Shown piece by piece: positions 1 through 64,000 of a DNA stretch of 64,000 nt. Origin of the DNA: Sphingomonas sp. Leaf20 (GTDB taxonomy: Bacteria > Pseudomonadota > Alphaproteobacteria > Sphingomonadales > Sphingomonadaceae). Under the pieces are notes generated by a model, which was not told the DNA's origin, searched no databases, and saw only the letters and a program-made list of their open reading frames with translations. The number at the start of each line of letters is the position of its first letter. Positions within the stretch are counted from its first letter, which is position 1. The stretch lies in assembly GCF_001421535.1 (NCBI RefSeq), contig NZ_LMKN01000011.1, positions 1 through 64,000 of the forward strand, given 5' to 3'. Both the position numbers and the translations under genes were made by a program.

Positions 1-213
1 CACCGACAACTTCGGGCTCGGCTGCATGCCAACCATGAGGAGGGCTTGCCTCGTTGCTTCCGCCACGGCGCTATCAATCGCCTGCTGCTTCGTAAATTCT
101 TCCGGTGGATGGTCCGCCCACAGCTGGATGGCTGCCGCAAGGCTGTCGGCCGGCGGTGCTGGCACGGGTGGGGACGGCAAGGCCTGCAAAACAATGGCGA
201 GTAGCTGGAGCAT
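1..213 (-). CDS. Hypothetical secreted protein, C-terminus beyond the window
   Basis: An open frame of 71 codons runs from an ATG at 211-213 to the window edge with no stop, so the C-terminus is missing. The first 15 or so residues (MLQLLAIVLQALPSP) are hydrophobic and look like a signal peptide or membrane anchor, followed by a Pro/Ala-rich linker and then a charged, helix-prone stretch (residues about 25-60) rich in Ala, Glu and Gln. I do not recognise a family. The gene lies downstream of another secreted hypothetical on the same strand, about 170 bp apart. The antisense frame here is shorter and lacks protein-like composition. Confidence 0.55.
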   Translation of the reverse strand, partial: MLQLLAIVLQALPSPPVPAPPADSLAAAIQLWADHPPEEFTKQQAIDSAVAEATRQALLMVGMQPSPKLSV

Positions 214-383
214 TTACCGATGTTGCCATACCTAAGCCGATGTCCGCAATTGAGCGTTAGCGGTCATTCGACGCGATTGGCTCCAGAACGTCCGGAATTA
301 TTGGAAGGCGGAGCGGCTGCTCTCTGGACGAAGGTGTCTTACTCTCTGCTTTGGGACGTTGCGTCATTGGCCCGAGCTGAATG

Positions 384-1211
384 CTAACTCGGCGTCGAAA
401 GCGTGATGTCACTCCTCTTTACCTGCCAAACTCTCTTGTCAGGTGTGGCCACATACAACGGCATGCCAAGGCTGTATGAGGCGAACACATGAAGCTCGGT
501 AGGAACAGGATCCAAAAGGTGATTGATCATGAAGCCGACCGGTGTCGCACCGGCTGGCAGCTTGGGCACCTTCATGTTCAAGCAGTTCACGCTGTAGGGC
601 CGATAGCTGAGAACCTTGCCGTCTGATCCAACCACGACACGGTAGTTCCCACCCAGCGGGTATGTTCCGGCGTCCTGCTGGGCCGACAACAGGTAGACGG
701 CAGTTGGGCCATCCTTACGCGAGGGCAGAACGATGGTGTTGAAAGGCCGTGAGTTACAGGGTCGATAAGATCGCTCTTGCGCTGTGACTGCGCCGATTTC
801 CCGGGCTCGCGCCAATACAGTCTGTTCCCGCGTCAGAGCGATCGGTTGGGCAAGCACCTCGTTCCGGAACACTTTCCCCCCGCGCACGTCCGCGACGAAG
901 AAGGCTTGCGCATCAGCAGCCCCACCACGGTAGTAGGTGACGCGGAGCAACTGCTCGCCAATCTGCTCGACGATATAGCCGCCAGCGCCTGCGAGCTTTT
1001 CCTTTGGAATCTTCGCTGTGAGCGCATCCGAGCTGAGCCAAGCGGCACGATCGTATTCGTAGAGTGTGCGCCCAAGGCTGGACGATTGTGCCCGCCGTTG
1101 CTCGATCTGTGCAGGTGTTGGTGCGGTACCTGGAGCGAGAGGAGCTGGAGGCGTGCCACCCGGTCCTTGTAAGCCAGCAATGAGAGTCCATCCAACGAGC
1201 GCCAGCAGCAT
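384..1211 (-). CDS. Secreted hypothetical protein, 275 aa
   Basis: The start at 1211 is chosen because AGGAG lies 6 nt upstream; a GTG one codon earlier is the alternative. The N-terminus is a hydrophobic segment (MLLALVGWTLIAGL) ending near a Gly/Pro-rich stretch, which fits a signal peptide. The rest (about residues 45-275) is a soluble periplasmic-type sequence with several beta-rich stretches and two Cys (in YRPCNSRPF and YSVNCLNMK) that could form a disulphide. No catalytic motif is evident and I do not recognise the family. It has no obvious operon partner; the next gene in its direction is the partial secreted protein at the window edge. Confidence 0.7.
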   Translation of the reverse strand: MLLALVGWTLIAGLQGPGGTPPAPLAPGTAPTPAQIEQRRAQSSSLGRTLYEYDRAAWLSSDALTAKIPKEKLAGAGGYIVEQIGEQLLRVTYYRGGAADAQAFFVADVRGGKVFRNEVLAQPIALTREQTVLARAREIGAVTAQERSYRPCNSRPFNTIVLPSRKDGPTAVYLLSAQQDAGTYPLGGNYRVVVGSDGKVLSYRPYSVNCLNMKVPKLPAGATPVGFMINHLLDPVPTELHVFASYSLGMPLYVATPDKRVWQVKRSDITLSTPS

Positions 1212-1441
1212 CACGATCTCCTATCGAGCAAGGCTAGCCGAAGCGAAGCATCCTTCAAGCCATTCCGGCGCGCAATTTTGTCGGTAGGGCTTAGGCAATA
1301 CCCGCGATTGGGCGACACCGGCATTTCCGGAAGTGTGTGGAAAGCGGACGGGGTATCTCTAGGGCGCCAAGGGGTACGCCGGATCCCGGGGAGGGCGGAA
1401 TTTGATGGCGGTGGCGGAGGACATCCCCGCCGCTGCCCTGA

Positions 1442-1609
1442 CTATTTAATGCTATGCCCTGGTTCACGACTGCGTTCCCCGAGCGCGGCGTAGATGGCTG
1501 CCTGATCCAGATGAGCTCGGCGCTTTTCTTTCGTATCCGCCCCTGCGGCAGCTTCCAGTTCATCCGACGCCAACTTCTCAAAATCTGGCTCGGGTTCGAT
1601 GTATGCCAT
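1442..1609 (-). CDS. Small conserved protein, 55 aa (repeat copy 1)
   Basis: A 55-codon frame starts at ATG 1609 and ends with TAG at 1442-1444; it begins MAYIEPEPDFEKLA and ends SREPGHSIK. The middle reads ELEAAA..TKEKRRAHLDQAAIYAALGE, a helical pattern typical of small sphingomonad proteins whose role is unknown. The same frame is intact in the second repeat copy, where about six of the ten codon changes are synonymous; this supports it being translated and under some selection. It lies on the same strand as the Rmf-like gene in the block, 138 bp downstream of it. Confidence 0.72.
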   Translation of the reverse strand: MAYIEPEPDFEKLASDELEAAAGADTKEKRRAHLDQAAIYAALGERSREPGHSIK

Positions 1610-1747
1610 TCAGAAACCTCGCCGTTCAACCAAGCGCGGGCCGGTACGACAGCGAACACCATGCGCAAATACTCAAACTAATACGCTTTCAGGGATTGTC
1701 TCATATCGAGACAAACCAACGTGGTTCGTGCGGACAGTGGATGAGGT

Positions 1748-1915
1748 TCATTTGTTACCGTAGAGACGCGCCGTGATGAAAGCATTCTGCCAGATAGCTC
1801 GCAGAACCGGAGTCTGGCCCTCGTCATAAGGGCAGTGTTCCAGCCGCCCTTCTTTCTCCTTACCGGCTGCTAGCCCTTCGGTTTGGGCAGTAAGCGCCGT
1901 CGTCGTATCTGTCAT
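1748..1915 (-). CDS. Rmf/CrpP-like small protein, 55 aa (repeat copy 1)
   Basis: The frame begins MTDTTTALTAQ and contains EGLAAGKEKEG, a CPY motif and a later W..AF pattern. This spacing of small residues, CPY and Trp resembles the ribosome modulation factor / CrpP family of very short proteins. An upstream ATG at 1939 is open in this copy, but in the second repeat copy a TAA lies between it and the ATG at 1915, so 1915 is chosen as the start. True Rmf proteins bind 100S ribosomes in stationary phase; that role is only inferred by similarity here. Confidence 0.65.
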   Translation of the reverse strand: MTDTTTALTAQTEGLAAGKEKEGRLEHCPYDEGQTPVLRAIWQNAFITARLYGNK

Positions 1916-2093
1916 GATGGCGGAAAAATACTCAATCAAGGGGAGCGGTCATCCCGTCTCTACAGCCGTCCTGTTAGATCCAACTTATTACCAATAACTA
2001 ACTAAGCTATGACGTCGGTGGTTCAATCCTAAGGTATCTGCCACGGGAGGACGGGGTACGCTCGCGGTAAACGGCGCGAATGCTCGTGGCTGC

Positions 2094-2111
2094 TGCGGAG
2101 GACACCTCCGC
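2094..2111. repeat. GCGGAG/CTCCGC hairpin, intergenic repeat family
   Basis: GCGGAG and CTCCGC flank a 5-nt loop (GACAC). The same stem, with a TGC or GTC context, recurs at 60807-60823, 62662-62687 and 63471-63493, always between genes. It may act as a terminator-like structure or be a small dispersed element. Confidence 0.55.
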
Positions 2112-2242
2112 CGCAATCGCGTGTCCGCTATTGGTGGGTTAGCGGACCGGCCGTTATTGGGTAGGCGGCCAGTGTTAGCAGACATAGCGTGGCGCAGCCG
2201 CTTTTCAGAAAGGGGCCGTTGATCGAGAACGAGCTTCTCGCG

Positions 2243-2683
2243 CTAGTATCTTGACGCAGGTAACGGCGCTATCATACCACTATTGACGGTCTTCACGGAA
2301 TAATACTGAACCTCACGGTCCCCACGAGATTTAGTGGTTTCCTGTTCATTCAGCATAACCGCTATAACATAGCAGCTCGTTGAGCGGGGGGTTCCGGCAA
2401 TGACGGCGGTTGTGCAACTTTCTTTTGTGACACCGATGCGCGAGAAACCTCGGTCGGCCGCCATTTTAGAAGCCTTGATTATGAGTTTATCGTATAAGGA
2501 TAAATTATCATGTGGATCCGACATGATATACGTTCTGATCTGGTTATTTGATTGATAAGAACCGCCGACCTCGCCCCTCGATGGAAGGCCAAATCGTTTC
2601 GAGAGTAGGCCCGAAAACTGTGCGTTCGCACAGGTCGAGACGAATAAAGATATGACACAGAATCCTAGAACATCTATCCGCAT
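2243..2683 (-). CDS. Secreted hypothetical protein, 146 aa
   Basis: The ATG at 2683 follows an AGGG at about 7 nt and begins a clear signal peptide (MRIDVLGFCVISLFVSTCANA, cleavage likely after ANA). The open frame extends much further upstream, but that part is out-of-character sequence overlapping the opposite-strand membrane gene, so the shorter start is preferred. The mature part has two Cys (SCTTAV and TSCYVI), compatible with a periplasmic disulphide, and a C-terminus rich in Lys, Arg and Tyr. I recognise no domain. Local GC is lower than in the efflux genes downstream, which suggests accessory DNA. Confidence 0.7.
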   Translation of the reverse strand: MRIDVLGFCVISLFVSTCANAQFSGLLSKRFGLPSRGEVGGSYQSNNQIRTYIMSDPHDNLSLYDKLIIKASKMAADRGFSRIGVTKESCTTAVIAGTPRSTSCYVIAVMLNEQETTKSRGDREVQYYSVKTVNSGMIAPLPASRY

Positions 2684-2894
2684 CAGAAAGCCCTGAATTA
2701 TAATTGATATTCTGTAATTAGACCCAATATATCTAGGATCTGTAAAAACTGGACGAAATTGCAGGATCGAACGGCCGCTTCCGGCGGCAGGGCCGGTCCG
2801 CTTGTATCTCCATGTTTGGGCATAAGCGGAATGGCCAGTTTGGAAACACGAGCGGTCGTTGACTAGTCCGCGGCGGACAACCATCCTGACGCCG

Positions 2895-3248
2895 ATGGAG
2901 GGATGGTTGGAGCTTCGTCTTAAGCTTTTGGTCGTTCCCGTTCTCGTCGGGGGTGCAGTCTTTGCGGCGATTCTCCTGGCACTGCGGTGGCTGATCCCTG
3001 ACGATCGAACCCATCTCAAGCGCAGAGTGGCCCTGTGCTGGCTTGTCGGCTTATCTACGGCGTTATGGATCGGGTTCGAGTTAGAAGACGCCAAGGCAGC
3101 CGCCATCCACAATCGCAACATCGGCATTCCTGTCGTATTCATCTGGGCATGGGTCACGATGGTGCTGCCCGCACCGTTCGTCGGGATGGCCATGCTGTCA
3201 CTCGGCGGTGACTGGCTAGGTACGCTCGGCAATCACCGAGACGAGTGA
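2895..3248 (+). CDS. Small inner-membrane protein, 117 aa
   Basis: Starting at the ATG 2895 (MEGWLELRL), the protein has three strongly hydrophobic stretches: residues about 10-33, 45-62 and 78-104, so it is predicted to span the inner membrane about three times. No enzyme or transporter motif is seen. An upstream ATG at 2859 adds 12 basic residues and is less likely. The gene stands alone, divergent from the secreted protein at 2243-2683 and separated by about 210 bp that could hold both promoters. Confidence 0.65.
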   Translation: MEGWLELRLKLLVVPVLVGGAVFAAILLALRWLIPDDRTHLKRRVALCWLVGLSTALWIGFELEDAKAAAIHNRNIGIPVVFIWAWVTMVLPAPFVGMAMLSLGGDWLGTLGNHRDE

Positions 3249-3429
3249 CCCGCCTAGGCGTTTTTGGACGTTTTCGGCGAGTTGTGGCAACGCTCAACCC
3301 GCCTCTGCGAATGAGACATCGCCTCGTACGGCGCGGTTTCACCTTACCTAAGGCTCGGCCGGAACATCTATTTCTGGTGGATTCCGGTCCGTCTGCTTTA
3401 GAGCGGAGAGATGCGAAATTGCCGTTGTG

Positions 3430-3855
3430 TCAGCCCAAACTATCGGGCGAAGGGCCTTCAAGATCGGGCCGGCGGATTGACTCCCCCCCAGACCTTTCCC
3501 AAACTTGCAGGATAGCAATCCATTCTGCAATCATCGGGTTTCCGGGGCAATTGAAGCCGTCATCTCGAAGATGTAATGGCGGATCATCGTGTGCTTCGCT
3601 AATGGTCTCACCAGTCTTGCTATCGAATGGATAGCCTAAGACGGGTTCCACAACGTTCTGTAGCAAGATGGCTTGTGTGCCGATGGCAACGGCGAATGCG
3701 CGACGGCACTGTTGGCAGCATACCCGCACCAACATATTTGTGCGGGCAAAGGTCGCTCTATCTGGAGCGTATTCACAGTACCGCGGGATACCGTTGAGCC
3801 ACCAAGTCGGCGGCTCCGAGATACGATCCGTGATGTCCATGAGGGGGTAGTGCAT
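3430..3855 (-). CDS. Conserved hypothetical protein, 141 aa
   Basis: The protein begins MHYPLMDITDRI and has a pattern I associate with a small family of uncharacterised proteins: an early EPPTWW..GIPRY segment, then RVCCQQC, a Cys-rich element that could bind a metal, and an aromatic/Pro-rich C-terminal half with NCPGNPMIAEW. It is cytosolic by composition, with no signal peptide or membrane segment. A weak AGGGA precedes the start; the internal ATG (MDITDRI) is an alternative. Neighbours give no functional clue. The 250 bp on its upstream side hold no gene I can support. Confidence 0.62.
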   Translation of the reverse strand: MHYPLMDITDRISEPPTWWLNGIPRYCEYAPDRATFARTNMLVRVCCQQCRRAFAVAIGTQAILLQNVVEPVLGYPFDSKTGETISEAHDDPPLHLRDDGFNCPGNPMIAEWIAILQVWERSGGESIRRPDLEGPSPDSLG

Positions 3856-4103
3856 CTCGATCCCTGCCTTCGAAGGTGAACCTATGGCAGGTTTCAGGTG
3901 AGGGATAGCCCTAGGGGAACGACTAGGTTTGGGCGGAATGTGCCCTGCCCTTACTTCCGGTCAGACCCACAAAGTGACATTCGAGCTCGTCTTCCGTCTT
4001 CCGAACTCCAGACGTTCATTCATAATCGATGCGGATGTTATGTCGCCGCCTTCCCAACCGACTTCACGATCGGCGCTCATGACAGCCTCGCCTGACGCCG
4101 GGA

Positions 4104-4311
4104 CTAGACGCGCATCGCATCGACAAAGGCTTGGAACGCGACGGTTGGCTGACGCCGGCTTGGATAATAAAGGTGGTTTGCCGGCAGCGTGGGCGCTCAA
4201 CCGGCAAGCACCTCAACGAGCGTGCCATTGACCAGTTGCCGCTCGGCGTGCGGTATCGGCAGACAGGCGATACCGAGCCCGGCAACCGCGGCGTCGCGCA
4301 TCACGTCGACG
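4104..4311 (-). pseudogene. C-terminal remnant of a LysR-type regulator
   Basis: The minus strand encodes the end of a LysR substrate-binding domain: DAAVAGLGIACLP, then LVNGTLVEVLAG, a TGA where Trp is expected, and in the same frame PANHLYYPSRRQP..AFQAFVDAMRV before a TAG at 4104-4106. The sequence is cut on its N-terminal side exactly where the IS6-like element begins, so the helix-turn-helix and most of the effector domain are gone. Typical LysR proteins are about 300 aa; about 68 codons remain. It is non-functional. Confidence 0.8.
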
Positions 4312-5152
4312 GGGGCTGTCAGTCTAACGCGAACCGCTCTCCACATGATGGATCTCGGCCTTGGAATGTGGCGGCTTAACTCACGAGGATCTGCCACTCC
4401 GCCGACGCGGCGGAGCGTCGTTCCTTGTAAGTCTGGCGGTCGACGAGGTGGCGCTCGAGATTGAAGTGGTTGTGAACGCTGGCATGGACGGATGCGAGTT
4501 TCTGCAACGTCGTCATCCGCCTGAATCGGTGCATCGCTCGCTCCCGTCATTGGAACGAGAGGTGGCTGTTCTCAACACGATTATTGGGCCAACAGCCGAC
4601 CTCCCGCTTTTCTTCGTTGCCCAGTTCACGCATCGCTGCGCGATAAGAGCGCAGCCCATCAGTGGTGACCCCTTCCGGCGAACCATGCCGTTTCAGCGCT
4701 TTCTTCGTGAAAGTGAGTGCTGCCGCCTTGTCCCTGGTCTTGGAAACGAAGCTGTCGAGGATCTCGCTTTCGTGATCTACAGCGCGCCACAGGTACACCA
4801 TCTCACCATTAAGCTTCACGTACATCTCGTCCAGATGCCAGCGCCATTGTCGGAAACCCCGCATCGCACTCACCCGCTGGCGACGGATGTCGCTGGCGAA
4901 CATCGGGCCGAACCTGTTCCAACACATGCGCACCGTTTCATGGCAGATGTCGATACCGCGACCGTACAGCAGGTCCTCGACGTTCCTCAGCGATAGCAGG
5001 AAGCGAATGTACATCATCACGACCAGCGGATCACTTCGGGCGACGAATTGAAACGTCGAAACGGACTCGGCGGTAGCGCGCCCCAGATTTGCGGCTCATC
5101 TAAGTATGGTATCAGCCGCCTACCCTGTTTGCCACGTTGCTTTGACAGAGCC
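4312..5152 (-). mobile_element. Decayed IS6-family insertion sequence
   Basis: The element spans about 840 bp, the normal size for IS6. Read on the minus strand, the left end is GGCTCTGTCAAAG (5140-5152) and the right end, read inward, GGGGCTGTCAGTC (from 4312); they are imperfect inverted repeats like IS6 termini. The transposase between them is broken. No 8-bp target duplication is visible (ACTTTAGC on one side, nothing matching on the other), as expected for an old or recombined copy. It sits at the break of the LysR remnant. Confidence 0.75.
4376..5099 (-). pseudogene. IS6-family transposase, frameshifted and with an internal stop
   Basis: The central part is a classic IS6 DDE transposase: VEDLLYGRGIDICHETVR, WRWHLDEMYVKLNGE, LWRAVDHE..ILDSFV, ITTDGLRSY-like GVTTDGLRSY, and NNRVENSHL. 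Two defects are visible. Near the N-terminus a one-base deletion separates FNSSPEVIR from VVMMYIRF. After ENSHLSFQ a TGA replaces the expected Arg codon, and the same frame continues RERAMHRFR..LASVHASVHNHFNLERHL..AEWQILVS to a TAA. A start at 5099 (MSRKS) fits family N-termini. Confidence 0.85.
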
Positions 5153-5203
5153 ACTTTAGCTGCTGCTGGGTTTCAAAAGTCGGTTAACGCGCTGCTCCGG
5201 TTG

Positions 5204-6613
5204 TTAGGCGGGCTTGGGTGCGGCCTGCCAGCCGCCCCCTAACGCCCGGAACAGGTCGACCTGTGCGCCCGCGATCCGCGCGTCGGCCGCGGCGAGCTCG
5301 GTATCGGTATCTGCCAGCGTCCGCTCGGCGTCGAGGACGTCGAGGAAGTCGATCTGGCCTTCCCGCTGGCGCGCGCGGGTGATGCGCGCGGCGGTGGCGG
5401 CGTTGTCATGCGCGGACTGTAACTGCGTGCGGCGATCGAGTTCGCGCGCATAGTTGGACAGCGCGGTCTCGGTTTCCTCGAGCGCGGTCAGCACGCTGCC
5501 GTCGAAACTGGCTAGCGCACCGCGCGTGTCGGCCTCGGCACCGGCGATGCGCGCGCGCGCCGCCGATTGATTGACCGACCAGTTGAGCAGCGGACCGAGC
5601 AACCAGCGGATCGGCCCGCCGGTGAAGACGTCGCCGACGCTGAGCGCGGTCGAACCGATCGAAGCGCCGAGCGCAATCTGCGGATAGAGCTGCGACGTCT
5701 GCACCCCGATCCGCGCGGTGGCGGCGGCGAGCCGGCGTTCGGCGGCGTGCACGTCCGGGCGACGCGCAAGCAGGCTCGCGCCGTCGCCGATCGGGATCGG
5801 TCGGTCGAGCCGCGGCGTCGTGACGCGCGCGCCGGCGCTGGCGGGCAGGTCCTGCGGGGTGCGGCCGGTGAGCGTGGCGAGGCGGAAGAGCGCAGCCTGA
5901 CGCTCGGCTTCGATCTGCGGGATGTTCGCGGCGCGCTGATCGCGCAGCGCGGCGATCCGGACCTGGTCGAGACGGGCGGCGCGGCCTGCGTCGACCCGCT
6001 TGCCGGTCAGCGTGTTCGACTTGTCGAGCAGATCGACGATCCGCCGGGCGACCGCGAGGCGTTCTGCGGACGAGGCGGCATCGACATAGGCGCGCGTGGT
6101 GGCGGCGACGATCGAGACACGGACCGCGTCGGCATCGGCCTGCGCCGCGCCGACATCGCCGCGCGCGGCCTCAACGTTGCGGCGGACCCGGCCGGCGAGA
6201 TCGACCTCGTAGCTGACGTCGAGGCCGACATCGTACGTGGCGCGCTCGCGGTCGAAGCCGGGCAGGTTCTGGAGTTGCGAGGTGCGGGAGTAATTGCCGC
6301 TGCCGCTTGCGTTCACTTGGGGCTCGCGGTCGGTCTTCGCGCCGCGCAGCGAGGCGCGGGCGCTGTCGAGGCGGGCGACGGCGACGCGCAGGTCAGTGTT
6401 CGCCGCGAGCGCGTCGGCGACGAGGCCGTCGAGGACCGGGTCGCGGTACATCCGCCACCAGTCGTTATCGGGCGCCGTCGCGACGGTGGCCGCGCTGGCG
6501 GTGACGAACGATGCCGTCGCCTTGGGCGGGGTGATCGGCGCGACATAGTCGGGGCCGGCGGCGCACGCGGCAAGCGTCAGCGCCGAGAGGCTCGCGAGAA
6601 GCAGGGACTTCAT
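5204..6613 (-). CDS. RND efflux outer-membrane lipoprotein (NodT/OprM family), 469 aa
   Basis: This is the outer-membrane channel of a tripartite pump. The start at 6613 gives a lipoprotein signal peptide with Cys17 in TLAACAAGPDY. Both halves of the TolC-like fold are present, with the repeated long helices (DLRVAVARLDSARA.., ALEETETALSNYARELDRRTQL) and the family signature around FPxxG-like linkers (LYPQIALGASIG). Length matches the family (about 460-480 aa). It starts 10 bp after the stop of the pump gene and is the last gene of the operon adaptor-pump-channel. It is expected to be co-expressed with them under the TetR at 11968-12582. Confidence 0.93.
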   Translation of the reverse strand: MKSLLLASLSALTLAACAAGPDYVAPITPPKATASFVTASAATVATAPDNDWWRMYRDPVLDGLVADALAANTDLRVAVARLDSARASLRGAKTDREPQVNASGSGNYSRTSQLQNLPGFDRERATYDVGLDVSYEVDLAGRVRRNVEAARGDVGAAQADADAVRVSIVAATTRAYVDAASSAERLAVARRIVDLLDKSNTLTGKRVDAGRAARLDQVRIAALRDQRAANIPQIEAERQAALFRLATLTGRTPQDLPASAGARVTTPRLDRPIPIGDGASLLARRPDVHAAERRLAAATARIGVQTSQLYPQIALGASIGSTALSVGDVFTGGPIRWLLGPLLNWSVNQSAARARIAGAEADTRGALASFDGSVLTALEETETALSNYARELDRRTQLQSAHDNAATAARITRARQREGQIDFLDVLDAERTLADTDTELAAADARIAGAQVDLFRALGGGWQAAPKPA

Positions 6614-6623
6614 GAGGCTGGTC

Positions 6624-9600
6624 CTATTCGGCTGGCTGAAGGGTCGCGGCGGGGGCAGCGGCTGGCTTGCGGCGTTCGAACCGCATCGCCAGCGCCCGTG
6701 CGACGACATAGAAAGTGGGGGTGAAGAGCAGGCCGAAGCCGGTCACGCCGATCATCCCGAAAAACACCGCGGTGCCGAGCGCCTGGCGCAGTTCGGCGCC
6801 CGCCCCGTCGGCGATCACCAGCGGCACCGCGCCGAGGATGAACGCGAAGCTCGTCATCAGAATCGGCCGCAACCGGTCCTTCGCCGCGCGCACCGCCGCC
6901 TCGACCGGGGACAGGCCATCCTGTTCCTCGGCCTGCTTGGCGAACTCCACGACCAGGATTGCGTTCTTCGCGGCCAAGGCGATGAGCACGACCAGCCCGA
7001 TCTGCGTCAGGACGTTGTTGTCCATGCCCCTCAGATTCACCCCGGTCATCGCCGCGAGCAGACACATCGGCACGATCAGGATGATCGCAAGCGGTAGCGT
7101 CAGGCTCTCATATTGCGCGGCGAGCACGAGGAAGACGAACAGCACGGCCATCCCGAAGACCAGCGCGGCGGTGCTGCCGGCCGCCTTTTGCTGGTAGGCG
7201 ATGCCGGTCCAGTCATGCGCGTAGCCAGCGGGTAGCGACGCATCGGCGAGCTTTTCCATCGCCACCAGCGACTGGCCCGAGGAATAGCCCTTCGCGGTGT
7301 CGCCATCCACCTCGACCGCGGGGAAGAGGTTGTAGCGGACGACGCGGTACGGGCCGGTCTTGTCTTTGAAGGTCGAGACCGAACCGACCGGGACCATCTG
7401 GCCCGAGTTGGAGCGCGTCTTGAGGTTGGCGATGTCCGCGGTGGTGTTGCGGAACGGTGCGTCGGCCTGCGCGGTGACGCGGTAGGTACGCCCTAACAGG
7501 TTGAAGTCGTTGACGAACGCCGAGCCGAGATAGACCTGCAACGCCTCGAACACGCGCTCGGGGGGGACGCCGAGCAGATTGGCCTTGGCGCGGTCGACAT
7601 CGGCGAAGATGCGCGGTGTGGCGGTGTCGAAGAAGGTGTAGACCTGCGCCAGGCCCTTGGTCTGGTTCGCCTTGCCGATCAGGTCGTAGCTCGTCTTGCC
7701 GAGCTCGCCATAGCCGTGGCCGCCCTGGTCCTGCACCATCAGGCGATAGCCGCCGGCCGAGCCGATCCCCTGGATCAGCGGCGGCGGGACGATCAGCAGC
7801 CGCGCTTCGGTGATGTCGCCGGTCGCCTTCTGCGATTCCGCCATGATGCTGGCGAGCGTGACGCCAAGCTTCTTGCGTTCCTCGAAGCTTTTCAGCGGGA
7901 TGTACGCAGCGGCACTATTGGGGGCGAGCGTCTGCGACGGGCCGTCGAAGCCCGCGAGCATGACCGCGCCCTTGACGCCGGCGAGCGGCAGGATGCGCTT
8001 GGCGACCTTCTGCATCACCGCGTCGGTACGCTCGACCGACGAGCCCGGCGGGAGCTGGATGACGGTCAGGAAATAGCCCTGGTCCTGCGCAGGGACGAAG
8101 CCCGACGGGGTGACCATGAACACGCCGACCGTGACCGCGATCAGCGCGGCATAGGCGACCATCATCCGCTTCGGCGCGGCGACGAGGCGCGCAGTGAGGC
8201 GGGCATAGCTTTCGCTCATCCGCTCGAACCCGCGGTTGAACGCGTCGCCCGCGCGGCGCACCGTGCGGGTCAGGCGATTGCCCGAGTCTGCAGGGGCGTT
8301 GGGCTTGAGCAGCATCGCCGCGAGCGCCGGCGACAGCGTCAGCGAGATGAGCAGCGAGATGATCGTCGCGGTCGAGATCGTCACTGCGAACTGGCGGTAG
8401 AACGCGCCGGAAAGCCCGGTCAGGAACACCGTCGGGATGAACACCGCGCACAGCACGAGCACGATCGCGACGAGCGCACCCGACACCTCGTCCATCGACG
8501 TGCGCGCGGCCTCCAGTGGCGAGAGCCCGTGTTCGAGGTTGCGCTCGACATTCTCGACCACGACGATCGCGTCATCGACGACGATCCCGATCGCGAGGAC
8601 GAGGCCGAACAGCGAGAGGTTGTTGAGGCTGTAGCCGAACGCGGCGAGCACCGCGAAGGTGCCGATCAGCGAGACCGGGATCGCCACGATCGGGATGATC
8701 GCCGCGCGCCATTTCTGCAGGAAGACGAGGATGACCAGAACGACGAGGATCATCGCCTCGAACAACGTATGCTTCACCGCGTCGATCGACTGCGCGATGA
8801 ATTCGGTCGGGTTGTAGATGACCTTGTATGCGAGGCCCTTGGGAAAGCGCTTCGACATGCTTTCCATCTCGGCGGTGACGGCCTGCGCGGCGCCGAGCGC
8901 GTTCGAGCCGGGACGCTGGAAGACCGCGGCAATGACCGTGGGCTTGCCGCTGAGATAGGTGTTGGCGCCGTAATCCTGCGCGCCGAGTTCGACCCGCGCG
9001 ACGTCCGAGACGCGGACCTGGCGGCCCTGCGCATCGGTACGGATGACGACGTCCGCGAACTGCTTGGGATCGGTCAGGCGCCCTTGCGTCTCGACGTTGA
9101 GCTGAAACGCGCTGTTGCCCTTGTCGTACGGCGGCTGGCCGAGCGTGCCGGCGGCGACCTGGACGTTCTGTGCGCGGAGCGCCGCGACGATCTCGCCCGC
9201 GGTGAGGTCGAGCGCGGCGGCGCGGCCGGGGTCGATCCACACGCGCATCGAATAATCGCGCGCGCCGAACAGCTGCACGTCGCCCACGCCGTCGATCCGG
9301 CTGAGGCGATCGCGGACCTGAGTCAGCGCGTAGTTGGAGATGTAGCCGCGATCGAGCGAGTTGTCGGGCGAGACGAGGTTCACGACCATCAGGAAGTCGG
9401 GCGACGTCTTCCGCGTGACGACGCCCAATCGCTGGACGTCCTCGGGCAGCCGCGGCACCGCGACCGCGACGCGGTTCTGGACGAGCACCTGTGCGGCATC
9501 GAGATCGGTGCCGATCTTGAAGGTGACGGTGATCGTCACCTTGCCGTCGCCGGTCGATTGCGACGACTGGTACAGCATGTTGTCGACGCCGTTGATCTCC

Positions 9601-9806
9601 TGCTCGATCGGCGCGGCGACGGTTTCGGCGACCGTCTCGGCCGAGGCGCCGGGATAGGTCGCGCTGACGGTGACGGTGGGGGGGACGATGTCGGGATATT
9701 GCGACACCGGCAACGTCATGTAGGCGATCGCGCCGACGATCGTGATGATTACCGCGATCACGCCCGCGAAGATCGGCCGGGTGATGAAGAAGCGCGAGAA
9801 GCGCAT
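6624..9806 (-). CDS. RND multidrug efflux pump, HAE1 family, 1060 aa
   Basis: The product is the inner-membrane proton-driven pump. Evidence: N-terminus MRFSRFFITRPIFAGVIAVI; SQYPDIVPPTVTVSATYPGAS; the TM4 acidic pair in GIVVDDAIVVVENVERNL; VFIPTVFLTGLSGAFYRQF; FVPAQDQGYFLTVIQLPPGSS; and the C-terminal repeat of the membrane domain ending in LLFTPTFYVVARAL. Twelve membrane segments and two large periplasmic loops are implied. Length is normal (about 1050 aa). The start at 9806 is chosen because it gives the canonical N-terminus; an upstream in-frame extension overlaps the inverted repeat at 9847-9938. By family, substrates are lipophilic drugs or phenolics; the exact range cannot be told. Confidence 0.96.
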   Translation of the reverse strand: MRFSRFFITRPIFAGVIAVIITIVGAIAYMTLPVSQYPDIVPPTVTVSATYPGASAETVAETVAAPIEQEINGVDNMLYQSSQSTGDGKVTITVTFKIGTDLDAAQVLVQNRVAVAVPRLPEDVQRLGVVTRKTSPDFLMVVNLVSPDNSLDRGYISNYALTQVRDRLSRIDGVGDVQLFGARDYSMRVWIDPGRAAALDLTAGEIVAALRAQNVQVAAGTLGQPPYDKGNSAFQLNVETQGRLTDPKQFADVVIRTDAQGRQVRVSDVARVELGAQDYGANTYLSGKPTVIAAVFQRPGSNALGAAQAVTAEMESMSKRFPKGLAYKVIYNPTEFIAQSIDAVKHTLFEAMILVVLVILVFLQKWRAAIIPIVAIPVSLIGTFAVLAAFGYSLNNLSLFGLVLAIGIVVDDAIVVVENVERNLEHGLSPLEAARTSMDEVSGALVAIVLVLCAVFIPTVFLTGLSGAFYRQFAVTISTATIISLLISLTLSPALAAMLLKPNAPADSGNRLTRTVRRAGDAFNRGFERMSESYARLTARLVAAPKRMMVAYAALIAVTVGVFMVTPSGFVPAQDQGYFLTVIQLPPGSSVERTDAVMQKVAKRILPLAGVKGAVMLAGFDGPSQTLAPNSAAAYIPLKSFEERKKLGVTLASIMAESQKATGDITEARLLIVPPPLIQGIGSAGGYRLMVQDQGGHGYGELGKTSYDLIGKANQTKGLAQVYTFFDTATPRIFADVDRAKANLLGVPPERVFEALQVYLGSAFVNDFNLLGRTYRVTAQADAPFRNTTADIANLKTRSNSGQMVPVGSVSTFKDKTGPYRVVRYNLFPAVEVDGDTAKGYSSGQSLVAMEKLADASLPAGYAHDWTGIAYQQKAAGSTAALVFGMAVLFVFLVLAAQYESLTLPLAIILIVPMCLLAAMTGVNLRGMDNNVLTQIGLVVLIALAAKNAILVVEFAKQAEEQDGLSPVEAAVRAAKDRLRPILMTSFAFILGAVPLVIADGAGAELRQALGTAVFFGMIGVTGFGLLFTPTFYVVARALAMRFERRKPAAAPAATLQPAE

Positions 9807-9846
9807 GGGAATTTCCTCGGTAGAGGGACGCGGGCACGCGCCAACA

Positions 9847-9938
9847 CCACCCCGGCGAAGGCCGGGGCCCAATTGGGCGAACCGCAGTGATTAGGTCGAA
9901 ACGCTATCCCATTTGGGCCCCGGCCTTTGCCGGGGTGG
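9847..9938. repeat. Long GC-rich inverted repeat between adaptor and pump genes
   Basis: Two 31-nt arms (9847-9877 and 9908-9938) are inverted copies with two mismatches; both contain CCCCGGC and GGCCGGGGCCCAA. They enclose about 30 nt and lie between the adaptor stop (9943) and the pump start (9806). This matches the abundant intergenic repeat of sphingomonads. It could form a very stable mRNA hairpin that changes the adaptor:pump ratio. Confidence 0.85.
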
Positions 9939-9942
9939 ACGC

Positions 9943-11220
9943 CTATTTCGCGAGCGTGGCTTCACCCGAGATGGGCTGGACGGAGGCTGGCGCAGCGGCC
10001 CCCGTCGCGACCGCGATCCGTCCCGCCTTCGGCGCAACCGTGGCGCCCGGCATCGCCATCTGCGTGCCCTGGATGATGACCCGGTCGTTCGGCCCGATCC
10101 CCGAGCGGACGATGCGCAGGCCATCGACCACCGGCCCAAGCTCGACCGGCTTCTGGCTCACGACGTTCTTCGCATCGATCGTCAGCAGCACCTTCCGCGC
10201 CTGATCGGTCTGCACAGCATCGTCCGGCACCAGCAGCGCCTGTCGCGTCCCTGCACTGGCGAGCCGCATGTTGCCGAACATCCCCGGTGTCAGGAAATAG
10301 CCGGGGTTCGCGATCACCGCGCGGCCGCGGATCGTGCCGGAGCGCTGGTCGAGCCCGTTGTCGGTGAAGTCGAGCTTGCCCTTCCAGCGATGCTCGGTCT
10401 CGTCCTGCAGCTGGATCTCGACCGCGGCCGGGGCCGCGCCGGGATGCCGTGCGCGCTGCGTCTTGAGATACAGCGCCTCCGACCCGTCAAAATTGAAGTA
10501 GATCGGATCTAGGGCGTTGATCGTCGTCAGCACGGTGCCGCCGGTGCCTTCGCCGCCCGCGACCTGGTTGCCCGCATCGACGCGGCGATCGGAGATGCGC
10601 CCGCCGATGGGTGCACGAACCTGCGTGAATCCGACGTCGAGCGCGCGGGCGCGTTCGCGCGCCTGCGCGGCGGCGAGCGCGGCGGTGGCGGCTTCGAGCT
10701 TGCCACGCAGCGCGTCGACTTCACCCGCCGAGACGGCTTCGTCGGCAACCAGCCGCTGCGCGCGGCCGAGGTCTGTACGCGCGAGCGACAAGGCGCTTCT
10801 GGCGCTCGCGACGTTGGCGTGCGCTTCGGCAAGGGCTGCGGCGAACGGACGCGAGTCGATCGTGAAGAGCAGCTGGCCCTTGCGGACGATATCGCCGTCG
10901 TGGAAGTGGACGCCGGTGACTTCGCCCGCCACGCGCGGCCGGATCTCGACGCTGCGGCTCGGCGCGAACCGGCCGACATAATCGTCCCATTCGCTCACCT
11001 GTCGCACCAGCGGCGACGCCACCGTGACCGAGGCGGGCGGGGGTGCTGCCATCGCCGCGTCGGGATGATCGAACAGCTTCACGCCGACCGCGCCGAACAG
11101 CGCGACGGGCACCAGAACTATCGCGCCGCGCTGCCATGCGGGGCGTCGATGGCGACCGGCGGGCGGCGTCGCGGCGACATCGGCGTCGTGCGCGGCCGTA
11201 ATCGTGGTCAGCTGGTTCAC
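9943..11220 (-). CDS. RND efflux periplasmic adaptor (membrane fusion protein), 425 aa
   Basis: The adaptor links the pump to the outer-membrane channel. After a short cytosolic leader and one membrane anchor (AIVLVPVALFGAVGVKLF), the sequence has the barrel-sandwich entry ASPLVRQVSEWDDYVGRF, PRVAGEVTGVHFHDGDIVRKGQLLFTID, a helical hairpin (LAEAHANVASARSALSLARTDL), VRAPIGGRISDRRVD, and a beta-barrel RGRAVIANPGYFLTPGMFG. These are hallmarks of MexE/AcrA-type proteins. The start is GTG at 11220, overlapping the stop of the preceding gene as GTGA, so translation is coupled to it. The intergenic inverted repeat follows. Confidence 0.93.
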   Translation of the reverse strand: MNQLTTITAAHDADVAATPPAGRHRRPAWQRGAIVLVPVALFGAVGVKLFDHPDAAMAAPPPASVTVASPLVRQVSEWDDYVGRFAPSRSVEIRPRVAGEVTGVHFHDGDIVRKGQLLFTIDSRPFAAALAEAHANVASARSALSLARTDLGRAQRLVADEAVSAGEVDALRGKLEAATAALAAAQARERARALDVGFTQVRAPIGGRISDRRVDAGNQVAGGEGTGGTVLTTINALDPIYFNFDGSEALYLKTQRARHPGAAPAAVEIQLQDETEHRWKGKLDFTDNGLDQRSGTIRGRAVIANPGYFLTPGMFGNMRLASAGTRQALLVPDDAVQTDQARKVLLTIDAKNVVSQKPVELGPVVDGLRIVRSGIGPNDRVIIQGTQMAMPGATVAPKAGRIAVATGAAAPASVQPISGEATLAK

Positions 11221-11615
11221 CCTGCGATGCTCCGCTTCTGCTGCGCGCCGACGCGCATGCCCGTCACGCTTTCGACCAAAGTCTCGATCTGCGCCTCGAC
11301 GAAGCCGGCGGCGAGGAAGTTCTGGATCTCTGCCATCGGCAGCGCGAAGCCGCGGCGCCATGCGTATACGGCCATCCGCCGCAGCGCTTCGAGCCGGGGG
11401 TCGGCGAGCCGCAACGCGGTGCTGAGGCCGAACAGGCTGCCCATCGCCCGTGACATGCGGCTGGGGCCGGACAGGCTGCGCAACGTGTCGCGCTTGGCGA
11501 GCGCGATGACGCTCCATTCCAGCGGCGAGAAGCCGGTCGGCGCGCGCGCCGACACGGTCTGTGCGCGGCTGGTGACGGGCGAGGCGAACATGTTGTCGAG
11601 GTCGAGGTAAGCCAT
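11217..11615 (-). CDS. Small protein leading the RND operon, 132 aa
   Basis: The start at 11615 (MAYLDLDNMFASPV) is preferred over an upstream extension that runs through the promoter region. The protein is Arg- and Ala-rich, soluble, with no signal peptide; a helical centre reads ALRLADPRLEALRRMAVYAWRRGFALP and is followed by FLAAGFVEAQIETLVESV. I do not recognise a characterised family. It is the first gene of the efflux operon and overlaps the adaptor start by 4 bp (GTGA), so it is almost certainly co-translated. A regulatory or assembly role is possible but only inferred from position. Confidence 0.75.
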   Translation of the reverse strand: MAYLDLDNMFASPVTSRAQTVSARAPTGFSPLEWSVIALAKRDTLRSLSGPSRMSRAMGSLFGLSTALRLADPRLEALRRMAVYAWRRGFALPMAEIQNFLAAGFVEAQIETLVESVTGMRVGAQQKRSIAG

Positions 11616-11852
11616 GGGATTGTCCCCCTTTTGATTTTTCGGGCAAGCACCGGCCTTCGTCGGTGGACGGCCCACCAACGTCAGCTGATCGCAAGGCACG
11701 CACGGTCGTTGCCGGCACATCACCATGCCGCGCTTGCCCGCTTGAAGTTTCGAGAGTCCAGACGACCGAAGCCATCTGTTCCGAGTTAGGTGGTGACCGT
11801 GGTCATGGGTTGTTGTCCCCGGTTGCCCCGTCCGCTCTAGGAAGGAGCTTCG

Positions 11853-11866
11853 ATACCAGTCGGTAT
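11853..11866. promoter_or_regulatory. Putative TetR operator 1 (RND operon promoter)
   Basis: ATACCAGTCGGTAT is an inverted repeat of ATACC/GGTAT around a 4-nt centre. The same pattern appears at 11902-11913 and 12581-12594, all between the RND operon and the tetR gene. It lies about 240 bp upstream of the 132-aa gene. Confidence 0.7.
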
Positions 11867-11901
11867 ATAAACCGCACGTTCATCTAGTCAACAGACTTTT
11901 G

Positions 11902-11913
11902 TACCGTGCGGTA
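11902..11913. promoter_or_regulatory. Putative TetR operator 2
   Basis: TACCGTGCGGTA shares the ACCG/CGGT inverted arms of the other two sites. It lies 36 bp from operator 1 (arm to arm), between the efflux operon and the TetR stop codon, so the two could be bound cooperatively. Confidence 0.6.
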
Positions 11914-11967
11914 TTTTTTATTGCGACCGTAACAAAGCATGAATTCCATGTCGGCGGACTGACCGGA

Positions 11968-12582
11968 TTACTTGGTTGGCCACACCAACAGGCTGGTCTC
12001 GACGAGCTGGTTGAGCTCAGTGCAGGTCGCGCCCGAACCGCCTTGGATCGACAGACCCTGCATGATCGCGAACAGATACCGCATCAGCGCGTGCGACTCG
12101 AGACCGTTGGGGAATTCGCCGGCAGCCTTGGCCTCGTCGAACCGTTTCATCAAAGCGGCCTCCGACGACGCGCGACGCTTGGCGACCTCGGCCTTGATCG
12201 GCTCGGCCTCCGCACTGCACGCGACGCTGCTGATGACGCTAAGGCATCCCTTGGGATCGCAGGTGCTCATCTGCATCTGGAGTGCACCCCGGAGCAGTCT
12301 TTCCGCTACGGCGCGCGCGGTCGGCGCGTCGAGCGCGGACGTCATATAAGCAAGCTTTTCACGCTCGTAGAGGTCGAGCGCCTTATGGAAGAGCGCCTCC
12401 TTGTTGCCGAACGCGGCGTAGAGACTGGGCTTGGTGATTCCCATCTCAGCGGTCAGTTCCGCCATCGACGCGCCCTCGTAGCCGTTGCGCCAGAACACGC
12501 GCAACGCACCCGCTAACGCTTCGTCGAGATCAAACTCGCGGGGGCGGCCCTTGGGGGCGGTGAGCGTGCAAAGCCTATTCAT
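11968..12582 (-). CDS. TetR-family repressor of the RND operon, 204 aa
   Basis: The start at 12582 gives MNRLCTLTAPKGRPREFD, and the N-terminal helix-turn-helix is clear at about residues 30-65 (MAELTAEMGITKPSLYAAFGNKEALF). The C-terminal ligand domain contains a DPKGCLSVISSVACSAEAEP segment found in many TetR proteins of this subtype, with several Cys. It is transcribed in the same direction as, and upstream of, the RND operon. Its own start codon abuts an operator-like palindrome (12581-12594), which predicts autoregulation as well as repression of the pump. The inducing ligand is unknown. Confidence 0.9.
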   Translation of the reverse strand: MNRLCTLTAPKGRPREFDLDEALAGALRVFWRNGYEGASMAELTAEMGITKPSLYAAFGNKEALFHKALDLYEREKLAYMTSALDAPTARAVAERLLRGALQMQMSTCDPKGCLSVISSVACSAEAEPIKAEVAKRRASSEAALMKRFDEAKAAGEFPNGLESHALMRYLFAIMQGLSIQGGSGATCTELNQLVETSLLVWPTK

Positions 12583-12594
12583 ACCGTTCGGTAT
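12581..12594. promoter_or_regulatory. Putative TetR operator 3 (autoregulatory)
   Basis: ATACCGTTCGGTAT is a near-perfect inverted repeat that overlaps the tetR start codon by two bases and lies 10 bp before the divergent 119-aa gene. A bound repressor here would block tetR expression and possibly that gene too. Confidence 0.72.
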
Positions 12595-12603
12595 ATAGTG
12601 ACA

Positions 12604-12963
12604 ATGCGCCAAGGGTCCAGTGACTGGAACATGCTGGTGGAAGCGCTCACCGATCGTGCGCCGCTGATCGCCCGCCAGGTGCCCTTGAACCGAAGCCAGC
12701 TGGACACTGCGGTTGCGGCATGCGCGGTGGACGGGATAGCGCGACGGCTATCAACTTCTGAGATAGCGGAGGTTCGGCAATCTCTCTCGACCGCAACTGG
12801 GCAGAAATTCTGGGAGGCGGCAAGCATCACAGATCGGCCGCTGGAAGGCTGCTATCAAGCTGCCCTCAATCTCAAGCCGGTAGCTGCCGACTATCTTGCC
12901 GCCGGCTTGCGTCCGCCAACGCCGCCCAAGCCGCTGAAGCGGGACATGTCGATCGTCTACTGA
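12604..12963 (+). CDS. Hypothetical protein divergent from tetR, 119 aa
   Basis: An open frame begins MRQGSSDWNMLVEALTDRAPLIARQ and ends RDMSIVY. A GTG two codons earlier and an ATG at 12631 are other start choices; no good ribosome site is seen, so a leaderless start is possible. Composition is protein-like and soluble, with a central helix (LDTAVAACAVDGIARRL) and a Pro-rich tail. The family is not recognised. Its 5' end lies next to operator 3, so it may belong to the same regulon. Confidence 0.5.
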   Translation: MRQGSSDWNMLVEALTDRAPLIARQVPLNRSQLDTAVAACAVDGIARRLSTSEIAEVRQSLSTATGQKFWEAASITDRPLEGCYQAALNLKPVAADYLAAGLRPPTPPKPLKRDMSIVY

Positions 12964-13158
12964 CAGATCGGGAACGGCCGCTTTCCACCATGTCGCGAAG
13001 GTCGCGATCGGCAAAGCAGACCCCAGAAGCGGACAGTCGGCAGTCGCTCACATGTCGCCACTCTTGTCGCGGAGCGCTCGCCCGATAGCTGTCGTTCGTT
13101 CAGCTTACTCGCTATGTGGTTTACGGATCTTGTGATGACCCCAAGCGAGTAGGGACAC

Positions 13159-13467
13159 ATGCAAAGTGGAGTTTGGGTCGTACTAATCTGGCTTGCGCCA
13201 TGCTTGCCGGTAGCGTTATTCGGCTGGAGGCGAGCTAGCTTAAGGCGAACTCTTGCCGCAGAAGCGTGGACCGTCATTGCCTCGGCCATCACCCTAGTGC
13301 TTGTGGGCTTCAGCGCCTTGGGCGACTGTGCCGAAGACGTAATCGGTCCTGTGACGGGCAACCCGTGTCATGCGGCTAAAAGTCAGGCGACGCTGGTTAG
13401 CTTGGCGTTCGGATTTGCCATCTTGGTTGCTGGAAATTGGCTGATATTCCGTGGCTCCCGTAAGTAG
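13159..13467 (+). CDS. Small membrane protein, 102 aa
   Basis: The ATG at 13159 follows AGGGAC at a good distance. Three hydrophobic segments are visible: residues 4-22 (GVWVVLIWLAPCLPVALFG), about 37-55 (VIASAITLVLVGFSAL) and about 80-97 (LVSLAFGFAILVAGNWLI). Between the second and third lies a short loop with two Cys (DCAEDV..NPCHAA) that would face the periplasm and could form a disulphide. No functional motif is recognised. It stands alone, with about 190 bp before it and 220 bp after it that show no gene. Confidence 0.65.
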   Translation: MQSGVWVVLIWLAPCLPVALFGWRRASLRRTLAAEAWTVIASAITLVLVGFSALGDCAEDVIGPVTGNPCHAAKSQATLVSLAFGFAILVAGNWLIFRGSRK

Positions 13468-13686
13468 GCGTCGGCTTTCTATCGTAAGCAGACCGTCCGC
13501 TTACCGGGCTTCACCGCTGAAAGCAGTCGGGCCGCTCACCTCCCTATCGCAACATTCGCGAGCGGATAGCCGGGCTTCAAAATAGGTCATCGCAACGATA
13601 AACCCGCGTTCGAAGTTGGGGAGCGAGGGAAGGGGCGTGAACGTCTGGTTGTGTGTCAGCCAAGACTTAGCTCAGGAAGGCTTAGC

Positions 13687-14409
13687 CTATCGCTCTGCGG
13701 TCTGCGCCGCGACATGGTGTGGATCGTCGCCAAGGACATTGTTACCCATGCCGCCGCCTCCAGCCCCGCCGCCGCCCATACCACCACCGCCGCCGCCGCT
13801 CCGGCCAGCATCGTCTTTGCGGCTACCACCTCTGCCGCCGCCGGACGACGCCGGACGCGCGGGTCCTTGCATAGCGATGGTTAGGTCGGCCGGGATCGGG
13901 TCGAGATCAAGCGCATCGCGCACGAACGCACGCAGCGACACAACCAACTCATGCGTGTGGACTGGGTGGCCCGCAACCAGCTCGCGAACCGCCCTGTCCG
14001 CGAGCCGGACATGCTCCTCCGTACCGAGCAAGATGATATCGGACAGCGCGGCCTCGACCGCGTCGCGGATCCGGCGCGTGCGGTCCGACCGTGCCGCGCC
14101 TTCCGCACTAAGGTCCAGCGCAGCCATCGGCTCCTCTGCGACGACGCCCTGCTCCCGCCGCCGCAAATCGCGCCGGTGGGCCGGATCGACGGTTAGGTCC
14201 CCCGTGAACGAGCCGCCAAGGACCTTGTAGGCAGCGATAAGCGTCTTCAGGCGCTCATTGATCTGCCGGTTCATCCGTTCACGCCGCTGCTGGAACGTCA
14301 TTTGGGTGAGCAGACGGATGCCAACCCCCAAGAGCGTAACGAGCGTCAGTCCGAGGATGGTGGCGAGCAGGCTCTGCCAAGAAGTGAAATCCAGACCGCG
14401 CAAGTGCAT
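13687..14409 (-). CDS. Membrane-anchored protein with glycine-rich tail, 240 aa
   Basis: From ATG 14409 (MHLRGLDFTSWQSLL) the protein has one N-terminal membrane segment (LLATILGLTLVTLLGVGIRLL), a cytosolic helical region (RRERMNRQINERLKTLIAAYKVLGGSF), then about 110 residues of soluble domain (DAVEAALSDIILLGTEEHVRLADRAVRELVAG). The last 45 residues are an almost pure Gly/Arg/Met low-complexity tail (GGGRGGSRKDD.., GGGGGGMGGGGAGGGG). I recall similar conserved hypothetical proteins in alphaproteobacteria but no assigned role. The start is not certain: GGGGG abuts this ATG, and 20 codons further upstream are open. Confidence 0.68.
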   Translation of the reverse strand: MHLRGLDFTSWQSLLATILGLTLVTLLGVGIRLLTQMTFQQRRERMNRQINERLKTLIAAYKVLGGSFTGDLTVDPAHRRDLRRREQGVVAEEPMAALDLSAEGAARSDRTRRIRDAVEAALSDIILLGTEEHVRLADRAVRELVAGHPVHTHELVVSLRAFVRDALDLDPIPADLTIAMQGPARPASSGGGRGGSRKDDAGRSGGGGGGMGGGGAGGGGMGNNVLGDDPHHVAAQTAER

Positions 14410-14549
14410 CCCCCTAGCACCGCATTCTGGACCTTCGTCGTCTAGATGGAAAGCCCGTGGAACGTGCACCCGTTATATCTGGCGCACGTAACACAGGGCG
14501 AGGCGGGTGCCCGTGACCCGGTAGATAATTTCACGAATGACAGGAAGTA

Positions 14550-14702
14550 TTACGTCAGATGAGAGGCTATATTATTGAACGTCGCTGACAGGCTTGTGCC
14601 AACCTGTTGCATTGCGGCAATTGCCGATACTGCGATGAGAGCGGCAATAAGGCCGTATTCAATGGCTGTAGCGCCACGGCGATCTCTGAGAAACCTTAGC
14701 AT
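14550..14702 (-). CDS. Flp/Fap-type pilin, 50 aa
   Basis: This short minus-strand frame begins MLRFLRDRRGATAIEYGLIAALIAV. That is the classic type IVb Flp pilin: basic leader, Gly before the cleavage point, a conserved Glu-Tyr at mature positions 5-6 and an Ala/Ile-rich helix (AALIAVSAIAAMQQVGTSL). It ends TFNNIASHLT. Flp pilins are processed by a CpaA/TadV prepilin peptidase and assembled by Tad machinery; none of those genes is in the window. A second pilin of the same type lies at 16414-16590 on the other strand. Confidence 0.92.
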   Translation of the reverse strand: MLRFLRDRRGATAIEYGLIAALIAVSAIAAMQQVGTSLSATFNNIASHLT

Positions 14703-15075
14703 ATTTCCGCCCCTTTTGTTCTAATGTCCCGCACAGCCTAATAATATGATTGGCAATAAAAGTTATTAATCGGTGCGGTGTTTTATGTACAAGGGGCGAG
14801 CGCATCGTGTATTAAATGTATAATTATAATATTCTGAAATATTCCAGCTTCCACAAAGCCGATACACTTTCAGCGCCCGGGAAGCATCTGACATTACTGG
14901 AAAGTCATCGTGTCGCGGTCCTGGTGATCTGACGTTTGAGCACCGTGGTTTCAGCTGAATTTGGCCTTGCCTCCTCACGAGAAAGCCGCGTCGTTTGCCA
15001 ATATCGTCCTGCCGTGGATCAATGGTTGGAACGATCCGCAGCCCCTGTCCGCTAGCTACCCACGGGAGAATGGGC
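14703..15075. other. Gene-free stretch upstream of the Flp pilin
   Basis: About 370 bp hold the presumed promoter region of the pilin gene, with a local AT-rich tract at 14735-14830. The open frames here have no protein-like composition and I see no RNA gene. Confidence 0.5.
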
Positions 15076-15285
15076 ATGCTGACAACGTTGCGTCCTGAAG
15101 TTCTGAGGGTTTCCGCGAGCGACGGGAACGTCCTCGTCGGTGCCCCGGGTCTCGCCGTCACGCTTGATATCGAAGCGGCGTCATTTCTTTCAGACGAACT
15201 ACTCGCGGGGTGTACCGCTGCTCGCCGCCAACAGCGTGCGTCGATCGCCCAGGGATCCTTTTTGGACGAGTCCTCACCAAGGTGA
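15076..15285 (+). CDS. Small hypothetical protein, 69 aa
   Basis: The start ATG 15076 lies 7 nt after GGGAG. The protein reads MLTTLRPEVLRVSASDGNVLVGAPGLAV and ends GSFLDESSPR, soluble and acidic/hydrophobic in alternation, with a likely beta-hairpin followed by helices (LSDELLAGCTAARRQQRA). No family is recognised. Five base pairs separate its stop from the next small gene, so the two are probably co-transcribed. This start is preferred to one at 14995 because the upstream extension looks non-coding. Confidence 0.6.
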   Translation: MLTTLRPEVLRVSASDGNVLVGAPGLAVTLDIEAASFLSDELLAGCTAARRQQRASIAQGSFLDESSPR

Positions 15286-15290
15286 GCGAC

Positions 15291-15548
15291 ATGGCGATGA
15301 TGTACCGGCGCCGCGGTGGTTCCCCCCGCGCGCGAGTGCCTGGGCTACCCGTCGGGCAACTGACCAATAGGCAGGTTTGGCTTACCGCTAGCACGATCCT
15401 CGCGGTGCATAGTTCGTTGACCGGGGAATATCTCTGCGACGATCTGGGAGAGGCGATTGGACCCGAAATAGGGTTCGAGAATCTACGTCGGATTGCCTCC
15501 GCCATCGACACGATCATGATGGTCGAACCGCTTATGCCTCGGTGTTAA
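15291..15548 (+). CDS. Small hypothetical protein, 85 aa
   Basis: The ATG at 15291 is preceded by AAGGTGAG at a good distance. The basic N-terminus (MAMMYRRRGGSPRARV) is followed by a helical, protein-like stretch: QVWLTASTILAVHSSLTGEYLCDDL and GPEIGFENLRRIASAIDTIMM. It probably folds as a small helical bundle. The gene directly follows the 69-aa gene. I cannot assign a function; small genes of this size and arrangement are frequent in sphingomonad genomes. Confidence 0.65.
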   Translation: MAMMYRRRGGSPRARVPGLPVGQLTNRQVWLTASTILAVHSSLTGEYLCDDLGEAIGPEIGFENLRRIASAIDTIMMVEPLMPRC

Positions 15549-15622
15549 ACAACAAACTTGCCGGATCGTGTCGTTCATTAACGCTTCAAAGCTAGGCCAG
15601 GCTCGGGAAGGGAAGCCGTGGG

Positions 15623-15793
15623 GTGATCGATTATCAAAGCTATCTGATCGATCTTGCCTTGACGGTTCTCCGGGAAGTGGCCGAGGCGCCGGCAGCGGAC
15701 CAAAACCTTCAAGCGGAACGAGGCTGGCCCTTCGGGTTCTTCGTCCCCATTGCCCTGACCAGTGGCCGCTTACGCAATTCTGGAGCGGCATAA
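15623..15793 (+). CDS. Possible small protein, 56 aa
   Basis: A GTG at 15623 opens a frame reading MIDYQSYLIDLALTVLREVAEAPAADQ (first residue from GTG) and ending SGRLRNSGAA. The amphipathic helical N-terminus looks protein-like, but the C-terminal third is less convincing and a GGAAG lies a little far upstream. It could be a frameshifted version of a longer helical protein. A following 30-codon frame at 15808-15900 (MVRPRIVTASLNGIIHQL) may be part of the same decayed gene. Confidence 0.4.
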   Translation: MIDYQSYLIDLALTVLREVAEAPAADQNLQAERGWPFGFFVPIALTSGRLRNSGAA

Positions 15794-16016
15794 ACGCAAC
15801 GGACGACATGGTCCGCCCGCGGATCGTCACAGCCTCGTTGAACGGCATAATCCATCAGCTCGCGGCATCAGGGGCTTGGCCGATGAATCGGCAGGCGTAG
15901 GCGCCATTGCCGTTGCCCAGATCCACGTTAAGTCAGTTGATGCCGACAATGAAGGTCATCGAACTCGTCCGCCGAGATAGCTTGCCCGATCGGGTCGCCC
16001 ACGCATAGACCTGAGG

Positions 16017-16166
16017 ATGATGACGATGTTCCTGCGTCTCGATCTGATCAGGTTTTTGAACGATCGCAGTTTGCTGGAGGCGTGTCGTCAGGCTGACGGC
16101 GAGGCGGGGAGTTTCGTCAGGGAAGCGCTGGCCGCTGAAATCAAACGGCGGAACCTCGACACATGA
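16017..16166 (+). CDS. Small protein, 49 aa, coupled to the next gene
   Basis: The frame MMTMFLRLDLIRFLNDR..SLLEACRQADGEAGSF..ALAAEIKRRNLDT is short, helical and basic at the end. The start could be any of the three ATGs at 16017, 16020 or 16026. Its TGA overlaps the ATG of the next gene (ATGA at 16163-16166), a strong sign of translational coupling. The spacing of charged and hydrophobic residues could fit a small DNA-binding or antitoxin-like protein, but that is a guess. Confidence 0.55.
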   Translation: MMTMFLRLDLIRFLNDRSLLEACRQADGEAGSFVREALAAEIKRRNLDT

Positions 16167-16291
16167 TGACTGACCGGGACGTCTGGCTGAAGGCAATGGC
16201 GGTCGTCCAGGCGCATGGCACGATGGAGGGAGCGCCCGTCATGGACACTCTGGTCCACGTGTTGGGAGATGATCCCCACCGGGATGACTGA
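16163..16291 (+). CDS. Small protein, 42 aa, second of a coupled pair
   Basis: The frame MMTDRDVWLKAMAVVQAHGTMEG..VMDTLVHVLGDDPHRDD starts with ATG overlapping the previous stop. The pattern DVWL.A..VV..HG resembles short sphingomonad proteins that occur in multiple copies per genome and whose role is unknown. It is soluble and acidic at the C-terminus. The pair lies in a run of very small genes between the two Flp pilins. Confidence 0.58.
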   Translation: MMTDRDVWLKAMAVVQAHGTMEGAPVMDTLVHVLGDDPHRDD

Positions 16292-16413
16292 GCGCGGGTC
16301 GCCGCAGCAGTCGATGTCATCAACTAGAGCCAGCCTTAGTGAGATAACGCGCCAGCCGTGGCAAACGTATCGTTAATGGTTCGGAATTAGGCGAGGCCCC
16401 GAAAGGAGCCACC

Positions 16414-16590
16414 ATGGTTCAGTTGCTTAACTCGCTCCGAAGGAATGTCCGCGGCGCGACCGCCATCGAGTACGGTCTGATCGCAGCCCTCATCGCCGTT
16501 GCTGCGATTGCTGCGATGCAGGGTCTGGGCGGAAGTTTGAATAAGACGTTCAATAACGTATCGAGCAAGATGAGTAGCCGAGTGGGCTGA
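16414..16590 (+). CDS. Flp/Fap-type pilin, 58 aa
   Basis: The protein begins MVQLLNSLRRNVRGATAIEYG, followed by LIAALIAVAAIAAMQGLGGSL and a C-terminal TFNNVSSKMSSRVG. The Gly-Ala-Thr-Ala-Ile-Glu-Tyr junction is the Flp prepilin peptidase site and the Glu is the conserved position 5. GAAAGGAGCC provides a strong ribosome site just upstream. It closely resembles the pilin at 14550-14702 but is on the opposite strand 1.7 kb away, so the two are likely paralogues rather than one operon. No Tad assembly genes are nearby. Confidence 0.93.
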   Translation: MVQLLNSLRRNVRGATAIEYGLIAALIAVAAIAAMQGLGGSLNKTFNNVSSKMSSRVG

Positions 16591-16879
16591 ACGCCAGCCA
16601 GCGCGTCCGTTAGCGCAGCCATCCTTGGCGATAAACGACGCTGGGTAGTTCCGCCCAAACCGCGGCGTTCAGGCTGGCGATCCAGGCTCCCGGTAACGGC
16701 CATTCGCCAAGCGCGAGCTGTCCCGTTTCTGCGTCTCCAACAGGCCATTTTGGGAAAGGCCAATTCGGGGCAGATTTCGGGCGGGAGGTTGACCCGCATG
16801 GCGGTCTGCGTGATCCCAGGGGTGACTGTCCCACTCTGGGTACGTCTTTGGGAAGGCCTCTGCAGTCACCCCGCCCACA
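16591..16879. other. No supported gene
   Basis: This stretch lies between the pilin and the end of the NmrA gene. A minus-strand frame ending at 16610 has some protein-like character in its last 25 codons (PGAWIASLNAAVWAELPSV) but no start or family I can support. Confidence 0.4.
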
Positions 16880-17836
16880 TCACGTGTCTGGTTGCGCCCC
16901 TCGCAGATCGGCATCGATCAGGGCCGCGACGTCGGTGACCGGAAGGCCCTGCCGATCGTTGAACGTGCCTGCCTTCGGCTAGGACACACCGCGACCGATG
17001 GCGAAGGCGGCGCGGTACTTGCGCATCATGTTTTTCGGATCGTTCGCCAGTTCTTCCATCAGGAAAGGCACGGTCCAAACCGACCGCTTGAAGGCCCGGC
17101 CCAGTTCCGCCTCCAATTTGTCCGCGACCTCGCCATATGTGACGGTGTCACCGGCCAGGAAGACGATCTCGTTGCGGATCGTCGGCTCGAAGAACACGAT
17201 CTCGGCAGTCAGCAAACCGATGTCATCCGGCGTCGTCAGCGTCACAGCGGTATCGAGACTGCCGAGCGCGTGAACTTCGCTCTTCTCCAGATCGACGACA
17301 CCAAAGTCCGGCTCGAATAGGTAGCTCATGAACATGCCCGTGGAGATGATGACCCACTCGGTCTTGTCCTGCGAGCGCAGCAACTCGCGCACGTCGAGCT
17401 GCGCATCGAAGATGTCCTGCGGCCCGCCGCGACCGATCGCCTCGAAGTCGACGCCGAACTGCCACGGGAAATAGCGCGGGATACCGGATTGTAGCGCCGC
17501 CTTGGCGAGCTTCATCGGCGTGTTGATCCCGGCTGCGTAGCCTGCACAGCCGATCACGGTATCGTAATCCGAGAAGAGCGATGCCAGCTCATCGATCGTG
17601 TCGTTCACCAGGTCGCCGAGCACGATCTCGATCCCCGCCTCGCGGATCTCGGCGATGTCACGCTGCTTGGAGGGATCGCCCGACTCGACGGCACCTTCGC
17701 GGAGAAGGACGCTGATCGTGGCACAGTCGATGCCCTTGGCGCGACGCGCCAGATTGCGGAGCACGGGCATGCCAAGCTCGCCGGCACCCAGGACGAGGAT
17801 ATTGCGTGATTTCACGTTGGAGACTGCATCGTTCAT
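16880..17836 (-). pseudogene. NmrA-like NAD(P)-binding protein with an in-frame amber codon
   Basis: The N-terminal Rossmann fold is clear (NILVLGAGELGMPVLRNLARRA, with GxGxxG-like GAGELG at about residues 17-22), followed by FPWQFGVDFEAIGRGG and a substrate domain typical of NmrA / isoflavone-reductase-like oxidoreductases. The frame stops at codon 286 (TAG, 16979-16981) after GRGVS, but then continues in the same frame with PKAGTFNDRQGLPVTDVAAL to a TGA at 16880-16882. Homologues of this type carry a Trp at this kind of GVSWP site, so a TGG to TAG change is likely. The 285-aa form may still fold. It is divergent from an HxlR regulator, the usual arrangement for such pairs. Confidence 0.8.
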
Positions 17837-17904
17837 CGGCTAACTCGTTTCGCCTTGGATGCCGGTGATCTGGCAAGCCAGGGGCAAGCGTGAAAGATGG
17901 GCAC

Positions 17905-18342
17905 ATGCGTGATACTGCCGTTCAATCGCTAAGCGAGGAGGACATCCTCCGATATTCGCAAACGGTTTGCGACGGCCTGCGGGACGATGACGACGGGGTT
18001 CGCCGTGAGGTGTTGGCCCATGCCGGCAACCGCTGGTCGCTTGGTGTCATCCATACGCTCGGCGTGTACGGCCAGCTTCGCCATGCGGAAATCGGCCGAC
18101 GGATGCACGGTATCACGCAGCGGATGCTGACGCGCACGCTGCGCCATCTGGAGCGCGATGGATTGGTGGTGCGTCACGACTTCGAAGAGGTCGTTCCCCA
18201 TGTAGAATATGCTCTGTCCAAAACCGGACTGAAGCTACTGGTGATGATGGTTCCGCTTTGGACGTGGATCGTCGAGAACGTCGACGGCTTTCGCACATCA
18301 CGGGAGATGTTTGATCGGGAACATGCGGGAGAAGAGCGCTGA
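17905..18342 (+). CDS. HxlR-family transcriptional regulator, 145 aa
   Basis: A winged helix-turn-helix of the HxlR type is seen at about residues 40-115: NRWSLGVIHTLGVYGQLRHAEIGRRMHGITQRMLTRTLRHLERDGLVVR, then VPHVEYALSKTGLKLL. Members respond to aldehydes, quinones or redox signals, often through N-terminal Cys; here Cys occurs in QTVCDGLRD. ATG 17905 is chosen; a GTG five codons earlier is the alternative. It is divergent from the NmrA gene with 68 bp between the starts, so it very probably controls it. Confidence 0.9.
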   Translation: MRDTAVQSLSEEDILRYSQTVCDGLRDDDDGVRREVLAHAGNRWSLGVIHTLGVYGQLRHAEIGRRMHGITQRMLTRTLRHLERDGLVVRHDFEEVVPHVEYALSKTGLKLLVMMVPLWTWIVENVDGFRTSREMFDREHAGEER

Positions 18343-18455
18343 AGGCGAGATCGGCATAGAGGCTCAGCGTTCCGGAAATACCATCGTGTTCGGAAAATGC
18401 GGCGTCCCGCTATGTCTGCGATCGAAATAAACCTCATTCTAGATGACGTTCTTAG

Positions 18456-19553
18456 CTACGCTCCCTTCAGCGGCTCGCGCCTCCATTTGGCAGCAAGCAT
18501 CGCCTGCAACAGATCGACGTAGCTCCAACCCTTGGCGCGGGCAGCGATCGCCGAGAGGCAATCCTGATCTTCGCGCCCCGGGCGGCCCGGCCCCGTCATG
18601 TTGGGCTTCATGTTGAGGTCGAACAATTTGAACAGACCATCACGATCGGCCCGGCAATCGATCCGGATCGCGGTGCGCGCGTCGACCAGCGCGGCTGCCG
18701 AGACGCAGCTGTCGATCATTGCCATGATGGCTGGTTCGAGCAGCCGCTCGGAAGCGATTGCGACGCTGTTGGCGGTCACCGGAACGTCGCCGTTATACGG
18801 TGCTACTCCGGCGCGCTGATCGAAGCGGTAGACGGGTGGCAACGCCCAGTGCGTCGGTGCACGCGAACCGTCCGGGCGCGGGGACGCGGGCGGCATGAGG
18901 GTGACCGTCATCTCGTCACCGCCGAGAAACTCCTCCACCATCAGCACGTCGCCGAAGGTGGCTGCCTTGATCAACGCAGTCGCGGCATCGCGCAGAGCGC
19001 CGAGGCTCTCCACCAGGGTCACACCCTGACTGCCACGTCCGCGCACCGGTTTGACGATCATCGGAAAGGACATGCCGCGAGACGCGCACGCGTGCTCGAC
19101 ATCGGCCAGTGCACAGACGTTCTCCTTCGCGGTGCAGGAAAGCAGAAACGATTGCGCTACCGGCAGGCCAGCGTCGGTCAGAAGATGGTTGGTCTCGAAC
19201 TTGTCGTCGAACGCCTGCATCGCCGAGGGAAGCTGCCCGACAATGTCGAAGTCGACCATTGCCGTCTCGAGCGGATGTCCTTCGAACAGGACCGTGTTCG
19301 CCCACAGGACCGATGCGCCGGCTGCGCCTGCGCTACGGATACCCTCGGCCGTGTCCGGGAAGACCCAGTCGAGTGCCCTGGCAGGGTCTGGCGAGGAGGT
19401 GGGCGTGACCACATTCACCCCAGCCGTTCGCAAGGCAAAAGCAATGTCTGCGCCGCCATCTGAATATCCGCCCGGTTTTGCGTCCTTTCGCAGTCCGTCG
19501 ATCAACGGTGGTGGAAGCGCTTGGTAGAGAAGGGCAACCGGCGCTGTCTTCAT
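18456..19553 (-). CDS. ATP-grasp ligase-like protein, 365 aa
   Basis: The protein has ATP-grasp features: FETNHLLTDAGLPVAQSFLL, FPMIVKPVRGRGSQGVTLVES (nucleotide loop with Lys), VMVEEFLGGDEMTVTLMPP, AIRIDCRADRDGLFKLFDLNMKPNMTGPGRPG (metal-binding Asp/Asn). The order matches D-Ala-D-Ala ligase-like enzymes that join a carboxylate to an amine with ATP. AGGAG precedes the ATG. The substrate is unknown, and there are no partner biosynthetic genes; the neighbours are an HxlR pair and a TetR regulator. A tripeptide, amino-acid conjugation or cell-wall role cannot be separated by sequence alone. Confidence 0.82.
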   Translation of the reverse strand: MKTAPVALLYQALPPPLIDGLRKDAKPGGYSDGGADIAFALRTAGVNVVTPTSSPDPARALDWVFPDTAEGIRSAGAAGASVLWANTVLFEGHPLETAMVDFDIVGQLPSAMQAFDDKFETNHLLTDAGLPVAQSFLLSCTAKENVCALADVEHACASRGMSFPMIVKPVRGRGSQGVTLVESLGALRDAATALIKAATFGDVLMVEEFLGGDEMTVTLMPPASPRPDGSRAPTHWALPPVYRFDQRAGVAPYNGDVPVTANSVAIASERLLEPAIMAMIDSCVSAAALVDARTAIRIDCRADRDGLFKLFDLNMKPNMTGPGRPGREDQDCLSAIAARAKGWSYVDLLQAMLAAKWRREPLKGA

Positions 19554-19704
19554 GAATCATCTCCTGCGCGCCGCGCCTTAGCTCGAAGCGGCGCGCGCAT
19601 GAAAGGGGCATCGATTGCGGTCATGCGGCGGTGGCCCCATACGCATGGGCCTGATCCTGACGGTGGCGGCATTTGCGCTGGAGCAGCCTGATGGATCGGA
19701 CCGG

Positions 19705-20253
19705 CTAACACGCGGCAATCCGCTCGACGATGGTCTTGATCGCATCGCGGTCGAGGGGCGCGCGATCGATCGAATTGTGAATGCCGATACCCTCGATCAG
19801 CGCGTCGAGCGCGCGCGCGGTGAGCGGGTCGAAGAAGCGCCCCAGGGACTCTCTGCTGCTGTCCATCCAGCGCTGCATGACCGCGCCGACCGGCGGGTGC
19901 CGGGCCGCGAAGGCGTAGAGTTCGTAGCTCAACAACAGGGTGCGGGGTTCCGCCCAGACCTGGTTCGCGATGATGTCGACGACCGCCGAACACGCCGCTG
20001 CCCTGTCGGTCGCAGCGTCCAGACGGGCGCGGAAGGCCGCGGAGGATTCGGCGGCGAGTTGCAGGAAGGCTGCCGTCAGCAAGTCCTCCAGCGTCGCGAA
20101 ATAATAGGTGACCGAACCGAGCGGCACGTGCGCCTCCTCGGCGATGCGGCGATGAGTCGTCGCCGCGGTTCCGTGATCGGCAATGACCGCCAGTGTCGCA
20201 TCGATGATGCGTTGCCGCCGTGCCGGATCGTTGCGCCGGGTCTGTTGGGTCAT
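19705..20253 (-). CDS. TetR-family regulator, 182 aa
   Basis: The N-terminal DNA-binding domain is plain: RRQRIIDATLAVIADHGTAATTHRRIAEEAHVPLGSVTYYFATLEDLLTAAFLQ (helix-turn-helix about residues 28-48). The C-terminal part (YELYAFAARHPPVGAVMQRWMDSSRESLGRFF) is like regulators of small-molecule exporters. It is divergent from the DUF1349 / acetyltransferase / MFS genes, and a perfect 18-bp palindrome lies 25 bp before its start. I infer that it represses both itself and the divergent genes. Confidence 0.9.
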   Translation of the reverse strand: MTQQTRRNDPARRQRIIDATLAVIADHGTAATTHRRIAEEAHVPLGSVTYYFATLEDLLTAAFLQLAAESSAAFRARLDAATDRAAACSAVVDIIANQVWAEPRTLLLSYELYAFAARHPPVGAVMQRWMDSSRESLGRFFDPLTARALDALIEGIGIHNSIDRAPLDRDAIKTIVERIAAC

Positions 20254-20277
20254 CGCCTCTTTACCTCAATCCCGGCA

Positions 20278-20295
20278 TGTGTACATATGTACACA
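20278..20295. promoter_or_regulatory. Perfect 18-bp palindromic operator between tetR and DUF1349 gene
   Basis: TGTGTACATATGTACACA is a perfect palindrome 24 bp upstream of tetR (ATG at 20253) and about 30 bp upstream of the divergent gene (ATG at 20325). Length and symmetry fit a TetR dimer site. Confidence 0.78.
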
Positions 20296-20324
20296 ACATC
20301 GAGGGTAATTGGAAGGCAGCGGCT

Positions 20325-21014
20325 ATGACAGAGGATCGGGTGAACCGGCGGGCGGTGATCGGTGGTGCCGCAGCGCTTGCGATCGCGGGAAATGCCGGCG
20401 TCGCGACCGCGCAGGGCCCGGCTATCTCGGCGCTTGGGCGCCGTGACGGTCGCTGGCTGAATGCGCCGAAGGCCTGGAAGACCGCCCCCGGCGGAGACCT
20501 GACGCTCGTCACCGACAAGGGCAGCGATTTCTGGCGCGAGACGCATTACGGCTTCACCCGGGACAGCGGTCATTTCCTCGGCTTCGCCGCGCCTGCCGCG
20601 TTCACCGCCCAATTGCGCATTCGCGGCCAGTATCAGAAACTCTACGATCAGGCCGGCATCATGGTGCGGGTCGACGAACGGCACTGGGTCAAGGCGGGGA
20701 TCGAATTGTCCGACGGGCGCGCGATGCTGAGCAGCGTGCTGACCGACGGAAAGTCCGACTGGGCAACCGGCCCCTACGAGCATGACGCGCAGGATTTCTG
20801 GATGCGCGCGACGGTCGCCAAGGGCGTCCTGCGGTTGCAGGTGTCAGCGGACGGCAAGACGTGGCCCCTGGTCAGGCTGGCACCCTTTCCGATCGCCCCC
20901 GCCTATCAGGTTGGACCGATGGCCTGCACGCCCGAGCGGGCCGGACTGGACGTGCATTTCTCCGACCTGACCATCACAGCCCCGTTCGGCAAGGATCTCC
21001 ACGACCTGAGTTGA
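20325..21014 (+). CDS. Tat-exported DUF1349 (concanavalin-like) protein, 229 aa
   Basis: A twin-arginine signal is seen (NRRAVIGGAAALAIAG, then AGVATAQ). The mature domain fits DUF1349: WLNAPKAWKT, DFWRETHYGFTRDSGHFLGF, YDQAGIMVRVDERHWVKAGIELSDGRAMLSSVLT, WMRATVAKGVLRLQVSADGKTW, YQVGPMACTPERAGLDVHFSDL. This fold is a beta-jelly-roll that often binds carbohydrate; no catalytic activity is established. The acetyltransferase gene begins 6 bp downstream, so the two are one transcript under the TetR palindrome. Confidence 0.85.
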   Translation: MTEDRVNRRAVIGGAAALAIAGNAGVATAQGPAISALGRRDGRWLNAPKAWKTAPGGDLTLVTDKGSDFWRETHYGFTRDSGHFLGFAAPAAFTAQLRIRGQYQKLYDQAGIMVRVDERHWVKAGIELSDGRAMLSSVLTDGKSDWATGPYEHDAQDFWMRATVAKGVLRLQVSADGKTWPLVRLAPFPIAPAYQVGPMACTPERAGLDVHFSDLTITAPFGKDLHDLS

Positions 21015-21019
21015 TCGCG

Positions 21020-21565
21020 ATGACGCAGAAGGAGCGGATGCTGGCGGGCCAGCTCTACGTCGCCGACGATCCGGAACTCGTCGCGGATGCGGCGCGCGCC
21101 GCTGGGTGGCTCGACCGCTATAATCGCGCATCGACAGCTACCGTGGCTGAGCGTCATGCGCTGCTGGTGGAAGGGCTTGGCCACGCGGGGCGCGGTGCGA
21201 CGATCCGAGCGCCGTTTCACTGTGACTATGGCTATAACATTCATCTGGGCGAAGGCGTGTTTCTCAATTTCGGCTGCACGGTGCTAGACGTAGTGCCGGT
21301 GCGGATCGGTGCGGGCACGCAGATCGGTCCGGGCGTGCAGATTCTCACCGCCGATCATCCGCGCGACCCGGCTCAGCGTGGCCAAATGCTCGAGTTCGGG
21401 CGGTCGGTCACCATCGGTCGAAACGTCTGGATAGGCGGTGGTGCGCTGATCCTGCCCGGCATCACGATCGGTGACGATGCGATCGTCGGCGCAGGCAGTG
21501 TCGTGACGCGCGATGTTCCCGATGGCGCGACCGTGGCGGGCAATCCCGCTCGCCTGCTGGGATAA
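21020..21565 (+). CDS. Maltose/galactoside O-acetyltransferase-like protein, 181 aa
   Basis: This is a left-handed beta-helix acetyltransferase of the NodL/Maa/LacA group. The N-terminal maltose-acetyltransferase helix (MTQKERMLAGQLYVADDPELV) is followed by hexapeptide repeats: IRAPFHCDYGYNIHLGEGVFLNFGCTVLD, then PVRIGAGTQIGPGVQILTADHP, VTIGRNVWIGGGALILPGITIGDDAIVGAGSVV and VAGNPARLL. The catalytic His is in TADHP. It transfers acetyl from acetyl-CoA to a sugar hydroxyl, acting in the cytosol. The start at 21020 is 6 bp after the preceding stop. Confidence 0.92.
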   Translation: MTQKERMLAGQLYVADDPELVADAARAAGWLDRYNRASTATVAERHALLVEGLGHAGRGATIRAPFHCDYGYNIHLGEGVFLNFGCTVLDVVPVRIGAGTQIGPGVQILTADHPRDPAQRGQMLEFGRSVTIGRNVWIGGGALILPGITIGDDAIVGAGSVVTRDVPDGATVAGNPARLLG

Positions 21566-21912
21566 CGGCAAATTGCTCACACACGGCGGGCTTCGCCCCG
21601 AAATGAATGCATGTCCGAAGTTCGGAACGTCAAAAGCGCCCGCGAACGTCCGCAACCGGGTCTGAGAAAGAAGCACCTCAATCAACACTTTTTGAAGCGC
21701 GCCGAACCAGCAGCTGTGGCGCGTGACCCCGTCGTGCCGGATCCAGCGCACGCATGCTGATATGCTGATTGTCGAACACCGTTACCGCAGGTCGGCGGTC
21801 GCGTGTCGCGGGTGCCGAGCAGGGCCGCCAAATGCCTTGCCCCATAAGGAAAAGGAAGGGCAGCCAAACGCCGGTTCGCGCGTTGCTGCACCGCACAATC
21901 CGGACTGATCTT
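21566..21912. other. Intergenic region before the MFS pair
   Basis: About 350 bp with no gene I can support. It should hold the promoter of the MFS gene at 21913 if that is not read through from the acetyltransferase operon. Short frames on both strands lack protein-like composition. Confidence 0.5.
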
Positions 21913-23130
21913 ATGCCTATCCCCCCGCCTGACCGGACTGCCTCGGTCGGACTGATCCATTTCGCGCTGGCGCTCGGTGGCTTTGCGATCGGTGTGACCG
22001 AGTTCGCGACCATGAGCCTGTTGCCGTACATGTCCCGCGGGTTGGGCATCGACGAGCCGACCGCCGGCAACGTCATCAGTGTCTATGCGCTCGGCGTCGT
22101 GGTCGGCGCGCCGCTGCTGACCGTGTTCGGCGCGCGCCTCAGCCGCCGCACGCTGCTGATCGTGCTGATGTCGCTCTTTGCCGTCGCCAACGGCCTGAGC
22201 GCGCTGGCGCCGTCCTATCATGCGATGCTCGTCTTCCGCTTTCTCAGCGGACTGCCGCACGGTGCCTATTTCGGGATCGCGTCGCTGGTCGCCGCGTCGC
22301 TCGTCCCCCCGGAGCAACGCACGCAAGCCGTGGGGCGCGTAATGCTCGGGTTGACGACCGCCACCATCATCGGCGTACCCTTCGCCAATTGGCTCGGCCA
22401 GGTGGCGGGCTGGCGCTGGGGCTTCAGCGTCGTGACCGTGTGCGCGCTCGCGACCGTTATGCTCGTGCTGGCGATCGTCCCGCGAGACCGGCCCGACGCG
22501 GACGCCAGTCCCTTGCGCGAACTGGGCGCGTTGCGCCGTCCGCAGGTGTGGCTGACGCTCGGCATCGGCGCGATCGGCTTTGGCGGATTGTTCGCGGTCT
22601 ACACCTATCTCGCGTCCACGCTGGTCGAAGTGACGGGCGTGCGATCGACGGTGGTGCCGCTGGTGCTCGCGGTGTTCGGGATCGGCATGACCGCGGGCAA
22701 TCTGATCGTCCCGCGCTTCGCCGACCGCGCGCTGATGCCGACGGCGGGCGCGTTGCTGCTGTGGAGCGCCGCGTCGCTCGCGGTCTATACCGTGGCGGCG
22801 CACCAATTGTGGTCGATCGTGCTCGCGGTGTTCGCGATCGGGCTCGGCGGTTCGCTCGGCACCGTGTTGCAGACCCGGCTGATGGACGTGGCGGAGGACG
22901 CGCAGGGCCTGGCGGCGGCGCTCAATCATTCGGCGTTCAACACCGCCAATGCGCTTGGCCCCTGGCTTGCCGGAATGGTGGTGGCGGCCGGCTATGGCTG
23001 GACCGCGACCGGATGGGTGGGCTGCGCGCTGGCGCTGGGCGGTCTTGCCGTCTGGGCGATCGCCTTGCTCTGGACGATCGCGGAACGCCGCCAGCGACCG
23101 GTAAGCGGATCGAGCGAGGCGGTGGCATGA
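21913..23130 (+). CDS. MFS transporter, DHA1 type (AraJ-like), 405 aa
   Basis: Twelve hydrophobic segments span the protein. The N-terminal half has the DHA1 pattern LIHFALALGGFAIGVTEFATMSLLPYMSRGLGIDEPTAGNVISVYALGVVVGAPLLTVFGARLSRRTLLI (motif A-like GARLSRR), RFLSGLPHGAYFGIASLV and a similar C-terminal half with LGTVLQTRLMDVAEDAQGLAAALNHSAFNTANALGP. This is the sugar-efflux/AraJ-like branch, proton-coupled export at the inner membrane. The start at 21913 is chosen; an open extension upstream is not protein-like. Its stop overlaps the next gene's start as ATGA. Confidence 0.9.
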   Translation: MPIPPPDRTASVGLIHFALALGGFAIGVTEFATMSLLPYMSRGLGIDEPTAGNVISVYALGVVVGAPLLTVFGARLSRRTLLIVLMSLFAVANGLSALAPSYHAMLVFRFLSGLPHGAYFGIASLVAASLVPPEQRTQAVGRVMLGLTTATIIGVPFANWLGQVAGWRWGFSVVTVCALATVMLVLAIVPRDRPDADASPLRELGALRRPQVWLTLGIGAIGFGGLFAVYTYLASTLVEVTGVRSTVVPLVLAVFGIGMTAGNLIVPRFADRALMPTAGALLLWSAASLAVYTVAAHQLWSIVLAVFAIGLGGSLGTVLQTRLMDVAEDAQGLAAALNHSAFNTANALGPWLAGMVVAAGYGWTATGWVGCALALGGLAVWAIALLWTIAERRQRPVSGSSEAVA

Positions 23131-24626
23131 CCGAGGGTCTCGCGCCCCCTGCGGTGCGCCGCGGCTACGTCCTTGCGGCCGTGATGGCGGCGTCGTTCAT
23201 GATCGCGATCGAGGCGACGATCGTGTCCACCGCGATGCCGCAAATCGCCGGACAGCTCGGTGACCTGCAATATTACGCGTGGGTGTTCTCCTCCTTCCTG
23301 CTCGCGCAGACGGCGACGACGGTGGTGTTCGGCAAACTCGCCGACCTCTATGGCCGGCGATCGGTGCTGCTGGTCGGCATCGGCATCTTCCTGCTCGGCT
23401 CGGTGCTGTGCGGCTTCGCCTGGTCGATGCCGTCTCTGATTGTGTTTCGTCTCGTCCAGGGGCTCGGTGCAGGCGCGATCCAGCCGGTGTCGATCACGGT
23501 CATCGGCGACCTCTACGCGACGCACGAGCGCGGCAAGGTTCAGGGCTGGCTAGCGAGCGTGTGGGGCGTCTCGTCGGTGATTGGGCCGCTGGGGGGCGGG
23601 CTCATCATCCAGCATCTCAGCTGGGCGTGGATTTTCTAGATCAATGTGCCGATCGGGCTGGCTGCGGCGGCCGGTTTCTACCTGTTCCTGCGCGAAACCG
23701 TGGCGACGCACGAGCGCAGCGTCGACGCCGTCGGCGCGGGCTTGTTCACAGTCGCGATCGCGGCGCTGATGGTGGCGCTCACCGAAGCCGGGCCGGATGG
23801 CGGCGGCATCGCCGCAATCGCTGCGCTGATCTGCATCGCCGCCGCAGCGCTGTTCGTGGTGCAGGAGCGGCGCGCGCGTGATCCGATGATCGCGTTTGCG
23901 CTCTGGGCACGCCGCACGATCGCCGCGACCAACGCGGTGACTTTGTTCAGCGGCATGGCGGTCATCGGGCTCACGACCTTCCTGCCGATGTACGTCCAGG
24001 CGGTAATGGGGCGTTCGCCGCTCGAGGCGGGGTTCATGCTCACTGCCATGGTGCTTGGCTGGCCGATCGCGGCGACGCTCGGCGCGCGCAATTTCGGGCG
24101 TTTTGGCCTGCGACCGATCCTGATCCTCGGCGCAGCCTTGCTGCCGGTGGGCGCGATACCGTTTGTGCTGCTGTCTCCGCTGAGCTCGCCGCTCGTGGCG
24201 GGGTTCGGGTCCTTGGTGATGGGGTTCGGGATGGGGTTCCTAAGCACGGCCGCGATCGTGCTGATCCAGGGCAGCGTCGGCTGGGCAGAGCGTGGGGCCG
24301 CGACGGCCTCCAATCTGTTTGCCCGCAATTTGGGCAGCACACTCGGGGCGGCGGTGCTCGGCACCGTGCTCAACGCCAGCCTCGCCCGCGGACACGCCGG
24401 TTCGCTGCAACAGGTCCAGCACCTGCTCGCGGGGAAGGGGGCGGCGGCAGGCGCACTAGCAAGCCGGGCAGGGCTGGCGCACGGTCTGCACCTGACGTTC
24501 TGGGGCGTCCTGCTGATCGCCGGCGTGACACTGACGCTCTCGGTGTTCGTCCCGCAGGCACCGCAGGAGCATGGTGCGTCAACCTGGACCGATGTCCGAT
24601 CGTGGGTCGCAGAAGGCGCGGCGTGA
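23127..24626 (+). pseudogene. MFS drug exporter (DHA2/EmrB-like) with an amber codon
   Basis: One frame of 500 codons runs from the ATG overlapping the previous gene's stop to a TGA at 24626, but codon 171 is TAG (23637-23639). The first part has AIEATIVSTAMPQIAGQL, the motif A-like GKLADLYGRRSVLLVG, RLVQGLGAGAIQPVSIT, then SWAWIF-stop, and continues INVPIGLAAAAGFYLFLRE. In DHA2 transporters the sequence here is W.FWINVPIG, so TGG to TAG is the simplest reading. The remaining part has the other membrane segments and GSVGWAERGAATASNLFARNLGST. Without readthrough only the first 170 residues are made and transport is lost. The pairing with the other MFS gene and nearby TetR suggests an efflux role. 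Confidence 0.88.
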
Positions 24627-24650
24627 CCGTCTGCCGGTGGGGCACCTCGG

Positions 24651-25237
24651 CTATCCCCTCGTATACGCCGAACGCAAGATGGTCTGCGCTGGGGTGAAAG
24701 CAACATCCGGATAGCGGTGGTTGTCGAGCGGGGAACAGCCTTCCCTCTCCGCGCTGCCCCAATGCAGGACCCGGCGGGTCCGCGGCAGCACAATCGGCGC
24801 CTGCCCCGCAAGCAGGTCGGCGAACGCACCGTTGAGGATTGAAGTTGCGCGGATCGGCGCGGCATCGATCCGCGCCATGAACGCGCGCCGCAGATCGAGA
24901 TTGCGGTTGCGCCCCGGCGTCGTCCTGGTGAAGTCGAGCGCATAGTCGGACGCGATGACGCGCGGCACCCCGGCGGCGAACGCTGCGTCGACCAACCGGG
25001 TCTGCAGCCCGAGCACGACCTCCGCCAGTCCGTTGACCGCCGACACCACAAACGCTGCCCCAGCTCACGCGGCTGTGAGGCATGCCGGCTCGGCGAAATC
25101 GACCGCGACGACTGTGACGCCGGGCGGGAGCGTATCGTGCCGCGCTCCCTTCCGCACCAACGCGTTGTCTATCGCGCCGTGGCCGACCAGCGCGTGCGCG
25201 ATCCGGTCAGGACGATGGGCGCCGTGGCGTCGGTCAA
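24651..25237 (-). pseudogene. Decayed NmrA-like NAD(P)-binding protein
   Basis: The minus strand shows a Rossmann-protein remnant in pieces. A TTG at 25237 starts TDATAPIVLTG, then about 20 nt are lost at the glycine loop and the frame shifts to RIAHALVGHGA..LVRKGARHD. It goes on to VTVVAVDFAEPACLTAA, meets a TGA (25065-25067), and resumes in frame AGAAFVVSAVNGLAEVVLGLQ, VDAAFAAGVPRVIASDYALDFT. About 195 codons remain of an expected 280-300, the C-terminus being missing next to the MFS gene. The start overlaps the oxidase stop, so the ancestral pair was coupled. Confidence 0.78.
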
Positions 25238-25668
25238 ACCGCAACTTCGCCTTCGTCGGTGCCATCCCAGTAATGCACCCGCACCGCGTTGACCTCGATC
25301 ATCACGAGGCCCGGCGTATCAACGCCTTGTGGAAACCAGCGCTCGAGATCGGGCGTCCAGTGTTCGGCAAACGCCTGTTTGTCGCGCACGATCTTGCCTG
25401 CGCCCTCGACCGCGACGAACAACGGCGGCTTGCCCAGCAGCCCGCTGCGTCCCTGGAACGACAGGGCGACATGTGGATCGTTCAGGATGTCGGAAACGGT
25501 GCGCGCATCGTCATAGCTGAAGTAGTAGCTATCGCCTTGCCACTCGACTTCGCCATTGTTGCTCATCGGCCGGGTCGCGAGCTGGCCGCCTTCGGTCCGC
25601 GTCGTCAGCATCGCAAAGTCGATCTTGCCCATCGCCTTGGCGAGATCCTGCAAAGTCATGTCGGTCAT
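25234..25668 (-). CDS. Pyridoxamine 5'-phosphate oxidase-like (general stress) protein, 144 aa
   Basis: The split-barrel flavin-binding fold is recognisable: LAKAMGKIDFAMLTTRTEGGQLATRPMSNN, YYFSYDDARTVSDILNDPHVALSFQG, FVAVEGAGKIVRDK, and a C-terminal VMIEVNAVRVHYWDG. It matches the small pyridoxamine-oxidase-like 'general stress protein 26' group; members bind FMN or F420 and their substrates are mostly unknown. The start at 25668 follows GGGAAG; an in-frame extension upstream is not used. It is directly followed by the decayed NmrA-like gene. Confidence 0.88.
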   Translation of the reverse strand: MTDMTLQDLAKAMGKIDFAMLTTRTEGGQLATRPMSNNGEVEWQGDSYYFSYDDARTVSDILNDPHVALSFQGRSGLLGKPPLFVAVEGAGKIVRDKQAFAEHWTPDLERWFPQGVDTPGLVMIEVNAVRVHYWDGTDEGEVAV

Positions 25669-25909
25669 CAGGTCTTCCCTTCGGGTTGCGAAACGTGTGC
25701 CCAAGCGGACAACGTCAGAACTCCCGGATCGAGCCGGCGTAGCTCACGTCGACGACGAAGCTTTCGCATGCGGTCCATTCGAACATCGGCGGGGAAACCC
25801 TCGGGCAGGGGGCCGCTCGTTTATCCCATTGCGGGTCTCTACCGTCATCGAGAAAACGAGCAGAGTCAGAAAGCCTGACGAGTTGACGGGATTCGTCCGC
25901 ACCGATATC

Positions 25910-25923
25910 CGATAGCGCTACCA
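25910..25923. promoter_or_regulatory. xyl-box-like operator upstream of the GH3 gene
   Basis: CGATAGCGCTACCA contains the palindromic core TAGCGCTA and lies about 45 bp before the GTG start of the GH3 gene. It matches closely the xyl-box TGGTAGCGCTAACA reported for Xanthomonas xylan genes and two other sites in this window (43055-43068, 47770-47783). Confidence 0.75.
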
Positions 25924-25967
25924 AAAGCGGGCGGCGGTCGATGCCGAATGCCCCGGGGAGAGAGATT

Positions 25968-28376
25968 GTGATCGATCGCGTAATGCCCGTTCGCCTGGCA
26001 CTTGCCTGTCTGCTGGGGACGGCTGCGACCGGAACGCTCGTCGCGCAGACCCGCGTCGACCGTCCGACATCGGCCCAGCGCATGCCGTACAAAGATCCCT
26101 CTCAGCCAGTCGCCGCGCGCGTCGAAGACCTGCTGCGACGCATGACGCTGGAGGAGAAGGTCGCCCAGATGATCGGCATCTGGGAAAAGAAGAGCGATAT
26201 TCAGGACGCGAAAGGCGATTTTTCGTCGCAGAAGGCTTCGCGCGCCTTCCCGAACGGCCTGGGCCAGATCACACGTCCATCGGACAAGCGCGGCGTGACC
26301 GTCAGCAACAACGCCGCCGGCGTTGCCGCCGATGCGGTGAACCGCACCGCTCGGGAAACCGCCGAGTATGTCAACGCGGCGCAACGCTGGGCGGTCGAGC
26401 AGACCCGGCTGGGCATTCCGATGATCATGCATGAGGAAGCATTGCACGGCTATGTCGCGCGCGGCGCCACGAGCTTTCCACAGGCGATCGCGCTGGCATC
26501 GTCGTGGGACCCTTCACTGGTCGAGCGCGTGTTCGGCGTCGCCGCCCGCGAAATGCGCGCCCGCGGTGCCAATCTCGCGCTCGCCCCTGTCGTCGACGTC
26601 GCCCGCGATCCCCGCTGGGGCCGGATCGAGGAAACCTATGGCGAGGACCCTGTGCTGGTCAGCGAAATGGGCTTGGCCGCCATTCGAGGGTTTCAGGGTA
26701 CGACCCTGCCGTTGCAGCCCAATAAGGTCATGGTCACGTTGAAGCACATGACCGGCCATGGTCAGCCCGAAAACGGCACCAATGTCGGCCCGGCGAATAT
26801 TTCCGAACGGACGTTGCGCGAAAACTTCTTCCCGCCGTTCGAACGTGCCGTGAAGGAATTGCCGGTTCAGGCGGTGATGGCATCCTACAACGAGATCGAT
26901 GGCATCCCGAGCCATGCCAACAAATGGCTGCTCGAAGACGTTCTGCGCCGCGAATGGGGGTATAAGGGATCGGTGGTCAGCGACTATTTCGCGATCAAGG
27001 AACTCAACACGCGTCACAAGCTGTACGGCACCGACATGGCCGCCGCCGGCCGTCGCGCGCTCGACGCCGGGGTCGATATGGAACTGCCCGATGCCGAGGG
27101 CTGGGCGACTTTGGCGCAGATGGTCAAATCCGGAAAGGTGCCGCAGGAACAGGTCGACAATGCGGTTCGCCGTATCCTGACCATGAAGTTCCAGATGGGG
27201 CTGTTTGAAAACCCGTACGCCAACGCCCGCACGGCCGAAGCCAGCACCGCGACGCCCGACGCGATAGCATTGGCTCGCGAGGCCGCCGTCCGCTCAATGG
27301 TGCTGCTCAAAAACCAGAACAACCTCCTGCCGCTCGACCCGGGCAAGGTCGGCAAGATGCTCGTCGTCGGCACCCACGCCCGCGACACCCCCATCGGCGG
27401 CTATTCGGACGTGCCCAAGCATGTCGTCAGCGTGCTGGAGGGCATGCAGCAGGCGGCACAGGGGCGCTTTTCGGTCGATTATGCCGAGGGCGTTCGCCTG
27501 ACCCGCAGTCGTCAATGGGCCGCCGACAAGGTCGAACTCGTCTCGCCGGCGGAGAACGCCCCGCTGATGGAGGAAGCCGTGCGCAAGGCAGCGCAGGCGG
27601 ATACGATCCTGCTGGTGCTGGGTCAGAACGAACAGCTGAGCCGCGAGGCCTGGGCCGACCAGCATCTGGGCGACCGACAGAAGCTCGACCTGATCGGCGA
27701 GCAAAACGCGCTGGCCAGCCGTCTCTTCGCGACCGGCAAGCCAGTGGTGGTCGTGTTGCTGAACGGCGGTCCGCTCGCCGCGACGTATCTGGAGGCGAAC
27801 GCGCCTGCGATCGTCGAGGGTTGGTATCTGGGTCAGGAAACCGGCAACGCCGTCGCCGATGTCGTGCTCGGCCGCGCAAATCCCGGCGGCAAGCTGCCCG
27901 TGTCTATCCCGCGCAGTGAGAGCCAGCTGCCGATCTTCTACAATCACAAGCCAACCGCACGGCGCGGCTATCTATTCGAAAGTACTTCTCCGCTCTACCC
28001 GTTTGGCTACGGCCTGTCCTACACCAGTTTCGACGTCGGTGCGCCGCGGCTCACCAAATCGACGATCGGTCGCGATGAAACGGTGCGGGTCTCGGTTGAC
28101 GTTGCCAATACCGGCCGTCGCGCCGGGGACGAAGTGGTCCAGCTCTATGTCCGCGACGACCAAGCGACGGTCACCCGGCCGGTGCTCGAACTGAAGCACT
28201 TTCAGCGCGTGACGTTGCAGCCGGGCGAGAAGCGGACGATGACGTTCGACCTGAAACCCGCCGATCTGGCCTTCTGGAACGCCGAGATTCATCGCGTCGT
28301 CGAACCGGGCACGTTCACCATCAGCGCGGGAAACAGCTCAACCGCGTTGAAGACAACTTCGCTGACAGTTCGCTGA
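25968..28376 (+). CDS. GH3 glycoside hydrolase (beta-xylosidase / beta-glucosidase type), 802 aa
   Basis: A GTG start at 25968 is chosen because GGGGAG lies 7 nt upstream; it gives a signal peptide (VRLALACLLGTAATGTLVAQ). Domain order is GH3 N-terminal barrel (about 35-390), GH3 C-terminal domain (about 420-640) and fibronectin-III-like domain (about 690-780). Motifs are MTLEEKVAQM, MIMHEEALHG, RDPRWGRIEETYGEDP, KHMTGHGQPENG and the nucleophile Asp339 in VVSDYF. It removes terminal beta-linked sugars from oligosaccharides in the periplasm or outside. The operator just upstream ties it to the xylan regulon; xylose or glucose specificity cannot be decided. Confidence 0.95.
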   Translation: MIDRVMPVRLALACLLGTAATGTLVAQTRVDRPTSAQRMPYKDPSQPVAARVEDLLRRMTLEEKVAQMIGIWEKKSDIQDAKGDFSSQKASRAFPNGLGQITRPSDKRGVTVSNNAAGVAADAVNRTARETAEYVNAAQRWAVEQTRLGIPMIMHEEALHGYVARGATSFPQAIALASSWDPSLVERVFGVAAREMRARGANLALAPVVDVARDPRWGRIEETYGEDPVLVSEMGLAAIRGFQGTTLPLQPNKVMVTLKHMTGHGQPENGTNVGPANISERTLRENFFPPFERAVKELPVQAVMASYNEIDGIPSHANKWLLEDVLRREWGYKGSVVSDYFAIKELNTRHKLYGTDMAAAGRRALDAGVDMELPDAEGWATLAQMVKSGKVPQEQVDNAVRRILTMKFQMGLFENPYANARTAEASTATPDAIALAREAAVRSMVLLKNQNNLLPLDPGKVGKMLVVGTHARDTPIGGYSDVPKHVVSVLEGMQQAAQGRFSVDYAEGVRLTRSRQWAADKVELVSPAENAPLMEEAVRKAAQADTILLVLGQNEQLSREAWADQHLGDRQKLDLIGEQNALASRLFATGKPVVVVLLNGGPLAATYLEANAPAIVEGWYLGQETGNAVADVVLGRANPGGKLPVSIPRSESQLPIFYNHKPTARRGYLFESTSPLYPFGYGLSYTSFDVGAPRLTKSTIGRDETVRVSVDVANTGRRAGDEVVQLYVRDDQATVTRPVLELKHFQRVTLQPGEKRTMTFDLKPADLAFWNAEIHRVVEPGTFTISAGNSSTALKTTSLTVR

Positions 28377-28726
28377 TTGCAAGGGTGAGACAAATCCGGC
28401 CGTGCGGCGCCTGAGTAGATGTAGTCGCTTCAGCTTCCCGCGCGCGGCGGATAGGCGATCATGCCTTCACAGACGCTGCCGCCGCGATCCGGCATTGTCA
28501 CTCCAGACGTGCTCAACGTTCCCCGCCGCGCCAGCACGGCGCAACTGTTCGCGACAGTCGCGCTGGCAGCTCGCGATCTCGCTATGAGCACCAGCGCAAA
28601 GCCGGCGTCGATCGGGCTTGCGTGAAAGCTGCGCTGAACCGGAACGAAACTTACCCCGGAGTCGGCGCGTTTCGGCGGTACCGGAGCAGTTTGCTTCGCG
28701 GCTATCCGCTCAGCGAGGACATTATC
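28377..28726. other. Intergenic region with no supported gene
   Basis: About 350 bp between the GH3 gene and the DUF892 gene. A minus-strand frame near 28480-28620 reads QRDCREQLRRAGAAGN and could be the end of a small protein, but no start or family is supported. The DUF892 promoter should lie here. Confidence 0.4.
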
Positions 28727-29242
28727 ATGGGCCTGTTTTCCAAAGACATCGTGACGTTCGACGACCTGTTCCTGCATCAGCTGCAGGACGTGTATTACGC
28801 GGAAAACCAGATCACCAAGGCGTTGCCCAAGATGGTCGACAAGGCAACGGCGCCAGCGCTGAAGCAGGGTTTCGAAACACATCTGCGTGAAACCGAAGGG
28901 CAGATCACGCGGCTCGAGCGCATCTTCGATCTGCTCGGCGAGAAGGCGAAGGCGGTGACCTGCCCGGCGATCGACGGCATCATCAAGGAAGCCAACGAAG
29001 TTGCCGGCGAAATCCAGGACAAGGCCGTTCTCGATGCCGCGCTCATCGCCTCGGCACAGGCGGTCGAGCATTACGAGATCACCCGGTACGGGACGCTGAT
29101 CGCCTGGGCCAACCAACTTGGCCGCGCGGATATCGCCGCGATCCTCAAAGAAACGCTCGATGAGGAATATGCGACCGACGACAAGCTGACCGCGATGGCA
29201 ACGTCCAGCGTGAACCTCAAGGCGGAAGCGGTCACCGCATAA
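28727..29242 (+). CDS. Ferritin-like DUF892 (YciE/YciF) stress protein, 171 aa
   Basis: A four-helix bundle of the DUF892 family is clear: TFDDLFLHQLQDVYYAENQITKALPKMVDKA, ALKQGFETHLRETEGQITRLERIFDLLGEKAK, GIIKEANEVAGEI, AQAVEHYEITRYGTLIAWANQLGRADIAAILKETLDEEYATDDKLTAMA. The repeated E..H and ExxH-like pairs match di-iron ligands. YciE/F-like proteins are induced by stress and some show hydrogen-peroxide scavenging. The start at 28727 follows GCGAGGAC; upstream open sequence is not used. A strong terminator follows the stop. Confidence 0.95.
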   Translation: MGLFSKDIVTFDDLFLHQLQDVYYAENQITKALPKMVDKATAPALKQGFETHLRETEGQITRLERIFDLLGEKAKAVTCPAIDGIIKEANEVAGEIQDKAVLDAALIASAQAVEHYEITRYGTLIAWANQLGRADIAAILKETLDEEYATDDKLTAMATSSVNLKAEAVTA

Positions 29243-29252
29243 ACGATACGGC

Positions 29253-29275
29253 GTCGGGGGGCGATGCCCCCCGAC
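29253..29275 (+). terminator. Stem-loop after the DUF892 gene
   Basis: GTCGGGGGGC and GCCCCCCGAC form a perfect 10-bp stem with a GAT loop, 10 bp after the stop codon. No T-tract follows, so its strength as an intrinsic terminator is uncertain. Confidence 0.7.
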
Positions 29276-29432
29276 CATTGCCAGCATCCATCAAAGAAAC
29301 GCCCGCTGCAGCCTGCGGTTGTTTGGCCAAAGACACGGCGCGCCGGAATCGGAGCATGAAGGCGTCAGCTGACGGCATGAACGCTGCGGCATTTGCCAGC
29401 GGAACGACGCGCGCCATCGCACACGAGCGGCC

Positions 29433-29651
29433 TTACCGAACGCCGAACCCCGTGGAACTGTGCTCCCCGTCGTCCGTGCGCTCGCGACCGGCAAGGACGT
29501 TCTCCAGTTCGGACAGCGAATGCGGCACGTCGATGTGCTGCGCTCCCAGATACAGTCGCGATCCCTCGGCCTCGGGGACCGCATGAGTCAGCTTGTCGAT
29601 GTCGACGAGCGCCTTGCCTGCAGGTAGCATTTCGATCTGAACGAACCGCAT
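29433..29651 (-). CDS. Small hypothetical protein, 72 aa
   Basis: From ATG 29651 the sequence reads MRFVQIEMLPAGKALVDIDKLT, followed by VPEAEGSRLYLGAQHIDVPHSLSELENVLAG and an acidic C-terminus (RTDDGEHSSTG). It is soluble, with alternating hydrophobic residues suggesting a small beta-alpha domain. The composition is convincing, but I do not recognise the family. An upstream open stretch is not used because the ATG sits after a GGGAGATCACG ribosome site. It is divergent from the 37-aa gene on the plus strand. Confidence 0.65.
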   Translation of the reverse strand: MRFVQIEMLPAGKALVDIDKLTHAVPEAEGSRLYLGAQHIDVPHSLSELENVLAGRERTDDGEHSSTGFGVR

Positions 29652-29751
29652 CGTGATCTCCCGTCTTGTCCCGATCATCACGAACGCACGGCAGTGACGA
29701 ACGGCTGCGCCCGAAAGCGGCGTCGCGCGTTGAACAGGCGAGGAGATGACC

Positions 29752-29865
29752 ATGATCGACGATCCGAAGACCGACGACGCGACCCCGGCCGATGAGGCAG
29801 AGGAGATGGAAAAGGTACAGGAAGACGCTGCGAAGGAGCGGGAGGAAAACGGCGGCTACCAATAG
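29752..29865 (+). CDS. Small acidic protein, 37 aa
   Basis: AGGAG lies 6 nt upstream of ATG 29752. The product MIDDPKTDDATPADEAEEMEKV..AKEREENGGYQ is extremely charged, mostly Glu and Asp, and predicted to be a helix or disordered. I recall closely similar very short proteins in sphingomonads, with no known role. It is too short for most gene finders; an ATG two codons earlier is a weaker alternative start. Confidence 0.75.
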   Translation: MIDDPKTDDATPADEAEEMEKVQEDAAKEREENGGYQ

Positions 29866-29978
29866 GCGATACGAACGGCGGCAATCATTCACCGGCGACG
29901 GGATTGCCGTCAATTTCTCCCACGAGGAAGATCAACCGTGATCTGGCTTGAGGACCGGGCGCTTGGTCTGCCGGCGGG

Positions 29979-30326
29979 TTAGGACTTCGACAACCCAGCC
30001 GTTTCCGGATCCGTCGTCTGAATAACTTTTGTGGGTGCCTCGTAGCGGAGCGTCCACCGAGGGTAGCCTTCCGGGGAAACCTCAATGTCGGGCACCCCGA
30101 CGGGATCGGATCCAGTCTCTACCCAGCCCGCGCCGTGACACCGGTCGCAAGCAGTGCGCTTGGAGCGAAAGCTGACGACATCAATCTCGGTATTCCATTG
30201 GCCTCTGCCTTGGCAGACGGGGCACATGGCATCCAGGCTACCTCTGCGAGGCTGCAGAGGGACGATGTCGAAAGCGTGCGGGCTGTGCGGGCCGTCGCAA
30301 TACACGATGTTACTGGCGTGACTCAT
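29979..30326 (-). CDS. Small zinc-ribbon protein with DnaJ-like CxxCxGxG motifs, 115 aa
   Basis: The start at 30326 (MSHASNIVYCDGPHSP) is chosen over a longer extension into umuC. Two motifs, CPVCQGRGQW and CDRCHGAGW, match the cysteine repeat of DnaJ-type zinc domains and should bind one zinc. The rest is polar (PDIEVSPEGYPRWTLRYEAP) without membrane segments. The gene lies 53 bp after umuC on the same strand and may be transcribed with the SOS cassette, but no function follows from that. Confidence 0.68.
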   Translation of the reverse strand: MSHASNIVYCDGPHSPHAFDIVPLQPRRGSLDAMCPVCQGRGQWNTEIDVVSFRSKRTACDRCHGAGWVETGSDPVGVPDIEVSPEGYPRWTLRYEAPTKVIQTTDPETAGLSKS

Positions 30327-30379
30327 CTTTGCCTCTTCGGTGTGAACCATAGCGAACGCAAGGTCGCACGCCGTCGACG

Positions 30380-31651
30380 CTATCGTGCACGCACCGTCGG
30401 CACCTGCGCTATGTCCGTCGTCCAGCACGGCGACCGCATCTCCGACCGCATCTTCCATTCACGTTTGAACCCCTGCGATGCCGTCACTGCGCTCCACGTG
30501 CCGAATCTGCCGTTGATCGCATCGAGCGCGCCCATCAGCCGATCTCGCTTCGCCGTGTCAGCTTCGAACAGCGTGCGCGGCCGATCATCTTCGGGCAGCA
30601 GGTCGTCGAGCATGATGCCGGCCTTCGTGTAGGCATAGCCATCCCGCCACGCCTTCTCCGCGCCGCGCCTGGCGGCCGCGATCAATTCGAAGCTATCGTT
30701 CGTCATCGGATGAAGTGTCACCATCCTTGAAGCGCCGTATTGCGGGCGATCCGGCCTGTGCTTGTTGGTGTGGAAGAACGCCGTCAGCCGGGCAGCGACC
30801 AATCCGTGCGATCGCAGCTTCTCGCCAGCGCGGAGTGCGTATTGCGACAGCGCACCCATCATCCGTTCGAAGTCGCAGATAGGCGTCCCGAACGATCGGG
30901 TCACCGCCATGCCTTTTCGTCGCGGTTCGACTGCCTCAACCGCGTTGGACGGAACGCCGCGGAGTTCCGCGACCAGTCGCTCCAGGACGACCGTGCCGAC
31001 GGCGCGTGCCTGCTTCATAGGCATGTCGCGCAGTTCGCCCGCGGTATGGATGCCAAGACCGATAAGCTTGCGTGCCGTGGCACCGCCAACGCCCCACACG
31101 TCCCCGACCGCAAAAACCTGCATCACATCGCGGCGCGTGCCCTCTTCGCGAAGATCCGCGACGCCAGCGAATCTCGGGTCCTTCTTGGCCGCGGCGTTGG
31201 CCAGCTTGGCCAGCGTCTTCGTCTCCGCGATGCCGACGCAGGTGGGGATCGTCGTCCACTGCTGAACCTGGGCACGCATCTTGTGAGCATGTGCGACGAG
31301 ATCACGGTTATCAAACCCCGCCAGGTCAAGGAATGTTTCGTCGATCGAATAGATCTCGAAATCCCGTGCGAACGGCGCGCAGGCGGCGATCACCCGGCGC
31401 TGCATATCACCGTAGAGCGCATAATTTGACGAGCGGACCTGAATGCCGTGTCGCCGGACCATGTCACGCAGGTGGTGGATCGGATCGCCCATCTTGATCC
31501 CGAGCGCCTTTGCCTCGGCGGATCGGGCAATCGCGCAGCCGTCGTTGTTCGAAAGGACGATGACCGGGACGCCGACCAGGCTGGCGTCAAAAGCACGTTC
31601 GCAGGATACGTAGTAGTTGTTGCAGTCGATCAGGGCGATTGGCGTGGTCAT
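30380..31651 (-). CDS. umuC: DNA polymerase V catalytic subunit UmuC, 423 aa
   Basis: This is a Y-family translesion polymerase. The N-terminus [22 protein letters not shown] carries the first catalytic Asp; [10 protein letters not shown] has the SxDE active-site pair (Asp and Glu); [20 protein letters not shown] and the helix-hairpin [15 protein letters not shown] complete the palm/thumb. The C-terminal little-finger part ends in [15 protein letters not shown]. Length fits UmuC (about 420 aa). Its ATG overlaps the umuD stop (ATGA), so the two are coupled. It makes error-prone DNA synthesis past lesions after activation of UmuD. Confidence 0.96.
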
Positions 31652-32124
31652 GCCATCTTGCGTGCGACGCCGACGACGGTGCCCCATATCTCCACATGCT
31701 CGTCGACCAGGATGTCAGCGAATCCGTCGGCTTCAGGCACCAGCCAGTGACGGCCGTCGACGAAGCGCAGGCGCTTCAACGTCCTGTCGCCGTGCACGAG
31801 TGCGACGACGATTGCCCCGGCCCTTGGCTGCTTGGCGCGGTTCACGACGATCAGATCGCCGTCATTGATCCCGGCGCCGGACATGGATCGACCATCCACC
31901 CGCATGATGTAGCTCGCTGCCGGATGCTCGACCAACCACGCGCCGAGATCGATCGGCTCCTGCATGTCGTCCTGCGCAGGCGACGGAAAGCCGGCCTGCG
32001 TATGCACCAGGAAAAACGGCACCTCGCACGGCACGAGCGCGAACGGGACATCGTGAAGTCGCACCGGATCGTCACGTCGGTTCAGTGGTACAACGACCGG
32101 CCGGCCTTGGGGGATTGCGGACAT
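31648..32124 (-). CDS. umuD: UmuD-like S24 peptidase, 158 aa
   Basis: The S24 self-cleavage features are visible: an Ala44-Gly45 cleavage site in QAGFPSP, the Ser80 nucleophile in GRSMSGAGI, and Lys117 in RTLKRL. The 43-residue leader ahead of the cleavage site is somewhat longer than the 24 residues of the E. coli protein. After RecA-stimulated autocleavage, UmuD' joins UmuC to form polymerase V. The gene lies 3 bp after a 67-aa gene and overlaps umuC, making a three-gene SOS operon under the LexA box at 32407-32421. Confidence 0.94.
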
Positions 32125-32127
32125 AGC

Positions 32128-32331
32128 CTAGAGGATCGCCACGAAAAGAAGCTGCTCGTGCCGGGCAGCCAGAACTGACCGCGCGTCCTGCGCTGCACCG
32201 ACGGCCTGCCGGTACTCCGCGGTGGCGAACCGCTCGGCGTCATCAAAGCTGAACGTTGCGGTGTCCGCCGAGGCATATATGTTGTCGTAGACGGCGCGCG
32301 CAGCCGCTCTCAGCCGCAGATCGTGCTGCAT
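32128..32331 (-). CDS. Small protein, first gene of the umuDC operon, 67 aa
   Basis: The product MQHDLRLRAAARAVYDNIYASADTATFSFDDAERFATAEYRQAVG is mainly helical, cytosolic and ends LLFVAIL. I do not recognise a family. It starts about 75 bp downstream of the LexA box and ends 3 bp before umuD, so it should be SOS-induced with the polymerase. It might be a regulator or accessory factor for UmuD, but that is only positional inference. Confidence 0.68.
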   Translation of the reverse strand: MQHDLRLRAAARAVYDNIYASADTATFSFDDAERFATAEYRQAVGAAQDARSVLAARHEQLLFVAIL

Positions 32332-32406
32332 GTCATTGCTCCCATCACTGTCGGTCCGCCCGTCGGGGCGTGGCCATAGCTACGCGCACTGCCGCCTGAT
32401 TCGCAA

Positions 32407-32421
32407 GAACATTGCAAGAAC
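32407..32421. promoter_or_regulatory. LexA box (alphaproteobacterial GTTC-N7-GTTC)
   Basis: On the minus strand the site reads GTTCTTGCAATGTTC, a perfect GTTC-N7-GTTC element of alphaproteobacterial LexA. It lies between the umuDC operon and a divergent 86-aa gene whose ATG is only 9 bp away, so both are likely LexA targets. Confidence 0.88.
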
Positions 32422-32430
32422 ATCAGTCTG

Positions 32431-32691
32431 ATGCGATGGCAGTCTGACGATTCGGAGGACGCGAAATTGACCGACACTGACGAACCCTCGCTGGCGTTTG
32501 GCCAGTGGCTGATGACACAGAAAGATCGATCTGACCTTGTCGGACAGCTTGCGGCCGGCGCTGCGGTCGATCGCCGGTTTCCTCGGACCGGCGACCCGGA
32601 AGCCGTCCGCAAGCATCTCAGCGCGATGCAGGCGGAAGGCGACATGTTTGCCGCGGTCGACGATGCCGAGTCCGACTGGCTGTCCGCTTGA
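32431..32691 (+). CDS. YozE/SAM-like small protein, LexA-adjacent, 86 aa
   Basis: The core SLAFGQWLMTQKDRSDLVGQLAAGAAVDRRFP..GDPEAVRKHLSAM fits the YozE SAM-like fold: an aromatic W..Q..R.D.VG..A.....D..FP pattern and a C-terminal helix. A short polar leader (MRWQSDDSEDAKLTDTDEP) precedes it. No enzymatic function is known for the family. The start ATG lies immediately downstream of the LexA box, which predicts strong DNA-damage control. Confidence 0.65.
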   Translation: MRWQSDDSEDAKLTDTDEPSLAFGQWLMTQKDRSDLVGQLAAGAAVDRRFPRTGDPEAVRKHLSAMQAEGDMFAAVDDAESDWLSA

Positions 32692-33163
32692 TCGTGTAAT
32701 CCTTACAAGGAGGGGGCGACTTGCAATACCGATCGTTCGCATCGTGCCACGGAGTCTCCAACACCTTGGCCGGCCCGCTTCGCGCTTGTTCCCCTTGTCG
32801 CTGAGGCGGGCCGTTAGACAGCCTTGGGCGGAACGGTTCTTTTGACTGGATGCGACGATCGCATCGGGCACGGTCTGCGTGCTGCCCTCGTTCTCCGGAA
32901 GGACGTGTTGTTGCTCCACGCGTTGCCCGAGCAACCGCCCGTCTAATCCGCAAATATCGTCGATATGCACTGTTCGGGTTCTCGCGGCAGCCGCTGCGAG
33001 CCCGGCAATTCGTTGAACACGACCGCCCATGCTCGCCATACGAGAATTCCGCGTTCATATCCGGGTGCACGCTGGCTCAGGGGCTTTCGGAAGTAGGCTT
33101 GTGAAGCGCTTACGTAACGAGAAGTGATCGTTACCTCCGCTGGCCGCTACTCGAGGGTTAGAA
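32692..33163. other. Gene-free stretch before psd
   Basis: About 470 bp with no gene I can support on either strand. The psd promoter should be here. Frames of 75-150 codons exist by chance because of GC bias, but none has protein-like composition or a family match I recognise. Confidence 0.5.
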
Positions 33164-34015
33164 ATGTTCGATCGCTTTACCGTCCTGTTGCAATATGCGC
33201 TGCCCAAGCAACGCCTGACGCTAGTGGCTGGTCGTATCGCCCGGGCGCGCGGCGGTGCTATGACCACGCGACTGATCCGCTGGTTCGTCGCACGATACGG
33301 CGTCGATATGAGCGAAGCCGAAAATCCCGACATCGCCAGCTACGCGAGCTTCAATGACTTTTTCTCGCGGCCTCTCAGGAAGGGAATTCGCCCACTGGCA
33401 CATGCGGATTTCGTCTGCCCCGTAGATGGCGCGATCAGCCAAGTTGGCGCGATCGACGATCATCACATCGTGCAGGCCAAGGGACATCGGTTTACCACGA
33501 CCGAACTGATCGGTGGAGACGGAACGTTAGCAGCGAAGTTCCGTCATGGCAGTTTTGCAAATCTTTATCTGTCTCCACGTGACTATCACCGTCTCCATAT
33601 GCCGTGCGCGGGCAGATTGATAAGCATGCGCTACATCCCGGGCAGTCTGTTTTCGGTGAATCCCGTCACAGCGCAAGGCGTGCCGAATCTGTTTGCACGA
33701 AATGAGCGCCTCGTTTGCGTATTCGAGAGTTCGGAACACGGTACATTCGTCATGGTGCTGGTCGGAGCCACCATCGTCGGAAGCATGGCTACTGTATGGC
33801 ACGGGGTCGTTAATTCCAGGCGTACCGGGACGCCGACGGAATGGCGCTATATCGACAAGAAGATTGCTTTCGAACAGGGTGAAGAGATGGGGCGCTTCCT
33901 GCTCGGCTCAACGATTGTGATGCTATTCCAGGAGGCGACGCTCACCTTCAATGAAAGCTGGATACCAGCGCGGCAGGTCCAGCTTGGCGAAAACATGGGC
34001 GATCGCCTGATTTGA
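33164..34015 (+). CDS. psd: Phosphatidylserine decarboxylase, 283 aa
   Basis: Length and motifs fit the proteobacterial Psd that makes phosphatidylethanolamine at the inner membrane: FNDFFSRPLRKGIRP, FVCPVDGAISQVG, HRFTTTELIGG, NLYLSPRDYHRLHMPCAG, and MGRFLLGSTIVMLF. The LGST site is where the proenzyme cleaves itself (Gly248-Ser249) to make the pyruvoyl group. An Asp in PVDG and a His in the RDYHRLHMP loop are the catalytic candidates known for the family. GAGGGT precedes the ATG. It stands alone and does not look like part of the adjacent clusters. Confidence 0.95.
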   Translation: MFDRFTVLLQYALPKQRLTLVAGRIARARGGAMTTRLIRWFVARYGVDMSEAENPDIASYASFNDFFSRPLRKGIRPLAHADFVCPVDGAISQVGAIDDHHIVQAKGHRFTTTELIGGDGTLAAKFRHGSFANLYLSPRDYHRLHMPCAGRLISMRYIPGSLFSVNPVTAQGVPNLFARNERLVCVFESSEHGTFVMVLVGATIVGSMATVWHGVVNSRRTGTPTEWRYIDKKIAFEQGEEMGRFLLGSTIVMLFQEATLTFNESWIPARQVQLGENMGDRLI

Positions 34016-34208
34016 ACCTTCAGGCTGGGCAAGCGCATTCGTCCACGTAATCAATTTGCACCGAAATGAGCGACTGGCGGGTGTTCGTAAGTGCTCGCAC
34101 GATCTTCGATGCTGCCGCTGACCGACGGAGGGTCTGCGTAGTCGCAGCTCGTTTGACGCGGGCTCAAACGCAATATGGCGCAGCGCATTATCCTGCTATC
34201 GCAGCAGG

Positions 34209-35249
34209 ATGACGATATCGCATCCTGCCCCCACCGATGCCCGTGTCGAGGAGCGCGCCGCGGTCGACGCCGCCACCTTTGCCGCCGAGATCGCGGTGCG
34301 CGACGCGCCGATCGTGTTGCGCGGTCAGGTTGCGCACTGGGCAAGCGTCCGCGCCGCGGCGGGTGGCGATCGCGCGACGGCGGCGTATCTGACCGGGCTT
34401 GGCGATGGCGGCAAGCCGATGGAGGTGCTGATCGGCGGCCCCGAGTTCGGCGGCAAGTTCTTCTATCGCGGGGATAACCTGGAGGGGTTCAACTTCCACC
34501 GTGAGAAGGCGCCGCTTGGCGTGTTGCTGAGCGAATTGCTGCGCTTGTCGGGTGTTCCCGAAGCCGAACGGCATGTCCTCTACGCGAACGCGGCAACCGC
34601 GCCCGAGCATCTGCCGGGATGGGCGGCGGCAAATCCGCTCGACCTGCCGATGGGCGGGGCGACGCCACGGTTGTGGATCGGCAACGGATCGCAGACCGCG
34701 ACGCATTATGACGGGTCGACCAATCTTGCCTGCGTAGTCGCGGGCGAGCGGCGGTTCACGCTGTTTCCCCCCGATCAGGTCGGCAATCTCTATTTGGGGC
34801 CGCTCGACCGGACGCTGGCAGGCCCGCCTTCGAGCATGGTCGATCCGCTCGCGCCCGATCTCGAGCGGTATCCGCGCTATGCCGAGGCGCTCGGTCATGC
34901 GGTGGTCGCCGATCTGGGGCCGGGCGATGCGATCTTCATCCCTGCGATCTGGTGGCACCATGTCCAGGCGTTCGGGACGCTGAACGTGCTGTGCAACTAT
35001 TGGCGCGCCTATGATTCGAGCGTGTCGGCGTTCCATGCGGTGGTGCACGCGATGATGGCGGTGCGCGACCTGCCCGCGGCGGAGAAGGCGGGGTGGCGCG
35101 CGTGGTTCGAGCATTATGTCTTCGCCGACGAGGCGACAGCGGCGGGCGATCATTTGCCCGCGCCCGCGCGCGGCGTGCTCGGGCCGGCTAGCCAGGACCG
35201 GACCGAGCGGATTCGCGGCTATCTGCTGAAATCGCTCCAGCGCCGTTGA
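34209..35249 (+). CDS. JmjC/cupin-like hydroxylase-type protein, 346 aa
   Basis: The protein has the double-stranded beta-helix of JmjC/'cupin_8' proteins. Metal ligands are seen as His166 and Asp168 (ATHYDGSTN) and His250 or His251 (WWHHVQA) with the usual beta strands between (CVVAGERRFTLFPPDQVGNLY, GDAIFIPAIWWHH). Such enzymes use Fe(II) and 2-oxoglutarate to hydroxylate proteins or small molecules. Members often lie beside tryptophan-halogenase-like genes and TonB receptors in sphingomonads and xanthomonads. It converges on the halogenase operon, stopping 3 bp from the GH9 gene. The ribosome site is weak. Confidence 0.88.
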   Translation: MTISHPAPTDARVEERAAVDAATFAAEIAVRDAPIVLRGQVAHWASVRAAAGGDRATAAYLTGLGDGGKPMEVLIGGPEFGGKFFYRGDNLEGFNFHREKAPLGVLLSELLRLSGVPEAERHVLYANAATAPEHLPGWAAANPLDLPMGGATPRLWIGNGSQTATHYDGSTNLACVVAGERRFTLFPPDQVGNLYLGPLDRTLAGPPSSMVDPLAPDLERYPRYAEALGHAVVADLGPGDAIFIPAIWWHHVQAFGTLNVLCNYWRAYDSSVSAFHAVVHAMMAVRDLPAAEKAGWRAWFEHYVFADEATAAGDHLPAPARGVLGPASQDRTERIRGYLLKSLQRR

Positions 35250-35252
35250 GCG

Positions 35253-36995
35253 TCAGTCGCTGTCGAGATAGGCGGCGACCCAGACGAGCGGCGCGTTCCA
35301 GTTGATCGCCACCTCGTTCAGCGCATAGGCGTTGATGTCGTCCGCCCAGCAGCGTTGCGGCGCGCACCGGCCCTTCAGTGTCATGGCGACCGGATCGACC
35401 ATCGCGCTGCTGTTGGGGCCGCCCGACACCACCCCCGGCGGCGGCGGTGGCGAGGATGCCGACAGCTGATGCGCCCAGAAGCGGTGATGCGGGTTGGTCA
35501 GCGGCTTCCAGCCGGTCCCCGAGACATAGGATTGGCCCAGCGGATTGCGGCCGAGGATATAATCGGCCGCATCGACGACGCCGGCGCGGTAGCGCGCATC
35601 GCCGGTGAAGCGCTGTGCGAGGCCAAGCAGCATCGCGCGGTTGAGGATGCTGGAATTTGAGCCCCAATTATAAGTTTGCGAGGCGTAGGGGATGCGGTAG
35701 CCGGTGCGCGCGGTTTCGGCGAGGAAGCCGTCGGCGGCGGCGACGATCGCTGCACGCGCACCGGCGCGGATCGTCGCGGGAACGCCGCTTGCGGTCGCGA
35801 GCGTGATCATGCCGAGCGGCGCGACGCTGGCCCAGCCGGGTTCGCCCATCGCGCCGGTCGGCAGCGCGGCGCGGTAGGCTGCATCGCCGGTCGTCGCGAA
35901 CAGCTCGGCTGCAGCCCAGGCGCGTTCGTCGTCGAGCGTCTCGTCGCCATAGCCGCCGCTGCCGGTGAAGCCCTGCGCCGCGAAGATCGCGGGATTGCGC
36001 TCAGCCGCGGTCCAGGCGGCGCGCGCTGTGGCCAGGCACCGCGCGGCGAAGGCGGGATCGATCGGCCGCCAAAGCCGCGCGGCCTGCGCTGCAACCGCGG
36101 CCAGGTTCAGCGTCGCCGCGGTCGAGGGCGGGTAGAGGCGCCGCGGTTCCTTGTCGTCGGCCGGTGCGGTCGGCAATGTCGTCCAGCGCGCGTCGGCAAC
36201 CTTGTAGTGCGCCATGCCGCCCGCATCGACTGGTGTAAGTGCAAGCCTGCCCGAGCGATCGTGCGGCCCGACGGGAAGCGCGACGCGGGTGCCCGTGGGG
36301 ACCTGCATCCGCAGCATCCACTCGATCTCCCACCGCGCTTCGTCGAGCAGGTCGTCGCGGTGGTTGCCGGCTTCCGGCAGCCGCGCCTGACCGTCGGCGA
36401 ACACGCGACGCGCAAGCCCGGTTTCGTAGAGATTCTGCAGCGTCCACACCGCGATGCCGCCGTTGACGACATATTTGCCGTGGTCGCCCGCGTCGTACCA
36501 GCCGCCGGTGACATTGAGCGTATAGGGACAGCGGGACCAGACATTGCCCTTCTCGTCCGCTCCCGAAAAACAGGCGGCTACCTCGCGCGGGTGTCCGGCC
36601 GCGCGCGCCCAGCGGGCACCGGCCCAGCGCGCGTCGATCGGCGTGCCGGCGCGCTGCTGGTAGAAGAAGTTGAGCGCGTTCAGCGCAAGCGGGGCGTAGA
36701 CGTCGCGGCCGACGCGGAAGCGGCCGCTTTCGGTCCCGTCGACGCGCAGCCGGTAGTTGCCCGGGCGGGTGAGCGCGGTGAAGCGCGAGACATGGACATG
36801 ATCGCCTGACGCCGCGTCGTCGCCGCCGACTGTGGTGCGCCCCGTCAGCACGGTCTTGCCGGCGTCGTCGACCACGACCCATTCGAGCGGCGACGTCGCC
36901 GCATCGGCGACGATCGCAAGCTTGGGGTCTTCCGGACGGAAGCCGAGCTGGTTGAGGTTGATGACGGCCGCGGCAAGGACAAGGGCAATGGGCAT
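35253..36995 (-). CDS. GH9 glycoside hydrolase (endoglucanase/cellodextrinase type), 580 aa
   Basis: The N-terminus is a short signal-like segment (MPIALVLAAAV) followed by an Ig-like CelD_N domain (about 12-95). The GH9 barrel has NVTGGWYDAGDHGKYVVN (Asp168 and Asp171, base candidates), PYASQTYNWGSNSSILNR, NPHHRFWAHQ and the proton donor Glu561 in NEVAINWNAPL. It should cut beta-1,4 glucan or a related hemicellulose outside the cytosol. Its ATG overlaps the stop of the preceding halogenase gene (TGATG), so it is translated as the last cistron of that operon. This link is unusual. Confidence 0.94.
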   Translation of the reverse strand: MPIALVLAAAVINLNQLGFRPEDPKLAIVADAATSPLEWVVVDDAGKTVLTGRTTVGGDDAASGDHVHVSRFTALTRPGNYRLRVDGTESGRFRVGRDVYAPLALNALNFFYQQRAGTPIDARWAGARWARAAGHPREVAACFSGADEKGNVWSRCPYTLNVTGGWYDAGDHGKYVVNGGIAVWTLQNLYETGLARRVFADGQARLPEAGNHRDDLLDEARWEIEWMLRMQVPTGTRVALPVGPHDRSGRLALTPVDAGGMAHYKVADARWTTLPTAPADDKEPRRLYPPSTAATLNLAAVAAQAARLWRPIDPAFAARCLATARAAWTAAERNPAIFAAQGFTGSGGYGDETLDDERAWAAAELFATTGDAAYRAALPTGAMGEPGWASVAPLGMITLATASGVPATIRAGARAAIVAAADGFLAETARTGYRIPYASQTYNWGSNSSILNRAMLLGLAQRFTGDARYRAGVVDAADYILGRNPLGQSYVSGTGWKPLTNPHHRFWAHQLSASSPPPPPGVVSGGPNSSAMVDPVAMTLKGRCAPQRCWADDINAYALNEVAINWNAPLVWVAAYLDSD

Positions 36996-38497
36996 CAGAT
37001 TGTCCTGTCCTGACCCAACCGTGCCAGCGCGTCGGCATGGGGGGGCAAGTGCGTCAGCGAGGTGGCGACGACGCGTTCTATCTGAGCGAGACGCTTTGCC
37101 GCGATGGCGATCGGCAGCGCGTCGCAGATTGGGTCATGGCCGGTCACGGGTGCGTCCTGTCCGGTCAGCAGCGCGAGCCAGCTGACCTCGTTGAACAGCT
37201 CGTCCGCTTCGCGGAAGATGCGTCCGCCGGCGCGGAACAGCGCGAGCTTTTCGGCGAGGCCATCCGGGATCGGCGCCGCCGCGCGCTCGCGCCAGAAGGG
37301 TTCGGTACGGGCATTGAGGTGATAATGCGCGACGAGGAAGTCGCGGATCCGGACGAACTCGCCGGTCATCGTGCGGTTGTACCGGTCGACGATCGCCGGG
37401 GCAGGGGGACCGCCCGTCGGAAGCATCCGCAACAGATGCTGAAGCCCGCTCTGCACCAGATGGATGCTGGTCGATTCGAGTGGCTCCATGAACCCCGCCG
37501 CCAGGCCGAGCGCGATGCAGTTGCCGGTCCAGAACCGGGTCCGATGCCCGGTGGCGAAGCGGATCACGCGCGGGTCGGCCAATGCCTCACCCTGCAGCCC
37601 TGCGAGCAGCGTCGCGGTCGCCTCGTCGTCGCTGCAGTGGCGGCTGGAAAAGACATGCCCGTTGCCGGTGCGATGCTGCAGCGGGATACGCCAGCGCCAG
37701 CCGGCGGGTTCGGCGATCGCGCGCGTGAGTGCGAGCGGCGCGGCGTCGGCGGCCGAAGGGACCGCGACCGCACGATCGCACGGCAGCCACAGCGACCAGT
37801 CGGTCCAGCCCGCCTGCAGCGCGCCCTCGATCAGCAGCGCGCGAAACCCCGTGCAGTCGAGGAACAGGTCGCCCTCGATACGACTGCCGTCGGCGAGATG
37901 GACCGCGGCGATTGCGGCGGGGCCACGCTCGACGCGGTCGACCCGGCCCTCGCGTCGGACGACGCCGTGCGCCTCGGCCTGCGCGCGCAGGAACGCGGCG
38001 TAGCGGCCTGCGTCGAAATGATAGGCATAGCCGATCCGCGACAGCGGTGAATCGCCGTTCGCGATCGGGCGCGAGAAGCGGCCGGCTTCGGCGGCGCGGG
38101 CTTCGAGCGAATAGGCGCCGAGCGCTTCGGCGGCACCCGCCTGGCGCGCGCGCAGCCACTGCGCGGCGAACGGCACGCCGGCGATATCGGTCCCGATTTG
38201 GCCGAACGGATGGACATAGGATTCACCCGGGCGCGTCCAGCCCTCGAAGCGGATCCCGAGCTTGTAGCTGCCGCCGGTCGCGCGGAGGAAGGCGTCCTCG
38301 TCGATCCCGAGCATCGCGTGAAAGGTTCGGATTGGCGGGATCGTGGCCTCGCCGACGCCGACCGTGGCGATCTCGTCCGATTCCACGAGCGTCACGCGCG
38401 TCCCGGCCGGGCCCAGCAGTCGGCCGAGCGCGACCGCGGCCATCCAGCCCGCGGTGCCGCCGCCGACGATCACGACCGATCCGAGCGCGGCCGTCAT
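36995..38497 (-). CDS. Tryptophan-halogenase-like flavoprotein D, 500 aa
   Basis: The protein has the flavin-dependent halogenase scaffold: GGGTAGWM (FAD loop, 12-19), GVGEATIPPI, Lys79 in GGSYKLGIRF (equivalent to the catalytic Lys of PrnA/RebH, same number), GWRWRIPLQHRTGNGH (the W.W..IP fingerprint that excludes monooxygenase chemistry), and EPLESTSIHLVQSG with the conserved Glu-Ser pair. All key residues are present, so it should be able to form HOCl and halogenate a substrate, which is unknown. It is the fourth gene of the operon and overlaps neighbours (ATGA upstream, TGATG with GH9). Confidence 0.94.
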   Translation of the reverse strand: MTAALGSVVIVGGGTAGWMAAVALGRLLGPAGTRVTLVESDEIATVGVGEATIPPIRTFHAMLGIDEDAFLRATGGSYKLGIRFEGWTRPGESYVHPFGQIGTDIAGVPFAAQWLRARQAGAAEALGAYSLEARAAEAGRFSRPIANGDSPLSRIGYAYHFDAGRYAAFLRAQAEAHGVVRREGRVDRVERGPAAIAAVHLADGSRIEGDLFLDCTGFRALLIEGALQAGWTDWSLWLPCDRAVAVPSAADAAPLALTRAIAEPAGWRWRIPLQHRTGNGHVFSSRHCSDDEATATLLAGLQGEALADPRVIRFATGHRTRFWTGNCIALGLAAGFMEPLESTSIHLVQSGLQHLLRMLPTGGPPAPAIVDRYNRTMTGEFVRIRDFLVAHYHLNARTEPFWRERAAAPIPDGLAEKLALFRAGGRIFREADELFNEVSWLALLTGQDAPVTGHDPICDALPIAIAAKRLAQIERVVATSLTHLPPHADALARLGQDRTI

Positions 38498-40011
38498 GCG
38501 CGCACCCGCGTCGGGCAGGTTCGCGCGATATACTCCTCGTGCCGCGGCATTCGCGATGCGGCGTCGGCGAACATCGCGCGCAACCGGTTGAACCGCGCAT
38601 CGACGTCACGCGCGTCGACCGCATCGGCGAGCCGGTCCCAGCCCTCGGGAACGATGCCCTGGCCCAGCAGCACCGCGACCCAGCTCGCCTCGGCGAACAG
38701 ATCATCCTCCCAGCGGAACAGCCGTCCGCGGCGACGCCACAAGGCGATCTTCTCGCTCAGGCTGTCGGGGATCGGCCGCGCACGCATCTCGCGCCAGAAC
38801 GGCGAATCCTCGCGGCGGGTCGCATGGTAATGGAGGATGAGGAAGTCGCGGACCTGGTCGAACTGCGTCGCTGCCAGCCGATTATAGGTGTCGATCTCGA
38901 CCGGCGAGAAGCCCTGGTCGGGAAACAAAGCGAGCAGTTTCGAGATGCCGGTCTGGACCATGTGGATGCTGGTCGATTCGAGCGGTTCGGTAAAACCGGA
39001 GGCAAGGCCTAGCGCGACGACGTTGCCGATCCACTGCTTCCGCCGCCGTCCCGCGGTGAAGCGCAGCAGGCGTGGTTCGGCGAGCGGGGTGCCGTCGACC
39101 CCGGCGCGTAGCGTCGCTGCGGCCTCGTCGTCCGAACAATGCGCGCTGCTATAGACATAGCCGTTGCCGGTGCGGTGCTGCAGCGGGATGCGCCATTGCC
39201 AGCCGGCCTCGCGCGCGGTCGAGCGGGTATAGGGGGTGATCGCCGCGCCGGCGTTCGCGGTCGGCATCGCAACGGCCCGGTCGCACGGCAGCCAGTGCGT
39301 CCAGTCCTCATAGCCCGCGCCCAGCGTCTGCTCGATCAGCAGGCCGCGGAACCCCGAACAGTCGAGGAACAGGTCCCCTTCGATGACGCGGTCGCCGGCC
39401 AGCATGACGTGGCGGACATGGCCGGTCTCGCCGTCGAGCGCGACATCGACGACGTCGCCTTCGACGCGCACGACACCGTCGCGCTCGGCGCGGCCGCGCA
39501 GGAAGCGTGCATAGAGGCCCGCGTCGAAATGATAGGCGTGCGCCATCTGCGACAGCACCGACGCCGGGTCGGGCGAGGGGGGCATGAACCGTCCCGCGCG
39601 CGCGGCGACCGCGCACAGTGAATAGGCCTCGATATCCTCGACGACCCCGGCGGCGCGGCGGCGACGCCAATATTGGTGGAAGCGCACACCCTCGATGTCG
39701 AAACCGAACCCGCCAAAGGGGTGCAGATAGCGCTCGCCAGGCGCACCCCAGTCGAGGAACTCGATCCCGAGCTTGAAGCTCCCCGCGGTCGCGGCGAGGA
39801 ATTCGGCTTCGTCGATTCCCAGCATCGCGTTGAAGCCGCGGATCGGCGGGATCGTCGCTTCACCGACGCCGACGGTGCCGATCGCGTCGGACTCGATCAG
39901 GGTGATGCTCGCCCCGGTCGGGATCAGCCGGGCGAGCGCGGCCGCCGCCATCCAGCCGGCCGTACCGCCGCCGACGATGACGATGCGGCGGACGGGGGCG
40001 CCGATCGTCAT
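38494..40011 (-). CDS. Tryptophan-halogenase-like flavoprotein C, 505 aa
   Basis: From the ATG at 40011 (overlapping the upstream stop as ATGA) the protein shows VIVGGGTAGWMAAAAL, GVGEATIPPIRGFNAMLGID, Lys80 in AGSFKLGIEFLDW, GYEDWTHWLPCDRAV, GWQWRIPLQHRTGNGY and EPLESTSIHMVQTGI. The residue set for halogenation is complete. It is roughly half identical by eye to proteins A and D, more in motifs, so they arose by duplication. Family members use reduced flavin supplied by a separate reductase; no such gene is in the cluster. Confidence 0.94.
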   Translation of the reverse strand: MTIGAPVRRIVIVGGGTAGWMAAAALARLIPTGASITLIESDAIGTVGVGEATIPPIRGFNAMLGIDEAEFLAATAGSFKLGIEFLDWGAPGERYLHPFGGFGFDIEGVRFHQYWRRRRAAGVVEDIEAYSLCAVAARAGRFMPPSPDPASVLSQMAHAYHFDAGLYARFLRGRAERDGVVRVEGDVVDVALDGETGHVRHVMLAGDRVIEGDLFLDCSGFRGLLIEQTLGAGYEDWTHWLPCDRAVAMPTANAGAAITPYTRSTAREAGWQWRIPLQHRTGNGYVYSSAHCSDDEAAATLRAGVDGTPLAEPRLLRFTAGRRRKQWIGNVVALGLASGFTEPLESTSIHMVQTGISKLLALFPDQGFSPVEIDTYNRLAATQFDQVRDFLILHYHATRREDSPFWREMRARPIPDSLSEKIALWRRRGRLFRWEDDLFAEASWVAVLLGQGIVPEGWDRLADAVDARDVDARFNRLRAMFADAASRMPRHEEYIARTCPTRVRA

Positions 40012-41411
40012 GCGCGCGCCCGCAACGCGGCCATCGCCTGCGCATAAGGGGGAAGCGCGCGGACCTGCGCGATCATCCGCGCACGCTGCTCGGCCAGATG
40101 CCGCTCGATCGTCGCCAGCGGCACTATGTCCGCGCGCGCATCGTAACGGCGCGGCATCAGGCCCATCGCGTCGAACATCACCGCCCAATCCTCCTCCTCG
40201 AACACTTCGTCGTCATACATCGGCAACCGCCCGCGCGCCGCGAACAGATCGTATTTCGCGGCCAGTGGTCCGGGTAGCGATGCCGCGCGGCGGTCGTCCC
40301 ACAGCGCGCCGGCGCGACCGGCCACGGCATAGTGCGCGATCAGGAAGTCGCGCGCGCCGTGTAACGCCGCGGCTGCGGTGCGGTTGAAGGCGGCGGCTTC
40401 GACGGGTGCCTGCGGTCCGTCGGGCCAGAGCTGGATCAGCTGCGCAAGCGACCGCAGCAGCAGCGTCAGTGCGGTCGGGTGCAGCGGTTCGAGCAGGCCC
40501 GCGGCGGCGCCCAGCGCGACGCAATTGCCCCGCCATGGCTCGATGCGGCGCGCCGCGCGGAACGGCTTGCCGGTTCCGCCAACGCTGCACGTCAGTCGCA
40601 CATCCGCGCCGTCGAACGGCCAGGTCGCGGTCCACCCCGCGTCCTGCGCGTCTACCTGCGTATAGGGCGGGGGGGCGCCCTGCGCGGGCACCGTCTCGGC
40701 ATGCGTGCGGTCGCAGGGCAACCAGCCGGACCAGTCCTCGGACGCGGGGCTGGTACGGCTGGCGATGCGCGCGTCGGTTCCCGAACAGTCGAGGACGAGC
40801 CAGGGTTCGATGCCGGTACCGTCCGCCAGTGTCAGCCTCTCGACGATGCCGTTCGCTGCGATCTCGGCATCGACGAACTCCGCGGACGCGCGTTCGGCCC
40901 CCGCCCGCAGCGCCGCCTCGCGGAGCAGCGCTTCATAGGGCGCGACGGGCAGATGCAGCGCATGCGCGATCGGCGCCCCGGGTGCGAACCGGCCCGCCTG
41001 CGCGGCGACCGCGGACAGCGCATGATCGGCCAGCCGGACCGGGTGCCCCGCCGCGCGCAGCCGTCCGACGAGCTGGTGAAACGCGATGCCTTCGAGCGGC
41101 GCACCGGTCTCGCCATAGGACAGGAACGCCGCCGCGCCGTCGGCCCGCCAGCCGCCGAACGCGACGCCCAGCGCATGGCCGCCGCCCGTCGTCCGGACCA
41201 ACGTCGCCGCGTCGAGACCGAGCTCGGCGTGGAAGCCCGCGAGCGCGGGCGGCACCGCGATCACCGGCGCGAAATCGCCCAGGCCATCGTCGCCGGTGCC
41301 GTCGTCGATCACCACCACGCGGTAGGACTCGCGTGGCAAGCGCCGCGCCAGCGCCGCCGCGGCGATCCAGCCGCACAGGTTCGCGCCCAGCACAGCCACC
41401 GTAGCCGTCAC
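40008..41411 (-). CDS. Degenerate halogenase-like flavoprotein B, catalytic residues lost, 467 aa
   Basis: It aligns along its length with A, C and D but is shorter and divergent. The FAD loop reads GANLCGW instead of GGGTAGW. The GVGEATIPP motif is GLGDFAPVI. The position of the catalytic Lys is Ala80 (GGGHALGVAF), the Trp fingerprint is GWTATWPFDG, and the ESTSIH pair is HPTALTL. FLIAHY and the C-terminal helices remain. It can hardly halogenate and may bind flavin poorly. Being kept intact and translationally coupled between A (GTGA overlap) and C, it may be a structural or regulatory partner. Start codon is GTG at 41411. Confidence 0.88.
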   Translation of the reverse strand: MTATVAVLGANLCGWIAAAALARRLPRESYRVVVIDDGTGDDGLGDFAPVIAVPPALAGFHAELGLDAATLVRTTGGGHALGVAFGGWRADGAAAFLSYGETGAPLEGIAFHQLVGRLRAAGHPVRLADHALSAVAAQAGRFAPGAPIAHALHLPVAPYEALLREAALRAGAERASAEFVDAEIAANGIVERLTLADGTGIEPWLVLDCSGTDARIASRTSPASEDWSGWLPCDRTHAETVPAQGAPPPYTQVDAQDAGWTATWPFDGADVRLTCSVGGTGKPFRAARRIEPWRGNCVALGAAAGLLEPLHPTALTLLLRSLAQLIQLWPDGPQAPVEAAAFNRTAAAALHGARDFLIAHYAVAGRAGALWDDRRAASLPGPLAAKYDLFAARGRLPMYDDEVFEEEDWAVMFDAMGLMPRRYDARADIVPLATIERHLAEQRARMIAQVRALPPYAQAMAALRARA

Positions 41412-42955
41412 GCGGCAGCCCCGATCCCTGCAAGATAGTCCGCATGCGTCGGCATCCCCTCGGCGGTGCGGCGGCAGGCGTCGGCGACGGCCGCGACACG
41501 CGCGCGCGAGTCCGCGGCGGGCAGTGCGGCGACGAGGGGGTGGATGCGTTCGGGCATGATTCGCTGGCCATAATAGACCGCGAGCCAGCTTGCGGGCAGG
41601 AACATGCCCTCACGATATTGTTCGACGATGCCGCGATCGCGAAAGGCGGCGATCTTGCCGGCCAGCGAGGGGGGCAGGTCCATCGTCCGCATGTGGCGCC
41701 AGAACGGCGTGTCGTCACGCTCGGTCGCGCAATAATGAAGAACCAGGAAGTCGCGGACGCGGTCATATTCCAGCGCCATCGCGCGGTTGAATTCCGCGGC
41801 ATCCGCGGGGTCGAGCACGGCGTCGTTCGGGAACAGCTCGATCAGCTTGCCGATGGCCAGCTGGATCAGGTGGATGCTGGTCGATTCAAGCGGCTCGAGG
41901 AACCCCGCCGAGAGGCCGATCGCTACGCAATTGTCGATCCACTGGCGGTTCCGACGCCCGGTGCGGAATCGCAGCATCCGCGGCTCGGCCAGCGCCTCGC
42001 CCTCGAGATTGTCGAGCAGTACCGCGCGTGCGCGTTCCGGATCGGTGAAGCGGGTCGAGAAGACATGACCGTTCCCGGTGCGATGCTGCAGCGGGATCCG
42101 CCATTGCCAGCCGGCGTCGCGCGCGGTGGCGCGGGTATAGGGAACGAGGGGGCCGGTGTTCGCCGTCGGGACCGCCCATGCCGCGTCGCAGGGGAGCCAG
42201 TGCGCCCAATCCTCGTGTCCCGCCTTCAGGGCGCCTTCGATGAGCAGGGCGCGGAACCCCGAACAGTCGACGAACAGATCGCCCTCGATCCGCTGTCCGT
42301 CCGCCAGGCGAAGCGCCGCGATACCGCTCGGGCCCCGTTCGACGTCCTCGACGCGACCCTCGATCCGCGTGACGCCACGGGTTTCGGCATAGTCGCGCAG
42401 ATACGCGGCATAGAGCCCGGCATCGAACTGATACGCATAGGAATAGGTCGACCCGACCGATCGCGGATCGTCGAGCGGCGGCGTGAACCGCCCGGCTCGT
42501 GCGGCAACGATCGGGAGCGAGCACGCGGCGAGTCCCGGCGTCTCATCCGGCTTGCCCCGGTTCGCGTGGAGCCAATGCTGATGGAACGGCAGCCCGTCGA
42601 CGTCATGGCCGAAATCGCCGAACGGATGGATGTAACTGTCGCCGATCCGACCCCAATCGCAGAACTCGATGCCCAGCTTGAACGTCGCCTTGGTACGCCG
42701 GACGAAATCGGCTTCGTCGATACCCAATCTTTGATTGAAAAACCGAATGTGAGGGACCGTGGCCTCGCCGACACCAACCGTCCCGATCTCCTCGGACTCG
42801 ACCAGCGTGATATCGGCCAGGCGTCCCGCTGCGCTCGCACCGGTCGTAAGGCCGAGCGTAGCCGCAGTCATCCAGCCTGCGGTACCGCCACCAACGATGA
42901 CGATGCGTAGCCTTGCACGTCCGCTCAATCCCGCCTCCCGATATGTTGCATTCAT
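41408..42955 (-). CDS. Tryptophan-halogenase-like flavoprotein A, first gene of the operon, 515 aa
   Basis: The protein has VIVGGGTAGWMTAATLGL, GVGEATVPHIRFFNQRLGID, Lys93 in KATFKLGIEFCDWG, GHEDWAHWLPCDAAW, GWQWRIPLQHRTGNGHVF and EPLESTSIHLIQLAI, so the complete active-site set is there. It has an N-terminal extension of about 15 residues ahead of the FAD loop. Its start is 123 bp from the divergent TonB receptor; the shared intergenic region carries the xyl-box-like operator. FDH genes beside TonB receptors are known in Xanthomonas and Brevundimonas, where indole or aromatic compounds were halogenated in vitro but the natural substrate is unknown. Confidence 0.94.
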   Translation of the reverse strand: MNATYREAGLSGRARLRIVIVGGGTAGWMTAATLGLTTGASAAGRLADITLVESEEIGTVGVGEATVPHIRFFNQRLGIDEADFVRRTKATFKLGIEFCDWGRIGDSYIHPFGDFGHDVDGLPFHQHWLHANRGKPDETPGLAACSLPIVAARAGRFTPPLDDPRSVGSTYSYAYQFDAGLYAAYLRDYAETRGVTRIEGRVEDVERGPSGIAALRLADGQRIEGDLFVDCSGFRALLIEGALKAGHEDWAHWLPCDAAWAVPTANTGPLVPYTRATARDAGWQWRIPLQHRTGNGHVFSTRFTDPERARAVLLDNLEGEALAEPRMLRFRTGRRNRQWIDNCVAIGLSAGFLEPLESTSIHLIQLAIGKLIELFPNDAVLDPADAAEFNRAMALEYDRVRDFLVLHYCATERDDTPFWRHMRTMDLPPSLAGKIAAFRDRGIVEQYREGMFLPASWLAVYYGQRIMPERIHPLVAALPAADSRARVAAVADACRRTAEGMPTHADYLAGIGAAA

Positions 42956-43054
42956 ACAACAAGCCTAGCAAAACATTAAAAAAATGTAAGATTCGCTCTA
43001 GGCCTTACTTCCTCCTATCGCTACCAAACATTGTAGAAAAACAGCGCCAGTTAA

Positions 43055-43068
43055 TGATAGCGCTAACA
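43055..43068. promoter_or_regulatory. xyl-box-like operator between halogenase operon and TonB receptor
   Basis: TGATAGCGCTAACA differs from the Xanthomonas xyl-box (TGGTAGCGCTAACA) at one position. It lies 10-23 bp ahead of the receptor start and 100 bp from the halogenase operon start, so a LacI-type repressor bound here could affect both directions. A degenerate partial copy (TATCGCTACCA) lies at 43017-43027. Confidence 0.8.
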
Positions 43069-43078
43069 AAAAGAGGGG

Positions 43079-46000
43079 ATGTCGGGAGCAATGGCCAAGT
43101 TCGAGATCACACGCGTCGCGCGTCGGGGAACCCTCCTGAAAGGTGGTGCTTCACTGCTGGCGCTGTGCCTGGCCACTGCGCCGAATGGCGCTTTGGCCCA
43201 GCAGGCCGGTGCTACAGCTGACCAGGCGATGCCGACGCCGAACGCTGCAAAGCGTACCGCACCTTCTGAACGTGCTGCGGGAACGGTGGCCGGGGCGCCG
43301 CAAATGGGCGCGGCGCAGCCATCCGCGAACGGGCAGGTGCCCTCCGGCGGCGCCGAAGTGACGCAGGCCGAGCAGGCGACCGCGACGCCCCAGGACGAAG
43401 CCGCCGATCAGGACATCGTCGTCACCGGCATCCGCCAGAGCCTGCAGAGTGCGCAGGCGATCAAGCGCAATTCCGAAGTCGTGGGTGATTCGATCTCGTC
43501 CGAAGATATCGGTGCGCTGCCCGACCGTTCGGTCACCGAAGCGCTGCAGCGCGTGCCTGGCGTGTCGATCAGCCGCTTCTCGGCCGGCGCCGATCCCGAT
43601 CACTTCGCGACCGAAGGTTCGGGCGTCACCGTCCGCGGCCTCAGCTACACGCGATCCGAGATCAACGGCCGCGATTCGTTCAGCGCGAACAACGGCCGCG
43701 GCTTGTCCTTCGCCGACGTGCCCGCCGAGCTGCTTGGCGGCGTCGACGTGTTCAAGAGCCCGTCCGCCGACATGATCGAAGGCGGCATCGGCGGCTCGGT
43801 CAACCTGCGCACGCGCCTGCCGTTCGATTCCACCGGACTGGTGTTGGGCGGGACGCTCGAGAACAATTACGGCGATTTCGTCAAGAAGTCGGCGCCGACC
43901 GTCTCGGTTCTCGGCAGCAATCGCTGGGAAACTGGCATTGGCGACTTCGGCATTCTTGCCAGCTTCGTGCGTTCACAGGTCCGCAGCCGCGCCGACAGCG
44001 TGCAGATCTCGAACTGGGGCGAGCGTGTGATCGGCGCCGACGGCTCGCTGTTGCAGCCGGTCGATGCGACCACCGGCGTGGTCAACACCGGCCGCACCGT
44101 CTACGTGCCCCGCGGCGCGGCGATCCGCAGCCAGGAATTCAACCGAACGCGCTATGGCTATTCGGCCGCCGGCCAGTGGCGCAGCCCTGACAAGTCGATG
44201 ACCGCGACCGCGCAATTCCTGCGGACCGACTCGCGCGAGGCATGGACGGAGAATTCGATCGAGGTCGCGACCGACAACGTGCTGACCGCGGGCGATTCCC
44301 AGCCCTTTCCCGGCACCAGCTTCACTTATGATGACGACAACGCCTTCACGAGCGGCTTGATCACCGGACCGAACGGCTATCGTGCGGACCAGGACCCGGC
44401 AAACGGCGGTGACCAGCGCACGCCGACCAACGGTCTTCAAAGCAACAATATTTCACGCGGCAATAATTCGCGATTCCGCACGAACGATGCGAGCTTCAAT
44501 CTGAAGTGGCAGGCGACCAACCGGCTTGGCATCAATCTCGATTATCAGCATGTCTGGTCGCAGGTGAAGGTCACCGATCTGACCGTATGGGGCACGTCCT
44601 ATCAGAATGCCGACATTCGGCTCGACGGTACCAACCCCGCCTATGTGAACTTCGTGCCCGTTACGAATACGCCGAACAACTACCAGAACGCGGCGCACCC
44701 GAGCTACCTCGACGCGTACAACAACTTCTATCGATCGGCGATGGACCATATTGAAGACAGCAAGGGCAACGAGGATGCAGCGCGCATCGACCTTGATTAT
44801 TCCTTCCCTGAAGACAGCTGGCTGACCTCGGTTCGCGTCGGCTATCGCTTCGCCGACCGGCAAAACGAAGCCCGTTCAACCGGCTACAATTGGGGCGTGC
44901 TCAGCGAGATCTGGGGTGGCGGCAATAATCAAACCAATGCGGCCGCTCCGACCGGACCAGGTGGCCCTGTCTGGTTCGATCGCCCGATCGATGGCAATCC
45001 CGTCACGCGTAACGAGGGTAATCTCGGACCGCAGCAGGCGTTTCTGTACGACAATTTCTTCCGCGGCCAGGCGAACGATGCGTCGAACGGTGGGCGCGTG
45101 TTCGTACCGGGATCATTCCTCCAGAATTACGACACCGCGACTCAGGCGATCAGCCAGATCGCGCAGGAATGGCGCACCTTCACGAGCAACCTTTCGGGTG
45201 CCGAGGGTTGGGTCCCATTGGCCGGCCGTGCCGGCGTCATTGCCGGAACCCCGTTTCTGCCGGGCGAGATCAACCCGGTCAGCGAGCGCAATAATGCAGT
45301 CTACGCGATGGCGCGGTTCGGGAACGATCTGTCCAATGGGTGGAACCTGAGCGGTAATCTTGGCGTGCGCTACACCAAGACGCGACGTGTCTCCTCAGGG
45401 TTCTTCGCGTTCCCGCAGCAGGCGTTTAATTGCCCGGCGTTGACGCCGGAAGAGGTCGCCAATGGAGGTGTCCCGTCGCGGTTCTGCTCGTTGCCCCAGG
45501 CGGTGCGCGACTCCGCCGTTGCATTCCAGAACGGATCGCTGGCCCCGAATGACGCGCGGCTGACCTATGATTACTTCCTGCCGAGCTTCAATGTGAAGCT
45601 GGCGATGGGCGGCGGTTTGCAGTTTCGCGCGGCCTTCACCAAGAGCGTCGCACCGCCTGATTTCGGGCTGACGCGGTCGTTTTATAATATCAGCCTGAAC
45701 ACAAGCGATCAGACCATCGCATTCAACGGTTCGCCCATCGCGAATTTTCAGGTCGGCAACCCATATCTGAAGCCGGTCCGCGCCGACAATTACGACCTGA
45801 CTGCGGAATGGTATTTTTCGAATGTCGGCCAGCTCACGCTGTCGCTCTTCAAGAAGGATCTGTACGGCGTACAGACCAACAGCCTGCAGCGGCAGAGCTT
45901 CACCAACAACGGCGCGACCTTCGATGGGATCATCACCACCCCGCTGAATTCGACCGAGACCGGTCGTGTAAAGGGCTTCGAGGTCGGATATCAGCAGACC

Positions 46001-46495
46001 TTCGACTTTCTACCCGGGGTGCTGAGCGGTTTCGGCCTCGCCGCGAACTTCACCTATGTGAAGTCGTCGGGAGTCTCGCAAGAAAACCTCGACGAGAACG
46101 ATCCCAACGTCGCGGCTGGGATTATCTCTAACGTCGACACCAGCGGACTGCCGCTTCAAGGTTTGTCGAAATATCAATTTAATATCGCGCCCTTCTATCA
46201 GCGCAACGGTGTGGAAGTCCGTGCCGCCTATAATTGGCGGTCGAGGAATCTCCTGACGATCCGCGACGTGATCGCTCCGAACGCCCCGGTGTACGCGGAA
46301 AAATACGGGCAGCTTGACGCATCGATCTTCTATGCAGTGACACCGGCAATCAAGATGGGGTTCCAGGGCGTCAACCTGACCAACTCGATTACGCGAACAT
46401 CGTACGTAATCAACGATGATCTGCTGACGCGGCCGCGCAACTGGTTCATCGCGGATCGCCGCTTCACCTTCTCCATTCGCGCGTCGTTCAGATAA
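43079..46495 (+). CDS. TonB-dependent receptor for an oligosaccharide or related ligand, 1138 aa
   Basis: After a signal peptide (GASLLALCLATAPNGALAQQ) and a disordered Ala/Pro/Gln-rich segment to about residue 105, a TonB box-like stretch leads to the plug domain: DIVVTGIRQSLQSAQAIKRNSEVVGDSISSEDIGALPDRSVTEALQRVPGVSISR, typical of the large Caulobacter/Xanthomonas sugar receptors. The rest is a 22-strand barrel with RAAFTKSVAPPDFG and a C-terminal FSIRASFR. Two start codons are possible, 43079 or 43091. The 1138-aa length fits the extended receptors. The upstream operator points to xylan-type ligands; transport across the outer membrane is powered by TonB. Confidence 0.95.
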   Translation: MSGAMAKFEITRVARRGTLLKGGASLLALCLATAPNGALAQQAGATADQAMPTPNAAKRTAPSERAAGTVAGAPQMGAAQPSANGQVPSGGAEVTQAEQATATPQDEAADQDIVVTGIRQSLQSAQAIKRNSEVVGDSISSEDIGALPDRSVTEALQRVPGVSISRFSAGADPDHFATEGSGVTVRGLSYTRSEINGRDSFSANNGRGLSFADVPAELLGGVDVFKSPSADMIEGGIGGSVNLRTRLPFDSTGLVLGGTLENNYGDFVKKSAPTVSVLGSNRWETGIGDFGILASFVRSQVRSRADSVQISNWGERVIGADGSLLQPVDATTGVVNTGRTVYVPRGAAIRSQEFNRTRYGYSAAGQWRSPDKSMTATAQFLRTDSREAWTENSIEVATDNVLTAGDSQPFPGTSFTYDDDNAFTSGLITGPNGYRADQDPANGGDQRTPTNGLQSNNISRGNNSRFRTNDASFNLKWQATNRLGINLDYQHVWSQVKVTDLTVWGTSYQNADIRLDGTNPAYVNFVPVTNTPNNYQNAAHPSYLDAYNNFYRSAMDHIEDSKGNEDAARIDLDYSFPEDSWLTSVRVGYRFADRQNEARSTGYNWGVLSEIWGGGNNQTNAAAPTGPGGPVWFDRPIDGNPVTRNEGNLGPQQAFLYDNFFRGQANDASNGGRVFVPGSFLQNYDTATQAISQIAQEWRTFTSNLSGAEGWVPLAGRAGVIAGTPFLPGEINPVSERNNAVYAMARFGNDLSNGWNLSGNLGVRYTKTRRVSSGFFAFPQQAFNCPALTPEEVANGGVPSRFCSLPQAVRDSAVAFQNGSLAPNDARLTYDYFLPSFNVKLAMGGGLQFRAAFTKSVAPPDFGLTRSFYNISLNTSDQTIAFNGSPIANFQVGNPYLKPVRADNYDLTAEWYFSNVGQLTLSLFKKDLYGVQTNSLQRQSFTNNGATFDGIITTPLNSTETGRVKGFEVGYQQTFDFLPGVLSGFGLAANFTYVKSSGVSQENLDENDPNVAAGIISNVDTSGLPLQGLSKYQFNIAPFYQRNGVEVRAAYNWRSRNLLTIRDVIAPNAPVYAEKYGQLDASIFYAVTPAIKMGFQGVNLTNSITRTSYVINDDLLTRPRNWFIADRRFTFSIRASFR

Positions 46496-46553
46496 GCGCG
46501 ACAGGGTTGGTCGGTTCGGCCGACCCTCCCGATCAGCCTCCCGTTCTCCCCCT

Positions 46554-46587
46554 GGGCGCCGCGCGTTAACCGCGGCGCCCATTTTTT
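46554..46587 (+). terminator. Rho-independent terminator after the TonB receptor gene
   Basis: GGGCGCCGCG pairs with CGCGGCGCCC around a CGTTAAC loop, followed by ATTTTTT. It lies 58 bp after the receptor stop and 10 bp before the end of the convergent GH10 gene, so it may serve both strands. Confidence 0.85.
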
Positions 46588-46596
46588 GTTATCGTG

Positions 46597-47751
46597 TCAG
46601 GCGCGGTGTGGGGCGGCGGCAAGCGCGGCGGCGATCGCCGTGTACATGGGTTTGGGCTTGAACGCGGCGTCATAGGGGCAGGGGCGGCGGCGTGGCTTGT
46701 CCTTGCGCGGCTCGAACCCTTCAATCCAGCTATAGCGATCGGTCATTCCCCACAGCAGCACGTCGCGAAGCTGCGGATAGGCGAGCATCACGTCGAGGTA
46801 GCCGCGCGTAAAATCCGCCACCGCTCGGTCGCGAACTGCAACGTCGGCGGGAAGCGAATTGTCGCGTACGTCGAGCTCGGTAATCACCAATCCATAGCCC
46901 ATCGCGGTCACCTCATCGAGGAAGCGGCGCCACTCGCCCTCCAGCTCCGCGATCGTCGCACGCGCATCGATCCCTTGTGTGACCAGGTGCGACTGCACGC
47001 CTAGCGCATCGACCGGCACGCCCCGCGTCTTGAACCCTTCGAGCAGCTTGAGAACCCCTGCGCGGTGCGTGGCGTTGCCGGGCTCCCAGCTCATATAGTC
47101 GTTATAGACCAGTTGTGCCTGCGGCGCGGCGCGGCGCGCGGTGCGAAAGGCGAGGTCGAGCGTTGCCTCCGGGCTACCCATCGCCCGCGACAGCGCGGTC
47201 TGGTACAAGCTCGCATCCTTGGGATCGACCGCCTCGTTGACGACGTCGTAGCTCCTGATCCGGCTGCCGTAGCGGCCACACACGGTGCTGACATGATCGA
47301 CCAGGAGGCGTTCGGCTGCACGCGCGGGGGTCGCACCAAAGTCGTGTGTTTCTTCCCAGCGCGGCATCCATTTCGGCTGATGCCACAACAGATTGTGCCC
47401 GCGGACCGGTAGCGCGTTGGCGTCCGCCCACGCCATCATCGCATCGAACCGCGCAAAGTCGAACTGGGTCGCACTCGGACGCAGCGCCTGCCACTTCATC
47501 TCGTTCTCGGCGACCAGCAGACTACAGTCGCGCATCAGCAGCGCGGCGTAGGCCGGGTTCGCAAACGAGCCGCGATCGGCACCCTGAGCGCCCCAGGCGA
47601 AACTCGATCCCATCCGCATGCCCTTCGCCGCAGCGAGCTGCTTCAGGCTCCTCGGTGCGACCTCGGGCTCGCTTGCAGCGCTGCCCCGTGCCCCCACTAA
47701 TACGGCAAGACCTGCAAGCATCGACAGCCCGCTGCGACGTGTAATATCCAC
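46597..47751 (-). CDS. GH10 endo-beta-1,4-xylanase, 384 aa
   Basis: The signal peptide is MDITRRSGLSMLAGLAVLVGARGSAAS, with a twin-Arg that could be Tat-like. GH10 motifs are in order: LVAENEMKWQAL, RGHNLLWHQPKWMP, YDVVNEAVDP with acid/base Glu173, VYNDYM, GVQSHLVTQGID, ITELDVRDNS with nucleophile Glu292, and LLWGMTDRYSWI. It cuts internal beta-1,4 bonds of xylan. The xyl-box-like site at 47770-47783 lies 19 bp upstream of the start, so its control by the same regulator as the receptor and GH3 gene is likely. Confidence 0.97.
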   Translation of the reverse strand: MDITRRSGLSMLAGLAVLVGARGSAASEPEVAPRSLKQLAAAKGMRMGSSFAWGAQGADRGSFANPAYAALLMRDCSLLVAENEMKWQALRPSATQFDFARFDAMMAWADANALPVRGHNLLWHQPKWMPRWEETHDFGATPARAAERLLVDHVSTVCGRYGSRIRSYDVVNEAVDPKDASLYQTALSRAMGSPEATLDLAFRTARRAAPQAQLVYNDYMSWEPGNATHRAGVLKLLEGFKTRGVPVDALGVQSHLVTQGIDARATIAELEGEWRRFLDEVTAMGYGLVITELDVRDNSLPADVAVRDRAVADFTRGYLDVMLAYPQLRDVLLWGMTDRYSWIEGFEPRKDKPRRRPCPYDAAFKPKPMYTAIAAALAAAPHRA

Positions 47752-47769
47752 AAGGCATCCTCTCTTTTA

Positions 47770-47783
47770 TGATAGCGCTAACG
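47770..47783. promoter_or_regulatory. xyl-box-like operator upstream of the GH10 gene
   Basis: TGATAGCGCTAACG shares 13 of 14 bases with the site at 43055-43068 and lies 19-32 bp ahead of the minus-strand GH10 ATG. The position would overlap the ribosome-binding/promoter region. Confidence 0.8.
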
Positions 47784-47917
47784 CTGGCGATTTCTTGGGA
47801 TGAGGTCAATCCGGACGCGGCAGCGTACCATGCAGACCTACGACGTGCAGGCCATTGTTAACGGGCCTGAAACGGCATTACTCTTTCGACGTACGCAAGT
47901 GGTCAGGGGGCAACGGG

Positions 47918-48709
47918 ATGATTGTGGCATTTGCGGTGGCGGCTGCCGTCTCGACGGTAAGCTATAGCCCGGTCGGCAAATGGACAATGGACTACCAGCA
48001 GGACCTCTGTCTGCTGACGCGGCCGTATGAATCGAACGGGACCAAAGTCACCCTTGGGTTCAGGCAGGCTCCGGGCGATTTCCAGACCGAGGTCATTATA
48101 TTGTCTGCCGACAGTCCGGACGAAGCGCTCAGGGGTGGTGGCGTTATCATGCGTCCCGACCCCGCTACAACGATAATAAGCATGGGCGTCAGCCTCAGGA
48201 TTCCCGGGGGTCGTAAGCGGGTGTTGCGGTTCATGGCGCCACATGCGCAAATCGTCGGGTTGGGATCGCAGGTCGGGCTGACGATCGAAGAACTGGGTCA
48301 GGGCGCGATGACGTTCCCCCTCGACCGCGCGGATAAGGCGCTGCGCGCGCTCGTGACCTGCGAAACCGATCAGATCAGATCATGGGGTGTCGACCTGTCG
48401 CAGATGGCGGTGACGGCCAAGCCAATCGGCGATGTCACGAAATGGTTCGTCTTCCCACTCCAGGCTGCGCACAACCGGCAGGATGGCGACACCACCGTCC
48501 GCTGGAGCATCGACACGAAGGGCAGGGTGGACGGTTGCACGATCGTGCGTTCGAGCGGCAATCCGGTTCTGGACAGTTCCGCCTGCAAGCAGATCATCAA
48601 GCGTGGCAAATACCAGCCGGCGATCGGTAAGGACGGCAAGCCGATGCGCTCGCTCGAGACGCGGTTGCTGATCTGGTCGTTGGGCGGGTGGCCAAGCCAA
48701 CGGCGTTAA
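47918..48709 (+). CDS. TonB C-terminal-domain-like secreted protein, 263 aa
   Basis: GGGGG lies 6 nt upstream of ATG 47918. A hydrophobic N-terminus (MIVAFAVAAAVSTVSYSP) suggests a signal peptide or anchor. The C-terminal 80 residues fit the TonB C-terminal fold: DTTVRWSIDTKGRVDGCTIVRSSGNPVLDSSACKQIIKRGKYQPAIGKDGKPM. The middle part (about 40-170) is a beta-rich domain I do not recognise. Proteins with this end, but no Pro-rich spacer, are frequent in sphingomonads and may not energise receptors. No ExbB/ExbD lies nearby. Confidence 0.78.
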   Translation: MIVAFAVAAAVSTVSYSPVGKWTMDYQQDLCLLTRPYESNGTKVTLGFRQAPGDFQTEVIILSADSPDEALRGGGVIMRPDPATTIISMGVSLRIPGGRKRVLRFMAPHAQIVGLGSQVGLTIEELGQGAMTFPLDRADKALRALVTCETDQIRSWGVDLSQMAVTAKPIGDVTKWFVFPLQAAHNRQDGDTTVRWSIDTKGRVDGCTIVRSSGNPVLDSSACKQIIKRGKYQPAIGKDGKPMRSLETRLLIWSLGGWPSQRR

Positions 48710-48712
48710 TTC

Positions 48713-48842
48713 GCACGTTCATACACTTGCGGAGATCGCCGCTCAGCCGCACTGGCCGAACGGCAGATCCTCACGAGCTAGGCTGCCGCACCCGCAGACC
48801 CGAGCGCATCTTGTGGAGAGCAGTTCGCGTTAGACTGACAGC
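48713..48842 (+). mobile_element. 3' remnant of an IS6-family element
   Basis: The plus strand keeps only the end of the transposase (RRSAALAERQILTS followed by TAG) and the right terminal region CGCGTTAGACTGACAG. The last 85 bp match the minus-strand end of the IS6-like element at 4312-4400 with scattered changes. The rest of the element is missing. Confidence 0.75.
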
Positions 48843-49661
48843 ACCGCCACCACCCCTTGGATTTACACCCAAAGTTCCGATTAGGTCGTTGGGTTCCCAT
48901 AACCGCTCCCCGAAAGTGCGCGTGCTTGGAGCCGAACGCCGCCGCACGGTTTCCGCACAAATCGCTGGCCGTGGTTTATGCCGCGTTAAGCCGCACCCTA
49001 ATATTGCGGACTGCCTTTGCTTGCAGCTGAATGGCAAAAGTGGTGGAAACCGGACCGGCCGCTTTTGGGCAACGATTGCGAGAAGCAGCCGTCCGTTCAG
49101 ACGATGAGGCAGGGGCTGAACCCCCGGTTACAGACTTTCCTCGGACTTCGCCCTTACGGGCAGGCAAACCACAAGATTGACGTCGGATAAAGGAATGCGG
49201 CGCTAGTCTAACCAGAAATTGCCGCGCTTGACGGAATGCGACATGCGACGCCCCATTTGTAGCACCGGGCGCCTCACGAAGCATTGATTTACTGCTTGTC
49301 CGCCGATCTCCGCTGCTTAGCGATGATATGGTGCCCCCTACGGGAGGGGAGCCTACTTGATCGAAGTAACGAATTAACGTCGTTCTCGACCCGCCGGTTT
49401 AGCCACGCTGTACCAGTCTGCTGTACCAGCGGTTGATGATTTACGTTATGTAGGGCTCGTCAGCCGCATGGGGAAGGGCGAAGCCACTCGGCGATTTTCT
49501 AAAGTTTTCGAGGTTGCATCGTCATCTACGTCCAAGTTTTCTGCTGTGGTCTCACACGCGGAGCGCACTTACCATAATCCACTTTTTAATGACATTCGCG
49601 CCGTGCTCGCGGCAGATGTTGATAGTCCGACCGGAGCGGTCGCTAGCGGCTAAGGAAACCC
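48843..49661. other. About 820 bp with no supported gene
   Basis: No frame on either strand here is convincing. A 61-codon frame at 49468-49653 lacks family support. The stretch borders the IS6 relic and may be decayed mobile-element or gene debris. It should contain the promoter of the aspartyl-protease-like gene. Confidence 0.5.
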
Positions 49662-50561
49662 ATGAAGATGCTGATCGGCTCGTTGGTAGGCGCTCTCTCA
49701 ATTACGACAGTTCACGCCAACGATCAGCCAGCTGCTCGCCTTCCATTGGTCCAATATGGCCGTGGCATCGCTGCCAAGGTCGAGATCGGTGGAAAAGAGC
49801 GCCTGTTTCAGGTTGATACTGCAGGGGGCATGACGGTGGTGACGACAGCTACGGCCAGAGCGATCGGGTGCACACCGTGGGGGCGTATCGTCGGCTTCCA
49901 TATGCGAGGTGCCCGCATCAGCGGGGCGCGCTGCGACGAAGTTCGTTTGCGATGGGGTGGCCTCAGCCTGAGCGCGCCTACGGCGCTAGTGATTGACGTC
50001 GGTAGCCCGGACGCACCGCTTGACGGATTGCTGGCACTTGACGCATTTGCTGGCCGAACCGTCACGATCGACTTCGCCCGGATGGAACTGACGGTTGAGA
50101 CCGAAGCCAGTGCCCGCAAACGCGTCAGCAGCGCAACTGAGATAAAGGCTCACCTAGCGCGCGAAGTCGGCGGGATCGCATTGTCGGCGTTTGTTGAGGT
50201 GCCGGCGCGTCATGGACCCTTGCGGCTGGAATTAGACAGCGGCAACACTGGACCAAACCTTGTCTCTCGTCCTCTGCTAGGCGAGGTAGGGCTCAATCCA
50301 GTCGGCAGCGGTGGCCAAATGGCAACGCTACGGCTCGCAGACGGCGTCTCGATCACCGGCCCGATCTACGGTCCTGATCTAGTGATCGACGGTAATCTCG
50401 GTATGTCGTTTTTGAAAGATTGGGTGGTGACGATAGATTTAGCGGCGGGTCGCGTCTGGCTACGACGTAGCGCGGTTTCACCTCCGCACGGTCTGGGTGA
50501 ACTTCCACCGCCTCCCACCTCGGAAATGTCAAAGCCGGCCGATGTTTCTGTCGTAAACTGA
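49662..50561 (+). CDS. Secreted retropepsin-like aspartyl protease-type protein, 299 aa
   Basis: A signal peptide (MKMLIGSLVGALSITTVHAN) precedes two retropepsin-like halves. The first has VEIGGKERLFQVDTAGGMTVVTTATARAIG with a D-T-A-G variant of the catalytic D-T/S-G, the second PLRLELDSGNTGPNLVSRPLL with D-S-G. A hydrophobic-hydrophobic-Gly (NLGMSFLKDWVVTIDL) follows, as in such folds. It is likely periplasmic; activity is not certain because the first site is DTAG. It stands alone; AGG is weakly placed at the start. Confidence 0.78.
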   Translation: MKMLIGSLVGALSITTVHANDQPAARLPLVQYGRGIAAKVEIGGKERLFQVDTAGGMTVVTTATARAIGCTPWGRIVGFHMRGARISGARCDEVRLRWGGLSLSAPTALVIDVGSPDAPLDGLLALDAFAGRTVTIDFARMELTVETEASARKRVSSATEIKAHLAREVGGIALSAFVEVPARHGPLRLELDSGNTGPNLVSRPLLGEVGLNPVGSGGQMATLRLADGVSITGPIYGPDLVIDGNLGMSFLKDWVVTIDLAAGRVWLRRSAVSPPHGLGELPPPPTSEMSKPADVSVVN

Positions 50562-50916
50562 CGATGATAGACCCCGATCACTAGGCGCAATCTCCGCGCA
50601 GATCCGTAGCCGAGATCGTCGCTTTTTGCGACGGGGTATCGTCCTGATGCTGCGGCCTTTCTTAAAATAGATGGTGATTGAGAACCGAAAGCTTTTCTCG
50701 AAAGCATCCCGGTTGCCGCTATTTAGCGCCCGTTCTGCACGCTGTTTCGCCAGCGATCCCTGCCCTGAAAAGACTAAAATGCCCCGGCGGGAATGCGCAT
50801 GACGACAAGGGCTGACCAAGGCGCCAAGTCTGGCTAACACAGGTTCTGCTCCCGGACGTGCATGACGTCGTGAGCGTCGAGATGATTGTCGAGCGACCGG
50901 CACCAAGGAGCTCGCA
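50562..50916. other. Intergenic region before mscS-like gene
   Basis: About 355 bp with no gene I can support. The MscS promoter should be in the distal part, which is AT-richer at 50640-50700. Confidence 0.45.
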
Positions 50917-52200
50917 TTGGAGAACCGGTTGGAACACGATGCCTGGTGGCAGACATATCTGGACCAATGGACGGCGGTGCCGTTTCACGACCTGATCGCG
51001 GCTGTCGCAATCCTAGGCACCGCGTTGCTGCTGGGCATCGCTGCCGCGCGCCTTGCCTGCCGATACCTCCTGCCGGCGCTGACGCCACGTCACGCCGACG
51101 TGATCGCGCCGCGTCTCATGGCAATTACTCGCGCTGGCGTGATGGCGCTGGTCCTGACGGCGTTTCTCGGCGTTCGGGGGCTAAACCCCGGTGCAGACCT
51201 TCTCCTCGCTGCGAGTCTCGGCATCGCGGTAGCCATGCTGGCCTACGAGTTCGGCCGTGCGCTTGGCCTGCGCAGCCGACCAGCGTCACTGATCGCCGCC
51301 GCCCTGTTTCTCATCGTGCTGGCAAGTCGGCTGGGCGGCCTCGCTCCGTTGATCGCGGGACTGGACCGCGCCAGCATGGGGGTCGGCACCCGGCGTATTT
51401 CGCTGCTCGATATCGTCAACGCGGTCGGCTTATCGCTCCTGCTGTTCCTCGCCGCGCGCGCACTGCTCGGGCTGATCCTGCGCTGGATCGGGCAGGCTCG
51501 ACTGCTTGACGCGGCGCAACGCGTACTGTTCCAGAAACTCGCTCAGATTGCGGTCGTCACCGTCGCGATTTTCGTTGGTATTGATCTTCTCGGCATCGAT
51601 CTCACGGCGCTCGCCGTGTTCTCTGGCGCGTTCGGGCTTGCGATCGGTTTCGGCCTGCAGAAGACACTCGGCAATCTGATCGCCGGTCTCATCCTGTTGC
51701 TCGACCGATCGATCAAGCCCGGCGACGTCATCGCGGTCGGCGATACTTTCGGCTGGGTCAACAAGATCGGCGTTCGTGCAGTCTCTGTCCTGACCCGCGA
51801 TGGCAAGGAACATCTGATCCCGAACGAACGGCTGATGACCGACGAAGTCGAAAACTGGTCGTTCTCGAGCCGGGACGTCAGGGTTCATGTCGGGTTTCGG
51901 GTGTCGTTCGATTGCGATCTGCGACTTGCGCAGCGGCTCGCGGTCGAGGCCGCGTCCGTCTCACCACGTGTGCTGACCGAACCCGCCCCTGTCTGCTGGA
52001 TCAAGGAATTCGGCGACAATGGTGTCGAGTTCGACCTGCGGATCTGGATCGACAGCCCCGAGGCGGGGGTTGGGAACGTCACGAGCGACGTGTTCTTCCG
52101 CATCTGGGATCTGTTCAAGGAACACGGCGTTACCATGCCGGTGCCTCAGCGCGATCTCCGTTTTCCTTCGACGTCACGCGAACGAGGCCCGTCGACATAG
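50917..52200 (+). CDS. MscS-type mechanosensitive channel, 427 aa
   Basis: A TTG start at 50917 is selected because AAGGAG lies 6 nt upstream; no ATG is as well placed. About five N-terminal membrane segments precede the pore helix and beta domain: LTALAVFSGAFGLAIGFGLQKTLGNLIAGLILLLDRSIKPGDVIAVGDTFGWVNKIGVRAVSVLTRDGKEHLIPNERLMTDEVENW is the MscS signature region, with Gly-rich TM3. The C-terminal domain follows (EFDLRIWIDSPEAG). It releases solutes on hypo-osmotic shock. The CBS gene follows 160 bp downstream on the same strand. Confidence 0.94.
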   Translation: MENRLEHDAWWQTYLDQWTAVPFHDLIAAVAILGTALLLGIAAARLACRYLLPALTPRHADVIAPRLMAITRAGVMALVLTAFLGVRGLNPGADLLLAASLGIAVAMLAYEFGRALGLRSRPASLIAAALFLIVLASRLGGLAPLIAGLDRASMGVGTRRISLLDIVNAVGLSLLLFLAARALLGLILRWIGQARLLDAAQRVLFQKLAQIAVVTVAIFVGIDLLGIDLTALAVFSGAFGLAIGFGLQKTLGNLIAGLILLLDRSIKPGDVIAVGDTFGWVNKIGVRAVSVLTRDGKEHLIPNERLMTDEVENWSFSSRDVRVHVGFRVSFDCDLRLAQRLAVEAASVSPRVLTEPAPVCWIKEFGDNGVEFDLRIWIDSPEAGVGNVTSDVFFRIWDLFKEHGVTMPVPQRDLRFPSTSRERGPST

Positions 52201-52360
52201 TCGCCCTCGACACCCGCCTCGGCGATCCGGTGAACCCCAAGCAATGGCCGGCTTCGACGCGATCCGGAGGGCATTCATCCGAACTGACCATCACGCCGCA
52301 GCGTATGGAACTTGCGCGACCGTGAACGCTTCCCTCTGAACCAAGAAGGATTCGACAGGT

Positions 52361-52819
52361 ATGAAAGTAGCCGAACTGATGAGCCGAGACGTCGAGTTCA
52401 TCGGAAAGAACGACACGATCCAGGCTGCTGCCGTACTGATGGGGGAAATCGACGTCGGTGCGCTGCCGGTGGGAAGCACGGACGCTCCATTGGGGGTCAT
52501 CACGACCCGGGACGTTCTTTTCAGGGTCTGCTCTACGGGCAAGGACCCGGCGACCACGCTGGTAGCCGAGGCGATGACGGAGCACGTCCATACCTGCGAT
52601 CCGGACGAAGACGTGGAGGCGGCGCTCGACCTGATGGCGGGATACCATGTCCGCCGGCTGCTGGTGCGGGATGCCGACGGCAAGACCGTCGGCTGGCTCA
52701 CGCTGGGGGACATCTCCCGCAAGCTGCTGATCGACAGTGGCACCGTCCGCGACGGTCTCGCCGACCTCAGCCGATACAGCCGTCGGGAGGTCAGCGACGG
52801 GAATCATTCTCGCGATTGA
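52361..52819 (+). CDS. Two-CBS-domain protein, 152 aa
   Basis: Two CBS motifs are clear: KVAELMSRDVEFIGKNDTIQAAAVLMGEIDVGALPV..APLGVITTRDVLFRV and VAEAMTEHVHTCDPDEDVEAALDLMAGYHVRRLLVRDADGKTVGWLTLGDISRKLL. The pair would bind adenine nucleotides and act as an energy sensor, alone or with a partner. AGAAGGA lies 8 nt upstream. The end overlaps the convergent DUF533 gene by 29 bp. The target protein is unknown. Confidence 0.92.
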   Translation: MKVAELMSRDVEFIGKNDTIQAAAVLMGEIDVGALPVGSTDAPLGVITTRDVLFRVCSTGKDPATTLVAEAMTEHVHTCDPDEDVEAALDLMAGYHVRRLLVRDADGKTVGWLTLGDISRKLLIDSGTVRDGLADLSRYSRREVSDGNHSRD

Positions 52820-53381
52820 GGCGCAGGATGATATCGTTCGACAGGTCGAGCCTGATCGCCAGATAGGCAAGATAGGCGCGGGAGACAGCGGACTCGCGCC
52901 CGATAACGGCGATCGATACGGCATAGAAACGCTCGGCTATGCGCGGCGTTTCGACCTGCCGGACAAGGCTTTCGATCGACGGGGGACGCTCGATCTCTGC
53001 CAGTATATCGCACCGGGCATCCTCCGTGAGCGGCGCGGTCCTGGCATATATCACCAGACGCGCACGTTCGGCCTGCTGCAGCCCGCCATCGGCGTGCCCC
53101 GCAGCGGCCATCCCCCGGATCAGCAACGCCGCCTCCGTGGGGGACACGCCAGACAAATCCGTTGGGTCGCTCTGCATCAATTGAATGCGATTGCGCAGAT
53201 GCGCGTCCAGTATCTTGACCGCCAAAACCTGGTCCAGCACGGCCCTGCGAAGGGAGGCGTGATCGGGTTCGCCCGCTTTCACGTTGCGTCCGCTGCCGAC
53301 CGATCCGCCACGGCGCGCGGCGTGCAGAACCCAGTCGGGGTTCGCAACGCCGTCTACACTGTCGTCGAGGCGAATGGTCAC
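52791..53381 (-). CDS. DUF533 (YebE-like) protein, 196 aa
   Basis: The C-terminal half fits DUF533: PTEAALLIRGMAAAGHADGGLQQAERARLVIYART, then DILAEIERPPSIESLVRQVETPRIAERFYAVSIAVIGRESAVSRAYLAYLAIRLDLSNDII, a helical bundle like TerB/YebE. Unlike E. coli YebE, no membrane segment is seen. The start is GTG at 53381, overlapping the receiver-protein stop as GTGA; a longer extension upstream is the other frame of that gene. It is the last gene of the kinase / receiver operon. Confidence 0.82.
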   Translation of the reverse strand: MTIRLDDSVDGVANPDWVLHAARRGGSVGSGRNVKAGEPDHASLRRAVLDQVLAVKILDAHLRNRIQLMQSDPTDLSGVSPTEAALLIRGMAAAGHADGGLQQAERARLVIYARTAPLTEDARCDILAEIERPPSIESLVRQVETPRIAERFYAVSIAVIGRESAVSRAYLAYLAIRLDLSNDIILRLNRENDSRR

Positions 53382-53761
53382 CCGGCATCGGCCATTGATG
53401 CGAGCGCCGTCTCGATCTGTTCGAGCAGCCTGGAAAAGTCGATCGGTTTGGGGTGATAGTCGGTACATCCCGCCGCGATCGCCTTCTCGCGATCACCGGT
53501 CATGGCGTGCGCGGTCAATGCGATGACCGGTATCTCGCGTGTCGCCTCGTCGGCACGCAATTCACGAACCGCTGAATAGCCGTCGAGCACGGGCAGGTTG
53601 ACGTCCATCAGGATCAAGTCCGGGCGATTGGCACGAACAGCGTCAACGCCGGAGCGGCCGTCATTCGCGACGACCACGTCATGTCCCTTGCGACGGAGAC
53701 GCCGTGACAGGAAATCCCAGATCTCCTCATGGTCTTCTACCAGCAACAGGGTCGCCATCAT
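53378..53761 (-). CDS. Single-domain response regulator, 127 aa
   Basis: A complete receiver domain with no output domain: [21 protein letters not shown], phospho-acceptor Asp53 in [45 protein letters not shown] (Thr and Lys switch residues). Such stand-alone receivers pass phosphate or act by protein binding. The ATG overlaps the kinase stop (ATGATG), so it is coupled to it; MATLLL one codon later is the alternative. Asp-to-His relay with the adjacent hybrid kinase is likely. Confidence 0.93.
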
Positions 53762-55845
53762 TCTGCTCCACTTGGGGTTGGTAACGTTTCAGGGGTATGA
53801 TCCGCCAGGAACGCCTTCAGTTTGGCCGCAAACGCGTTGCCGTTGGCCGCCTCGATCATATCTGCGTCGATCGCCCGGATCGCGCGACGCGCTTCCGCCC
53901 CTATACCATCCGACAGGACGACGATTGAGGTAGCGGCACCGACTCGTTCGCGGATCGAGGGAAGGTCGCTCAGCCCGTCTGGCGCATCCGCGAGGTCGAC
54001 CAGCACCAGTTGCGGCTTATGCGCTGGCAGCGTGCCAGCCAGTAGAGCTGATATGCTCGTGCTGCCCAGGGTCCAGCCTTCGCTGTCGAACGCGGCCTTC
54101 AATGCCGCCTTGGTATCAATGTCCGACCCCGCCAGCAGTGCCTGTGGCGCCTCCGCGACCCGATATCGATCGAGGATCGTCTTCAGTCGAGTCCAGTCGA
54201 CCGGTTTGGGCAGATGGTCGACCGCGCCCATCGACAACGACAGTCCGCGTTCGCGGCTTACCGTCACCATCACCACCGGCGTATCCGCCAGCACCGGGTC
54301 CGCCTTTAACGCGTTCAGTACCGCCCAGCCGTCCATGCGCGGCATCATCACGTCGAGCATGATCGCGCTCGGTCGATAGCGATGCGCCATGGCGAGCCCG
54401 GCCTCGCCGTCGCTGGCGGTCAGGACCTGAAACCCCTCGCGCTCCAGAAACCGCTGGAGCAGTTCGCGCATCGGCCGTTCGTCATCGATCACGAGTACCG
54501 TCGAACGCGTTTCGATGAGGACCGGCGAATCTTCATCCTCCCGTGTGACGTCCTCCTGAAGGTCGGTCAGCACGGCGAGGCGGAAACACGATCCCTCTCC
54601 GAGCCGGCTCTCCACCGTCACCGTGCCGCCCAGCCGCTGTGCAAACGCACGCGTAATCGCCAGCCCCAAGCCGCTGCCGCCATATTGCCGCGTCACCGAA
54701 TTGTCCGCCTGCATGAAGCGTTCGAACAGCCGCCCGACCTGCTCCGGGGTCATGCCGATACCGGTGTCGCGCACCTCGAACACGATGAAGGTGTCGCTGC
54801 GATGAGCCGATAGCGTAATCTGTCCGTTGCTCGTGAACTTCGCGGCGTTGCTGACCAGGTTGAACAGGCACTGACGCAGCTTGACCACGTCGGAGCCGAT
54901 CTCCCCCAGCGCTGTCGGCACATCGACGAGCAGACGGTTGTCGTTCTTCGCCACCAGCGCCTGCGCCGTATCGACGACCGTGCCGATCAGCGCGTCGGCG
55001 TCAAACCGCTCGATATACAGTTCATCCCGGCCTGCCTCGATCTTCGACAGGTCCAGCACGGCGTTGATGAGATCCAGCAGGTGCCGTGCATTCGCGGTAA
55101 TCTTGCTTAGATCGGCGCGAACCTCGACCGGATCGGCCCCCTCGTAATCCTCTTCCAGCATTTCTGCATAGCCGATGACCGCGCTCAACGGCGTGCGCAG
55201 TTCATGGCTCATATTGGCGATGAACTGGCTCTTCGCCAGCGCTGCCTCTTCCGCCTTGAACTTTGCCGCTGCAAGCGCGCGCTCCGCCGCCTTGCGTTCG
55301 CCGATCTCGCTGTGGATGCCGACCCATTCCCGCGCGGTGCCGTCGGCGCCGCACACCGGGGCTGCCCGCGCCTGCATGTCGACATACGCGCCGTCATGGC
55401 GCCGGATGCGGTGTTCGATCTCATAGACCCGGCCTGTCGCTGCCGCATCCGCCCACGCCGCCCTGCTCGTCTCGCGATCGTCGGGGTGGATCGCATCGAC
55501 CCAGCCGAAGCCGAGCATGTCGTCGAACGACTGTCCGGTAAAGGCTTCCCAGCTCGGCTGGGGATCACGGAACTCGCCGTCACTCCCGGTCGTCCACACG
55601 ATTGCCGATGTCGCCTCGATCAGCGAGCGGAAGCGTGCCTCGCTCTGGCGCATCGCGGCCTCGGCCGCGCGGGTCGTCGCCAGCGAGCGGGCGAAGTCGC
55701 GGCCACGCCACGTCGCGCCGGCAATCGCGGCCAGGCCGGCGATGCCAACACCGAGGCGGACGGGCAGCCGCGCGGGCGCGGGTCGGCGGGGGGAGTTGGC
55801 TGTCACAGCCGGTATAACGCGCGGCCTGCCCTTCGATCCTCGCAT
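53758..55845 (-). CDS. PAS hybrid histidine kinase, 695 aa
   Basis: Domain order: weak N-terminal membrane segment (about 28-45), PAS (about 70-190, with [35 protein letters not shown]), coiled coil, HisKA with His214 in [23 protein letters not shown], HATPase ([40 protein letters not shown]), then a receiver ([24 protein letters not shown], Asp498 in [13 protein letters not shown]) and a second degenerate receiver-like domain. It senses an unknown signal through PAS. The start at 55845 is a choice, since the frame is open further and a GTG at 55807 is possible. Confidence 0.9.
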
Positions 55846-55922
55846 GGCGGCTGGAACGTCGACAAAGAGCCGACGTTCAGAGGCTGTTATGGGACGAACG
55901 TTCCCGTTGGGGAGCACTGTCC

Positions 55923-57683
55923 GTGACATTCGATCAATTCGCGTCGTTCGGCATAATCGGCGCGGTGGTGGTCCTGCTGGTATGGGACAAACTAGGATAC
56001 GACGTAGTCGCCATCCTCGCACTCCTCGCAACGGTCCTGCTTGGGCTCGTACCCGCCAAGGATGCATTCGCAGGGTTTGCCGACGACATCGTCATCATCA
56101 TCGCCTCCGCGCTGGTCGTCAGTGCGGGCATTGCCCGGTCCGGCATCGTCGATGCCTTGATCCGGCCGTTCGCCGCGCGGCTCGATACGCCCGGCCGCCA
56201 GATCGTCGGCCTTGGCGGCGCCGTCGCAATCCTGTCGGCCGTCATGAAGAATATCGGCGCGCTTGCGATCTTCATGCCGGTCGCGACGCAACTAGCCCGG
56301 CGGCACCGGACCAAGCAACATTTCGTACTGATGCCGATGGCGTTCGCGTCGCTCATGGGCGGGCTGATGACGCTGGTCGGTACGTCGCCGAATCTCGTGG
56401 TCAGCCGCGTTCGCCAGGATCTGCTCGGCAAGCCGTTCGGTATGTTCGACTATCTGCCGGTCGGGTTGGGTATCACGCTGGTCGGCATGATATTCCTGAC
56501 GTTCGGCTGGCGACTGCTGCCCACGGACCGGCAGGGGTCGCGATCGGCAGAGGATGCATTCTCGGTCGAGGATTATGTCTCCGAACTACGGTTGTCGGAC
56601 GACTCGGCATACGTCGGTCAAACCGTTGCGGACATCGAAAAGCTCGCATCGGGCGAAGTCCACGTCGCCGGTATCATCCGCGAGCGTTTCCGACGGTTGG
56701 TGCCGGAACCGGACTGGACGATTTCGATCGACGACGTTTTGCTGATCAAGGGCGACGCGCCGGCGCTGCAACGGGTGGTCATCGGTGCCGGTCTCATTCC
56801 GGCGGCAGACCGAGCGTTGGACGGCGGCAACCTGTCGATTGCAGAGGCCATCGTTCAGAAAGAATCGCCGTTGATCGGACAGACCTCGTCCACCGCCCGG
56901 CTGGCCGAGCAGTTCGGGCTGACGCTGATCGCCATCAGCCGGACCGGCTACCGGTTCCGGCGACGGTTGCGGCAGGTCTCGTTCAGGGAGGGCGACTTGC
57001 TGCTGCTACGCGGCCCCGAACATAATCTGAGCGATCGGCTGACAACGGCCGGACTGTTTCCTCTGGCCGAACGCCGGCTTCAAGTGGGTCGCCGTCGGTC
57101 GGTCTGGGTACCGGCCGGCATCGTGGTACTGACCGTGCTGGCGCTGGCGTTGCAGATCGTGCCGGTGGCGATCGCGTTCCTAGCCGCAGCAACCGCAATG
57201 ATCGTGTCCGGCGTGCTGAAGCCAGACGAAGCCTATGGCGCGATCGAATGGCCGATCCTGGTTTTGATCGGAGCGCTGATCCCGGTAAGCGGTACGCTGG
57301 AGACCACAGGCGGAACGGCAATCATCGCCAGCGGCCTGTCGACGGTGGCGGCGCAGCTGCCACCGTTCGCGATCATCGCGTTAGTCATGGCGGCCGCGAT
57401 GGCCGTTACGCCATTTCTGAACAATGCGGCGACCGTACTCGTGATGGCACCGATCGGTGCGACGATGGCCCAGCAACTTGGCTTGCGACCGGATGCCTTC
57501 CTGATGGCGGTAGCGGTGGGTGCTGGCAGCGATTTCCTCACTCCAATCGGGCATCAATGTAATACGCTAGTGATGGGGCCGGGTGGGTACCGGTTTGCCG
57601 ATTATGCCCGGCTGGGCATTCCGCTTTCGCTGCTCATTCTAAGCCTTGGAACGACGCTCATTCTGTATTTCTGGCCGTTATAG
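55923..57683 (+). CDS. SLC13/DASS-type transporter with TrkA_C domains, 586 aa
   Basis: A GTG start at 55923 follows GGGAG. Membrane segments lie at about 8-185 and 395-586; between them two TrkA_C-type domains (about 210-365; e.g. [16 protein letters not shown] and [17 protein letters not shown]) sit in the cytosol. The characteristic DASS helices [10 protein letters not shown] and [23 protein letters not shown] are present, along with [19 protein letters not shown]. This is the sodium- or proton-coupled anion (dicarboxylate, sulphate) family. It is divergent from the sensor-kinase operon, with 77 bp between, so shared control is plausible. Confidence 0.93.
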
Positions 57684-57825
57684 ATGCATCCAATGGGGTA
57701 TCGCTGCCGCCTTTAGGTACATCGCACAAAGACATTGTTATCCATGCGTTGAACCTACCATAGGCTGTGCGTTGACGACGCTCACGGGCAGGCCATGGAC
57801 GGGAGCGGAATGGCTGGGATTGGTG

Positions 57826-59353
57826 GATTGTGTTGAAAAAGCCGGCCTTGGTGCGGGGCGGACCCAGGCTTAAAACCAAGGCAAGCATTCCTGCCGTCTC
57901 AGGCAGGTGCCATCTGCGCCGGCATCGGGATGCGCTTGGCCATCTTGCGGAGGTTCTGGGCAGTGGCAGCGAGGAGGAACTCATCCTTGGCGCCGTTTGG
58001 TCCTCGTAGGCGGAGGCGGTCGAGCTTCAAGATGCGTTTGAGGTGCGCAAAGAGCATCTCAACCTTCTTACGCTCACGACGGGATGTCACATAGGCGTCG
58101 GTAGCGGCGATATCGCGCGCCAGATCGCGGGCAACCTCATGGATGGACCTGGTTACCTTCCGTGCTGGCGTGTTGGGTGTGCAACGTTGCCGCAGATCGC
58201 AGCCCCCGCAGTCCTGCTGGCGGGCGCGATAGCGGATGAAGCCGTCCTGGCCGACATCGCCGCGGGCCTGCGTGAAGTTGCGGTTGCGGGGACGCAGGCG
58301 GTTGCCGGCAGGGCAGACATAGCTGTCGTCGCTCAGGTCATAGCGGAAGTCTGCCCTCTCGAAGGTGCCGTCGCGGCGGACCGACTTGTCGAATACGGGG
58401 ATGTGCGGGTGGATATCGCGCTCGTGGACGAGCCACGCCAGCATCTCGGCCGAGCCATACCCTGTGTCCGCTGCCAGCCGTTCGGGCCAGACGCCAAACC
58501 GGTCCTGCACGCGCTCGATCATCCGTTTGCAGGCGGTCACTTCGGCCTGCCGGATCGCGGTGCTCGCCTCCACGTCCATGATGACGGCATGGTCGAGATC
58601 GATGAGGTAGTTGGTCGAGTAGGCGTAATAGGCATGCCCGCCATGCGCGCAGGTCCAGCGCGACGCCGGATCCGCCGGCGCCAGAAACTTCGGCACGACC
58701 GGCGTAGCCGCCCCGAATGCGGCATCGTCGAGGACGGCAAGATACTCGCGAACGGCACGATTGTTGGCCTCGGGCGGCAGACCCTCGCTACCCGGGGCAC
58801 CGGTTTGACGATTGGCATCGGCCCGGATCAGGCTCGCATCAATAGCGAAGCCTTCGCCACCGACCAGCCCCTCGGCCATGCAGCGCTCGACCGTCGTTTC
58901 GAACAGCTTGCGCAGCAGTTCGCTGTCGCGAAAGCGACCATGGCGGTTCTTCGAGAAGGTCGAGTGGTCGGGAACATCTCCTTCCAGCCCCAGCCGGCAG
59001 AACCAGCGATAGGCCAGGTTCAGATGCACCTCGTCGCATAACCGACGCTCGGAACGGATCCCCATGCAGTAGCCGATGATGAGCATGCGGATCATCAACT
59101 CAAGGTCGATCGATCGCCGTCCCATTTCGCTGTAGAACGGCTTCAGGTGCTCGCGGATGCTCGACAGATCGACGAACCGGTCGACCGAGCGCAGCATATG
59201 ATCCGCGGGGACATGTCGCTCCAGACTGAAGCTGTAGAACAGCGCCTCCTGCGCCACCATCCGCTCGCCCATCATCGGCCTGTCTCCGCTTGTTTGGCGA
59301 AGATTGAATCAGACCGACAACACCACTGCAAGCCCGACTTTTTCAACAGAATC
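57826..59353. mobile_element. IS1182-like insertion sequence, intact
   Basis: About 1.53 kb bounded by inverted ends: GATTGTGTTGAAAAAGCCGG at the left (57826-57845) and the inverse of GATTCTGTTGAAAAAGTCGG at the right (59334-59353), two mismatches. One complete transposase gene lies between on the minus strand. No clear target-site duplication is visible by eye. Confidence 0.82.
57899..59275 (-). CDS. IS1182-family transposase, 458 aa
   Basis: The frame is complete, from MMGERMVAQEALFYSFSLERHVPADHMLRSVDRFVDL to KRIPMPAQMAPA. An N-terminal DUF772 region (MGRRSIDLELMIRMLIIGYCMGIRSERRLCDEVHLNLAYRWFCRLGL) is followed by a DDE catalytic core (GFAIDASLIRADANRQ, LAADTGYGSAEMLAWL, RKKVEMLFAHLKRILKLDRLRLRG with the Glu) and a CGGCDLRQRCTP zinc-like motif. 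It is probably active: no frameshift, both inverted ends present. The second ATG (59272) is an alternative start. Confidence 0.93.
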   Translation of the reverse strand: MMGERMVAQEALFYSFSLERHVPADHMLRSVDRFVDLSSIREHLKPFYSEMGRRSIDLELMIRMLIIGYCMGIRSERRLCDEVHLNLAYRWFCRLGLEGDVPDHSTFSKNRHGRFRDSELLRKLFETTVERCMAEGLVGGEGFAIDASLIRADANRQTGAPGSEGLPPEANNRAVREYLAVLDDAAFGAATPVVPKFLAPADPASRWTCAHGGHAYYAYSTNYLIDLDHAVIMDVEASTAIRQAEVTACKRMIERVQDRFGVWPERLAADTGYGSAEMLAWLVHERDIHPHIPVFDKSVRRDGTFERADFRYDLSDDSYVCPAGNRLRPRNRNFTQARGDVGQDGFIRYRARQQDCGGCDLRQRCTPNTPARKVTRSIHEVARDLARDIAATDAYVTSRRERKKVEMLFAHLKRILKLDRLRLRGPNGAKDEFLLAATAQNLRKMAKRIPMPAQMAPA

Positions 59354-59474
59354 GGGAGGTCAGCGGACGGTCCGCTTTCGGAGCCTGTTATGGGAAAACC
59401 GACACTAAATGTAGGCGTGAAACGCCTTAGATTTTTGCACCGGCGCATCGCACGGTTCCCGCCGTTTTCTGGCC

Positions 59475-59500
59475 GATGCAAAACCTGTGAGTTTTGCATC
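59475..59500. repeat. Perfect hairpin GATGCAAAAC/GTTTTGCATC, upstream copy
   Basis: Ten-bp stem with a CTGTGA loop, about 90 bp before the secreted 91-aa gene. The same stem sequence forms a second hairpin at 59879-59904 after that gene. Confidence 0.65.
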
Positions 59501-59591
59501 ATGCCGCGGCTGAGGGCTAAATCGTTACGTAGAGGGATTTGTCAGCAGTCCAGGTGCATACTCAGCGGATCGGCAACGGGGAGATGCGGTG

Positions 59592-59867
59592 ATGATAGCA
59601 ACGATAATCACGTTCGGAATGACCCTGATCGCATCCTTCCAGGTACAGGATACGTCAAAGGCGAATTCATCGTTTCAACAGGCAGCACCTGCCGTGCCCG
59701 ATAGCAAAACGCCTGTATTTCCATATCCTGTGTACGTGGTGCCCGTTCAACAGCGGGACGGCCGTACGCCTAAGCAGCGTTGCTGGGATAATGAATCGGC
59801 TAGGATCGGGGAAACCCTCAGCGACCTAGATCGGCGTGCGATCGATCTGAAATGCAGCCAGCGCTAG
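59592..59867 (+). CDS. Small secreted protein, 91 aa
   Basis: GGGGAG lies 8 nt before ATG 59592. The signal peptide is MIATIITFGMTLIASFQVQ; the mature protein is Pro/Gln-rich (VPDSKTPVFPYPVYVVPVQQRDGRTP) and ends RCWDNESARIGETLSDLDRRAIDLKCSQR with two Cys and a helical C-terminus. I recall similar short exported proteins with this KCSQR end in sphingomonads; their role is unknown. It is bracketed by hairpins that share a stem sequence. Confidence 0.72.
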   Translation: MIATIITFGMTLIASFQVQDTSKANSSFQQAAPAVPDSKTPVFPYPVYVVPVQQRDGRTPKQRCWDNESARIGETLSDLDRRAIDLKCSQR

Positions 59868-59878
59868 CCATCAAACTT

Positions 59879-59904
59879 GATGCAAAACTTTTAATTTTTG
59901 CATC
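59879..59904. repeat. GATGCAAAA/TTTTGCATC hairpin, downstream copy
   Basis: Nine-bp stem, loop CTTTTAAT, 12 bp after the stop of the 91-aa gene. The stem repeats the hairpin at 59475-59500; the T-rich arm could help it act as a terminator. Confidence 0.65.
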
Positions 59905-60052
59905 AGGAGTGACCGGGATAGAAAGATCGCCCTGAACGAATGGCGGCTTTCGAAAGCGCCCATTTGTAACCCGAGTGTCCGGCATTGGGTCGGTTTCGGA
60001 CGTGGGCGAACGGATGATCCATTTTAATCGGGCTGGACATGACGACCTGCCT

Positions 60053-60130
60053 GACTGGGGTATCGCTGGGGTTCCTCGTGCCATAGGCTGCGCATAAACT
60101 GCCGTTATCTGCGGGGTTCTATCGGCGGCG
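60053..60130. repeat. Intergenic repeat, TGGGGTATCGC..CCATAGG family, copy 1
   Basis: The segment contains GGGGTATCGCTGGGG, CTCGTGCCATAGG and AACTGCCG. Related segments in the same order occur at 62600-62687 and 63396-63493. No gene lies in the surrounding 59905-60371 stretch. Confidence 0.5.
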
Positions 60131-60371
60131 GCGCAGGGGTTTTCCGCTGCACGAATGTAAAACGTCGAGAAGAGAACGACCGGGTCGATCATCTCGGGAT
60201 GTTTTTATGTCCGCAAAATCGTGCCTGCTACGGTTTGGCGCATACTAACGCGGCGATCTGCACGTGCGTTGCGCTAAAGTCCGCCGAGTCCAGGTGCATC
60301 CCGGGCGGCTGCACTGGTGTCTGCGATCACCGCGGGGTCTATTTAGTGACGGGCTTCGAAATCCAAACGAT

Positions 60372-60623
60372 CTATTGCTGAAGCTTTAATGTTGCAGGTG
60401 CCGCAGTCGTATATATCATTAGTGTGAATAGGTTTAGCCGGTTCGCGTCAGTTACTGTCATTGACCATTCATCGCCATTCCAAAACGGCTCTTTCTGCTC
60501 GCATAGAAGCGCAGCAGCATATTTTAGCGCAAAGCGTCGGGCATCATCGAGCGATGCAAGGTTCTCACCCACGCAGGGGATCCGTGGGTTAGCGTCGGCA
60601 ATTTCGAAAAAGTAAATCGACAT
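60372..60623 (-). CDS. DUF6894-like small protein, 83 aa
   Basis: The product begins MSIYFFEIADANPRIPCVGENLASLDDARRFALKYAAALLCE. This aromatic start (YFF.I.D....P..G..L..L..AR..A...AA.L) is the signature of the DUF6894 proteins found in rhizobia and sphingomonads. The C-terminal half (MTVTDANRLNLFTLMIYT) is the second beta strand of that small domain. No biochemical role is known. It stands alone between intergenic repeats. Confidence 0.78.
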   Translation of the reverse strand: MSIYFFEIADANPRIPCVGENLASLDDARRFALKYAAALLCEQKEPFWNGDEWSMTVTDANRLNLFTLMIYTTAAPATLKLQQ

Positions 60624-61151
60624 TTCAACTCCCGAAATAAAGCGGGAGCACTAAGTCTCTCAGTCGCTTTCCAAAGCGATGATCGAGTAGCGAACGCCTA
60701 GCCGTTTTGGTTCCGTCGAATCCTCCAAGGAACGTATCAGTAACGTACGTCGGCACTTGTAGTGCACTAGAAAGGGGGCGCTTTCCGTTGGCTTGAGCTG
60801 GTCGCGGCGGAGTGTGCCTCCGCAGCAGTCAAGGGAGGCATCGAAACTACGATTGTGCGTTCAGAGTAAGCCCCGTTTAATCAGGACGAGCGACGTTCCC
60901 ACTCCGACTATTAATAGCCCATGACCGTCTTGATCTACATTTGTCCCATGATGTAATAAATTACAAAATGCATAAATCGGCTATATCTCGGTTTGATATT
61001 GAAAATAAGGGTATATCAAGGCGCGACTCAAAAGAGGGAGTCATGGTATCGCTAGTTTTATGCAGGATAAACCTGCATCAGAAGTATTATGTCGAGTGGC
61101 GCGATAAGGGCTGATTCATGCCACTTTCCTTGTCTAGCAACGGAGATGGTC
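60624..61151. other. Intergenic region, about 530 bp, with one repeat hairpin
   Basis: No gene supported. It holds the GCGGAG/CTCCGC hairpin at 60807-60823 and an AT-rich section at 60940-61030 that probably contains the promoter of the haloperoxidase-like gene. Confidence 0.5.
60807..60823. repeat. GCGGAG/CTCCGC hairpin, intergenic repeat family
   Basis: GCGGAG-TGTGC-CTCCGC, with GGTCGCG before and AGCAG after. It matches the other members at 2094-2111, 62662-62687 and 63471-63493. Confidence 0.55.
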
Positions 61152-62543
61152 ATGAACTTGGTCCTATATTGGAACAACGTACTCTTGGAATGTTCGCGTC
61201 GCGATTTCACGCGGGGCTTTAACAATTCCCAGCAGCCGGGCCCGATTCGAACGTCTCGCGCGATGGCGATCGTGCACATCGCCATCCATGATGCTGTAGC
61301 CTTCGAGACCAATCGGGCTGCCGCCGCCTATCTGAACAAGAAGAGCGTCGTGCACGTGATCGGTGCGCCGCCAGCAGGCAGCGTCCTTGCTGATACGGTT
61401 GCGGGTGCTGCGGTGACGGCGTTGAAGGCAATGTACCCGCGGTATGGTTCGTTCATCAACGACGCACATAGCGGCGCATCTAATGCGGCCTTCGATTATG
61501 GCGCCACGATCGCCGGAGCGATCCTGGACATGCGCGCTGCCGATGGATCGACCGTGATGGTCACCGCGCCTCAAAACGAAACGCTCGCCTACGGACAGCA
61601 CCGCGCTGATCCGTTCGCTCCAAACCAACCAAGGCTGGGTCTTGTGTGGGGAGACGTGACGCGTTTCACCGGACCAGATCACCACGCGCTTGCGCCGTAC
61701 CCGGGCCAAGGCAGCATGCCGTTAGTTGATGATCCGGCGTATCGCGAGGATTATGAAGAGGTCGTGCGCTACGGCGCGGCCGATCGGCGCGATAGAACTG
61801 CCGAGCAGGAGCGGGTTGGCGTCTACTGGGGCTATGACGGAGTGATGAATTTGGGCGTTCCCCCGCGGATGTACAATCAAATCGCGCGCGTCGTTGTGGC
61901 GGACAAGGCGCTAAGCGTCGCCAAATCGGCGGAACTGTTTGCGCAACTTAACGTCGCAATGGCGGATGCGGGTATCGATGCGTGGCATTGGAAGTATCAC
62001 TACGATCTGTGGCGGCCCGTGGTAGGCATCCGGGCCGAAAACTCGCCGGACGGCGATCCGTTTTGGGCGCCGCTCGGCGCACCGCAGACCAATGCGTCGC
62101 CAGGGCGCTATACACTTACGCCTCCATTCCCCGCCTATCCATCGGGACACGCCACTTTTGGCGCGGCGCTGTTCCAGACGCTTCGGCTGGCTCTTGGCAC
62201 AGCCCCCGATCCAATCACACTCGCCGATGTTCTGCTTGAGGAAGATGGCCCCGGCGATACGATTAACAACGAAGTCTTCACCTTCGTGTCGGATGAACTC
62301 GACGGCATATCGATCGATCCCAACGGATCGGTTCGTCAGCACAGCCCGGTGACGTATCCTAACTACGCCAGAGCAATCTGGGAAAACTCCGTCAGCCGCA
62401 TCTACCTTGGCGTTCACTGGCGATTTGATGGGATCCCTCGCACCCCCGCTCAAAATGTCGGCGGCGTGCCGCTAGGTTTAAAGATTGCCGAGGAAGCACA
62501 CGCCCTTTTCAATTCCTCCCCGTCGCTCGGGGGATCTGTCTAA
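61152..62543 (+). CDS. Vanadium-dependent haloperoxidase / PAP2-type protein, 463 aa
   Basis: GGAG lies 6 nt before ATG 61152. The vanadate/phosphate-binding residues are all present: Lys281 and Arg288 in WKYHYDLWRP, PSGHATFG with Ser331-Gly332-His333, and Arg416-His422 in RIYLGVHWRFDG. The N-terminal helical region (AMAIVHIAIHDAVAF) also fits vanadium haloperoxidase-like PAP2 proteins. There is no obvious signal peptide. It may oxidise halide with peroxide or be an acid phosphatase; the two activities share this active site. It is 18 kb from the halogenase operon, so the link is thematic only. Confidence 0.85.
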   Translation: MNLVLYWNNVLLECSRRDFTRGFNNSQQPGPIRTSRAMAIVHIAIHDAVAFETNRAAAAYLNKKSVVHVIGAPPAGSVLADTVAGAAVTALKAMYPRYGSFINDAHSGASNAAFDYGATIAGAILDMRAADGSTVMVTAPQNETLAYGQHRADPFAPNQPRLGLVWGDVTRFTGPDHHALAPYPGQGSMPLVDDPAYREDYEEVVRYGAADRRDRTAEQERVGVYWGYDGVMNLGVPPRMYNQIARVVVADKALSVAKSAELFAQLNVAMADAGIDAWHWKYHYDLWRPVVGIRAENSPDGDPFWAPLGAPQTNASPGRYTLTPPFPAYPSGHATFGAALFQTLRLALGTAPDPITLADVLLEEDGPGDTINNEVFTFVSDELDGISIDPNGSVRQHSPVTYPNYARAIWENSVSRIYLGVHWRFDGIPRTPAQNVGGVPLGLKIAEEAHALFNSSPSLGGSV

Positions 62544-62599
62544 TAACGAAAGGCGGGGCAGCTGCGCGTACGCTTTAAACACCAACTAATCTGATTGGC

Positions 62600-62687
62600 A
62601 GCGCTGGGGTATATCGTGTCATAGGTTGCCTACAAACTGCGGCCCCGGAGGGGTTCGCTCGGCTGCGGCGGAGGGTCTCGCCGCAGC
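62600..62687. repeat. Intergenic repeat, copy 2, with GCTGCGGCG hairpin
   Basis: TGGGGTATATCGTGTCATAGGTTG is followed by AACTGCGG and a 9-bp perfect hairpin GCTGCGGCG/CGCCGCAGC (62662-62670 and 62679-62687). Order and content match the other copies near the right end. Confidence 0.55.
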
Positions 62688-62763
62688 AACGAAGGCCGAG
62701 AATGTCCGGTAAATAGACTGCCGACTATCCATTCTCTAGAACAGATCGGGGGTGCGGTGAAGA

Positions 62764-63234
62764 TCAGTTGCGCCTCTTTCGGCAGCCGACGAGATCGAAC
62801 AACTGCCTATTGAGAAAAGCCGTGTCTCGTGAGCCCCCCGAGTCCGGGAAAAGCATATGCGCTGGCGCAGCTTCGCCTCGGTTCGGAACATGGTCAATCA
62901 GTTTATAGGTCGCGTCGGTTCCTATATACTGCCTGTTCCCGTACGGCCGGGGCCCGCCATCCGGGCTCGGCGGCCGCCAACTCTGGACGGTGACATCTTC
63001 GGTAGAGGCAAGGTTTTGGAGCGCGTTCGAGCCGCCGTTCCAGGGCAGCCACCAAAAGGTCTTCCCCGACCCTGCATAGTGAACAGCTAACGCAATACGG
63101 CTCGGCCAATCGAGACCACTGTCGATTGGACGGAAGTAAGCCGTCACCCCTGGGTTATGGCGTTGAGCGTACTGCGCCTGCTCAACCGGACAGGATGCTA
63201 CTGTAACTGCCGCAAATTCCAACAGGCCGATCAT
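62764..63234 (-). CDS. Secreted hypothetical protein, 156 aa
   Basis: From ATG 63234 the sequence has an exported-type N-terminus (MIGLLEFAAVTVASCPVEQAQ) with a Cys at position 15 that could suggest a lipobox variant. The mature part contains PGVTAYFRPIDSGLDWPSRIALAVHYAGSGKTFWWLPWNGGSNALQNLAS and VTVQSW..RQYIGTDATYKLIDHV, a beta-rich pattern with many aromatics, and ends FDLVGCRKRRN. I do not recognise a family. Longer frames upstream are not used because they run into repeats. Confidence 0.66.
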   Translation of the reverse strand: MIGLLEFAAVTVASCPVEQAQYAQRHNPGVTAYFRPIDSGLDWPSRIALAVHYAGSGKTFWWLPWNGGSNALQNLASTEDVTVQSWRPPSPDGGPRPYGNRQYIGTDATYKLIDHVPNRGEAAPAHMLFPDSGGSRDTAFLNRQLFDLVGCRKRRN

Positions 63235-63395
63235 AGTGACGGACGCCTCCGTTCGTGTGACCCCCTTGTAGCCTTGCGACGAACGTCGGCAATCATGATT
63301 GCTAAAGTGAAATTGCGACGAGGTGATCTGCGTGAAAGCTAACAAGCGCGCAGACAAGATCCGTTCTCGATCAGATCCGTCATGGCGTGCTGCGT

Positions 63396-63493
63396 GGCTG
63401 GGGTATCGCCGGGGTACATCGTGCCATAGGTTGCTCACATCCCGCAGTTATCCGTGCGGTTTGATTGGTTGCGGCGGAGGGCATCTCCGCCGC
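63396..63493. repeat. Intergenic repeat, copy 3, adjoining the second long repeat
   Basis: GGGGTATCGCCGGGGTACATCG leads to TGCCATAGGTTG and a perfect 9-bp hairpin GCGGCGGAG/CTCCGCCGC (63471-63493). Its last 24 bp are the start of the long direct repeat. Confidence 0.6.
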
Positions 63494-63501
63494 TGCCCTG
63501 A

Positions 63502-63669
63502 CTATTTAATGCTCTGCCCTGGTTTACGACTGCGTTCCCCAAGCGCGGCGTAGATGGCGGCCTGATCCAGATGAGCTCGGCGCTTTTCTATCGTATCCGC
63601 CCGTGCGGCAGCTTCCAGTTCATCTGACGCCAACTTCTCGAAATCCGGTTCGGGTTCGATGTATGCCAC
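63502..63669 (-). CDS. Small conserved protein, 55 aa (repeat copy 2)
   Basis: The frame matches the one at 1442-1609, but the start codon is GTG at 63669 instead of ATG. Residues differ at four positions (Gly/Arg, Lys/Ile in DTKEK/DTIEK, Glu/Lys, His/Gln near the end). Stop is TAG at 63502-63504. It ends SRKPGQSIK. Its preserved frame and mostly silent changes support translation of both copies; the function is unknown. Confidence 0.7.
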   Translation of the reverse strand: MAYIEPEPDFEKLASDELEAAARADTIEKRRAHLDQAAIYAALGERSRKPGQSIK

Positions 63670-63806
63670 TCAGAAACCTCGCCATTCAACAAGCCCGGGC
63701 CGGTACGACAGGGAACACCATGCGCAAATACTCAAACTAATGCGCTTCCAAAGATCGTCTCATATCGAGACAAACCGACGTGGTTCGTGCGGATAGTCGA
63801 TGAGGT

Positions 63807-63974
63807 TTATTCGTCACCGTAGAGACGCGACGTGATGAAAGCATTCTGCCAGATAGCTCGTAGAACCGGACTCTGGCCCTCGTCATAAGGGCAGTGTTCC
63901 AGCCGTCCTTCTTTTTCCTTACCGGCTGCTAGCCCTTCGGTTTGGGCAGTAAGCGCCGTCGTCGTATCTGTCAT
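63807..63974 (-). CDS. Rmf/CrpP-like small protein, 55 aa (repeat copy 2)
   Basis: Same length and start as the copy at 1748-1915; differences are Thr/Ser in GQTP/GQSP, Ala/Ser and the C-terminal NK/DE, with TAA as stop. A TAA lies just upstream of the ATG in this copy, which fixes the start at 63974 and so supports the shorter start in copy 1. The CPY motif and Trp are conserved. Confidence 0.65.
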   Translation of the reverse strand: MTDTTTALTAQTEGLAAGKEKEGRLEHCPYDEGQSPVLRAIWQNAFITSRLYGDE

Positions 63975-64000
63975 GATGGCGGAAAATTACTCAATCGGGG

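Follow-up and report, generated by a model that had tools for sequence, protein, structure and literature searches.

In the window, i.e. the whole 64,000-nucleotide stretch of Sphingomonas sp. Leaf20 DNA analysed here, one gene in a run of halogenase genes is best read, judging from its sequence and its structural model, as a folded but catalytically dead halogenase copy, i.e. a pseudohalogenase. This gene, termed slot 2 after its operon position, is kept under purifying selection, has a single origin and occupies a fixed place in the operon. We consider it fairly probable that slot 2 and the active-type halogenase gene A (slot 1) preceding it represent an ancient halogenase-pseudohalogenase pair, a conserved two-gene unit the products of which form a physical complex. 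As far as can be told from sequence comparison, the pair is widespread and specific, which strengthens the earlier inference of a retained partner protein.

A degenerate member in a run of halogenase genes

Four tandem halogenase-family genes are present on the reverse strand of the window in the order A, slot 2, B, C, followed by a gene for a family 9 glycoside hydrolase (Table 1). All four encode PF04820 proteins. A, B and C retain the catalytic lysine (in the context FKLG in A and B and YKLG in C), ESTSIH, W.WRIP and GGGTAGW, whereas slot 2 is devoid of all four. Here, Ala80 is found at the lysine position, the segment EPLHPTALT corresponds to EPLESTSIH such that His311-Pro312 take the place of Glu-Ser, and GWTATWP occurs where GW.WRIP is expected, the stretch past WTATWP being shorter than its counterparts in A, B and C. 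When slot 2 was aligned with PrnA chain 4z43 by phmmer, HALGVAF fell on FKAAIKF and EPLHPTA on EPLESTG, stretches which we take to represent K79 and E346 of PrnA. The slot 2 frame has no internal stop and overlaps each neighbor by 4 bp (end of A at 41408 and GTG of slot 2 at 41411; end of slot 2 at 40008 and ATG of B at 40011). Alignment against A, B and C thus bore out the motif losses listed in the initial annotation (Ala80, HPTALTL, GANLCGW and a missing W.W..IP fingerprint), and the complete frame overlapping both neighbors was likewise found as described.

Table 1. Positions of slot 2, its altered motifs and the adjacent genes in the window
Feature	Position	Strand	Remarks
Cupin_8 (JmjC-like) protein	34209..35249	(+)	frequent neighbor of such loci
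Glycoside hydrolase family 9	35253..36995	(-)	last gene of the overlapping run
Slot 4 (C)	36995..38497	(-)	active-type halogenase
Slot 3 (B)	38494..40011	(-)	active-type halogenase, ATG at 40011
Slot 2, putative pseudohalogenase	40008..41411	(-)	467 aa, GTG start, stop codon included
HPTALT, residues 311-316 of slot 2	40464..40481	(-)	replaces ESTSIH
WTATWP, residues 260-265 of slot 2	40617..40634	(-)	replaces W.WRIP
Ala80 codon of slot 2	41172..41174	(-)	replaces catalytic Lys
GANLCGW, residues 9-15 of slot 2	41367..41387	(-)	replaces FAD-loop GGGTAGW
Slot 1 (A)	41408..42955	(-)	active-type halogenase, all motifs, inferred partner
TonB-dependent receptor (TIGR01782)	43079..46495	(+)	divergent from the halogenase genes
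Glycoside hydrolase family 10	46597..47751	(-)	

The slot 2 protein scored 274 bits against PF04820 (cut-off 21), but the match fell into two parts and did not cover profile positions 267-307. Seven halogenase-family proteins were found in the genome, not counting a further 219-bp match that scored 24.7 bits, and slot 2 is the only one with such a weak, broken full-length PF04820 match. AF2 models were obtained for the window protein (pLDDT 94.8, pTM 0.92) and for slot 2 from Arenicella (pLDDT 89.0, pTM 0.89). The best PDB fold matches of the former were 9luq (Z 44.8), 6y1w (Xcc4156, 43.7) and 6frl (BrvH, 43.4) with rmsd values of 2.0-2.3 over 452-460 residues, and A, B and C had their best sequence matches in these three entries too. 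The window protein is therefore predicted to adopt a complete halogenase fold. Compared with the active tryptophan/indole halogenases, it shares PF04820 and the fold but lacks the lysine, Glu-Ser, GxGxxG and W.W.IP. No NCBIfam model matched it at 0.001, and Pfam returned PF04820 alone, with neither a DNA-binding nor a signalling domain. The latter result bears on the idea that slot 2 has taken up a moonlighting role on its halogenase fold, acting as a sensor or regulator in control of the operon. Pseudoenzymes can serve in such roles, and the fast divergence of slot 2 described below would suit one, but given this domain content and an apparent coupling of its translation to A we regard a regulatory function as very unlikely. 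Elsewhere in the window (30380-32124), two reverse-strand open reading frames resemble a UmuC/UmuD-type pair when their translations are judged by eye.

Loss of catalytic motifs throughout the slot 2 clade

The lysine column was read in 106 slot 2 rows and contained S in 43, A in 41, R in 10, T in 6, V in 4, L in 1 and K in 1. The sole lysine belongs to Arenicella locus L119, where the other motifs are gone. Full-length frames are present in 103 of the 106 rows; the remaining three cover fewer than 380 aligned columns and were excluded from the motif counts. Non-redundant sets under 90% identity comprised 63 slot 2 and 58 slot 1 proteins. Among the slot 2 proteins, none has the FAD strap GVGE or W.W.IP, one has the Ser, six have the Glu and 30 have GxGxxG, versus 58, 56, 58, 58 and 58, respectively, among the slot 1 proteins. 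GxGxxG is lost in 33 of the 63 slot 2 proteins, the window protein included, and the terminal Glu of strand 2 is kept in 31. Fifteen residues do not vary among 31 slot 2 proteins, namely G9, P55, L81, G82, F111, R141, D208, G259, W260, W293, A299, G301, P330, R354 and W409. Because the flavin loops are lost in about half of the clade while fold-forming residues persist, slot 2 appears to be non-catalytic but folded.

The same census speaks to the possibility that slot 2 is not dead at all and instead is a flavoenzyme with other chemistry, e.g. a QhpG-like hydroxylase that lacks the lysine. A precedent exists in QhpG, a protein of halogenase-like fold that, according to PMC7876137, hydroxylates peptidyl tryptophan. 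The NCBIfam QhpG model (cut-off 240 bits) was matched weakly by 5 of 31 slot 2 members (best E 3.7e-7), and retention of GxGxxG and of the strand 2 Glu in roughly half of the proteins would agree with flavin binding there. On the other hand, the QhpG model gave no match for the window protein, which has no NCBIfam match at all at 0.001, GVGE and W.W.IP have disappeared from all 63 proteins, and a shared flavin chemistry is not expected if half of the clade has a broken flavin loop. We therefore consider a different flavin-dependent activity to be quite unlikely.

Conservation and selection within the genus

A search with the slot 2 protein gave a match at 1e-40 in 129 of 295 same-genus genomes, many of these matches being active paralogs, and 40 same-genus regions were fetched for reading of the operon slots. 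The lysine was absent from slot 2 in 40 of 40 loci, even at only ~40% identity to the window protein, while the sister halogenases were Lys-bearing wherever the gene was unbroken. The nearest relatives come from Sphingomonas aerolata (94%) and S. faeni-type strains (73%). The A/slot 2 junction was a 4-bp overlap in 32 of the 40 loci and ranged from -1 to +11 bp in seven, with start codons picked by script; one junction was broken. Broken frames affected two B genes (L048, L050) and one slot 2 (L050). In L048 (G040, 6982-8500) B is interrupted and reads as two overlapping frames, with the adjoining slot 2 intact. In L050 (G216) and L106 the receptor, slot 2 and B are all frame-broken; these breaks fall within a single assembly and appear to stem from sequencing indels. 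Two Sphingomonas loci (L089:595-2076 and L090:657-2120, both on the reverse strand) carry an extra Lys-less halogenase-like gene across the TonB receptor.

The dN/dS ratio (NG86) to the nearest relative was 0.164 for A, 0.192 for slot 2, 0.126 for B and 0.168 for C. Over 21 pairs, from which L048 and L050 (broken genes) as well as L049 were omitted, the medians were 0.098, 0.179, 0.080 and 0.113, respectively, and the slot 2 maximum was 0.260. The initial annotation had named a lysine in homologs at this operon position, as a sign of recent decay, or a ratio near 1 as findings that would speak against a maintained pseudo-enzyme; neither was encountered, and the dead paralog is indeed found at a constant operon position in relatives. 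Recent decay of slot 2 is ruled out by the 40 Lys-less same-genus loci, the dN/dS values and the absence of the lysine from 105 of 106 rows in the wider set. Slot 2 nevertheless diverges faster than slot 1 (median identity 0.32 vs 0.53, 60 loci), and this rapid evolution, together with a dN/dS up to ~2x that of A, would also fit relaxed constraint.

Single origin, spread and linkage to slot 1

In a careful tree of 66 hand-picked rows, from which the divergent slot 2 rows L110_3 and L119_1 had been left out, slot 2 (100/100) and slot 1 (100/99) each formed one clade. A quick tree of 113 rows agreed (99 and 97) and placed L110_3 and the Lys-bearing L119_1 inside the slot 2 clade (SH-aLRT 99), the root and the placement of long rows being unsure. 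Alpha- and gammaproteobacterial members (e.g. L130, L132, L114) were grouped alike in both trees, as if the pair had moved together.

A 70-locus scan of named genomes reached Caulobacter, Brevundimonas, Niveispirillum, Steroidobacter, Cellvibrionales, Arenicella and other Pseudomonadales. Many of these loci were retrieved via the active slot 1, yet the degenerate gene again came next. The pair is missing at some scan loci; Alteromonas L118 has none. Further arrangements were noted during these scans. The middle gene of a halogenase triple (L111:9491-10975) has the Lys and W.W but reads EPLEAADTYLV and is a possible intermediate; similarity revealed no receptor in the L111 stretch. Lone Lys-less halogenase-family proteins occur in S. 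abaci, Steroidobacteraceae, Methylobacterium/Methylorubrum, Streptomyces and an acidobacterial MAG (L126, L138-L149), and those placed in the tree (L138, L139, L145) fell outside the slot 2 clade. Another recurring set (L157, L189, L193, L206, L211, L220, L223, L225) consists of a receptor, an FKQG/AKQG halogenase without ESTSIH, a Cupin_8 protein and an FKLGI/YKLGI halogenase.

The score of a slot 2 profile alone was rejected as a detector because active paralogs also reach ~420 bits in 199 family-level genomes; among the non-window matches listed there, only G304 (603 bits) and G405 (591 bits) were far above. Instead, a profile was built from 15 slot 1 proteins and run against 240 class-level and 299 phylum-level genomes at E <= 1e-170, with scoring limited to the best 5 or 6 candidates in each. 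This gave 80 regions, from which G000 and the G199 locus, the latter already included as L063, were omitted. These regions contain 122 halogenase-like genes, 111 with and 11 without the lysine. In a FastTree analysis of 369 Lys-bearing proteins, the slot 1 clade (support 0.99) comprised 106 rows, 11 of which stem from the 80 regions. A Lys-less gene lies next downstream of 11/11 slot 1-clade genes, found with a profile built from proteins whose dead neighbors were already known, versus 0/100 other Lys-bearing halogenases (Fisher p 2e-15, a value that ignores kinship). The 11 pairs originate from 10 genomes with seven genus codes, three genomes belonging to other classes of the phylum; L202 is the same locus as L136, which leaves 10 of the 11 as new. 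All 106 slot 1-clade rows, a number that includes repeats such as G004/L040 and L080 from one contig, are followed on the same strand by a halogenase-like gene, and this gene is Lys-less in 105.

These data also concern the view of slot 2 as a functionless, decaying duplicate. The loss of every catalytic motif and the highest dN/dS of the four genes are what such a gene would show. The ratio still amounts to only 0.18-0.19, however, frames are full-length in nearly all rows, and the single ancient clade spans Alpha- and Gammaproteobacteria with linkage in all 11 slot 1-clade cases of the 80 regions, such that loss of function is already contradicted and hardly credible.

The probable partner of slot 2

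At ten loci, slot 1 and slot 2 occur as a pair with no further halogenase gene 3' on the strand in view (L114, L116, L130, L132, L136 and, by the same criterion, L150, L154, L163, L173 and L180); the stretches of L117 and L120 end too early for a two-gene call. Since these ten loci hold only A and the dead gene, the partner of slot 2 appears to be A and not B, C or the receptor. Distance matrices were compared as a second approach, bearing in mind that distance correlations mix contact with common history. For 23 chosen loci having a slot 3, slot 1 and slot 2 distances correlated with r 0.865 (reached in 0 of 2000 permutations) and with a partial r of 0.72 given slot 3, while the partial r for slot 2 and slot 3 given slot 1 was 0.18. 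Correction for the receptor was possible for 60 of 63 pairs with a receptor of at least 750 aa in view. Here, the partial r was 0.61 for slot 1 and slot 2 given the receptor, 0.14 for slot 2 and the receptor given slot 1, and 0.63 for slot 1 and the receptor given slot 2. These partial correlations indicate that slot 2 tracks slot 1 and that slot 1 tracks the receptor. C is not favored as the partner, since slots 1 and 2 remain associated even where slots 3 and 4 vary or are missing. Of the two candidates for hetero-oligomer formation named in the initial annotation, A or C, the two-gene loci and the corrected slot 1 correlation hence favor A. Its broader proposal of a pseudo-enzyme kept as partner or scaffold gains support from purifying selection, the fixed place, the single origin and the intact predicted fold.

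Proposed function of the pair

The simplest use of a full-length dead paralog made after A would be as one half of a halogenase dimer. Crystals of tryptophan halogenases contain one conserved dimer according to PMC7336383, and an A/slot 2 heterodimer would replace this homodimer. Slot 2 would be translated straight after A via the stop-start overlap, and A would perform the FADH2/O2/halide chemistry. We propose that the two proteins probably heterodimerize, the dead subunit serving either to activate A or to present the substrate to it. Slot 2 may allosterically activate or stabilize A or, alternatively, contribute to a surface that binds a substrate larger than A can accommodate by itself; candidates are a peptide, an aromatic group carried by a glycan, or the receptor. 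Activation or substrate presentation appears likeliest given the fast divergence of slot 2 and the properties of BrvH-type enzymes, for which open sites and perhaps peptide substrates are described in the same source. A more far-reaching picture, to which we give slightly less than even weight, is that this entire clade of flavin-dependent halogenases represents a two-subunit enzyme. The pair would have arisen once and passed as a unit, in the company of TonB-dependent receptors, between Alpha- and Gammaproteobacteria, and the rapidly evolving dead subunit would determine which large substrate, such as a peptide, a receptor segment or an imported glycoconjugate, is halogenated by the active one.

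Slot 2 could also act as a free-standing binding or escort protein, using its old substrate cleft to capture a peptide, the receptor or an imported compound for delivery to A or to other enzymes; it would then not form a lasting complex with A. The fold and the cleft-forming domains are predicted to be intact, slot 2 diverges rapidly and a TonB receptor is constantly near, all of which would be in line with an escort. However, the linkage is specific for slot 1, no such neighbor is present at any of the 100 other halogenases, many of which are likewise located next to a receptor, and slot 2 and receptor distances barely correlate given slot 1. We thus judge the escort function unlikely and prefer the A/slot 2 heterodimer.

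If the heterodimer exists, it would be a pseudoenzyme case within a flavin halogenase family, and none was found in the literature searched. That search, mostly among papers available without subscription, yielded neither a described halogenase pseudoenzyme nor halogenase-TonB operons in sphingomonads; in PMC11337851 both terms are present, but in unrelated contexts. A dead pair member would explain why proteins annotated as tryptophan halogenases can be inactive and, if the slot 1 clade works only with its dead partner, single-protein assays may have missed the real enzyme.

Comparison with known systems

The closest solved relatives of slot 2, A, B and C are the halogenases of the BrvH/Xcc4156 type, which have the same full-length fold. 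According to PMC7336383, these enzymes are active on indoles in vitro while their native substrates are unknown. They retain the catalytic lysine, whereas the window protein is devoid of the lysine, Glu-Ser, GxGxxG and W.W.IP. QhpG resembles slot 2 in belonging to a related fold class without halogenation, and it acts on a protein substrate. However, according to PMC7876137, QhpG has a well-conserved FAD site and a fold closest to CmlS, in contrast to the broken FAD loop of the window protein.

In its presumed way of working, the pair can be compared to the deoxyhypusine synthase of trypanosomatids, where, according to PMC3663545, a dead paralog (prozyme) activates its sister 3000-fold. As in the prozyme case, a dead copy is kept with an active one, and slot 2 likewise has lost its catalytic residues, is co-inherited with one active paralog and is under purifying selection. 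The likeness concerns the way of working only: deoxyhypusine synthase belongs to an unrelated enzyme family in which complex formation and activation were measured, whereas the halogenase pair is known from sequence and models.
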